Shown here one piece after another: positions 1-35,249 of a stretch of 35,249 nucleotides of DNA. The notes under the pieces are model-generated. The model saw only the letters and a list, made by a program, of their open reading frames with translations, ran no database searches and was not told where the DNA came from. Positions within the stretch are counted from its first letter, which is position 1. Every line of letters starts with the position of its first letter. The position numbers were made by a program, and so were the translations under genes. The stretch is from contig JAENZL010000022.1 of NCBI GenBank assembly GCA_016841265.1, forward strand, positions 23,867 through 59,115. The letters run 5' to 3'. Origin of the DNA: Methanobacteriota archaeon. GTDB taxonomy: Archaea; Halobacteriota; Methanosarcinia; Methanosarcinales; Methanosarcinaceae.

Positions 1-75
1 TTCAGGTAATATTGATTCAGGTAATATTGATTCAGGTAATATTGATTCAGGTAATTTTGATTCAGGTAATTTTCG
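1..75. repeat. 15-bp tandem repeat, 5 units, open at the window edge
   Basis: Five head-to-tail 15-bp units begin TTCAGGTAAT. The first three are identical, the fourth changes ATTGA to TTTGA and the fifth ends TTTCG. The array probably continues to the left of the window. It ends six bases before the stop codon (81-83) of the frame-corrected TrmB-like regulator, so it lies directly behind the 3' end of that minus-strand gene. No spacers of unique sequence, so not CRISPR. Confidence 0.95.
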
Positions 76-80
76 TATTA

Positions 81-532
81 TTAAAAAAGTTCAATAGCAA
101 CAGCTTTCCAGCACTGATTTTGCTGCAAAAAAGCCTCAAACAGATCAACCTGAACTTTGTCCGGAATTCCTTTTAACACCTGATTCCGATCTCTGAAGGT
201 TTTCCGAAATTCGGGACTTCCTTCTCAAGGGTTAAGGCATTGAGGCCGTAGAAGGTTTCGTTTAAAGAGAGCATAAAATCAGCCCTGATCCTCGAAATCA
301 ACTTCTCGGGACGGAGACAAATAAAATGGGTCGGTTCCCCTTCAATAATCCGGACATATCCTTTTTCCGCCATGCCCCTGAGGACTTTGTAAACCTTGGG
401 CCTGGGCACACCGCTTGCTTCATAAATTTCCCTTGCAGTTCCCTTTTTCAAACAGACAAGGGAGGCATAGATCTTTGCCTCGTTTTCCGTAAAGCCGAGT
501 TTCTGCAGATTATTGATAAGTTTCAGGGTCAT
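81..532 (-). pseudogene. TrmB-family transcriptional regulator, frameshifted
   Basis: The first 119-codon frame (532 down to 173) starts with a clear TrmB-type winged helix (LGFTENEAKIYASL, then REIYEASGVPRPKVYKVL, then EKGYVRI), which in archaea regulates sugar and central metabolism genes. It ends early at a TGA at 173. Moving one base near the GGG at 213-215 opens a second frame that continues PEFRKTFRDRNQVLKGIPDK and runs to a TAA at 81-83. The span 81-532 is 452 bases, exactly one short of 151 codons, so restoring one base gives a normal-looking 150-residue short TrmB protein. I infer a single-base deletion (real or sequencing error); programmed frameshifting is possible but nothing specific supports it. 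If read as it stands, the product is the 119-residue form, which still keeps the DNA-binding domain. No partner gene is adjacent. Confidence 0.75.
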
Positions 533-650
533 GTTTTTCCTCCGTGAAGGATACTAAACTAAAAACTAAAGTTCGACATCAATTATTTTTAAATTTTTTT
601 TGATTATTTCTGTAGTTTTGCCATGTTTTCGGGGGTTACGGACTTCGGGT

Positions 651-1136
651 TTACTTTCCGCTTTCCGTTGCCAAATCGATTTTCCTCAGGACTCGTACCA
701 TTGTTTCAAGGCTCTTTTCAAAATCCCTGAAATCCTGCTGATCAGCTAAGCTCAGGAGCTCGACTGCCATCGCCTCTGAGATCTCATTCAGGAGTTCATA
801 GCACCGTTCCCCTTTTTCCGTAAGGGAAATGAGGACTTTCCTGCGGTCTTCAGGATCGTTTTTTCTCAGGACAAAACCTTTTTCCTCCAGGGAATCCACC
901 ATCCGTGAAAGGCTGCTCCGGTCCATGCCGACGTATTTTCCGATGGTAGAGGGCATGATTTCTTTAGTCTGTCCTATTATCGTAAGAACGGCAGGCTGGT
1001 TTTTGCTAAGTTCCTTGATTTCGGCGTTTTCGGATGCGGCTATTTTTTGAAAAAAACGCTCTTCAAACAATTTACTGTGAAGTGTTCGGAATTCAAGATC
1101 CAGCAACCTAAATTTCTTAATGCATTCAGGGTCCAT
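651..1136 (-). CDS. MarR-family transcriptional regulator
   Basis: A 161-residue protein of normal MarR length. The winged helix runs roughly from residue 45 to 115: LTIIGQTKEIMPSTIGKYVG, then the recognition helix DRSSLSRMVDSLEEKGFV and the wing with DPEDRRKVLISLTEKG, the most typical MarR signature. Flanking helices at both ends would form the dimer interface. MarR proteins bind palindromic operators as dimers and often respond to phenolic or oxidative compounds; the ligand here is unknown. ATG at 1134-1136 is preceded by CGGAGG, a good ribosome binding site. The 400-base spacer upstream holds palindromes that may be its operator. The next gene upstream is an aldo/keto reductase, a plausible but unproven target. 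Confidence 0.9.
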   Translation of the reverse strand: MDPECIKKFRLLDLEFRTLHSKLFEERFFQKIAASENAEIKELSKNQPAVLTIIGQTKEIMPSTIGKYVGMDRSSLSRMVDSLEEKGFVLRKNDPEDRRKVLISLTEKGERCYELLNEISEAMAVELLSLADQQDFRDFEKSLETMVRVLRKIDLATESGK

Positions 1137-1535
1137 GTTTCCTCCGGGGGCCTGCGGGGCTGTGATGGCTGATATTTCAGCCGATAATAGTTATTAGATG
1201 ATAATTCATCAGATGAAATTGCAATAGTTATTATAGTGATAGTCAATAAATTGATAGTCAATAATCATATTGATGAAAAATCAACTGATGATTAATCATC
1301 GTGATGATACAATACTATTTAAAATTATCCATTAATTCAGATTTGTCTGAGAATTTAGCATCTGCTCTGAAAATGCACCCTGTTCCAAAAAGAGAAAAAG
1401 ACCCGATAGATGCCCGATTCTCAGGAATTTTTCGAGCAAGCTATCAGGATTAGGTTTCGAAATACCGAATCTGGATAAGTTCCTGGGTAAAGTTTAAGCC
1501 AGGTTCTGGTCATTTTCTGGCCATCACCTGAATTT
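1137..1535. promoter_or_regulatory. Palindrome-rich AT spacer upstream of the marR-like gene
   Basis: The spacer holds several short symmetric sequences: TTCATC-A-GATGAA (1205-1217), a direct repeat TGATAGTCAATAA (1237-1249 and 1252-1264), and a perfect 14-bp palindrome GATGATTAATCATC (1287-1300). MarR proteins usually autoregulate from such sites, so I infer one or more operators for the adjacent regulator. From about 1330 to 1535, behind the reductase gene, I see nothing recognisable. Confidence 0.5.
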
Positions 1536-2741
1536 TCAGTCTATGGATTTATCTGCCAGGATCTGTTTTGCCATTGCGACCCTCTGCTCAAGGTCAGGCC
1601 CTTCAAGGTCCTCTACAACAGATTCGAGGAGAGTGGGAATATCAAGGTGCTGGGGGCATTTCTCCATACATTCTCCGCACTGCACGCACTGAGAGGCAAA
1701 TGCTGGCTCTCCTCCAAGGGCACCACCCAGCCTTCCTGCATACATGAACTTTGCCATGTCTTCATCTCCGAACATGTGCAGGTTGTTGTATATTTCGAAA
1801 CAGGCGGGAATGTCAACTCCCTGCGGACAGGGCATACAGTACCTGCAGCCGGTACAGCCCGCTTTCATGAGTTCCCGGTACTTTTTCTCGGCCCTTCCGA
1901 CCAGCTCAAGTTCGGTTTCACTCAGGGAATTCGGGTAGGCTTCTCCCGCCACTTTGAGGTTTTCCTCTACATGGGCTTCCTCATTCATGCCGGAAAGCAC
2001 GACCGTAACCTCCGGGTGGTTCCAGACCCAGCGAAGGCCCCATTCCGCAGCAGTCCGCTTCACCGGAGCTTCATTCCAGATCTCTTCGATTGCAGGCGGG
2101 ACCTTTCCTGCTAGGTTTCCTCCCCTGAGGGGTTCCATGATGATTACGCCAAGGCCCTTCGAGGCTGCATATTCCAGGCCTTCGGTCCCTGCCTGGTTCT
2201 TTTCGTCCAGGAAGTTGTACTGGATCTGGCAAAAGTCCCAGTCATAGCCGTCCACTATCCGCTTGAAATCTTCTCCCGAGCCATGGAAGGAAAAGCCTGC
2301 GTTGATAATCCTGCCGTCGGCTTTTGCTCTGTCAAGGAAATCAGCCACACCAAGTTTTTCGACGTTGTCCCAGAGTTCGCCAGCGAGGGAGTGGATGAGG
2401 TAATAGTCAATGTGGTCGGTGTTGAGCTTTTCAAGCTGGGCATTCAGGAATTTGTCCATTTCCTCCCGGCTTTCAACCAGCCAGGAGGGGAGTTTTGTTG
2501 CTAGTTTGACCTTTTCCCGGTAGCCGTCGGCAAGGGCACGGCCAAGGAAGGGCTCACTTGCACCCATGTGATAGGGCCAGGCCGTATCGACATAGTTTAC
2601 ACCGTGGTCGATTGCGTAGCGAACCTGGCTTTTTGCTCTTTCTTCATCGATCGTTCTGTCTTCTTTTACGGGAAGGCGCATGCATCCGAAGCCCAGTATC
2701 GAGAGTTCGTCCCCATTCTTTGGCATTTTTCTGTACAGCAT
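1536..2741 (-). CDS. Aldo/keto reductase with C-terminal ferredoxin domain
   Basis: A 401-residue two-part enzyme of the COG1453 type. Residues 1-285 form the aldo/keto reductase barrel with the expected tetrad: D52 and Y57 in VDTAWPY, K83 in ATKLPSW, H117 in YYLIHSL. Residues 290-370 carry two 4Fe-4S clusters: C296, C299, C302, C305 (the first CxxCxxCxxC) and C352, C355, C358, C362 followed by P. The ferredoxin part suggests electrons come from or go to ferredoxin as well as NAD(P)H; the substrate is unknown. ATG at 2739-2741 has a good site (GGAG) eight bases ahead. An inverted repeat at 2781-2796, about 40 bases upstream, nearly equals one in front of the hydrolase gene, suggesting shared control. 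It is monocistronic as far as can be seen. Confidence 0.92.
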   Translation of the reverse strand: MLYRKMPKNGDELSILGFGCMRLPVKEDRTIDEERAKSQVRYAIDHGVNYVDTAWPYHMGASEPFLGRALADGYREKVKLATKLPSWLVESREEMDKFLNAQLEKLNTDHIDYYLIHSLAGELWDNVEKLGVADFLDRAKADGRIINAGFSFHGSGEDFKRIVDGYDWDFCQIQYNFLDEKNQAGTEGLEYAASKGLGVIIMEPLRGGNLAGKVPPAIEEIWNEAPVKRTAAEWGLRWVWNHPEVTVVLSGMNEEAHVEENLKVAGEAYPNSLSETELELVGRAEKKYRELMKAGCTGCRYCMPCPQGVDIPACFEIYNNLHMFGDEDMAKFMYAGRLGGALGGEPAFASQCVQCGECMEKCPQHLDIPTLLESVVEDLEGPDLEQRVAMAKQILADKSID

Positions 2742-2780
2742 TTTTCGTTCTCCTGAATTGTTTAATTGTTTAGCCGCATT

Positions 2781-2796
2781 GTGATTGATTAATCAC
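2781..2796. promoter_or_regulatory. Operator candidate, reductase promoter
   Basis: GTGATT-N4-AATCAC inverted repeat. It matches the repeat at 3967-3982 in 15 of 16 positions. An AT-rich TATA-like stretch (about 2810-2821, read on the minus strand) lies roughly 27 bases upstream, so a bound repressor would cover the expected transcription start. Confidence 0.55.
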
Positions 2797-2888
2797 TAAC
2801 AGACCAGGCCAAAAATAAGTTTCCAGCCCGTCATCTCCAGATAATTGTTCAAATTTCAGATCGTGGAACCCTGCTCTGCTCATCTTTT

Positions 2889-3935
2889 TTAACATAGATG
2901 TTTTGCAAAGAATGATTCCAATTTGTCAAACGGAATCATATCAGTCCTGTCGTACAGATCAATATGTCTTGCTCCCGGAACAATGTAGAGTTCTTTGGGT
3001 TCAGCAGCTCTTTCATAGGCATCTTCACTGAAATACCTGGAGTGAGCATTTTCACCGATGATGAACAGAATTGGTCGTGGTGAAATGGTCTCAATATAGT
3101 TTAGCAAAGGGAAGTTCATGAATGACATGGTACTTGTAATAGTGAATGCGGCTCCTGCATTAGGATGATGTCCACGTTCCATTCCGTAGTATTCAAAAAA
3201 TTCACTTGAAATTGGATCCAATCCTTCCGGTATAGAATCAGCTGGTTCACCCGGGAAACCCATAGGCAATTCTGGAGTGCCATTCTCGAAATCTTTCCAA
3301 CGCTGCTCTCCCAGCTGAACCAGAGTTTCAGCACGCTGTTCGTCAGTCATTGAATCTTCCCAACCAAATCTATGGAATCTGCTCATGTCATACATGCTTG
3401 CAGTAGCAACTGCTTTGATACGTGGGTCAACCTGAGCTGCAGTAAGTGAAAATGCTCCACTTCCACAAATACCGATTGCTCCGATCCTGTTCCTGTCCAC
3501 GAAGGGACGTGTTCCCAAAAAGTCTACTCCTGCGCTGAAATCTTCAACAAATATATCCGGAGATGAAGTATGTCCTGGTTCACCACCGCTTTCTCCATTG
3601 AAAGATTCATCGAATGCAATGGCAACAAATCCCCTTTCTGCCATATTCTGTGCGTAAATACCAGCACCTTGCTCTTTTACACCACCATAAGGTGTTCCTA
3701 TGACAATTGCCAGGTACTTTCTAGACTTATCTATGTCCTTTGACAGGTACATGTCTGCTGCAACGGTAACTCCGTACCTGTTCTTATAGGATACTTTTTC
3801 TACAGTTACCTTTTCACTGAGTTCAAAGGTTTTTTCACTGGCTTTTCTTTTGTTTTCTATAATTCCTGACGTTTTTGTTCTCCCGAATATTAGAATTGTA
3901 TCAATAGCATTACCAATGACTGACTGAACAGTCAT
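2889..3935 (-). CDS. Alpha/beta hydrolase (dienelactone-hydrolase-like)
   Basis: A 348-residue protein with an alpha/beta hydrolase core: oxyanion-loop region VIGTPYGGVKEQ, nucleophile elbow GICGSGAF (GxSGxx-like with C before G and S as likely nucleophile), acid region PRPILFIIGENAHS, and the catalytic histidine in VPGARHIDLYD near the end. Proteins of this kind hydrolyse small esters or lactones; the substrate cannot be read from sequence. The first 35 residues are not typical of the fold. The ATG at 3933-3935 overlaps a palindrome (3921-3934) and sits directly next to a TATA-like TATATATAA, so either the message is very short-leadered or the true start is further in; the next in-frame ATG is at residue 61, inside the domain. 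Palindromes shared with the tetR-like gene point to TetR control. Confidence 0.85.
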   Translation of the reverse strand: MTVQSVIGNAIDTILIFGRTKTSGIIENKRKASEKTFELSEKVTVEKVSYKNRYGVTVAADMYLSKDIDKSRKYLAIVIGTPYGGVKEQGAGIYAQNMAERGFVAIAFDESFNGESGGEPGHTSSPDIFVEDFSAGVDFLGTRPFVDRNRIGAIGICGSGAFSLTAAQVDPRIKAVATASMYDMSRFHRFGWEDSMTDEQRAETLVQLGEQRWKDFENGTPELPMGFPGEPADSIPEGLDPISSEFFEYYGMERGHHPNAGAAFTITSTMSFMNFPLLNYIETISPRPILFIIGENAHSRYFSEDAYERAAEPKELYIVPGARHIDLYDRTDMIPFDKLESFFAKHLC

Positions 3936-3982
3936 TTATATATAGAATTTGTAGTATATATGAGTTGTGATTGACTAATCAC
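3921..3982. promoter_or_regulatory. TetR operator candidates and TATA region of hydrolase gene
   Basis: Two palindromes: TGACTG-AA-CAGTCA (3921-3934, at the start codon) and GTGATT-GACT-AATCAC (3967-3982). Read on the minus strand the first is TGACTGTTCAGTCA, and the tetR-like promoter carries TGACTGATTAGTCA, 12 of 14 equal. The second shares the 12-mer TGATTAGTCAAT with the tetR-like promoter. Two TATA-like stretches (3936-3944 and 3951-3960) lie between them, so bound protein would block promoter access from both sides. Confidence 0.6.
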
Positions 3983-4016
3983 TTGATGTTTGATGAAAAA
4001 TATACCCTCTTTAAAA

Positions 4017-4173
4017 TCAAGGGAGAAATTTCCGGCAAGAAAATTATGTACCAGTTTTATTACACATTTAGGATGTAAAATCAGCCACATAAGCCTGTTT
4101 TCCAACTGCATTGAATTTATTGATTTCCAGTGCTTATGTGAAATTTACTTTTTCCCTACAAATTGAAGAGGAT
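4017..4173. repeat. 157-bp direct repeat, copy A
   Basis: This segment recurs at 4950-5108 in the same orientation with roughly 85 percent identity by eye. Both begin TCAAGGGAGAAATTTCC and end GAAGAGGAT. The ends are partly inverted (GGGAGAAATTT against AAATTTACTTTTTCCC), reminiscent of a miniature element. The two copies flank the ArsR-like gene. No open frame inside. The rest of the spacer up to 4310 is T-rich and featureless. Confidence 0.85.
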
Positions 4174-4310
4174 TCTCCCTTGCTTTTTTCTGCTCCGTTT
4201 CAGGGTAGACCGTTTTTATCTTTTTTGTAGATCGGCTTTTTTTGTTTGTTCCTGTTAGATGATTTTTACTGGACATACCCCTTGATTTATTGCCGTGACT
4301 ATACCGATTC

Positions 4311-4646
4311 TTACTTTTCAAACTCCACGTATTCCAGGTAGCTTTCTCCCAGCAAGGTCGGAGAATAATGTATTGTCCCTTCCTTCTCTTCTTTTTCGAT
4401 GTAAAGGGCTTCTTCGAGCATATTGAGATGGAAGTTTGCCATGGATTCTTTCAGATTGAAGTCCTCTTTTATTTCTTCAAGGGACCTTTTCCCGCTTCCC
4501 AGTGAGAGCAGGATGTTTCTTCTGACGTTGTTCTGGAGAGTTTTCAGACCGAATTTATGGAATTCGGTGGGGTTCCGCATAATTTTACCCTCAAGTCTCT
4601 TTTTTTCGAACCATTCTTCTATTTCCTTTTCAGATACTTCTTTCAT
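4311..4646 (-). CDS. ArsR-like winged-helix protein
   Basis: A 111-residue protein. Residues 36-90 resemble an ArsR-type winged helix: LQNNVRRNILLSLGSGKRS, LEEIKEDFNLKESMANFHLN (helix-turn-helix) and MLEEALYIEKEEKEGTIHYS (wing). The N-terminal 35 residues are highly charged (EKEIEEWFEKKRLEGK). There are no cysteine pairs of the metal-sensing kind, so metal sensing is unlikely. Similar short proteins are common in methanogens without assigned targets. It is flanked on both sides by copies of a 157-bp repeat and has no operon partner. ATG at 4644-4646 has only a weak ribosome binding site. Confidence 0.75.
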   Translation of the reverse strand: MKEVSEKEIEEWFEKKRLEGKIMRNPTEFHKFGLKTLQNNVRRNILLSLGSGKRSLEEIKEDFNLKESMANFHLNMLEEALYIEKEEKEGTIHYSPTLLGESYLEYVEFEK

Positions 4647-4949
4647 ATTTCATCACTATTCCCTGAGTATTGCTGCTCTTTTTGTTTGCCTTTTTTTTTA
4701 ATTATTCCTGTAAACCTGCTTCATTTTTCAGGTTTCTTTTTTTGAGTGAACCGTTTTTCTGTTCATTTCTGTGAAACGGGATTAGGGTTGTTTCAGGGAG
4801 TTGATTTCATTGAGAGGTATTTTTTTGTGTGTTTTTTCCTTCCGTGCTGATTCATTTGTTTGATCTTTCAGGGTTTCAGATGTAGGAATGAGGCCAAAAT
4901 TTTTTAGAATTTTAATTTTTTCAGCCGGGATGACAGTACTGTTACAAAT

Positions 4950-5108
4950 TCAAGGGAGAAATTTCCAACAAGAAAATTATGTAACAATTTTATTACACAT
5001 TTTGGATGTAAAATCGAACATATGAGCCGGTTTTACCAACTGCTTTAAATTTATCGATTTCCAATACCTATGTGAAATTTACTTTTTTCCCTAAAATTTG
5101 AAGAGGAT
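4950..5108. repeat. 157-bp direct repeat, copy B
   Basis: Second copy of the element at 4017-4173, with scattered substitutions and small indels. It ends eight bases before the stop codon of the tetR-like gene. Between copy B and the ArsR-like gene (4647-4949) the DNA is T-rich with no visible gene. Confidence 0.85.
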
Positions 5109-5116
5109 ACAAAAAA

Positions 5117-5695
5117 TTAATTTTTAGCCAGGCCTCTCCAGAGGATCTCGAATCCTTCCTCGATGATTTCATCCGTATCCTGCAGGTGGCCGGTGTCCAG
5201 AATAAGACTAACCACTGCCCTGCTGGACTGGTAAAGAATCATCATTGCCAGTTCCATCGAATAATTTCCGATTTCTCCGTTCCTGAAGCCTTCTTCTACC
5301 AGAGCGCGGATGAACTCGTACTCCTTCATCGCTTCTTCCCGGGTAATTTTTGTGATATAGGGGGAAGAACTGAACTGTCCTATAAAATGGAACTCTTCAG
5401 GTTTGTTCACACCGCAGCTGATGAAATTCGACCACAGCCTCTTCATCCGGCCCTCAAAAGGGGCTTCTGAATCAAGCCCTTCCTTTATACAGGCACTTAA
5501 CCTGCCCTTGACCTCAAAATAAAGGCTGTTTATCAGGTCTTCCTTGGTGGGGAAGTAGTTGAAAAGGGTCCCTGTGGCTACCCCCGCCTCCTTTGAAATC
5601 TGAGCGGTGGATGTGCCGTGAAAACCCCTTTCCGTAAAGAGCTTCAGGGCCACGTCCATGATTGCGGTTTTTTTGTCCTTAACCTGTTTATCCAT
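5117..5695 (-). CDS. TetR/AcrR-family transcriptional regulator
   Basis: A 192-residue protein of standard TetR length. The N-terminal helix-turn-helix spans residues 8-55: TAIMDVALKLFTERGFHGTS, then AQISKEAGVATGTLFNYFPT, then KEDLINSLYFEV, the canonical family pattern. The C-terminal 130 residues are helical and form the ligand/dimer domain. TetR proteins repress their own gene and neighbours until a small molecule binds. A palindrome TGACT-N4-AGTCA (5720-5733) lies just upstream and closely matches sites near the hydrolase and reductase genes, so I infer it controls all three. ATG at 5693-5695; the ribosome binding site is weak. The distal 3' end abuts repeat copy B. Confidence 0.92.
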   Translation of the reverse strand: MDKQVKDKKTAIMDVALKLFTERGFHGTSTAQISKEAGVATGTLFNYFPTKEDLINSLYFEVKGRLSACIKEGLDSEAPFEGRMKRLWSNFISCGVNKPEEFHFIGQFSSSPYITKITREEAMKEYEFIRALVEEGFRNGEIGNYSMELAMMILYQSSRAVVSLILDTGHLQDTDEIIEEGFEILWRGLAKN

Positions 5696-5719
5696 ATTTG
5701 AACTCTCAATTTTAAAAAT

Positions 5720-5733
5720 TGACTAATCAGTCA
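5720..5733. promoter_or_regulatory. TetR operator candidate, autoregulatory
   Basis: TGACT-AATC-AGTCA palindrome about 25 bases upstream of the tetR-like ATG. On the minus strand a TATA-like TTTATATC (about 5745-5752) precedes it by some 20 bases, so the palindrome overlaps the expected transcription start, the usual place for autorepression. Confidence 0.6.
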
Positions 5734-5765
5734 TTGGTGTTATTGATATAAATACTCTACTCACG

Positions 5766-5882
5766 TAGGACTTACGCAGTTGAACAAAAAACCAGTGGCA
5801 TGAGAAACCAAACTGTCTAAATCATAATATTATTGATAAGGCCTCATGTTCTTGTTTTTACTTCTCAAGTGCGTAACTCCTA
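5766..5882. mobile_element. 117-bp MITE with 13-bp TIRs and 5-bp target duplication
   Basis: The ends TAGGACTTACGCA (5766-5778) and TGCGTAACTCCTA (5870-5882) are inverted repeats with one mismatch. Both sides are flanked by TCACG (5761-5765 and 5883-5887), a perfect 5-bp target site duplication. The interior is also partly self-complementary (GCATGAG against CTCATG) and has no open frame. This is the pattern of a non-autonomous element mobilised by a transposase encoded elsewhere; no such gene is in this window. Confidence 0.85.
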
Positions 5883-6063
5883 TCACGATTCCTGTTTTAC
5901 CTAACTATCTACCAAAAATAGAATTAATTTTTGATGTTTTTCAGGTATATCCCCAATTAAAATGAATTTGATTTTTTGGGCAAAGCCTTCATAATAGAAA
6001 CGTATATTTACTATTTTCACAATATTCAGTAATTACTGGAAATTGTATAAATCGGGCGTCGAA

Positions 6064-6555
6064 ATGAAAACAGTAAAAGAAGAATTTGAGAATGTTGTAT
6101 ATCAGGGGATGAAATCCTACGGACTTGATGAACTTTCCTCTAAATTGCTTGCAATACTTCATTCTGAACCAGATCCACTAACTTTAGAAGAGCTTTCTAC
6201 ACTGACCGGGTATAGTTTTTCAGCAGTTAGTGCGGCAATGAAACTGCTTACTGGAATGACACTTGTAGAAAAAACAAAGAAAGCTGGTTCAAAAAAATTG
6301 TACTTTTCAGTTCAAAAAGATATGTTGACAATGACCGTTAATGCAATAAAAACCAAGAATGAGGTCTTTGTCAGTCCTGCGCTTAAAGATCTTCCTGTAA
6401 TAATTGAAAGATGCAAAAAGAACAGGGCAAAGGACTCTGAAGAAATGCTCAAACTAATCGAAGATTACTATCAGCAAATGGTTGCATTAGATTTAATTTT
6501 TAAAAATCTTACGGAATACATTGAAAGGATTCAGGTGGAGTTGGATGAAAAATGA
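6064..6555 (+). CDS. GbsR/MarR-like transcriptional regulator of the exporter operon
   Basis: A 163-residue protein counting from ATG 6064; an upstream TTG at 6043 is in frame but overlaps a TATA-like TATAAATC, so I prefer the ATG. Residues 22-75 form a winged helix (ELSSKLLAILHSEPDPLTLE, ELSTLTGYSFSAVSAAMKLL, GMTLVEKTKKAGSKKLYFSV) of the GbsR/MarR type. The C-terminal half is helical (EEMLKLIEDYYQQMVALDLI) and probably dimerises. Its stop overlaps the ATG of the next gene by four bases (ATGA), so it is the first gene of a four-gene operon with an Ig-like secreted protein, an FtsX permease and an ATPase, and likely regulates that operon. Confidence 0.82.
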   Translation: MKTVKEEFENVVYQGMKSYGLDELSSKLLAILHSEPDPLTLEELSTLTGYSFSAVSAAMKLLTGMTLVEKTKKAGSKKLYFSVQKDMLTMTVNAIKTKNEVFVSPALKDLPVIIERCKKNRAKDSEEMLKLIEDYYQQMVALDLIFKNLTEYIERIQVELDEK

Positions 6556-7778
6556 ATCAAAATACAAAGCTAATATATTTGCTCTTATTCGTTTTTGCAA
6601 TTATCTTAACAGGAATCTCTACTGCTGAAGCAGAAATTTCCAGTTATGCATGCGTAAACGCAGAGTTACAGGAAATAAGTCCCAGTTCAATAGGTATCGA
6701 TAAAGAATTCACCCTGGGGATTAATCTTGAGAGCTGCGGTACTAAAACTCCTGAAGATATTACCTTTGAAATAATCAGCATCCCCCCGGATATCATAGTT
6801 ACGGAAGACCTGGTTACAAATATTTCTAAATTATCTTATAGTACAAGTGAAAGGTACCTGATATACCACATGAGAACAACTCCAGATGCTAAACCTGGTC
6901 CTCATCTTATAAAAATGAAATTAACATATGCAAATATCCCCGTTGAAACCGCAAAATATTATGAAGTTGAAATCCGGGTGATAGGCGAAGATGCAGAACC
7001 AAGAATCTCTTCTGTCGAAACCAATCCGGAATATATCTATGAGGGAGATACGGTTGACTTAAGGTTAGGCATAGAAAACTTTGGTGACACAATAGCAAAA
7101 TCCGTATCAGTTAGCCTGGACCATGAGTTTAAAGGAATTAAAAATTCTACAATTGGAACTCTTGGCTTAAATGGTAGTCAAACTGCATTATTCAAGTTTA
7201 AGGCAAACGAGACTGGAGAATTTGAAATTCCTGTTACTATAGAGTATGAAGATGATTTTGGCAAGCAAAGCGATGAATATGACATTAAAATAACCGTGCT
7301 TGACAAAAAAGGAAGTTTGAATCTCGCGTCTGTAAAGGTTGATCCTGTTCTTCCTTACATGGGTGATACTGTAGAATTGACTATGAGAGTCGAAAACTCT
7401 GGTGACAGGACAATAAATTCAATAAGAGTCTATGCTGACCATCCATTCAAAGGATTAAAAGAATCCTTTATAGGAACTCTTGACCCGAATGAAGACGGAC
7501 CTGCAGTAATTACTTTTATAGCTGATCAAGCCGGAGAATACGAAATCCCTGTAACCATAACGTATAGTGATGATTTTGGGGAAGAACAAATTGAAACGAA
7601 AATTAATCTGATAGTCCTGGAAAGTAGTGGGGGAGCAGGAACAGTTGCAATTGTATTGCTTATCCTGGTAGTTATCGGAGGACTAATTTACAATAATTAT
7701 AGAACAAAAAAGTCAAAAGATGAGATAATTAAGCAGTTAATGGAAGGCGGCGGGAACTCTGCTAACAACAAAAAATAA
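6552..7778 (+). CDS. Secreted, membrane-anchored NEW3/CARDB-like protein (COG1361 type)
   Basis: A 408-residue protein with a signal peptide (LIYLLLFVFAIILTGISTAEA, cleavage near residue 28), an extracellular part, a C-terminal membrane segment (about 376-394, TVAIVLLILVVIGGLIYN) and a short cytoplasmic lysine-rich tail. The extracellular part ends in two tandem copies of one Ig-like domain, each with a GDTV(D/E)L start, a (D)H(E/P)FKG(I/L)K motif, a GTL turn and an EIPVTI strand. NEW3/CARDB-type domains are known in archaeal surface proteins encoded beside MacB-like ABC systems. Operon position suggests it works outside the membrane with the following permease and ATPase, perhaps as a substrate or cell-wall contact; the cargo is unknown. 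Confidence 0.85.
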   Translation: MNQNTKLIYLLLFVFAIILTGISTAEAEISSYACVNAELQEISPSSIGIDKEFTLGINLESCGTKTPEDITFEIISIPPDIIVTEDLVTNISKLSYSTSERYLIYHMRTTPDAKPGPHLIKMKLTYANIPVETAKYYEVEIRVIGEDAEPRISSVETNPEYIYEGDTVDLRLGIENFGDTIAKSVSVSLDHEFKGIKNSTIGTLGLNGSQTALFKFKANETGEFEIPVTIEYEDDFGKQSDEYDIKITVLDKKGSLNLASVKVDPVLPYMGDTVELTMRVENSGDRTINSIRVYADHPFKGLKESFIGTLDPNEDGPAVITFIADQAGEYEIPVTITYSDDFGEEQIETKINLIVLESSGGAGTVAIVLLILVVIGGLIYNNYRTKKSKDEIIKQLMEGGGNSANNKK

Positions 7779-7793
7779 TGAGAGGTTTCCAGC

Positions 7794-9002
7794 ATGATTG
7801 ACGATATCAGGGTGGGAGCCCTCATTGCATACTGCAGTATAAAACGAGGAAACAAAAAAACACTAATGTTCATAGTTTTTGTTCTCTCACTCATTTTTAT
7901 GAACCTGGTATTCCTTCCATCAATGATAGGAGGAATGACCGTTCTATTTACTGGTATGATGCAAGACTACCCTTACGGGGATATTGTCATTGAACCATCA
8001 GGCGACAACACCTACATTAACAATGCTGATAACGTCTTGCAGAAAGTAAGAGCAGTCGAAGGTGTGAGGGCTGCAACAAAACGATTGGATGTAGGAGCAT
8101 CTATTGAACATAAACAAAAAGTAGTGGGAGTTTCTATAACAGGATTGCTTCCTACGGAAGAGTATGAAGTTTCCCGATACCCCTATATTATCAGTGAAGG
8201 AGATTTCATAGGAGAGCTTTCCCGGGACGAGATTATCATTGGGGCTATGATCGCAGGTACAGGTTTCGGATCAGAAATATATGATAACCTGGGTGAAGTA
8301 AGACCAGGATCGCTTGTTGATGTAACATACAGCAATGGCGTAAAGAGAACCTATAAAGTCAAAGGCATCATGGAAGGCACATTTGAACTTGTTGATCTTA
8401 ATGCCATAGTTCATTACAAAGAAATAGAAGAAGTTTATGGTTTGGAAGGGAGTAAAGCTACCAGTGTAGTCGTAAGGGTTGACAAGCAAGGGAGTGAAGA
8501 TCAGGTACAGGATAAAATCAGAGAAGCCGGGGTGAATGAGCAAATCTTCACATGGGCTGATAAGTCAGAGACTCTCATAAAGCAAGCAATGCAAAGCATG
8601 GGTGCTATAAATATCATGTCAAAGTTTGTGAGTTTGATTGTAGGTGCAGCACTGGTCCTCATCATTATCTATATCAATGTACTTAATAGAAAAAAAGAGA
8701 TCGGTATTTTAAAAGCAGTAGGCATTACTCCAGGATCAATAGTATTGTCCTATGCATTCCTTAGCATGTTCTATGTTTCCTTAGGAATATTCGCAGGATT
8801 GGTTTTGTACTTTTCACTTATGTTTTACTTCCAGGCAAATCCGGTAGTATTTTACGAAACCATGGAAATCAGACCCCAGATCGATCCTGTGCTGCTTATC
8901 GAAAGCATAGTTACCATGCTTACACTATCGGTGATAGCCGGGATACTCCCTGCCTGGAGCGTATCAAAAGAAAGCATACTCAAAGCCATCTGGAGTCGAT
9001 AA
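7794..9002 (+). CDS. FtsX/MacB-type ABC transporter permease
   Basis: A 402-residue permease. One membrane segment near the N terminus (about 21-50, MFIVFVLSLIFMNLVFLPSM), an extracellular MacB-PCD-like domain of some 220 residues containing QDYPYGDIVIEP and the DVTYSNGVKRTYKVKGI strand pair, then three membrane segments (about 278-300, 320-345, 370-392) with the family motif NRKKEIGILKAVGITPGSIV, which contacts the ATPase. The size and four-segment plan are those of type VII (MacB/LolCDE/FtsX) systems, which transmit mechanical force or export lipoproteins and peptides rather than move solutes through a channel. Sixteen bases after the NEW3 gene, with GAGAGG before the ATG, and four bases before the ATPase gene. 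Confidence 0.93.
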   Translation: MIDDIRVGALIAYCSIKRGNKKTLMFIVFVLSLIFMNLVFLPSMIGGMTVLFTGMMQDYPYGDIVIEPSGDNTYINNADNVLQKVRAVEGVRAATKRLDVGASIEHKQKVVGVSITGLLPTEEYEVSRYPYIISEGDFIGELSRDEIIIGAMIAGTGFGSEIYDNLGEVRPGSLVDVTYSNGVKRTYKVKGIMEGTFELVDLNAIVHYKEIEEVYGLEGSKATSVVVRVDKQGSEDQVQDKIREAGVNEQIFTWADKSETLIKQAMQSMGAINIMSKFVSLIVGAALVLIIIYINVLNRKKEIGILKAVGITPGSIVLSYAFLSMFYVSLGIFAGLVLYFSLMFYFQANPVVFYETMEIRPQIDPVLLIESIVTMLTLSVIAGILPAWSVSKESILKAIWSR

Positions 9003-9005
9003 AAA

Positions 9006-9689
9006 ATGATCACAGTAAAAAACCTGAAAAGATATTATGGGACAGGGGAAACTGCTGTCAAGGCTCTGAGGGGTGTTTCGTTCGAAATAAAGAAAGGGGA
9101 ATTTGTCGCAATAATGGGTGCATCCGGAAGCGGAAAAACGACTCTGTTAAGGATACTGGCATTACTGGACGACGCAACAGATGGGGAATATACCATTCGG
9201 GGATTACAGGTTTCCAGCTTGCCTGAAGCAGAAAGAAGCTATTATAGGCTAACACAGGTCGGTTATGTCTTTCAGGACTATGCACTTATAAATGAAATGA
9301 GTGCTGCAGAAAATGTTTATATCCTTTCCATGATGGAAGGCAAATCAAGAAAGGAATCTTACAAAACTGCTCTTGAAGCATTAGATAAGGTTGGTCTAAA
9401 AGAAAAACATAACAGGATTCCTGATGAATTATCCGGTGGAGAAAAACAAAGAGTGGCAATCGCAAGAGCCATAGCAAAAAAACCTGACATATTGTTTGCT
9501 GACGAGCCATGTGCAAACCTGGACACTCGAAACTCAAAACAAGTACTGGATGTGTTCAAAGAACTGAATGAAAAATATGGCCAAACAATTATAATGGTAA
9601 CTCATGAACCATGGCATACTGAGTATGTTGACAGAGTAATTACTCTTGAAGATGGTAGTTTAGTTAGCGATGAGCAAAAACGAAGGTAG
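9006..9689 (+). CDS. ABC transporter ATP-binding protein (MacB/LolD type)
   Basis: A 227-residue ATPase with all motifs: Walker A GASGSGKTT (38-46), Q-loop Q90 in GYVFQD, signature LSGGEKQR (142-149), Walker B ILFADEP (162-168), D-loop and switch histidine in IMVTHE. The LolD/MacB subgroup is indicated by the short length and the pairing with an FtsX-like permease just upstream (four-base gap). It would sit on the cytoplasmic face as a dimer with two permease copies. It is the last gene of the operon; the stop is followed by a long spacer. Confidence 0.95.
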   Translation: MITVKNLKRYYGTGETAVKALRGVSFEIKKGEFVAIMGASGSGKTTLLRILALLDDATDGEYTIRGLQVSSLPEAERSYYRLTQVGYVFQDYALINEMSAAENVYILSMMEGKSRKESYKTALEALDKVGLKEKHNRIPDELSGGEKQRVAIARAIAKKPDILFADEPCANLDTRNSKQVLDVFKELNEKYGQTIIMVTHEPWHTEYVDRVITLEDGSLVSDEQKRR

Positions 9690-10259
9690 TCCATTTTTAT
9701 ACGAATTTACAGGTTTCCGGTGGGTTTTTGGACTCTGTCTTTTGATCGTCGTCGGGGTTCCAATTTTGCAGCCCAACCCCATGCCCACCCACGGTTGCGC
9801 AAGCAACCGGCTTGCCCCTAAATAAAATGAAAAAGACACAAAATTAAAAACAGAAGCCGCATTTTTTCTTTTCGAATGCATAATTTCAAAATTTTAGTGC
9901 TGGATAGAGAGAATTGAAATTTCCTTTAAGGTTTTCGCTGAGTTCAAACGTGCTTTTTCATTTTGGCAATTGCTTTGGGCAGGCCTCGCTGACGCCCGGG
10001 AAAGACACAACTTACGATCAAGAAAAAGAAAAACAGAATTGGAAGGTTTAAAATAGAATCAGGCTAAAGACTTTAGAAAAAACTGCCTGTGCAGGATTGC
10101 ACCAGATTGACTGCAAAACCATACTTATCTACAAAACCATACTTATCTACAAAACCATACTTATCTACAAATCCATACTTATCTACAAATCCATACTTAT
10201 CTACAAAACCATACTATCTACAAAACATCATCCAACTTTTCTAAGCGGGAGGCAAAACC
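9690..10259. other. Spacer with GCAA-loop hairpin and minisatellite
   Basis: No gene is seen. A 7-bp hairpin CGGTTGC-GCAA-GCAACCG lies at 9792-9809, of the same style as other stem-loops in this window (17378, 21991, 33358). From 10115 on an 18-bp tandem repeat fills the DNA before the moxR-like gene. The remainder is A-rich without recognisable signals. Confidence 0.6.
10115..10221. repeat. 18-bp tandem repeat, 6 units
   Basis: Units of AAAACCATACTTATCTAC start at 10115, 10133, 10151, 10169, 10187 and 10205. Units four and five read AAATCC; unit six lacks one T. The array ends about 25 bases before the ribosome binding site of the moxR-like gene, so it sits in or next to that gene's promoter or leader. 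The 18-bp period makes an open frame through it (repeating KTILIY) that is an artefact. Confidence 0.95.
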
Positions 10260-10262
10260 CTG
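10247..10262 (+). promoter_or_regulatory. RBS GGGAGG pointing to a CTG start
   Basis: GGGAGG (10247-10252) stands seven bases before CTG at 10260-10262. That CTG is in frame with the moxR-like gene and no ATG, GTG or TTG lies between the upstream in-frame stop (10242) and ATG 10296. The ATG is 43 bases from the site, too far for initiation from it. Confidence 0.6.
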
Positions 10263-11783
10263 AAAGATACTCTCCTCGAAATCAAATACGCATTCATGGA
10301 ATACTTCAAAGAGCGCGAAGCTGAAATCAACGGCTCCCTGCTTGCCGTCCTTTCGGGTGAAAACCTGCTCTTCCTGGGTCCTCCCGGCACCGCCAAGACT
10401 TTGCTTGCAAAAAATGTCTGCCAGTCAATCGAAGGCGGAAACTTCTTTAACTACCTCCTGACCAGCTTTTCCACCCCCGAAGAGATCTTTGGCCCGCTTT
10501 CCTTAAAAGCCCTTGAAGAAGACGAGTTCCGGCGGAAAATCGACGGCTGCCTCCCGACCGCCCACCTCGCCCTCCTGGACGAGATCTTCAAGGCGAGCAG
10601 CGCTATCCTGAACAGCCTCCTGACCATCCTGAACGAGCACAAATACCACAACGGAAGGGAGATTGTCGATGTGCCCCTGCTCTCGGTTTTCGGGGCATCC
10701 AATGAACTTCCTGAAGAAGACGAAAGCCTCGAAGCCCTTTACGACCGCTTCCTCTTCAGGTACAGGCTTGCCTACATCCAGGACGATGAAAACTTCCGAA
10801 GCCTCCTTTTCCGGACCCCAGGGGACTTCGAACCAGCCTTACAAATTTCGGTATCCCGGATCGAAGAGCTGCGTGCCAGTGCGGAAACCGTGCCCGTTGA
10901 CCCTGACGTTGAGCTTATCATCACCGAACTCCGGCGAGCTCTCCAGCTCCGGGAAATCGAAATCTCGGACCGGCGCTGGAAAAAGGTAGTCCAGGTGCTG
11001 AAAGTTGCAGCCTGCAGCAGCGGCTGCCCGACTGTTGACCGGACGATGGTTTTTTTGCTCCAGCACATGCTCTGGAACCTCCCCGAAGAACGGGAAGCAA
11101 TCCGGAAAACGGTCTTTGAGCTTGTAGTCTCAGGCGGGATCAGCACGGAAAAACTGCGCCTGGACGCTGAAGACCTGAAGACTGCCATAAGCAGAGCCCT
11201 GATAAATGACCTGCCGATCGGGGTCGTCTGCGACAGCTGCGGAGAAGAATTCAGCCTCAGGCAGGAAGTGGATGCACATCACAACACACACCCGAACCAC
11301 AGCTATAAGCTCAAAAGGGAAGGTGACTCCAGAATTTATCCATACGACAACCTGGTCCGGGAAATCGATTCCCTTCAGGAAAGTTCGGGGAAAACTGCCA
11401 CCCTGTCCCCGGTCCAGAAAGAAGTTTTTGAGAATGAATTTGAGGACCTGGCAGGCAGGGTGAAGGGTGTAAAAAAGCGCTTTGAAGAAGAACGCGAACT
11501 TCTCAGGGACCTGATGGAGGCAAACATCTGGCTTTCAACCCTTGACCGGAACGAAGCTCTCCTCCTGCACGACACGAGAAGTGAGGAGCTGTCCGAAATT
11601 GGGGCTCTTATGCAGGAAATACGTTCCGTTCTCGGTTTGCAAACCCGGTCCTCAGGGCTCACTGAAGCGGAAATGGAAGCAGGAGTGGAAACGGAAGCAA
11701 AAGCAAAAATCCCGGGTCCGGATTCAAGCAACAGCTCTGCAGGGTTCATGAAAGGGCTGGGGTCCAGGTTCAAGTTGCGATAA
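10260..11783 (+). CDS. MoxR-family AAA+ ATPase with C2H2-like finger
   Basis: Residue numbers count from ATG 10296 (495 residues); the ribosome binding site favours a CTG at 10260, adding 12 residues (KDTLLEIKYAF before the M) that fit the helix normally preceding this fold. AAA+ core: Walker A GPPGTAKT (28-35), Walker B LALLDEIF (91-98), sensor 1 in GASNELPEED (133-142) and arginine in LYDRFLFR. Residues about 310-335 hold CDSCGEEF with H-rich EVDAHHNTHPNH, spaced like a C2H2 zinc finger, which is unusual for MoxR proteins. The C terminus is a coiled coil followed by low-complexity glutamate/alanine. MoxR ATPases act as chaperones with VWA partners (RavA-ViaA is the known bacterial pair); the VWA gene follows 75 bases downstream, so the two likely form one complex. 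Confidence 0.9.
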   Translation: MKDTLLEIKYAFMEYFKEREAEINGSLLAVLSGENLLFLGPPGTAKTLLAKNVCQSIEGGNFFNYLLTSFSTPEEIFGPLSLKALEEDEFRRKIDGCLPTAHLALLDEIFKASSAILNSLLTILNEHKYHNGREIVDVPLLSVFGASNELPEEDESLEALYDRFLFRYRLAYIQDDENFRSLLFRTPGDFEPALQISVSRIEELRASAETVPVDPDVELIITELRRALQLREIEISDRRWKKVVQVLKVAACSSGCPTVDRTMVFLLQHMLWNLPEEREAIRKTVFELVVSGGISTEKLRLDAEDLKTAISRALINDLPIGVVCDSCGEEFSLRQEVDAHHNTHPNHSYKLKREGDSRIYPYDNLVREIDSLQESSGKTATLSPVQKEVFENEFEDLAGRVKGVKKRFEEERELLRDLMEANIWLSTLDRNEALLLHDTRSEELSEIGALMQEIRSVLGLQTRSSGLTEAEMEAGVETEAKAKIPGPDSSNSSAGFMKGLGSRFKLR

Positions 11784-11858
11784 TTCAGATTCGGATTCAG
11801 ATTCGGATGAACTTGAATGAGGATAAATTAGGGGATTAGCAAAGAAAAGGGCGTTGGT

Positions 11859-13520
11859 ATGGAAAAATCGGACATTCCCCTGAACAGTTTAAACGACACC
11901 TCCCTGGAAAATTACTCTTTTTTTTCCAGAAACAGGCCCTGGCACAGTTCCTTAACCGTCCTGAAACAGACCGCATCCCTGCTGGAAGGCGAACTCAGAA
12001 GCACGGTTGCATTTCCAAGGACTATTCCCCGCTCCCTGAGGGAAAAGATTGCTGAAGTAATCACCCAGGAAATCCTCTTCGGAAAGCCTTACGAAATAAA
12101 GGACCCTGAAAAATTCATCGGGCAGTTCGGAGCCTTTTACCCTGTTTTCCTGACTCTGAAAAACTCAAAACCCTGGCCGAAACTCCGAAAAATAGCGAGA
12201 AAAAGTCCCGGAGCCGGGGTTGCCTGCCTGAAACTGCTCCTCCCGCTGGTGTACGATGTCATGGAACGTTTTTCGGCAGCTTCGACTTCCTCCACTGAGG
12301 GACTCGGGCCTGAAATGGAAGCTGTCCTCCGGGAATTCGAAAAGGTCCTGAAAGAAACCCTCTGCCTCTGGGGAAACCGCCCTCGGGAAGGACTCCCGGG
12401 CATGGTTGGCCAGCCCCGGGACCCAAACCTGGATCTAAATGACAGGCGGCCGGCTCTTTGCGAAGCTATCATGGACTTCATGCAGATGGACGGCTACCAG
12501 GCTTTCCTGGACGGCATGCTGGAAGGGCTCTACCGCAGGATGGACGAGTTCATCTCGGAGATGGAAGAAAGCCTGGACCTCTTCGACCTCCTTGCCCTCC
12601 TCTTTCCGGGCAGGAACTGGAGCTATTCCGTAAAGGAACTTAAAAAAGAGCCTTTTTACGTCCACCTGAAGATGGTCAGGCGCTTCTCAACTTTTTTCGA
12701 AGAAAACCCGGATCTCAGACGAATAGTGGATTTCATCGGAAGAAGGGAGTTTGACCCTCCGGCAGACCGCATACGCTACTCACCCTTCGGGAAAAACAGG
12801 ATCCAGACCGTCCGCTTCTCCGACTCCCTGAACAACCTCCTTCCCATGGAAGCCGCAAAACTCCTGAACCCGACCCTGAAGCGGAAGTTCTACGCGGACA
12901 TGCTTGAAGGCAGACTCCTCAGCTACCAGCTGCTGGGCAAACACTTCACAGGCCCACCCCGCCTGAAGCCCAAAGGCCCCCTGATCGCCCTGGTCGATAC
13001 CTCGGGTTCCATGCACGGAGCCCCCCAGACCCTTGCCAAGTCCGCGGTCCTTGCTATAGCAAAAAGGATGCTTGCCCAGCACAGGGACATGAAAGTAATC
13101 CTCTTCGCTTCCACAACCCAGCACCTGGAAATCGAGCTCAGCAGCAAAAAACGGATGTCGGAAAAGTTCCTGAACTTCCTCCTCTACACCTTCGGGGGCG
13201 GGACGGACTTTAACACCGCGCTTGCTTCCGGGCTAAAGAGCCTGAAAGAAAAGGACTTTCGGGGTGCAGACCTGCTCTTCATCACGGACGGGAAGTCCGA
13301 GGTCTCCGACGAACTGGTGCTCGCCCGCTGGGAGGAGGCAAAAAAACGGTACAACGCAAAGATCTATTCGCTGATCGTGGGAGCTTCGGGAGCGGGAGGG
13401 CTTGAGGAAATTTCAGATTACACCTACCTGGTGGAGATGGACATGGCCCGGGAAGGGGCCGGTGGGGTTGTAAGGCTGGTTGAAGTGAAAACGAAGAATG
13501 ATGAGCCTGAAATTGGATGA
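11859..13520 (+). CDS. VWA-domain protein (CoxE/ViaA-like), MoxR partner
   Basis: A 553-residue cytoplasmic protein with no signal peptide. The first 370 residues are helical and of unknown fold. The von Willebrand A domain starts near residue 374: LIALVDTSGSMHG gives the complete metal-binding DxSxS, GGGTDFN supplies the threonine, and LLFITDGKSEVSD the aspartate, so the metal site is intact. This arrangement matches ViaA/CoxE-type proteins that work with MoxR ATPases in maturing or remodelling metalloenzymes and membrane complexes. The MoxR-like gene lies just upstream on the same strand with a small 12-bp duplication (11783-11806) in the gap. ATG 11859 is used; a GGGCG stretch is the only ribosome binding site candidate. 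The client protein is unknown. Confidence 0.9.
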   Translation: MEKSDIPLNSLNDTSLENYSFFSRNRPWHSSLTVLKQTASLLEGELRSTVAFPRTIPRSLREKIAEVITQEILFGKPYEIKDPEKFIGQFGAFYPVFLTLKNSKPWPKLRKIARKSPGAGVACLKLLLPLVYDVMERFSAASTSSTEGLGPEMEAVLREFEKVLKETLCLWGNRPREGLPGMVGQPRDPNLDLNDRRPALCEAIMDFMQMDGYQAFLDGMLEGLYRRMDEFISEMEESLDLFDLLALLFPGRNWSYSVKELKKEPFYVHLKMVRRFSTFFEENPDLRRIVDFIGRREFDPPADRIRYSPFGKNRIQTVRFSDSLNNLLPMEAAKLLNPTLKRKFYADMLEGRLLSYQLLGKHFTGPPRLKPKGPLIALVDTSGSMHGAPQTLAKSAVLAIAKRMLAQHRDMKVILFASTTQHLEIELSSKKRMSEKFLNFLLYTFGGGTDFNTALASGLKSLKEKDFRGADLLFITDGKSEVSDELVLARWEEAKKRYNAKIYSLIVGASGAGGLEEISDYTYLVEMDMAREGAGGVVRLVEVKTKNDEPEIG

Positions 13521-13671
13521 GTAGTGCTTAAAGTTACTTTTTTGCCCATATATTGCTTCTTTACCCCCTCATTTTTTCCGGCACGAATCGTTTTTTCATA
13601 CTCTACAAATTCAAGGCAAGCCTTGCGATAATAACAAATATTTTAAAGCTAATCATCTTTGTGGAGATTTC

Positions 13672-14424
13672 ATGAAAGTGAAGTGTGTGATACTGTTTAT
13701 TCTCGTAATTTTTTGTTTCATGTCAATGTCAGGCTGCTCGGACCTTGAAGAGGAGGCAGGAGAGGAAGAAACAGCAGCATCCAAAGCTGTGGTAGAAGCA
13801 GAAACTGCTAAAGAGCCCGAAGCTTATGAAGAAGCAGAAGCAGAAGCGGCTGCGGAAGCAGAAGAACCTGTGTACGGATCTGAAATCGCATTCCTTAATC
13901 CTGCACCCGGACTTCCCGATAGGCCGGATAGTAAACTCTCGGAGTACGAAAAATACCCTTCCGGTGAAGCCCCGGTTTATGAAGGGGTTGAATTCGACAA
14001 AAACTCTCTCCGCTTTTACGAGATCTTCAGCGATTTCGATACAGTAACCGCAAACCCGGACGCTTTCCAAAAAGCTGCTACAAACGGGACTCTGGAGCTC
14101 TATCTGAGAGGCAGAGTGTTTGAGCTTGAATTTGATGTAGCTGAAACCTTCACCCCTAAAGTCATCATGGAAAATGAAAGCGGCTTTTATACCGAAGAAA
14201 CAGCTCCCATCAGCAACTACAGGGGAAAGGTTGCAGGCATCGAGGACAGCCGGGTTGCCATGACTGCCGGGGAGAATGTGGTTATAGGAAGCATCGATAT
14301 TGGGTACGTGGAAAGTTACTGTATTGAACAGACTAACCGGACCCTGAACGGAAAAGTAGTCCATGTGGTTTACAGCTCAGTGGACCGCAAGCCCAGGGAA
14401 TTTACTGAATATCCCGAGCTCTGA
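13672..14424 (+). CDS. Lipoprotein, protease-propeptide-like region
   Basis: A 250-residue secreted protein. It begins with a lipoprotein signal (VILFILVIFCFMSMSGC, lipobox cysteine at 22), followed by a strongly acidic alanine/glutamate linker to about residue 66. The rest contains LELYLRGRVFELEFDVAETF and ISNYRGKVAGIEDSRVAMTA, a pattern I associate with the propeptide of reprolysin-like (M12B) metalloproteases, but no HExxH protease domain follows: the frame ends soon after. It may be a free-standing inhibitor-like or surface protein, or a shortened protease gene. That assignment is from memory of the family and is tentative. Promoter TATA-like TATTTTAAA lies about 40 bases upstream; the ATG at 13672 has GGAG eight to twelve bases ahead. 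Confidence 0.7.
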   Translation: MKVKCVILFILVIFCFMSMSGCSDLEEEAGEEETAASKAVVEAETAKEPEAYEEAEAEAAAEAEEPVYGSEIAFLNPAPGLPDRPDSKLSEYEKYPSGEAPVYEGVEFDKNSLRFYEIFSDFDTVTANPDAFQKAATNGTLELYLRGRVFELEFDVAETFTPKVIMENESGFYTEETAPISNYRGKVAGIEDSRVAMTAGENVVIGSIDIGYVESYCIEQTNRTLNGKVVHVVYSSVDRKPREFTEYPEL

Positions 14425-14672
14425 ACTTTTTTCTTAAAATCAAATTGCGTGAGCTCCCCCACCCAAAAAAGATGTGTGCATAAGGCCGCACACCAGGTTT
14501 CTCAAGAACCAGGTTTCCAGGGGATTCGGAAAGCATCGAGTTGCCATTGCCCGGATTTCCTTAATCTACGGGATTGAAAATGGACGCAAAGAAAATAATC
14601 AGTGCACTCCACTTTCGGTTTCCCCTGCGATTCCACAATATCTGCGATTCCAGAACATAGTTCTTGAGATAG

Positions 14673-16385
14673 TCACGTTGATTTAATGTACGGTCCCAGG
14701 ATCATATCCTTATAAGAGCCCCCTGCCGGGACCTTCGGATACAGGACCTCTTCCCTGTCCGTGCAGGCTTCCAGGAAGCAGGGTCCGTCTGCATTCATAA
14801 ATGCTTCCATTTTCTCTTTCAAATCATTTCTGCTGCTTACTCTCTCTGCGTAATTGAAGCCAAATGACCTTGCAATCTCTGCAAAATGCACATCTTTTGG
14901 CCTTTGCGTTCCTGTACGCATTCCTTCATAAGCCGTATCCTGCAGGTTCTGAACCATGCCATCACTTCTGTTGTTCAGCATGAGTATCTTGATTGGAAGG
15001 TCCAGCGATGCGATGGTGTGCAGTTCTCCCAGATTCATCCTCAGGCTGCCGTCACCATCGATTGCTATGACTCCTGAATACGGGTTCGCATAGTGGACAC
15101 CGATTGCTGTGGGCATGGAAAAGCCCATTGTGCCAAAGGAGCCGGAAGTCATGAAAGATTTTGGGCATTGCATTGGCAGGTACTGTGCTGAGAGCATCTG
15201 GTGGTTGCCTACACCCGTGGTGATCTTTGTGCTTCCGTCAACGTATTCTGAAAGCATTGAAATGACCTCGGCAGATTGTATGTATTCGGATGTTCTGTTG
15301 TAATCCAGGGGCCAGGATCTTTTAAGATCTCTTGCCCGCATCTGCCACTCCCGAATATCCAGACAGATGTTATGCTTCCTGGCATAGTCAAGCAGGTCTC
15401 TGAGCGCTGTGGCAGCATCCCCTATGAACGTGAATTTCGGACTGCGCTCGATTTTTATCTGATGCATTTTCTCGGGATTGATGTCAATGTAAGCTATGTC
15501 AGTACCTATTGCAAACCCGACCTTTTCCGCAACTCGGTCATCCCATCTTACCCCGATAGCGAAAAATAAGTCATTCTCCTGTATGAGCATGTTCGCATAT
15601 GGGGTACCGAACATTCCCAGCATTCCCAGGTTCAGGTCATCCCTTTCGTCAACGACGCCCTTTGCCATGAGTGTATTGACAGAAGGTATTCCGAAAAGCT
15701 CATTGAATTCCCTGATGGCCTGGCTTCCGGACTCCGAGTTCAAGCCGCCTCCAAGATAGAGCAGGGGTCTTCTGGAGTTGAGCAACAGCTCAAAAAAGGC
15801 TTTGCATTGTTCTTCAGACAGGTGCCTGTCATCGTGATAACTTCCCTCGAACCTTTTGACATTCATACCATGATACTCATGGTTTTTCATCTGTTTGTCA
15901 AGAGGGAAATCTATGACTACAGGTCCGGGTTTTCCTGACTTTGCAAAGTAATAGGCATCCTTGACTATGGCTTCTATGTCATCGTCATTGGAGAGCTGGA
16001 TGACCTTTTTGGCTGCATCCCTGAAGATACCTTTGACGTTAATGTGCTGGAAAGAATCGGTGCCTATCTTATGCTCAGGGACCTGCCCTGCAAATACAAG
16101 CAGGGGAATGCTGTCCCCATAGGCATCAGCAACGCTGGTGAGCGTGTTAGTTATGGCAGGCCCGGATGTGACTATGGCTACACCTACCCGGTTGCTTGAC
16201 CTTGAATAACCTGCTGCGCTGAATGCTGCCGATTGCTCGTTGGAATTAACTATAATCTCAATATCACTGTGCCTGAGGGCATGAAATACCGGAAGTATTG
16301 CCGCTCCCGTATAGCCAAAAATGTGTTTGACACCCAGGTCCTCCAGACATTTAATCAGGACTTCTGCTCCACTCATTTCTTCCAT
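14673..16385 (-). CDS. Acetolactate synthase large-subunit-like ThDP enzyme
   Basis: A 570-residue thiamine-diphosphate enzyme. I start at ATG 16385, which has GGGAG seven bases ahead and the usual EEMSGAEVLIKCLEDLGVKH beginning; a 23-codon extension to 16454 looks spurious. It has three domains: N-terminal pyrimidine-binding domain with the catalytic glutamate in NSNEQSAAFSAAGYSR, middle FAD/Rossmann-like domain, and C-terminal diphosphate-binding domain with GDGSLRMN and the closing NN in LMLNNRSDG. The closest known activity is joining two pyruvates into acetolactate for branched-chain amino acids. No small regulatory subunit (ilvN) or ilvC gene is next to it, so it may be a paralogue with another 2-oxoacid substrate. 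Confidence 0.85.
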   Translation of the reverse strand: MEEMSGAEVLIKCLEDLGVKHIFGYTGAAILPVFHALRHSDIEIIVNSNEQSAAFSAAGYSRSSNRVGVAIVTSGPAITNTLTSVADAYGDSIPLLVFAGQVPEHKIGTDSFQHINVKGIFRDAAKKVIQLSNDDDIEAIVKDAYYFAKSGKPGPVVIDFPLDKQMKNHEYHGMNVKRFEGSYHDDRHLSEEQCKAFFELLLNSRRPLLYLGGGLNSESGSQAIREFNELFGIPSVNTLMAKGVVDERDDLNLGMLGMFGTPYANMLIQENDLFFAIGVRWDDRVAEKVGFAIGTDIAYIDINPEKMHQIKIERSPKFTFIGDAATALRDLLDYARKHNICLDIREWQMRARDLKRSWPLDYNRTSEYIQSAEVISMLSEYVDGSTKITTGVGNHQMLSAQYLPMQCPKSFMTSGSFGTMGFSMPTAIGVHYANPYSGVIAIDGDGSLRMNLGELHTIASLDLPIKILMLNNRSDGMVQNLQDTAYEGMRTGTQRPKDVHFAEIARSFGFNYAERVSSRNDLKEKMEAFMNADGPCFLEACTDREEVLYPKVPAGGSYKDMILGPYIKST

Positions 16386-16769
16386 CTTCAAACTCCCGGA
16401 AAGAAACAAACTGGCACAGGACGCACTATTCAGTATATTAACCAAAAACAGCACACTTGAGCCAGAATAATTTCTTTTTCTTGCTCAAGCGAATAGTACT
16501 ACCACTAATACAACTACTACAGATACGGGTAAATTGAATTCCGTGTAGTTTGTGGTAGAACTTAACATTGGAAGGATGGAGGGAGATTGTTATATTTAAG
16601 GGTTGCTATGGGTTTTTCCAAATCTTCGGCATCGGACCGTGGATGCCGATCTTTGAAAACCGGTTTCAGAAAAACTATTTATAAACATTTCCATAAAAGC
16701 TGAATGAAAAGCTGAATGTGTCATCATTGGCTCCTCAAAACAGCCATTTCCTCAAGGACCTGCAGTCAC

Positions 16770-16868
16770 TCACCTGAAAGGATTTGGCAGGTACACAAAA
16801 ATAGAGATAATAGCAAGCAAAACAAGGGCAATAGCTAGAACCGCACTGGTCATTTTCTTTGCGTCCAT
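16770..16868 (-). CDS. 32-residue membrane microprotein
   Basis: A very short gene. ATG at 16866-16868 has GGAG seven bases ahead; the stop is at 16770-16772. The product starts MDAKKMTSAV, has one membrane segment of about 19 residues (residues 9-26, rich in A, L, I, V) and ends YLPNPFR. Positive residues lie on the short N-terminal side. I recognise no family. Support comes from the good ribosome binding site, clean amphipathic layout and location in an otherwise gene-poor spacer. The neighbouring acetolactate-synthase-like gene is upstream-separated by 400 bases of reverse order and is not obviously co-transcribed. Confidence 0.6.
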   Translation of the reverse strand: MDAKKMTSAVLAIALVLLAIISIFVYLPNPFR

Positions 16869-16949
16869 TTTATCGCTCCATTGTTATTTTAGGCATGATC
16901 ACCTATAAAAAACGTTTCATTTTACTAGAGCTTGTTTTACATGTAATAA

Positions 16950-17084
16950 ATTGAAGGGCTTACCGTCCTTTCGGAGCATTACGGGAAGAAGATGCCCTTT
17001 GAGTTTGATGAGAAGAAAGTGAAGAAGGTGGCCGTGATTAAGATCGAGATCGAAAAGATGACGGGGAAAGAGTACGGGTTTTAA
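16950..17084 (+). pseudogene. C-terminal remnant of an FMN-binding (pyridoxamine-oxidase-like) gene
   Basis: An open frame without a proper start ends at TAA 17082-17084 and reads IEGLTVLSEHYGKKMPFEFD followed by KKVKKVAVIKIEIEKMTGKE. The AVIKIEIEKMTGKE ending is typical of Pyridox_ox_2/NimA-like FMN-binding proteins, where it closes the barrel. The frame is stopped upstream by TAA at 16947 and nothing of the N-terminal domain is visible in any frame. I infer a gene remnant left by deletion. Family assignment is from recognition, not a search. Confidence 0.6.
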
Positions 17085-17153
17085 TCTGCTTATCCGTGTT
17101 TTATCCTGTAAATCATTATTTGTACCGTAAATTTCAAAAACAGCAACAAGGAG

Positions 17154-17224
17154 TTTACTGTAAAGTACTGTAAAGCCAAATATTTTACAGTAAACTGCTT
17201 TTTTCGATTTACTGTAAAATATTT
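17154..17224. repeat. Cluster of TTTACNGTAAA palindromes incl. 17-bp perfect inverted repeat
   Basis: TTTACNGTAAA occurs at 17154-17164, 17184-17194 and 17208-17218, with half or degenerate copies at about 17106, 17132, 17166, 17237, 17289 and 17311. The second and third are part of a perfect 17-bp inverted repeat (17178-17194 and 17208-17224) with a 13-base T-rich loop. It could be a multi-site operator or a structured RNA. No gene start follows closely on either strand. Confidence 0.8.
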
Positions 17225-17341
17225 CGAGTTTTTGAACTTTACAGTAGGCCTCCTGATTTCGGATATTCTGTTAATTGGATCAAGATTTAACAGTAAACAA
17301 CCAGAATGAGTTTTACTGCAATATATTTGAAAAGAGGTGCT

Positions 17342-17613
17342 CTAGCAGATGCTTGCTAGTTATCCGGGGCAGCATCCCCGGACCGAAGGTCCGGCCTGAG
17401 CAAAAAGAATTGAAAATCGAAAAGCAAATCAGCAAACATCCCAGGTTAAACCTAACAACTGATTGTAAAGTCGCCTAAACCTTCATCTTCTTCGAAGAGG
17501 ATTTTAAACACACTTTCAGCGTCATTTTTTTTTCGTTTTAATCCTGGTTTTTCGGGCTTTTCTCCAAATTATTTTTCTACAATTTATTCCTGCTCAGGCC
17601 GGGCTTTGCCCGG
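17342..17613. repeat. BIME-like element: hairpins in inverted arrangement
   Basis: The left part has three hairpins: CTAGCA/TGCTAG (17342-17359), TCCGGGG/CCCCGGA (17363-17382) and CCGGACC-GAA-GGTCCGG (17378-17394). The last two share bases and exclude each other. The right part has CCGGGC-TTT-GCCCGG (17599-17613). A perfect 12-bp inverted repeat, CCGGCCTGAGCA (17391-17402) and TGCTCAGGCCGG (17591-17602), links the two parts. Two inward-facing palindromic units around a spacer resemble bacterial BIME/REP arrangements. The 67-codon frame across it is not coding. Confidence 0.7.
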
Positions 17614-17663
17614 AAGCCTCCCCCCTGTTTAAGTCCACACTCAACCCCAAAATGCCACTGGAA

Positions 17664-18053
17664 TCAGATTTCATCCCAGATGTAAAAGAACCCCAGCAGG
17701 GGTAACCTTGCAGGGGTAAATGCGTCCCGCAATAAATGGGAGGCATAGCCTGCCGCCGCAAAGAAGAGCCCGAAAGCAACTTCGTTCCCGGGGTTAGCGG
17801 TCAGGACTTCTGCGTAGGTATAGATGAAGAATAACAGCACCAGTATCAGGAATAGAATTGAATGGAAAAATTTCCTGTGATAGCCGCCCCTTGGCGGTTC
17901 CAGCAGGTCAGGCAGCCTGGATCCTATTGCTGCGGATGCGATAGCTAGCAGTATAAATTCAAAGCCGTAGATAAGGCCTCTTGAATTTAAAAACAGGAGG
18001 AGAAAGATAGAAACCATTACCCCGATGTACAAATGCTCTTTTCGGCCTGCCAT
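17664..18053 (-). CDS. YdjM/DUF457-like membrane-bound metal-dependent hydrolase
   Basis: A 129-residue integral membrane protein counting from ATG 18053 (AGGTGG stands about nine bases ahead; an in-frame GTG at 18065 is less likely). It has four hydrophobic segments, with conserved polar residues between them: H near the N terminus (GRKEHLYIG), D in GSRLPDLLEP, H in GGYHRKFFHS and H/D in YASHLLRDAFTP. That spacing is typical of the YdjM (LexA-regulated, DUF457) family of putative membrane metal-dependent hydrolases, whose substrate is unknown. It is monocistronic; its 3' end lies behind the hairpin cluster. Confidence 0.8.
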   Translation of the reverse strand: MAGRKEHLYIGVMVSIFLLLFLNSRGLIYGFEFILLAIASAAIGSRLPDLLEPPRGGYHRKFFHSILFLILVLLFFIYTYAEVLTANPGNEVAFGLFFAAAGYASHLLRDAFTPARLPLLGFFYIWDEI

Positions 18054-18199
18054 AATGCATACCACCTTTTCTCATACCATCAGCGTATCGAGTAGATAAT
18101 TGTATACTAAATTTTGTTCAGGCAAATGGTTACATTTAAGAAATATTTATAAATCGTTTTTTATAAGATAGCCCCTGGTCAGTAATTTTTATCGACTAA

Positions 18200-18273
18200 T
18201 TTTTCCAGAGACCCCGTATCAGTATTTTTCCAGAGACCCCGTATCAGTATTTTTATCAGGGACCCGGTATCAG
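18200..18273. repeat. 25-bp tandem repeat overlapping a stop codon
   Basis: Two perfect 25-bp units (18200-18224 and 18225-18249, beginning TTTTTCCAGAGACCCC) and a diverged third one (18250-18273). The third unit contains the TGA stop (18270-18272, minus strand) of the HExxH membrane-protein gene, so the array grows out of the 3' end of that gene. Confidence 0.9.
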
Positions 18274-19088
18274 GGAATCCTGTAAACCAGGACATAAGCA
18301 AAGAAGCTTAAAAACAGCCTTATCGAAGAAAAGGCAATCGAAACCATTGAGAAGGCCAGCAAATAGATATTGAGGGCAAGAATATCCAGGAAAAAACCGG
18401 ATAAGTCTGCATTGAGAAGCAGGGCGACCACATTTACCAGGAAAATAAACGAGAATATCGTAACAAAGCCCCTTGAGGCCCCTTTCAGGTCTTCTTTGCT
18501 AAGGGCGATGTGAGAGGAAATCCCGATTGCCAAGGCAAAATAGATCCAGAAATTAAGGTTACTCACGTTTTCAGCCGAGAAGATGCTCCCGAAGAGTTCG
18601 GCGGTAAGCATGAAAATCTGTCCCAGGATCTCAGAGTCCAGCCGGGTGGGCTCAAGGGCCAGAAAGTTCGAAAAGCTGGAAAAAGAATCCGGCAGGAGCA
18701 AATACATCCCCAGGATCAGGGCCGCTGTGCCGCTGAAGATGGGGCCCATTCCGATGAAAAAATTGCCGATATTCTGGTAAAGGCTCTTTGGTTCCCAGCC
18801 GTGCTGGACGTATCCCAGGACCCCGTCTTTCCTTTTCAGGGCAAGCAGCTTGAACTCCTTTACATTGTGCCGGAAGAGATAGCACATCAGCAGGTGGCCG
18901 GATTCGTGCACAGGAGTTCCTATCCAGGCGGTCAACATGATGCCTTTCCAGCCGAACACCCTCTGGATGTAGAAATTGGCTCTGTTTCCAATAATGCCAA
19001 GAATCAGGCCTATGAGGATGAGGAGACCTGTCACGCAGAAGGTTTCGAACAGGCTGAGCTTTAAAATCGTGAGGAATGTGTTTTCCAA
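18270..19088 (-). CDS. Membrane protein with HExxH site (M50-like)
   Basis: A 272-residue protein with about six to seven membrane segments. Between the second and third is WIGTPVHESGHLLMCYLF, giving HESGH at residues 61-65, the zinc-binding pattern of site-2-type (M50) membrane proteases. A later segment NIGNFFIGMGPIFSGTAAL resembles the second family helix, though I do not see the standard NPDG aspartate motif, so the third zinc ligand is unclear. The function could be intramembrane proteolysis or it could be an inactive relative. The ATG at 19086-19088 has GGAA-type weak ribosome binding site. No operon partner; its stop lies in a 25-bp tandem repeat. Confidence 0.7.
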   Translation of the reverse strand: MENTFLTILKLSLFETFCVTGLLILIGLILGIIGNRANFYIQRVFGWKGIMLTAWIGTPVHESGHLLMCYLFRHNVKEFKLLALKRKDGVLGYVQHGWEPKSLYQNIGNFFIGMGPIFSGTAALILGMYLLLPDSFSSFSNFLALEPTRLDSEILGQIFMLTAELFGSIFSAENVSNLNFWIYFALAIGISSHIALSKEDLKGASRGFVTIFSFIFLVNVVALLLNADLSGFFLDILALNIYLLAFSMVSIAFSSIRLFLSFFAYVLVYRIP

Positions 19089-19287
19089 TTTTCAACCTCT
19101 ATAGCAGAAATTTTTAGCATTTGTTCCATTTCTGCGGAATACATACATTAATTATTTACATATAATTATAACTATTTCATGGCATAATTTTATGATTACA
19201 TCAATTTAGTGGGCCGAGATCCCCAAAGGCGAATAAATTTGGAGGGTTAATTTGCTGGAGTAATATAAATGACTTGTTTGCAAAAAC

Positions 19288-19297
19288 ATTTATAAAG
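19288..19297 (+). promoter_or_regulatory. TATA box of the 19323 gene
   Basis: ATTTATAAAG is a good archaeal TATA box. Transcription would start about 25 bases on, near 19318-19322, giving a nearly leaderless message. This selects ATG 19323 over the in-frame ATG at 19305. Confidence 0.6.
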
Positions 19298-19322
19298 AGA
19301 ATTAATGTTAAATGTTAAATAC

Positions 19323-19682
19323 ATGAGTGAAGGAGTAGATATATTTAGTGAAATAATAGACACCATGGTTTCAATTTTAGTGGGAATTATCCTCAATGCC
19401 CTAAATGGATTTATTTTTGGAATAGTTGTTGGATTTTCTCAAACAACAGGATTACCAACCGATGAAAGTGGAATTGCAATTTATACAATAAAAACAATAT
19501 CCAGTATACTTGGTACTTCCTGCAGCCCTTTTGCAATATTCTTGTTTTCTATTTTAGGCTTAATCATTACTATAGTTTCTATAAAAGATGATTTAGTGAA
19601 ATTAGGCGATTGGAGGATAAGTGTTTTAATTTATTCAGTCGGCGTATTGATGGGTTTCCTTTACGCAATAACTGTATTCTAA
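19323..19682 (+). CDS. Small hydrophobic membrane protein, unknown function
   Basis: A 119-residue protein with about three membrane segments (VSILVGIILNALNGFIFGIV, FAIFLFSILGLIITIVSI, ISVLIYSVGVLMGFLYAITV) and short polar links. It has no signature I recognise. The promoter position supports the internal ATG over one six codons earlier. The gene is AT-rich compared with its neighbours and has no operon partner. The following spacer to 19971 shows no gene. Confidence 0.65.
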   Translation: MSEGVDIFSEIIDTMVSILVGIILNALNGFIFGIVVGFSQTTGLPTDESGIAIYTIKTISSILGTSCSPFAIFLFSILGLIITIVSIKDDLVKLGDWRISVLIYSVGVLMGFLYAITVF

Positions 19683-19971
19683 GTACTGATTCCAAAACAA
19701 CACATTCAATGGCACTACTTGAACAAATAACATGTAATAAATCGTTAACCAACAAAGATATTATAAAAGCGGAACCCCTCTAATTTCACTCATCTTTTTT
19801 CTCAATGCACCAAGCTCGCAAAATAGGCCTCCTCAATATAATTGTATAATTCCAGAACCCTCGTCTATGGTTATCGATTTGCGGGAGTTCATATACAGAA
19901 ACGTCCTTTAACTTTAAACAAAAATTACTTTTACGATTATAACAAATAGTAAAGCGGAGGATTTTGAGCCT

Positions 19972-21813
19972 GTGGACCTGGAAATCAAACGTGGGTATGA
20001 AGTGCTTCCCGACAACACGGTGAAGTTCGGCATCCGTGTGACCAACCCCGGAAGTTCCGCCATTTCCGAGCTAGAGGTCATCCTGGATTACAATGATTCA
20101 CTTTTCGAGCTTGAGGGCAATATTGTGGAGAAACTCGGGACAGTTCCACCGTCAGTCCCCCGAACCGCAAAATTCCTGCTAAAACCTCGCGGCTGCGTCC
20201 ACAGGGAAGAGATAGGGGCAACAGTCCGCTACAAAGACCACAGCTGGGAAAAGCACACCCTTGATATGCGCCCAAAGGTTATCCACTGCGTCTGTCCTTT
20301 CCTGAAAGAAAAAGCAATTACAAGGTCCGAGTTCCTGAGGCTTTACGATACCGGGAATTCAGCCGAACACGGCCTCAATTTCGAAAACATCTCTCCTGAA
20401 AAACTCGTGGAGTTTCTGTCCCACACCTGCAAAAACCGGCTGTACAAAGTTGACGAATTTTCCATAGAAAATGGGAAAGTCCTCTACCTCGCAGGCGAGT
20501 CCCTGGGCGAAAAGGCTTATTACCTGCTCACAGCCGTTATCCTGGAAGAGGGAGGAATTATCCGGGTCATCCTGCATGCAAACTCGGACAAAGCCTTCGG
20601 GATCAACGGCTTTTTGAATGAAATTCTTGAAAACCTCCGGCACCTTGTGCAGAACGTCGGTGCGGCCAGAGAAATCGGAATTATCAAAAAGGAGCAGGTC
20701 ATAAACATCATTGACTCGGTAGTGCAGCATACGAATTTTGCGGGAGGAACTGACGCACCGTCGCTTGATGTCCAGGGGAGTGTGGTGCAGCGGAGCAAAA
20801 TAGGTTTCCTCGAAGAAGAGGAAAAAGCCAGTACTGAGAACGAAGAACTGGGAAGAAAAAAGCCGGAAGAAACCGGAATAGTTCAGGCAGCAGAACAAAA
20901 CGCAGCAGAACAAAACGCAGCAGAAAAAGCCGTTAAACAGCCTACAGAAAAGAAGGTAGCTCCCACAAAAAAACCACCATCTCAGTCCCCGGCGAAAAAA
21001 CCCGACACCCCGTCCAGAAAACCGGTCCCTGTCCTCAGCCTGATGCTCATTGGAATCCTTCTTGCGGGAGCTTCTGCCATAGTCCTGGGCTGGGGTGAAG
21101 ACCTCGGAAATCCGGAGACTTACACAAACTCCGCTGGAATGGAATTTGTGCTGATCCCCAATGGAGAGTTCATGATGGGCTCGCCTTCAGGCGAAAGAGG
21201 CACGGACGGTGATGAAAGTCCCGTACATAAAGTCACGATAGGAGAGCCGTTCTACCTGGGCAAATACGAAGTCACCCAGGAACAGTGGCAAAAAGTAATG
21301 GGAAACAATCCTTCATATTTCAAAGGGGATTCCCTTCCGGTTGAAAGGGTTTCCTGGGAAGAGGCCCAAGAGTTCATAAAAAAGCTCAACGAGATGGAAA
21401 AATCCGACAAATACCGCCTCCCCTCGGAAGCCGAATGGGAATATGCCTGCCAGGCAGGAAACAGCGCCAGGTATTCTTTCGGGTACGATGTTTCAAGCCT
21501 TGGAGAATATGCCTGGTACGATGAGAATTCAGGAGACAAAACCCAGCCAGTAGGCCAGAAGAACCCCAACCTCTGGGGCCTTTACGACATGCACGGGAAC
21601 GTCTGGGAATGGGTGCAGGATGGCTGGCACGATTCCTATTACGGGGCCCCTTCCGACGGCAGCGCCCGGGAAAGTGAAAGCAACTCCCTCAAGGTCAGGC
21701 GGGGAGGGAGCTGGGAAGGCAGCGCCGGGTACTGCAGGACAGCGAACCGGGGGAACAGCGGCTCAGGGTATCGGAGTTCCGGGCTCGGGTTCCGGGTTTT
21801 GAGTGAACTGTGA
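19972..21813 (+). CDS. SUMF1 (formylglycine-enzyme-like) domain protein with membrane anchor
   Basis: A 613-residue protein with GTG start at 19972 and GGAGG eleven bases ahead. Residues 1-95 look like a beta-rich CARDB-like domain (VKFGIRVTNPGSSAISELEV); 96-260 an uncharacterised alpha/beta region; 275-350 a low-complexity K/A/P/E linker with a repeated AAEQN; 352-372 one membrane segment; 383-613 a complete SUMF1/FGE-sulfatase domain (MMGSPSGERGTDGDE, YEVTQEQWQKVMGNNPS, YRLPSEAEWEYA, GLYDMHGNVWEWVQD, RRGGSW). Topology is therefore cytoplasmic N-terminal part and SUMF1 domain outside. Oxygen-dependent formylglycine formation is unlikely in an anaerobe and the catalytic cysteine pair of true FGE is not present (one C in AGYCRTANRG), so this is probably a binding or non-canonical domain. 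Confidence 0.88.
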   Translation: MDLEIKRGYEVLPDNTVKFGIRVTNPGSSAISELEVILDYNDSLFELEGNIVEKLGTVPPSVPRTAKFLLKPRGCVHREEIGATVRYKDHSWEKHTLDMRPKVIHCVCPFLKEKAITRSEFLRLYDTGNSAEHGLNFENISPEKLVEFLSHTCKNRLYKVDEFSIENGKVLYLAGESLGEKAYYLLTAVILEEGGIIRVILHANSDKAFGINGFLNEILENLRHLVQNVGAAREIGIIKKEQVINIIDSVVQHTNFAGGTDAPSLDVQGSVVQRSKIGFLEEEEKASTENEELGRKKPEETGIVQAAEQNAAEQNAAEKAVKQPTEKKVAPTKKPPSQSPAKKPDTPSRKPVPVLSLMLIGILLAGASAIVLGWGEDLGNPETYTNSAGMEFVLIPNGEFMMGSPSGERGTDGDESPVHKVTIGEPFYLGKYEVTQEQWQKVMGNNPSYFKGDSLPVERVSWEEAQEFIKKLNEMEKSDKYRLPSEAEWEYACQAGNSARYSFGYDVSSLGEYAWYDENSGDKTQPVGQKNPNLWGLYDMHGNVWEWVQDGWHDSYYGAPSDGSARESESNSLKVRRGGSWEGSAGYCRTANRGNSGSGYRSSGLGFRVLSEL

Positions 21814-21990
21814 CATTTTTGAAGGGACTGTAACCCGTTTTCAGTTTACTCATGTCACCTGATCCCGAAAACCTTTTTTATCCCCATAATAGATCGGCTT
21901 TGTAGAAAACCGATCTAAATCAACCCGGATAGAGTAGCAGTAATTCCACCATTCAGCATTCCTGAAAACCTTTTTTCGATTTGTTTTTTA

Positions 21991-22031
21991 GGTACCGGCG
22001 TTCTCACCGGTCGTCGAAGACGACCGGCTTT
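21991..22031. repeat. GGTACCGGC stem-loop element, copy 1
   Basis: Starts GGTACCGGCGTTCTCACC and ends in a 9-bp hairpin CCGGTCGTC-GAA-GACGACCGG followed by CTTTT. A second copy at 33358-33399 has the same frame, but the inner stem differs by compensating changes. The T-run could make it a terminator for the SUMF1 gene, 180 bases upstream. Confidence 0.75.
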
Positions 22032-22202
22032 TCCAGGAAGTATATTTAAATGAATGAAAATAGTATGAAAGTTATCAAACAAATATGTCCGGATAATTTA
22101 AAAATCAGAATATTGACATGAAGGTGTGTTTTGTGTACTTTCATTTTTTGTGCCTGTTGTTCTGAGGATTTTATGTGTGTTTTTTCAGAAATTTTGGGAA
22201 GG

Positions 22203-22308
22203 CCGCTTGCTTACGCAAGCGGTGAGGGCCCTGGAAATCGATACCGGGACAGAAACAAGCAAAATTGGAATTACCATTAAGCCCTGAACCTTGTCATAAA
22301 CCAGGGCC
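22203..22308 (+). ncRNA. Structured element, copy 1 (hairpin plus long-range stem)
   Basis: An 8-bp hairpin CCGCTTGC-TTAC-GCAAGCGG (22203-22222) is followed by GTGAG and a long-range stem GGCCCTGG (22227-22234) with CCAGGGCC (22301-22308). A T-rich run TTTCTTTTTT follows. An inner helix ACAAG/CTTGT (22255-22259, 22290-22294) is possible. A second copy at 28268-28361 keeps the plan and the phrase GCGGTGAGGGCCC while stem bases covary. It may be an RNA or a terminator-like element. Strand is assumed from the T-run. Confidence 0.55.
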
Positions 22309-22396
22309 TTTCTTTTTTCCGGAAACGGACACGTGCGTGTTATCAGAAGCCATGGGCAGGTACTTAAGCCGAAAATACTAATTTAATAACAAGGGA

Positions 22397-22436
22397 ATGC
22401 AATACCAGGAAAATGCAATACGAGGGGATGTAATAC
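22397..22436 (+). repeat. ATG(C/T)AATAC repeats before the CDGSH gene
   Basis: ATGCAATAC, ATGCAATAC and ATGTAATAC occur at 22397, 22413 and 22428, about 16 bases apart, each preceded by G/A-rich sequence that could act as a ribosome binding site. The genuine ATG is at 22450. Probably a small decayed tandem array in the leader. Confidence 0.6.
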
Positions 22437-22449
22437 AGGGGATGAACAA

Positions 22450-23097
22450 ATGGTTTCAGAAAGCGAAGAAAAGAAACCTTTAATAAAAGTAATAAAAGAT
22501 GGGCCGTACCTTGTCAGGGACCTGAAGAACTTCAGGAATTCAAAAAGCGAATCCATTGAAACAAAGCCGTCAATGGCCCTTTGCAGATGCGGAAAGTCAG
22601 AAAACAAACCCTTTTGTGACGGAGCTCACTCAAAGATTGGGTTTTCAGGAGAAAAAGAAGAAGAACGGGCGCCTGATAGAGTAAAAGATTACAAAGGCGA
22701 GAAGATCACAATCCATTATAACAGGGGAGTCTGCGCCCACGCCGAATCCTGCGTTAAAGACGAATCTTCCGTTTTCAGGGTAGACAGAAAGCCCTGGATC
22801 GACCCGGACGCTGCGGATCCTGAAGAAATTGAAGAGATTGTCCGGAACTGCCCGTCGGGAGCCCTGAGCTGTTCCAGAGACGGGGTGCCGTATGAAGACG
22901 AAACCCCCCCTCCTGAAATTACTGTTTGCAAGGACAGTTTCTACAAAGTTGTCGGAAATATCGAACTGGAAGACCCTGACGGTTCGGTCCCGCAATCAAA
23001 AGAGCATTACACGCTCTGCCGCTGCGGAGCTTCAAAAAACAAGCCGTTTTGTGACGGGTCGCACTGGAAGATCAAATTCAAGGATGAAAAGAACTGA
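22450..23097 (+). CDS. CDGSH iron-sulfur protein with central ferredoxin-like domain
   Basis: A 215-residue protein with three cluster-binding regions. Residues 40-63 carry a CDGSH-type motif (C45, C47, C56, H60 in CRCGKSENKPFCDGAH); residues 80-150 resemble the divergent 4Fe-4S domain Fer4_19 (GVCAHAESCV, then RNCPSGALSC); residues 188-207 hold a second CDGSH motif (C190, C192, C201, H205). CDGSH domains bind a labile 2Fe-2S cluster with three Cys and one His; both motifs here are complete. Such fused proteins are known in methanogens and bacteria, probably as electron carriers or cluster donors. No neighbours in an operon. ATG 22450 is weakly supported by GGGG about ten bases ahead. Confidence 0.9.
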   Translation: MVSESEEKKPLIKVIKDGPYLVRDLKNFRNSKSESIETKPSMALCRCGKSENKPFCDGAHSKIGFSGEKEEERAPDRVKDYKGEKITIHYNRGVCAHAESCVKDESSVFRVDRKPWIDPDAADPEEIEEIVRNCPSGALSCSRDGVPYEDETPPPEITVCKDSFYKVVGNIELEDPDGSVPQSKEHYTLCRCGASKNKPFCDGSHWKIKFKDEKN

Positions 23098-23178
23098 TCA
23101 GGCAGAGGTCCGGAGTGAGATACAGGGTGAGATCCGGGGTAATTTTGCCTATTCCTATTTTTAATTCCAGATATCTTT

Positions 23179-23284
23179 ATACACAATAATTAACAAATAT
23201 GATTATCATAACGATATAAGTTGTAAAATTGGATGCGTATAATATTCTACACAAAAATAGCTAAAATTGATAATTATTGTGTAT
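23179..23284. promoter_or_regulatory. Inverted-repeat operator of the abiE operon
   Basis: ATACACAATAATTA (23179-23192) and TAATTATTGTGTAT (23271-23284) are perfect 14-bp inverted repeats 78 bases apart. A TATA-like CGTATAATATT lies between them at about 23236-23246, and the right arm ends four bases before ATG 23289. Bacterial AbiEi antitoxins are known to repress their operon by binding inverted repeats around the promoter, so this pair is the likely binding region. Confidence 0.7.
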
Positions 23285-23288
23285 TGCT

Positions 23289-24053
23289 ATGAGTGAAAAG
23301 TTCAAAATTCTCAACGCTCTCATGCGGAAGGGCCCCATTTTTACTTTCGAAGATGCACAAAAAGTCAGCGGTTTGAAGCAGGAAAGCTTACGGGTACTTT
23401 TGAGCAGGATGGAAAAGGAAGGCTGGATCGAGCGCATAGAAAGGGGAAAGTATCTCATAATCCCGCTGGGAGCAGAAAAAGGCAAACATACCGTACATGA
23501 GTTTGTGATTGCTTCCGCACTCATTGAGCCTGCGGTTATTTCATACTGGAGTTCCCTTAACTACCACGGTTTGACGGAGCAGATTCCCGGGACGGTTTTT
23601 ATTCAGAGTACGGGCAGGAAGAACAGGCAGGAACTTGAGGTCTTCGGGGTAAGATACAAAATAATCAGGGTTAAGGAGGAGAAGCTTTTCGGGATTGAAA
23701 GGGTATGGATCGAGGGAAACCTTGTCCTTATCACCGACCCAGAGAAAACAATCGTTGATTGTCTTGAGAATCCTAAATACTGTGGGGGGATCATTGAGGT
23801 TGCAAAAGCCTTGGAAGAAGATATCAATATTGAAAGAGTGCTGGAATATGCAAAGAGGACAGGGAACTCTGCGGTAATCAAAAGGCTTGGCTATCTTTGC
23901 GAACAGCTTGGAATTTCGATCAAAATCCCGGAAGAGCACATCGCAAAAGGCTATCCTCTCCTTGATCCTTCCGCGAAAGATGGAGGACATTTTAACAGAA
24001 GATGGAAAATCCTTAATAATCTGGATGAAGGCATGCTTGAGGTTCTGGAATGA
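23289..24053 (+). CDS. AbiEi antitoxin, transcriptional autoregulator
   Basis: A 254-residue protein from ATG 23289 (an in-frame GTG at 23277 lies inside the operator arm). Residues 3-65 form a winged helix (FKILNALMRKGPIFTFEDAQ, then LKQESLRVLLSRMEKEGWIE, then GKYLIIPLGAEKG). The rest has the AbiEi core: HEFVIASALIEPAVISYWSS, LNYHGLTEQIP, VLITDPEKTIVDCLENPKYC. In type IV systems this protein neutralises the toxin without binding it, and represses the operon. Its stop overlaps the AbiEii start by four bases (ATGA), typical of the pair. The whole pair is a plausible defence or plasmid-addiction module acquired by transfer. Confidence 0.9.
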   Translation: MSEKFKILNALMRKGPIFTFEDAQKVSGLKQESLRVLLSRMEKEGWIERIERGKYLIIPLGAEKGKHTVHEFVIASALIEPAVISYWSSLNYHGLTEQIPGTVFIQSTGRKNRQELEVFGVRYKIIRVKEEKLFGIERVWIEGNLVLITDPEKTIVDCLENPKYCGGIIEVAKALEEDINIERVLEYAKRTGNSAVIKRLGYLCEQLGISIKIPEEHIAKGYPLLDPSAKDGGHFNRRWKILNNLDEGMLEVLE

Positions 24054-24853
24054 TCCGGGATTTTGAAATTAAGGAAAAAGCGAGGATTTTTGAGATTCCC
24101 GAATCCACCATAGAAAAAGATTATGCTCTCGGATGGATACTAAGATCCCTCTACCAGCAAACAGATGTACTTGTGCTTAAAGGTGGAACCGGAATACGCA
24201 AAGCATACATCGAAGATTTCCGTTTTTCCGAAGACCTTGACTTTACGGTTCTCGAACCTTATAGCGTGGAGAAACTTGAAAACATAATAAGAAATGCCCT
24301 ATCAAATGCAAATAAAGAGAGCGGGATCAACTTCAGTGATAGGATCAGGTCAAAAGAAAACATCAATGGTTACCAGATAGATGTGTATTTCAGGCTCCTT
24401 AGACAAAGCGGAACCAGCCCACTCAGGATCAAACTTGACATTACAAAATATGGAACCGAAAACCTTCTCCTGCCTCCCGTGAAAAGAAAACTCTTACATC
24501 TGTATTCAGACGAGTGTTCAGGGACTTTGCTGGTGTATTCAATGAATGAAATTGTGGCTGAGAAATTCCGCTCCCTATTTCAGCGCACCCGACCAAGGGA
24601 TCTTTATGATAGTTGGTATATCCCACAAAAGTTTGACATAAGTGATGCAGTAGAAATTTTTCCTCAAAAGTGCAGTACAAAGGATGTCAAACCAAACATA
24701 GAATCCCTTATTAAGCGAAAAGAAAACTTCGCTGGAGCCTGGAAAAGTTCACTTGGACATCAACTGAAAGACCTGCCTGATTTCGAACTGGTTTTTGGTG
24801 AAGTTGTCGAGTTTTTAAGAACTTTTGTCAACTCCTCAAATGATACAGATTAA
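24050..24853 (+). CDS. AbiEii nucleotidyltransferase toxin
   Basis: A 267-residue protein of the AbiEii/AbiGii nucleotidyltransferase fold. The conserved motifs are present: KGGTGIRKAYIEDFRFSEDL with the DLDF metal-binding pair near residues 63-66, LRIKLDITKY in the middle, and MNEIVAEKFRSLFQRTRPRD followed by LYDSWYI. These toxins transfer nucleotides to tRNA acceptor ends or other targets and stop growth; the preferred target here is unknown. The protein appears full length and its catalytic residues intact, so I infer a functional toxin. It directly follows the antitoxin gene. The GG-T-x-L-x-K motif has I in place of L (GTGIRKA), a mild variation. Confidence 0.9.
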   Translation: MIRDFEIKEKARIFEIPESTIEKDYALGWILRSLYQQTDVLVLKGGTGIRKAYIEDFRFSEDLDFTVLEPYSVEKLENIIRNALSNANKESGINFSDRIRSKENINGYQIDVYFRLLRQSGTSPLRIKLDITKYGTENLLLPPVKRKLLHLYSDECSGTLLVYSMNEIVAEKFRSLFQRTRPRDLYDSWYIPQKFDISDAVEIFPQKCSTKDVKPNIESLIKRKENFAGAWKSSLGHQLKDLPDFELVFGEVVEFLRTFVNSSNDTD

Positions 24854-25043
24854 ATTTTTAAGGTGATTCTGCCCATTATAACAAAATACATGAAAATAAA
24901 CAAAAATGATAATTTGTACGTATTAAAATAAACAAGTCAAAATTTACCTTCTTCCACTTTTTCCCTGACAAATAAACTCCCAGATAAACAACCCCAACAA
25001 TTCCCACATAAATTTCTATATAACCTCAATTCACACAGTGGCA

Positions 25044-26333
25044 CTATTTAGACCTTATTACTTTCTTACTTAATCCTCTCTTTTTCTTCACACCCCTCCA
25101 GTATCCCACTCCCACCAGCAGAAGCGGATAAACTACCCACCAGCTGAAACCCGAGACCAGGAAGGAAAGCGACACAAGCGAAAGCCCCGTAAAAACCCAC
25201 CGCTTCCACCCGGTTTCAAGCTTCCAGTACGAAAGCACCACAAAAGCGTAGAGGAAGACGAAGTTCTGGTTCACGATGAGCACCATGGCTGAAATCGGGA
25301 CTTTGAAAACGTAGGTCGCAGCGATCAGGATAAGGGAAACTGCATAAAGAACAAACAGAGCCGTGACCGGGATCGCCCTTCCTGAGAGCTTTCCCAGGGA
25401 TGCGGGGAAAATCCCCTCGTTTGCAGCGGAGTAAAGTAAACGGCTGGCTGTGAAATTCCAGGAACTTGCGTTTGCTACCAGGACGATTACGATCAGCAAA
25501 AGAAGCAGGTTCCCGCCCGGGGTTAGCTCAACCAGGCCTGCAAGGCCGGAAGCCCCTTTCAGAGAAACTCCGCTTACTTCAGCCCCGGCTGTCGTAAAGG
25601 CAAGCAGGAGGTAGATGAAGACCACCGCGGCAAAACTCAGCCAGTAGACCCTTGGCACGTTTTTTTCCGGGGATTCCAGTTCCCCGAGGGAGAAGGAAAA
25701 ACTGCCCCAGCCCAGGAAAGCCCAGAAGAGGAGCGCTGCGATTTTCCAGAGGTTTTCGAATTCCACGCTGCCTTCCCCGGAAAGAGTTTCAGGGAGGAGG
25801 GAGAGACCGGTGACAAAAAAGTCCAGGTTAAAAACGGAAATCACAAGGAGCAGAAGGACCAGGACCATCAGGGCTGCGTAGTTGACGAGCGAAACTGCCC
25901 GGACGCCTGCAAGGTTGAAAAGGGTCATTGTCGTTACAATGAGCACGGCGAGAAACGGAACGTAATCAAAGGGCAGGGAAAAGAGGCGCTGAACATACTC
26001 AGCCCCGATAAGAGTGAGAGCAGGGATTCCGGGAACCGAGCCAAAGACCAGGTAGGCAACTGCATAGCCGCCCCAGGGGCCGACTGCTGCTTCGGCGTAG
26101 CGGGCAAGGCCTGCACTTGTCGGGAATTTCAGGCCGAGGGTCGCAAAGATCCGGATCAAAGGAAAGACTGCCAGGGAAATCAAAATCCAGCCCAGAACAG
26201 CCTCATAGGGGTTCCCGATTTCCAGGACCAGGCCCGGGAGTCCGAGAAGTCCGGAGCCTATAATCATGGAAACTGCAAGGGCAGCTCCTCTCCATAGTGT
26301 TATTTCTTTTCCAAGCCCGGGAACGGACGTAAT
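25044..26333 (-). CDS. APC-family amino-acid permease 1 (non-standard start)
   Basis: A permease with 11-12 membrane segments. The first canonical ATG (26267) lies in the middle of membrane segment 1, so the product would lack half of it. The frame continues upstream and reads TSVPGLGKEITLWRG, equivalent to the starts of permeases 2 and 3 (MTELGKTITLWRG and MTELKKTVTLGRG). No ATG, GTG or TTG lies between the in-frame stop and 26267, but GGAGGT stands before ATT (26331-26333) and ACG (26328-26330). I therefore extend the gene to 26333. Segment 1 has the APC motif IIGSGLLGLPG; segment 6 reads LLFWAFLGWGSFSFSLGELE. Substrate is unknown. Either a real unusual start or a mutated start codon. Confidence 0.8.
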   Translation of the reverse strand: MTSVPGLGKEITLWRGAALAVSMIIGSGLLGLPGLVLEIGNPYEAVLGWILISLAVFPLIRIFATLGLKFPTSAGLARYAEAAVGPWGGYAVAYLVFGSVPGIPALTLIGAEYVQRLFSLPFDYVPFLAVLIVTTMTLFNLAGVRAVSLVNYAALMVLVLLLLVISVFNLDFFVTGLSLLPETLSGEGSVEFENLWKIAALLFWAFLGWGSFSFSLGELESPEKNVPRVYWLSFAAVVFIYLLLAFTTAGAEVSGVSLKGASGLAGLVELTPGGNLLLLLIVIVLVANASSWNFTASRLLYSAANEGIFPASLGKLSGRAIPVTALFVLYAVSLILIAATYVFKVPISAMVLIVNQNFVFLYAFVVLSYWKLETGWKRWVFTGLSLVSLSFLVSGFSWWVVYPLLLVGVGYWRGVKKKRGLSKKVIRSK

Positions 26334-26491
26334 CTGACCTCCTTTATCCCCTTTCCCGATTTACACCATGATTTTTGTTTTCAGGCCTTAAAACACTGAT
26401 GTTTGGGCTTTGTAGAAACCTTTTGTTCAGTTGTAATTCTCAGGTAAATTAGTGCATAAAATCAGTATGTAGGGTACTTTAAGCAGGTTAT

Positions 26492-26963
26492 TTCAGAGTA
26501 TCCGTTGAAAGGACCAAACTTCAAGCACTGAGAGAAGAGATTAAAAAACTAAAATAGGCAACCACAGAGAGACAAGCAATAAAAGACGAATTCAAGACCA
26601 TCATAGAAGAAGAAAACCGGTAAATTCAACACGTCGATGAAACATTAAACATAAGTTATTTAAGTTCACTGCATTATCACGATGTTGGCACGGTAATGTC
26701 ATATGACAGCGAAAATATGAAAGAGCACAGGAAAATCTGAAAACCGATCCCGATTACAGAGAAAAGTTTAAGGAAGCTACAAGCAACGGCAGACAGCAAA
26801 ATTTGAAAAACAGTAACAAGAAACGACACAGAAAATTCTTAAAACACTTGATGAAAAATTCAAATCAATTGCAACAGGGCAAAATCCGGGATATGAAAAT
26901 GAGGTTGTATATAAAACTCGATATGTACGAGACCTAAATCATATGTGCGGTGTAGGTGAATGA
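26492..26963 (+). pseudogene. Decayed coiled-coil gene
   Basis: The stretch reads as a coiled-coil-like protein with several stops and frame changes. The first frame gives VERTKLQALREEIKKLK, a stop, ATTERQAIKDEFKTIIEEEN and another stop; another frame continues KYERAQENLKTDPDYREKFK; the last one reads QETTQKILKTLDEKFKSIAT and ends GVGE before TGA 26961-26963. The matching charged style across frames indicates one decayed gene. Its family is not recognised. It lies between permease 1 and an AT-rich gene, in a region that may have been inserted. The rest of the spacer (26334-26491) shows nothing. Confidence 0.6.
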
Positions 26964-26977
26964 TTGTTTATTGTGGT

Positions 26978-28015
26978 TTAGAAATCATTCAAATTTTTAC
27001 CATTACCCACAGGACGCCTAGTATGATTATTATGATTATGTGTGAGAGCATCTTTATTCAAAATTTCTATTATTTCATAACTCGCAGTTAAACGCTCATT
27101 TTTGTGGGTTATCATCCTGTATCTTGCTTCCATTATCGTTCCCACACTGCTGATGATTATTTCTTTTCGCAAAACTTTATACAGAAAGTTTTCATCCAAT
27201 ATTTTTACAGGAAAGTCATCGGGTTTATTTTTTATTCGTGGAGAGTCAACAAAACTCAGACGCCATCCATTCTGTTTTCCCTCAAAATTAGATTGTGTGA
27301 TTAAAAAAGAGTCGATATCTTCTTTTTCGTCAATAATATCTGTGTCTATGAGATGGAAATAACTTCTTTCCTCTCTTAATATTTTTTCCTGCTCCTTTCT
27401 ATCCACTAAAAAAGTAATGTCTGACATCTCTTCATCTTCAAGTGGTGAAACTACATTCGCGAATGCTTGTTGCATTTTTTTATTTTCATATAATTTAACT
27501 ATATTAACATTTACTACTATTGGATTGTCGCAACCTTCCACTGTTATTTCACAATTATCCACATCCAGTGATTTTTTCGTGAGGATTTTTTTACCTTTTG
27601 TTTGTTTATATAACCAGATAAGTGTTTGATTTTTATCTTTTTTTACATTGTTATCACTTTTATCAGCATCACTTTTGTCAGCACCACGTTTACAAGCGAC
27701 CACAAAACCTAAGATTGCGGTAACATCTGCAATCGTTCCAATGTTACCGGAATTAAAAACAGTTTGAATGAGGTGTGGAATATTATAGAAAGATGTGATA
27801 TCAATAATGAAAGATCCAGGTCTAAAAGAACCACGCACTTTTATAGATATTTTTGTATCAGAACTATTAAGAATTGAATTCGCCGTTTCTATTGCATTAG
27901 ACAACCCCAACAAAGAAGTTGCAACTGCATTAGCATCCATTTCGTTTGATTCAACGGCTTTACCGTTATATTTTACCGAAAAATCGATTAATTCTGACTT
28001 TTTTGAATCTTCCAT
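26978..28015 (-). CDS. AT-rich protein of unknown function
   Basis: A 345-residue soluble protein. It begins with a globular region (IDFSVKYNGKAVESNEMDAN, then AVATSLLGLSNAIETANSIL, then IKVRGSFRPGSFIIDITSF), followed by one hydrophobic helix (about 90-108), a lysine/aspartate-rich linker and a beta-rich C-terminal half. The opening part resembles a scattered family of hypothetical proteins of bacteria and phages (the FRPGSF motif after a helix), but I cannot name its function. It is visibly more AT-rich than the permeases around it, a sign of transfer. It is flanked by a decayed gene and a structured element and interrupts the permease array. ATG at 28013-28015; no strong ribosome binding site is seen. 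Confidence 0.75.
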   Translation of the reverse strand: MEDSKKSELIDFSVKYNGKAVESNEMDANAVATSLLGLSNAIETANSILNSSDTKISIKVRGSFRPGSFIIDITSFYNIPHLIQTVFNSGNIGTIADVTAILGFVVACKRGADKSDADKSDNNVKKDKNQTLIWLYKQTKGKKILTKKSLDVDNCEITVEGCDNPIVVNVNIVKLYENKKMQQAFANVVSPLEDEEMSDITFLVDRKEQEKILREERSYFHLIDTDIIDEKEDIDSFLITQSNFEGKQNGWRLSFVDSPRIKNKPDDFPVKILDENFLYKVLRKEIIISSVGTIMEARYRMITHKNERLTASYEIIEILNKDALTHNHNNHTRRPVGNGKNLNDF

Positions 28016-28267
28016 TACTTCTTAAAAATCATTGTGATCTATATTAAACTTTGGATTTTGTTCCAAATAATGTATAATCAGCGTTGAGGACACATCGAAG
28101 TAGTTTAACTATTAAATTTAAGTTAATGTAATGGCTTTCATGAAGGCTTTGCTTTCAGTACCGCTTTTTTCTCAACCACACACCAAAAGAATTGAGACGA
28201 AAAGTATATCGTGCCGTTAGACGCAATATACTTTGGAATTATTTATTCTCAGTTGTTATGGAAAAAG

Positions 28268-28361
28268 CCGCTTTCTTCGAAAGCGGTGAGGGCCCCGGAC
28301 ACGATATGAAGATCAAAACCTGACTTGAAATTAAATTTAAGCCAGGTCACAAAGCGGGGCC
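28268..28361 (+). ncRNA. Structured element, copy 2
   Basis: Hairpin CCGCTTTC-TTC-GAAAGCGG (28268-28286), GTGAG, then long-range stem GGCCCCG (28291-28297) with CGGGGCC (28355-28361). A middle helix ACCTGACTT/AAGCCAGGT (28318-28326, 28339-28347) has one mismatch. It matches the copy at 22203-22308 in plan and in the linker GCGGTGAGGGCCC; the stem bases differ but pairing is kept. The remaining 28016-28435 spacer holds no gene. Confidence 0.55.
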
Positions 28362-28435
28362 ATTTTGAGCAACATAACAGGATTTGTAGGGAGGCGATGT
28401 TTGGCTTTTAAGTTGCCTCTTCCGGTCAGTAGCAT

Positions 28436-29842
28436 TCAGTGCTGAAGCCCAACCGGCAGCTCACTTTCATCAGAGCTAACCACGTACTGCTTTTCTTTCC
28501 CAAGCAGCTTCCCCTTTTCGGAAACGGTCCACCTGTAGTATCCGAGCCCTATCAGGAAAATGGGGTAGACAATTTCCCAGGTGAAGCCCGAAACCAGAAA
28601 GGCAAGGGAAGCAAGGGAAAGCGCTGAAAAGACCCATTTCTGCCAGCCGGTTTCGGTTTTCCAGTAGGCAAGGATGATGAAGGCATAGAGGAAGACGAAG
28701 TTCTGGTTTACCAGCAGGATCAGGTCCGAGACCGAGATCCTGAAGACGTAAGCGGCCAGGACCAGGGCAAAAGATGAGACAAAAAGGACTGCAAGGGCGG
28801 GCACAGGGATGCCACGCACGGACAGTTTTCCCAGGCTTGCAGGGAAGATTCCGGTCCTGCCTCCGGAAAAGATCAGGCGGCTGGCGGTAAAGTTCCAGGA
28901 GCAGGCGTTTGCTGCGACCACTATGACCATGAACCAGACCAGAAGGTCTCCGCCCGGGGTGAAACGGACAAGGCCTGAAAGCCCGGCTGCGCCCTGGAGA
29001 GGGACTCCTGCTGCCTTGGCCCCCGCACTGATGAAGGCCAGGAGGAGGTAGATCGAGACCACCAGGACAAAGCTCAGCCAGTAGAGGCGGGGGACGTTTT
29101 TCTCAGGGTCCTTGATTTCCCCCAGGGAAAAGGAGAGGTTTTCCCAGCCCAGAAAAGCCCAGAAAAGGAGGGCTGCAATGCTCCAGAGGTGCTTCGGGTC
29201 CACGCTTGCTCCCACACCTGTACCTGCACCCGCAGTCGCACCCACACCTGTACCCATACCCGCAAATACACCCGCGCTCCCGTTCAAGCTCACTTTCAGA
29301 GCTTCCAGGGCAATTTCGAGCCCTGCAGAGAAAAAGTTCAGGTTGAAGAGGACAAGCAGGCCGATCAGCAGGAAGAGCACGGCCAGGGCTGCAAAGTTGA
29401 TAAGGGAAATGGCCCTTATGCCAGCCAGGTTTGAAAGGGTCATCAGGATTATGAGGAGGATTGCAAAAAAGGCAATACCCAGCTCCGAAAGGGGTATTAG
29501 CTGCCGTACGTATTCAGCCCCCACCAGGGCAACGGCGGGGAGTCCGAAGAGGAATGAGCCTGCGACCAGATAGGAAACCGCATACCCACCCCAGGGGCCG
29601 ACGGCTTCTTCGGCATAACGGGCAAGCCCGGCGGTGGAGGGGAATTTCAGGCCCAGGCGGGCGCAGATATGAATAAGGGGCAAGGCGACAAGAGAGATAA
29701 GCAGCCAGCCAAGGACTGCCTCATAGACATTTCCGGCATCAAGGGCCAGGCCGGGGAGCGCAAGGATGCCTGTTCCGATAAGCATGCAGATTGCAAGCCC
29801 GAGGCCCCGCCAGAGGGTTATTGTTTTTCCGAGTTCGGTCAT
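28436..29842 (-). CDS. APC-family amino-acid permease 2
   Basis: A 468-residue permease counted from ATG 29842; an ATG at 29872 would add ten residues (MKCEMYGDEK) not found in the sister proteins. About 12 membrane segments. Segment 1 carries LAICMLIGTGILALPGLAL, segment 6 ALLFWAFLGWENLSFSLGEI, as in the two neighbours. The loop before segment 6 is expanded with glycine/alanine/threonine repeats (GMGTGVGATAGAGTGVGAS) absent from the others; the DNA there repeats CCCACACCTGTACC at 29211 and 29241. Transport substrate is unknown, probably amino acids or related amines driven by ion gradients. Downstream of permease 3 by about 100 bases; the two may be co-transcribed. Confidence 0.88.
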   Translation of the reverse strand: MTELGKTITLWRGLGLAICMLIGTGILALPGLALDAGNVYEAVLGWLLISLVALPLIHICARLGLKFPSTAGLARYAEEAVGPWGGYAVSYLVAGSFLFGLPAVALVGAEYVRQLIPLSELGIAFFAILLIILMTLSNLAGIRAISLINFAALAVLFLLIGLLVLFNLNFFSAGLEIALEALKVSLNGSAGVFAGMGTGVGATAGAGTGVGASVDPKHLWSIAALLFWAFLGWENLSFSLGEIKDPEKNVPRLYWLSFVLVVSIYLLLAFISAGAKAAGVPLQGAAGLSGLVRFTPGGDLLVWFMVIVVAANACSWNFTASRLIFSGGRTGIFPASLGKLSVRGIPVPALAVLFVSSFALVLAAYVFRISVSDLILLVNQNFVFLYAFIILAYWKTETGWQKWVFSALSLASLAFLVSGFTWEIVYPIFLIGLGYYRWTVSEKGKLLGKEKQYVVSSDESELPVGLQH

Positions 29843-29943
29843 TTTTTCGTCGCCGTACATTTCACATTTCAATATATATTCTTTGGCCGGCTGAAATCAA
29901 GCATTATTTCCACTGGAAATCCATCAACGCATTGATAGGAACA

Positions 29944-31272
29944 TCAGGCAACACATCTCTCCTTTTCACGGTTTTCCCTTTCACGTTTTTGACGCCTGTT
30001 TTTCCTGATGAAACCGTAATAGCCAAGCCCGGTAAGGGCCACGGAATAGAGGATCTTCCAGGTAAAGCCTGAGACCAGGAAGGAGAGGGAGATCAGGGAA
30101 AGGGCTGAGTAGACCCAGCGTCTCCATCCGGTTTCGATCTTCCAGAAGGAAAGGAGGATGAAGCCGTAGAGGAAAAGAAAGTTCTGGTTTACGAGCATGA
30201 TCAGGGAAGAAATCGGGACCTTAAACAGCCAAGTTCCCAGGATCACCAGTACGAAGATTACGTACATGCTCAGAATGCTTGCAAGGGGCTGCCCGTGTTT
30301 TGAAAGCTTCCCGAGGTATGCGGGCAGCACTTTTTCTTTCCCGGCGGCGTAGAGGAGGCGGCTGGAGGCAAAGTTCCAGCAGGTCACGTTTGCCAGGATC
30401 ACGATTCCCATCAGCCAGATCAGCAGGTTCCCAGGAGGCGTGAATTTTACCAGTTCCACGAGTCCGGACGCTCCTGCAAGAGGGACTCCACTCGCATCCG
30501 CCCCAATACTCGTTATGGCCAGCATCAGGTAGATGAAGATTGTAAGGACAAAACTCAGCCAGAAAACCCGGGGCACGTTCTTTTTCGGATCCTGGAGCTC
30601 CCCGAGCCCGAAAGACATGTTTTCCCAGCCCAGGAAAGCCCAGAAGAGGAGAGCTGAGATTTTCCAGACATTATAAGGGTCAAGGGTTTCAAAATCCCCT
30701 CCTGCAATTGCGGATACACCTTCGGAAAGGGCTTCCATGGAAAATCCTACACCTGAGGCAAAGAATTCGAAGTTAAAGTAAGTAAGGGCTGCAATCAGGA
30801 AGAGGAGCACAACTACGGCTGCGTAATTGAAGAGCGAGACAAGCCTGACCCCGGCTATCGTGATGAGAGCCATGGCTGTGACTATAAGAATTGCAAGCAG
30901 GTAAACCCCGGATGGGGGAAGGTCAAAGAGGTGCTGCAGGTATTCCCCGCCGATAAGAGCTACCATAGGCTCTCCAAGCATAAAAGAGCCGCAAACGAGG
31001 GCTGTTACCGCATACCCTCCCCATTCTCCAACAGCTTCCCTGGCATAAAGGGAAATCCCTCCCGAGTACGGAAACTTCACCCCGAGCCTGGCACATATCT
31101 GGATCAGGGGCATTGTTGCGAGGATGATCAGGAGCCAGCCGTAGACCACTTCCTGCACTGTCCCGACGTCCGCCACAAGGCCCGGAAGGCCCAGCAGCCC
31201 GGAACCTATGACCATCAGCATGGCGAGCACCACACCGCGTCCGAGAGTTACTGTTTTTTTAAGTTCGGTCAT
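29944..31272 (-). CDS. APC-family amino-acid permease 3
   Basis: A 442-residue permease with about 12 membrane segments. ATG 31270-31272 has AAGGGATG before it. Segment 1 MLMVIGSGLLGLPGLVADVG and segment 6 LLFWAFLGWENMSFGLGEL are shared with its two neighbours. It ends in a lysine/arginine-rich tail (RKNRRQKRERENREKERC). Three similar permeases in a row indicate duplication within this lineage; their substrates may have diverged. It would be the first gene transcribed of the 2/3 pair. The spacer upstream holds a long inverted repeat and a 13-bp minisatellite. Confidence 0.9.
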   Translation of the reverse strand: MTELKKTVTLGRGVVLAMLMVIGSGLLGLPGLVADVGTVQEVVYGWLLIILATMPLIQICARLGVKFPYSGGISLYAREAVGEWGGYAVTALVCGSFMLGEPMVALIGGEYLQHLFDLPPSGVYLLAILIVTAMALITIAGVRLVSLFNYAAVVVLLFLIAALTYFNFEFFASGVGFSMEALSEGVSAIAGGDFETLDPYNVWKISALLFWAFLGWENMSFGLGELQDPKKNVPRVFWLSFVLTIFIYLMLAITSIGADASGVPLAGASGLVELVKFTPPGNLLIWLMGIVILANVTCWNFASSRLLYAAGKEKVLPAYLGKLSKHGQPLASILSMYVIFVLVILGTWLFKVPISSLIMLVNQNFLFLYGFILLSFWKIETGWRRWVYSALSLISLSFLVSGFTWKILYSVALTGLGYYGFIRKNRRQKRERENREKERCVA

Positions 31273-31365
31273 TTTTCATCCCTTCAGAATCAATAAAGCC
31301 ATGAAAGTTGATTGATAAATATAGTCAAAGACCTAAATTCCTTCACCAATATCAAGTGAAAGTTT

Positions 31366-31443
31366 AACCACGGAAAGCACGGAAAGCACGGAATAAGGAA
31401 GTAGAGGCACAATCCTTCCGTGCTTTCGGTGTCTTCCGTGGTT
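31366..31443. repeat. 28-bp inverted repeat, AACCACGGAA family
   Basis: Arms 31366-31393 and 31416-31443 match in 25 of 28 positions around a 22-base loop, starting AACCACGGAA and ending TTCCGTGGTT. The left arm itself repeats GGAAAGCAC. This CACGGAA-type sequence is, as far as I know, found as dispersed repeats in many archaeal and bacterial genomes. It lies in the 455-base spacer between permease 3 and the MFS gene, in which I see no gene. Confidence 0.85.
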
Positions 31444-31650
31444 ATAAAGTAAGTGAAAATATTTACATTCGAGACTATAGTTAGAGCTAATCGCTAAATC
31501 ATGGAATACGGATAGAAACAGTCCACATGCCTTCCAGCTCTATAACTTTTGCGCTTTTTTACTGGCAGCCGGGTAAATTTATTCAAAAAAATTAGACACT
31601 AAAAGGAGGGCTAAACACCTGCCCTCAATGCGTCCTCAAATCAGAATTTC

Positions 31651-31741
31651 CAATGCCTGCTCTCAATGCCTGCTCTCAATGCCTGCTCTCAATGCCTGCT
31701 CTCAATGCCTGCTCTCAATGCCTGTCCTCAATGCCTGAGCT
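31651..31741. repeat. 13-bp tandem repeat, 7 units, containing a stop codon
   Basis: Seven units of CAATGCCTGCTCT at 13-bp spacing; the last two vary (CAATGCCTGTCCT, CAATGCCTGAGCT). The MFS gene's stop (31728-31730, minus strand) lies at the junction, so the last codons of the protein (LRH) are made by the repeat. Not CRISPR: no spacers. Confidence 0.95.
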
Positions 31742-33131
31742 TTCCTCTGCCAAGGGAAGCAAAGACCCCGATAAAACAGAGTGCCGAAAAGATGGTAAAC
31801 GCCGTGTGCACGCTGGTCAGGAGTTCCGAGTGGTACTCGGCAGTGATTTCCACCCTGCCGATAAAGATCGAAAAGATCATCATGGAAAGCCCCATGCTCA
31901 GCATCTGCCCGATCAGGCGCATGGTGCCCATGGTCCCGGAGGCGATTCCGTAATAGCGCCTTTCCACGGAGCTCATGATGGCGTTGGTGTTTGGGGAGGA
32001 AAAGAGGGCAAAGCCGAGCCCGAGTACCATGAGGATAGCGGTTATGTTCCGGAGCGGGGTCTCTTCCGTAAGGAAACTGAAGGCAAAAAGGCAGACTGCT
32101 GCAAGCCCCATCCCAACGGATGCCACGATCCTGGGCTCAACTTTGTCCGAGAGCTTCCCGGCAAAAGGGGAAAAGAGCGCCATTACCACGGGCTGGGCAA
32201 CAAGCACGGTGCCCGCTGCCAGGGGAGAGAGCCCCTTGTTGTACTGGAGAAAGAGGCTAAGGAGAAAAGCAACCGCAGCCGTTGCACTGTAGTTGATAAG
32301 GGCTGCAAGGTTCGAGAGGGCAAAGGTATGGTTGTCCCGGAAAAGCCGCAAATTCAGGACGGGACTTTCATATCTCATTTCCCAGGAAACAAATGCCAGC
32401 AGCCCCACAAAACTCCCTCCAAGAAGCGCAAATCCGACCCTCTCAGGCACCCTGGAAAGCCCGTAGATAAGGGAAAAGAGCATGAACCCGTAAATTACAG
32501 TTCCCAGGTAATCGAATTTTTCTTTTTTCGCCCCTGCCCCCGCAACTTTCACCCGGAAAGAGAGCAGGAACGCCGCGATCCCCACAGGCACGATGGACAA
32601 AAAGATGCTCCTCCACCCGAAAGCCTCCGCAAGCACCCCGCCCAGGAAAGGTCCCGCAGATAGCCCGATGTACACAGCCGAAACATTGATCCCGAGCACC
32701 CTCCCCCTCTCACTCCCCGGAAAAACCGCCGTCACGAGTGCAATCGCTGTCGCATAGATCATCGCCCCCCCGATCCCTGCCAGCACCTCGCACCCTATAA
32801 GCATCGGGACCGAAACCGCAAACCCGCAAAGCAAGACCGCAAGCGAATAAACAATAATCCCGGAAGTGAAAATCTTTTTCATCCCGTAAAGGTCAGCCAG
32901 CCTCCCGAACGGAATCAGGAGCACCGCCGATGTCAGCAAATAGGTAGTCGGTATCCACCCGAGAAGCACCGCATCTGCCCCGAACTCCCTCCCGATCAGG
33001 GGAAGCGCGATATTGATGGAAGACGCTATGTAAGGGGAAAGAAAGGACGCCATTGTCGCTGCAAAGAGCACGCATCTCAGTTCGCGAGGCGTGTATTCGA
33101 GTGTATGGGGGGCTTGACCGGGAGCTGGCAT
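31728..33131 (-). CDS. MFS drug exporter, DHA2 (EmrB/QacA-like) type
   Basis: A 467-residue transporter with about 14 membrane segments. Motif A is GRLADLYGMKK between segments 2 and 3, and the motif-C-like AVYIGLSAGPFLGGVLAEAF lies in segment 5, marking a drug/proton antiporter of the DHA2 subfamily. The N-terminal half opens with SFLSPYIASSINIALPLIGR, typical for the group. Likely exports toxic hydrophobic compounds; substrate unknown. No regulator is adjacent. The stop codon sits in a 13-bp tandem repeat, so the tail length may vary between strains. ATG 33129-33131 has AAGGA about 12 bases ahead. Confidence 0.92.
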   Translation of the reverse strand: MPAPGQAPHTLEYTPRELRCVLFAATMASFLSPYIASSINIALPLIGREFGADAVLLGWIPTTYLLTSAVLLIPFGRLADLYGMKKIFTSGIIVYSLAVLLCGFAVSVPMLIGCEVLAGIGGAMIYATAIALVTAVFPGSERGRVLGINVSAVYIGLSAGPFLGGVLAEAFGWRSIFLSIVPVGIAAFLLSFRVKVAGAGAKKEKFDYLGTVIYGFMLFSLIYGLSRVPERVGFALLGGSFVGLLAFVSWEMRYESPVLNLRLFRDNHTFALSNLAALINYSATAAVAFLLSLFLQYNKGLSPLAAGTVLVAQPVVMALFSPFAGKLSDKVEPRIVASVGMGLAAVCLFAFSFLTEETPLRNITAILMVLGLGFALFSSPNTNAIMSSVERRYYGIASGTMGTMRLIGQMLSMGLSMMIFSIFIGRVEITAEYHSELLTSVHTAFTIFSALCFIGVFASLGRGKLRH

Positions 33132-33357
33132 GGTATTTCTGTCCTTCCTTTTCGGTACTGCACTGGTAGCGAGTTATGATAGGGTTATGGGATATAGTAA
33201 CGGGAAATAAAACTTGATACACAGGATTGAATAACAAATTGGATAGTATGAAGGAGAAGTTTTGCTTCCGATGTTTAAAGAGTTTTCCAAATACCCCGAA
33301 AGTTCCCGCCAATTTATTGAGATCCCGCCCCCTGCTACGCTTCAGAAACCGAAGTCA

Positions 33358-33399
33358 GGTACCGGCACTCTCACCGGTCAGCTTGCTGACCGGTCTTTT
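33358..33399. repeat. GGTACCGGC stem-loop element, copy 2
   Basis: GGTACCGGCACTCTCACC followed by a 9-bp hairpin ACCGGTCAG-CTTG-CTGACCGGT and CTTTT. Same plan as 21991-22031 with compensating stem changes. It lies in the spacer 33132-33567, which has no gene. Confidence 0.75.
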
Positions 33400-33510
33400 C
33401 ATGAAAATGGAAAAGAAGATGAGCGAAAAACACAGACAAAACCTGCAAGTTATCATCCCCGCAGGAAAACACCGTAATCAAAGAGGCACAGGCAGAGATT
33501 AAGAGATTAG

Positions 33511-33554
33511 CTATATATGCTTAGACCATATACAAGTATATGGTAATGCCATAT
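33511..33554 (+). promoter_or_regulatory. Promoter and nested operators of the tumE/tumA pair
   Basis: TATA-like CTATATATGC at 33511-33520, then ACCATATA-CAAG-TATATGGT (33525-33544, 8-bp perfect arms) and overlapping ATATGG-TAATG-CCATAT (33538-33554). Sites alternate, so two or more dimers could bind across the expected transcription start near 33540, as in autoregulated toxin-antitoxin operons. Confidence 0.6.
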
Positions 33555-33567
33555 AGGTGGTGAAGAC

Positions 33568-33903
33568 CTGGATTCAAAAACCCTTGTGAAAGAAACCAGA
33601 GTACTGGCAGAAGACGAGATAATTGATATTTCAATCACAAGAGTTGAAAAATCACCGAAAATTCCCCACGGAGTAAAATACAGCTTCAATTACAGAGTAA
33701 AATCAGAATCCTGTGGATGGAAAACTGTCATAAGGGTTGATAACGCCCATGTGATAAAAGGGCACAAAAAAAGAGACCACAAACATCTTTTTGGCAAACA
33801 ACCAGTTGAATTTGAATTCATATCATTAAGCCAGATCTATGAGGAAGTTCTCGAACTCATAAAACAAAACCGGAGGTTCATAGGTGAAATTAAAAGACAT
33901 TGA
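33568..33903 (+). CDS. TumE-family toxin (DUF6516-like)
   Basis: A 105-112 residue protein. The canonical start is GTG 33586, but it has no ribosome binding site. In frame upstream CTG 33568 follows AGGTGGTGA closely, giving DSKTLVKETRVL, which matches the usual TumE opening. TumE family signs are IPHGVKYSFNYRV, RVDNAHVIKGHKKRDHKHLF and EFISLSQIYEEVLELI. The toxin's mechanism is unclear to me. It overlaps the following HTH gene by 20 bases, the usual toxin-first order of this family. Confidence 0.82.
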   Translation: MDSKTLVKETRVLAEDEIIDISITRVEKSPKIPHGVKYSFNYRVKSESCGWKTVIRVDNAHVIKGHKKRDHKHLFGKQPVEFEFISLSQIYEEVLELIKQNRRFIGEIKRH

Positions 33904-34267
33904 AATCAAGGTCATGTCTGACAAATCATATGGTAAACACCTTGATCAACTCTTTGAGGACATTAAATCCGGTAAAATAAGCGAAAAGCAAGAACCTGAA
34001 ATAGTGGCCCGTACTCCCGAGGACATCGCAAAGGTCCTGACAAACGAACGTATCCGCCTGCTCCAGATGATACGGGAAAAGAAACCCGAATCCATCAGCG
34101 AACTTGCCCGTCTACTGGAACGCAGCCAGTCCAACGTTTCAAATGATGTAAAGTACCTTGAGGGAATCGGCCTGCTCGAACTTGAAGAGAAAAAAGATCC
34201 GGTGCTACATAAGAGACCGGTAGTAAATTACGACGCTGTGAGGATAACGGTAGACCTTAGCTGCTAA
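33884..34267 (+). CDS. TumA-like antitoxin, HTH DNA-binding protein
   Basis: A 127-residue protein with GTG start 33884 (AGG just ahead). The first 55 residues form a mixed region (DIEIKVMSDKSYGKHLDQLF) probably contacting the toxin; residues about 58-105 are a winged helix (LTNERIRLLQMIREKKPESI, SELARLLERSQSNVSNDVKY, LEGIGLLELEEKKDP) of the HVO_A0114-like group found beside TumE proteins. It should repress the pair through the palindromes at 33525-33554. Confidence 0.85.
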   Translation: MKLKDIEIKVMSDKSYGKHLDQLFEDIKSGKISEKQEPEIVARTPEDIAKVLTNERIRLLQMIREKKPESISELARLLERSQSNVSNDVKYLEGIGLLELEEKKDPVLHKRPVVNYDAVRITVDLSC

Positions 34268-34318
34268 ATCCCGGCAGAGCCTATCCCTTTTGATGAAAAA
34301 ACCCCTGATCCGGCCCCA

Positions 34319-34780
34319 TTATGCAAAAATCACTCCAAGATAATGTAAAAAAGCAAGCATAAGCGCCACAAAACTGAGAATAAGTGCAATTCCTGAAACC
34401 TGAACAAGCCTGCACTTTTCCTTCACTATTTTTTCAAATGTCTCCTTAGACCTCTGACTCGAATTTATATTCGTATCAAAAGTTCGCCTGAAAAAGACCA
34501 GGACCGCAAAAATCAGGCTCAAAAGCCAGAAAAAAAGCGGGGCCGCATAAATAAGCAGCGAGTATCCTGACCAGGCCCTCAAATCCGAAAAAGTGATGGC
34601 ATGAAAATAAATACCCTGAAGCAAGCTGGTAATAAGCACAAACTGCCTGGCCGTCCCTTCAATTGAGGAAATGGATTCCCCAACAAGCTTTTCAGCGTTC
34701 TCCTTCCAGAAAGGGTTGGGTTCAACGGGAATAACCGGAATTTCCTCGTTAACGTCATCCGTCCCTTCATCATCATTCAT
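34319..34780 (-). CDS. Small membrane protein of the TPR/zinc-ribbon operon
   Basis: A 153-residue protein with an acidic N-terminal tail (MNDDEGTDDVNEEIPVIPVE) and three to four membrane segments (FVLITSLLQGIYFHAITF, LLIYAAPLFFWLLSLIFAVL, VSGIALILSFVALMLAFLHY). Not recognised beyond that. It is the last gene in an operon; its ATG overlaps the stop of the zinc-ribbon gene by three bases. Tight coupling suggests all three products act together, perhaps at the membrane. Confidence 0.75.
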   Translation of the reverse strand: MNDDEGTDDVNEEIPVIPVEPNPFWKENAEKLVGESISSIEGTARQFVLITSLLQGIYFHAITFSDLRAWSGYSLLIYAAPLFFWLLSLIFAVLVFFRRTFDTNINSSQRSKETFEKIVKEKCRLVQVSGIALILSFVALMLAFLHYLGVIFA

Positions 34781-34974
34781 GCTTTCACTTCGTATACAAA
34801 AGTCTTCTCACAATTCGGGCACTTGATGTCTATGGAGAAACTCTTTCCAGGCTTATTCTTCAAAAAGTCAAGTAAACCCTTTGCCATCTGAGCTTTTCCT
34901 TCTTCCACCAACTCATTCACATCCATGCGGAATTTGTACCCACAAAAAGGGCATTTTATAAGTTCAAGCGTCAT
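34777..34974 (-). CDS. Zinc-ribbon protein, 65 residues
   Basis: A 65-residue protein with two CxxC pairs: CPFCGY at residues 8-11 and CPNCEK at residues 52-55, separated by a helical linker (VNELVEEGKAQMAKGLLDFL). The pairs would hold one zinc ion. The family is not identified; similar zinc-ribbon proteins act as adaptors. It overlaps the preceding TPR gene's end by 11 bases and the next gene by three to four, so it is translationally coupled. Confidence 0.8.
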   Translation of the reverse strand: MTLELIKCPFCGYKFRMDVNELVEEGKAQMAKGLLDFLKNKPGKSFSIDIKCPNCEKTFVYEVKA

Positions 34975-35249
34975 GATTATTCACCAGCCTTTCAAGTTGA
35001 GCTTTAAATTCTTCCTCTCCCATTTTATCTCTCAACCCAGAGATAAGTTTTGAAGCCAGTTGACTATATGGAGATTTAAGAGCTTCGAAAATCGAAAAAG
35101 CTTTTATGTAAGCCTGAAGAGCCGAAACATATTCTTCTTTTGTTTCATAGATCATTCCAAGCTGGCCGAGTGTTCCTGCAATTCCGCTTTTGTCCCCCAG
35201 TTCTTCTTCAATTTTCAGGGACTCGTTATACTTTTTGACCGCTTCTTCG
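34964..35249 (-). CDS. TPR-repeat protein, C-terminal part (cut at window edge)
   Basis: The frame is open to the right window edge, giving 94 residues plus stop. It contains TPR-like repeats: EAVKKYNESLKIEEELGDKS, GIAGTLGQLGMIYETKEEYV and SALQAYIKAFSIFEALKSPY, typical of the long TPR proteins of Methanosarcina. TPR proteins are protein-protein docking platforms. The start is outside the window. First gene visible in an operon with the zinc-ribbon and membrane genes. Confidence 0.85.
   Translation of the reverse strand, partial: EEAVKKYNESLKIEEELGDKSGIAGTLGQLGMIYETKEEYVSALQAYIKAFSIFEALKSPYSQLASKLISGLRDKMGEEEFKAQLERLVNNHDA

Follow-up and report, generated by a model that had tools for sequence, protein, structure and literature searches.

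Among described systems, three come closest to the repeats reported here. REP and REPIN elements, which occur with RAYT transposases, resemble our cores in being short palindromes that lie between genes, keep their foot motif conserved, form inverted pairs, and reach tens to hundreds of copies. By contrast, REP tags at the hairpin foot read GTAG or CGTC (PMC3733652), whereas our cores are flanked by GTGAG and GGAAAA, show no link to Y1 transposases, and in their solo form are mostly old and orthologous. With MITEs, our elements share terminal inverted repeats, 8-bp target duplications, the lack of an ORF, a length of 120–600 bp, and many decayed copies, but they differ in that both of their divergent arms are structured, and the cores of these arms are found as dozens of solo copies as well. 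Finally, sRNA162 of Methanosarcina is likewise intergenic and structured, but it is a characterised transcribed RNA (PMC3510493), whereas the elements here are dispersed repeats known from DNA sequence.

The window, a 35,249-nt stretch of a Methanosarcinaceae genome, had been examined in a sequence-only reading that picked out two dispersed elements with covarying stems and suggested inspecting small-RNA data for a transcript of about 100 bases. Both copies are where that reading placed them, and their alignment reveals a hairpin, GTGAG, and both ends of a long-range stem in common (Table 1). The folding of both copies beats 200 of 200 dinucleotide shuffles, with z-scores of −3.4 for copy 1 and −4.1 for copy 2. 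Both elements are real, but they do not form an isolated pair of RNA genes: the genome holds 55 copies. Two further elements in the window had been missed, namely module B beside copy 1 and a solo core farther downstream, both on the minus strand.

Table 1. Positions of the palindromic elements and associated repeats within the window.
Feature	Position	Strand	Basis
Copy 1, module A (right arm)	22194-22316	+	sequence; R1 102.3 bits
Copy 1 hairpin, CCGCTTGC-TTAC-GCAAGCGG	22203-22222	+	sequence
Copy 1 GTGAG	22222-22226	+	sequence
Copy 1 long-range stem, GGCCCTGG x CCAGGGCC	22227-22234 x 22301-22308	+	sequence
T-rich stretch at the place of the missing right terminal repeat, copy 1	22309-22319	+	sequence
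Left terminal inverted repeat of the MITE carrying copy 1, GGCTTTGTAGAAAACC	21896-21911	+	exact match, G000:C17:45762-45777
Module B (divergent left arm)	21914-22036; core 21976-22041	-	R1 27.5 bits, R2 65.7 bits
Module B palindrome, CCGGTCGTC-GAA-GACGACCGG	22007-22027	-	covariance model matches
Copy 2, module A	28259-28369	+	sequence; R1 101.7 bits
Copy 2 hairpin, CCGCTTTC-TTC-GAAAGCGG	28268-28286	+	sequence
Copy 2 GTGAG	28286-28290	+	sequence
Copy 2 long-range stem, GGCCCCG x CGGGGCC	28291-28297 x 28355-28361	+	sequence
Decayed right terminal repeat of copy 2, GGATTTGTAGGGAGGC	28380-28395	+	4 mismatches to GATTTCTACAGAGCC, usual distance
Solo hairpin core without terminal repeat, CCGGTCAGC-AA-GCTGACCGG	33345-33407	-	R2 42.8 bits; sequence

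Copy 1 has orthologs in three other genomes, and copy 2 has orthologs in two congeners (G001 and G003) and in a genome of another genus (G096). The repeat to the left of copy 1 elsewhere bounds elements with 8-bp target duplications, and a search for its right-hand partner found none. Arm B is absent beside copy 2, but it is kept in the G001, G003, and G096 orthologs. Copy 1 is arm A of a MITE whose right end is gone, and copy 2 is a decayed arm A. An unusual upstream stretch (CTTTCATTT, TTTGTGCCTGTT) is common to copy 1 (22130-22193) and G001:1713459 (L233 upstream of 3965), where it replaces the usual arm-A upstream sequence in mosaic-like fashion. Among the neighboring genes, an AbiEi/AbiEii type IV toxin-antitoxin pair (23277-24853) lies directly 3′ of the CDGSH iron-sulfur gene adjoining copy 1, and copy 2 adjoins the middle one of three amino acid permease paralogs, all on the minus strand (25044-26267, 28436-29872, and 29944-31272).

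BLAST detected dispersed relatives in all four genomes available for the genus. Covariance-model searches, which the sequence-only reading had suggested, returned further copies and placed both elements in one structured family. A model built from 29 copies (R1) detected more copies, including some in other genera, and its weak matches proved to be real relatives with the core [T-rich]-GGAAAAGsCCG-hairpin-CGGTGAGaGCnCCGGTACCTGAAAA. In arm A, TTTATTTT stands ~30 nt upstream. The core consensus is (T)GGAAAAGsCCG-hairpin-CGGTGAGaGC. Per-genome counts come from a second model of the hairpin core (R2), whereas context and orthology rest on copies among the matches listed. In addition to the 55 copies in this genome, R2 counted 92 (G001), 39, and 73 (G003) in three congeners and 105 and 19 in two further relatives. 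Most other searched genomes of the sister genus g13, which we take to be Methanosarcina, held 1–9 each, and ten genomes of further genera held zero. Neither element matched an Rfam family at the gathering score or at E 1, and a literature search found no description of the palindrome family, which is not proof of novelty. In G001, 43 of the 58 distinct copies among the matches listed fall within 1.47–2.46 Mb of the chromosome (24% of its length), a region picked post hoc where the genome may be plastic. Tandemly duplicated cores ~270 and 427 bp apart occur in G001, G002, and G003 (L243 4249-4640, L425, L414). A subclass of solo cores (e.g., L372, L389, L403) has a central C-C stem mismatch (GGCTGC/GCACCC, GGCCGCC/GGCGCCC), which recalls REPs, whose stems are imperfect too.

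Upstream of strong arm-A copies, at a distance of 160–400 bp, the opposite strand often carries a divergent arm B. Together, the two divergent hairpin arms form a MITE of 0.3–0.6 kb with outer 16-bp terminal inverted repeats, GGCTYTGTAGAAANCC. Target duplications of 8 bp are perfect at L278 (437 bp), L276, and L302 and match at 7 of 8 positions at L273, L275, L281, and L301, and no ORF of at least 120 aa was found inside elements with such duplications. In one case we also found the empty orthologous site, where G003 (L413) has ~18 nt in place of the 318 bp of the L275 element (G000:C66). The terminal repeat was present with at most 3 mismatches in 21 of 93 copies examined, nearly all at a fixed distance, compared with 0 of 93 for a reversed-motif control. 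About a quarter of the surveyed copies are MITE arms, while 64 of the 93 lack the terminal repeat and are solo palindromes. Far shorter MITEs (120–132 bp) with the same terminal repeats were seen at L276, L302, L286, L299, and L312, two of them with perfect 8-bp duplications. In a further difference from described MITEs, no autonomous element, parent transposon, or insertion sequence with GGCTYTGTAGAAANCC ends was found at scanned repeat sites. An IS6 parent was considered and rejected, as no IS6 transposase scored above the cut-off in the genus, and IS6-type ends, where found (GGTTCCGTTGCAAA, L328), differ.

Covariation of the hairpin, which had been noticed between the two copies in the window, was borne out far above chance and even between orthologous loci. 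In a set of 49 diverse copies, pairing holds for 95.5% of the stem cells, and both sides changed in 71 cells, compared with 24.7 in shuffles and 6–24 in slid controls. The same claim for the long-range stem is weakly supported. Only copies of the arm-A subset have this stem, and there it is 84.5% paired with 7 double-change cells (up to 4 in slid controls). Its further pair types fall below shuffles, and its support is mainly one double change (columns 39/117) common to related copies.

Concluding from the covariation that an RNA of about 100 bases is under selection found no support. Most copies share only a ~60-nt core of hairpin and flanks, and stem changes skip G-U. The 1,086 stem pairs comprise 1,035 Watson-Crick, 4 G-U, and 3 A-C pairs. 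Selection on RNA would often route pairs through G-U, and because G-U is about as frequent as A-C, its equivalent on DNA, the covariation is no proof of RNA. Loops also invert between orthologs, exactly so for TTC/GAA (G001:1695537 vs. G096:4948) and again for AAA/TTT (G001_1865 vs. G074, the latter presumably M. acetivorans). Three orthologous loci, one of them the arm B that accompanies copy 1, have swapped the tip cassettes GTCGTC-TTC-GACGAC and GTCAGC-AA-GCTGAC, and between G001:2966506 and G003:C118 two adjacent pairs changed jointly. Template switching within palindromes yields multi-base compensatory changes and loop inversions (PMC8794818). The scarcity of G-U intermediates, the loop flips, and the unit-wise tip switches fit what such switching on DNA would leave behind. 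Covariation here does not establish RNA selection; this argues against RNA as a necessary cause and not against RNA itself. At the foot of the hairpin, one G-T pair hardly varies, and in an RNA read from the plus strand it could be a G-U pair.

To assess constraint, we took 182 copies with flanks from among the matches listed and obtained 57 cross-genome pairs that are orthologous by both flanks, indicating vertical retention at these loci. Within these pairs, the hairpin had diverged by 6.5%, GGAAAAG by 7.1%, and TGAGAGCnCC by 7.9%, whereas neighboring intergenic bins were mostly 15–22% divergent. Taken as a whole, the ~45-nt core diverges by 6.5–8%, about threefold less than the 18–22% found next to it. 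Because core divergence lies below that of neighboring bins at orthologous loci, the core is constrained locus by locus. This argument is statistical, and individual copies have decayed freely despite the constraint (e.g., G003:C115). Core identity is 92% between orthologs and 76% between paralogs, both within and between genomes, and gene conversion homogenising all copies was rejected because orthologs are closer than paralogs. Still, the conservation is not fully separable from biased conversion, and a transcribed core acting as RNA would be expected to show the same constraint equally well.

The account that we consider probable, although well short of certain, is that these are extragenic DNA palindromes operating in the manner of bacterial REP sequences, part of which spread within a MITE as its two divergent arms, A and B. 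Mobility of the MITE would presumably be due to a transposase of the DDE type that duplicates 8 bp of its target, with the remaining copies persisting as solo palindromes. Hairpin arms may copy each other by template switching at the DNA hairpin, such that the stem stays perfect while the tip changes. A host protein that binds the hairpin and its conserved flanks on DNA would explain the core constraint, and a bound DNA hairpin is the identity of the core that we favor. On a bolder reading, which we put forward tentatively and consider rather doubtful, the solo cores would be a domesticated regulatory element derived from mobile-element arms and active at dozens of loci across these archaea, perhaps as a DNA cruciform to which a protein binds, or else as RNA of a new class.

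Readings that place the function in RNA draw on some of the same observations. Trans-acting small RNAs of ~60–120 nt, each with a promoter of its own, would extend the idea of a ~100-base transcript in the sequence-only reading and would account for a strong hairpin with conserved single-stranded flanks, the constraint at orthologous loci, the G-U pair fixed at the stem foot, and the T-rich stretch that closes copy 1 after the long-range stem. We nevertheless consider them unlikely, because the region upstream of 62 solo copies is T-rich but has no TATA-like column block, the 3′ end is not fixed, the long-range stem is weak and confined to arm A, G-U is no commoner in the stem than A-C, and Rfam gives no match even at E 1. 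Quite unlikely as well is an RNA element that acts in cis from the untranslated regions, 3′ or 5′, serving, for example, mRNA end formation or stability. Copies among the matches listed are mostly intergenic, lying between convergent (26), tandem (43), or divergent (11) genes as defined by simple longest-ORF calls, and copy 2 follows a permease gene (28436-29872, minus strand) at 75 nt from its stop codon, in line with such a role. However, copies occur in both orientations relative to neighboring genes and at widely varying distances, and tolerated insertions would give a convergent excess too. No neighboring gene or gene family recurs around the copies, and a cis-regulator of one gene family was rejected for this reason.

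Two further readings fare much worse. That the palindromes are dispersed between genes in 40–105 copies, have conserved foot motifs, and form inverted pairs would suit true REP elements that depend for mobilisation on a RAYT, a Y1 tyrosine transposase. Yet copy number does not track Y1, as no Y1 domain occurs in G003 (73 copies), one partial Y1 occurs in G001 (92 copies), and 79 Y1 matches occur in G083, which holds 5 copies. Moreover, no core lies near 30 Y1 loci, and the foot motif is GTGAG rather than GTAG or CGTC, leaving RAYT mobilisation largely refuted and very improbable. The Y1 matches in G083, a genome of g13, represent an IS200/IS605-type burst. As for a short peptide whose start codon would be the GTG within GGTGAG, the reading frame stays open for at least 30 codons in some copies, but codon positions are equally variable in solo copies (1.33, 1.32, and 1.43 bits), and many copies contain frameshifts and early stops. 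We rejected this reading, which can hardly be correct.

These results call for caution, as covariation is commonly read as proof of RNA structure but can arise from DNA template switching. Counting G-U against A-C mismatches and looking for loop inversion between orthologs is a simple test that helps separate an RNA from a DNA cause and can be reused elsewhere. With this family, archaea gain REP-like palindromes that have a core in common with the arms of a MITE, do without the usual tyrosine transposase, and are constrained at individual loci.
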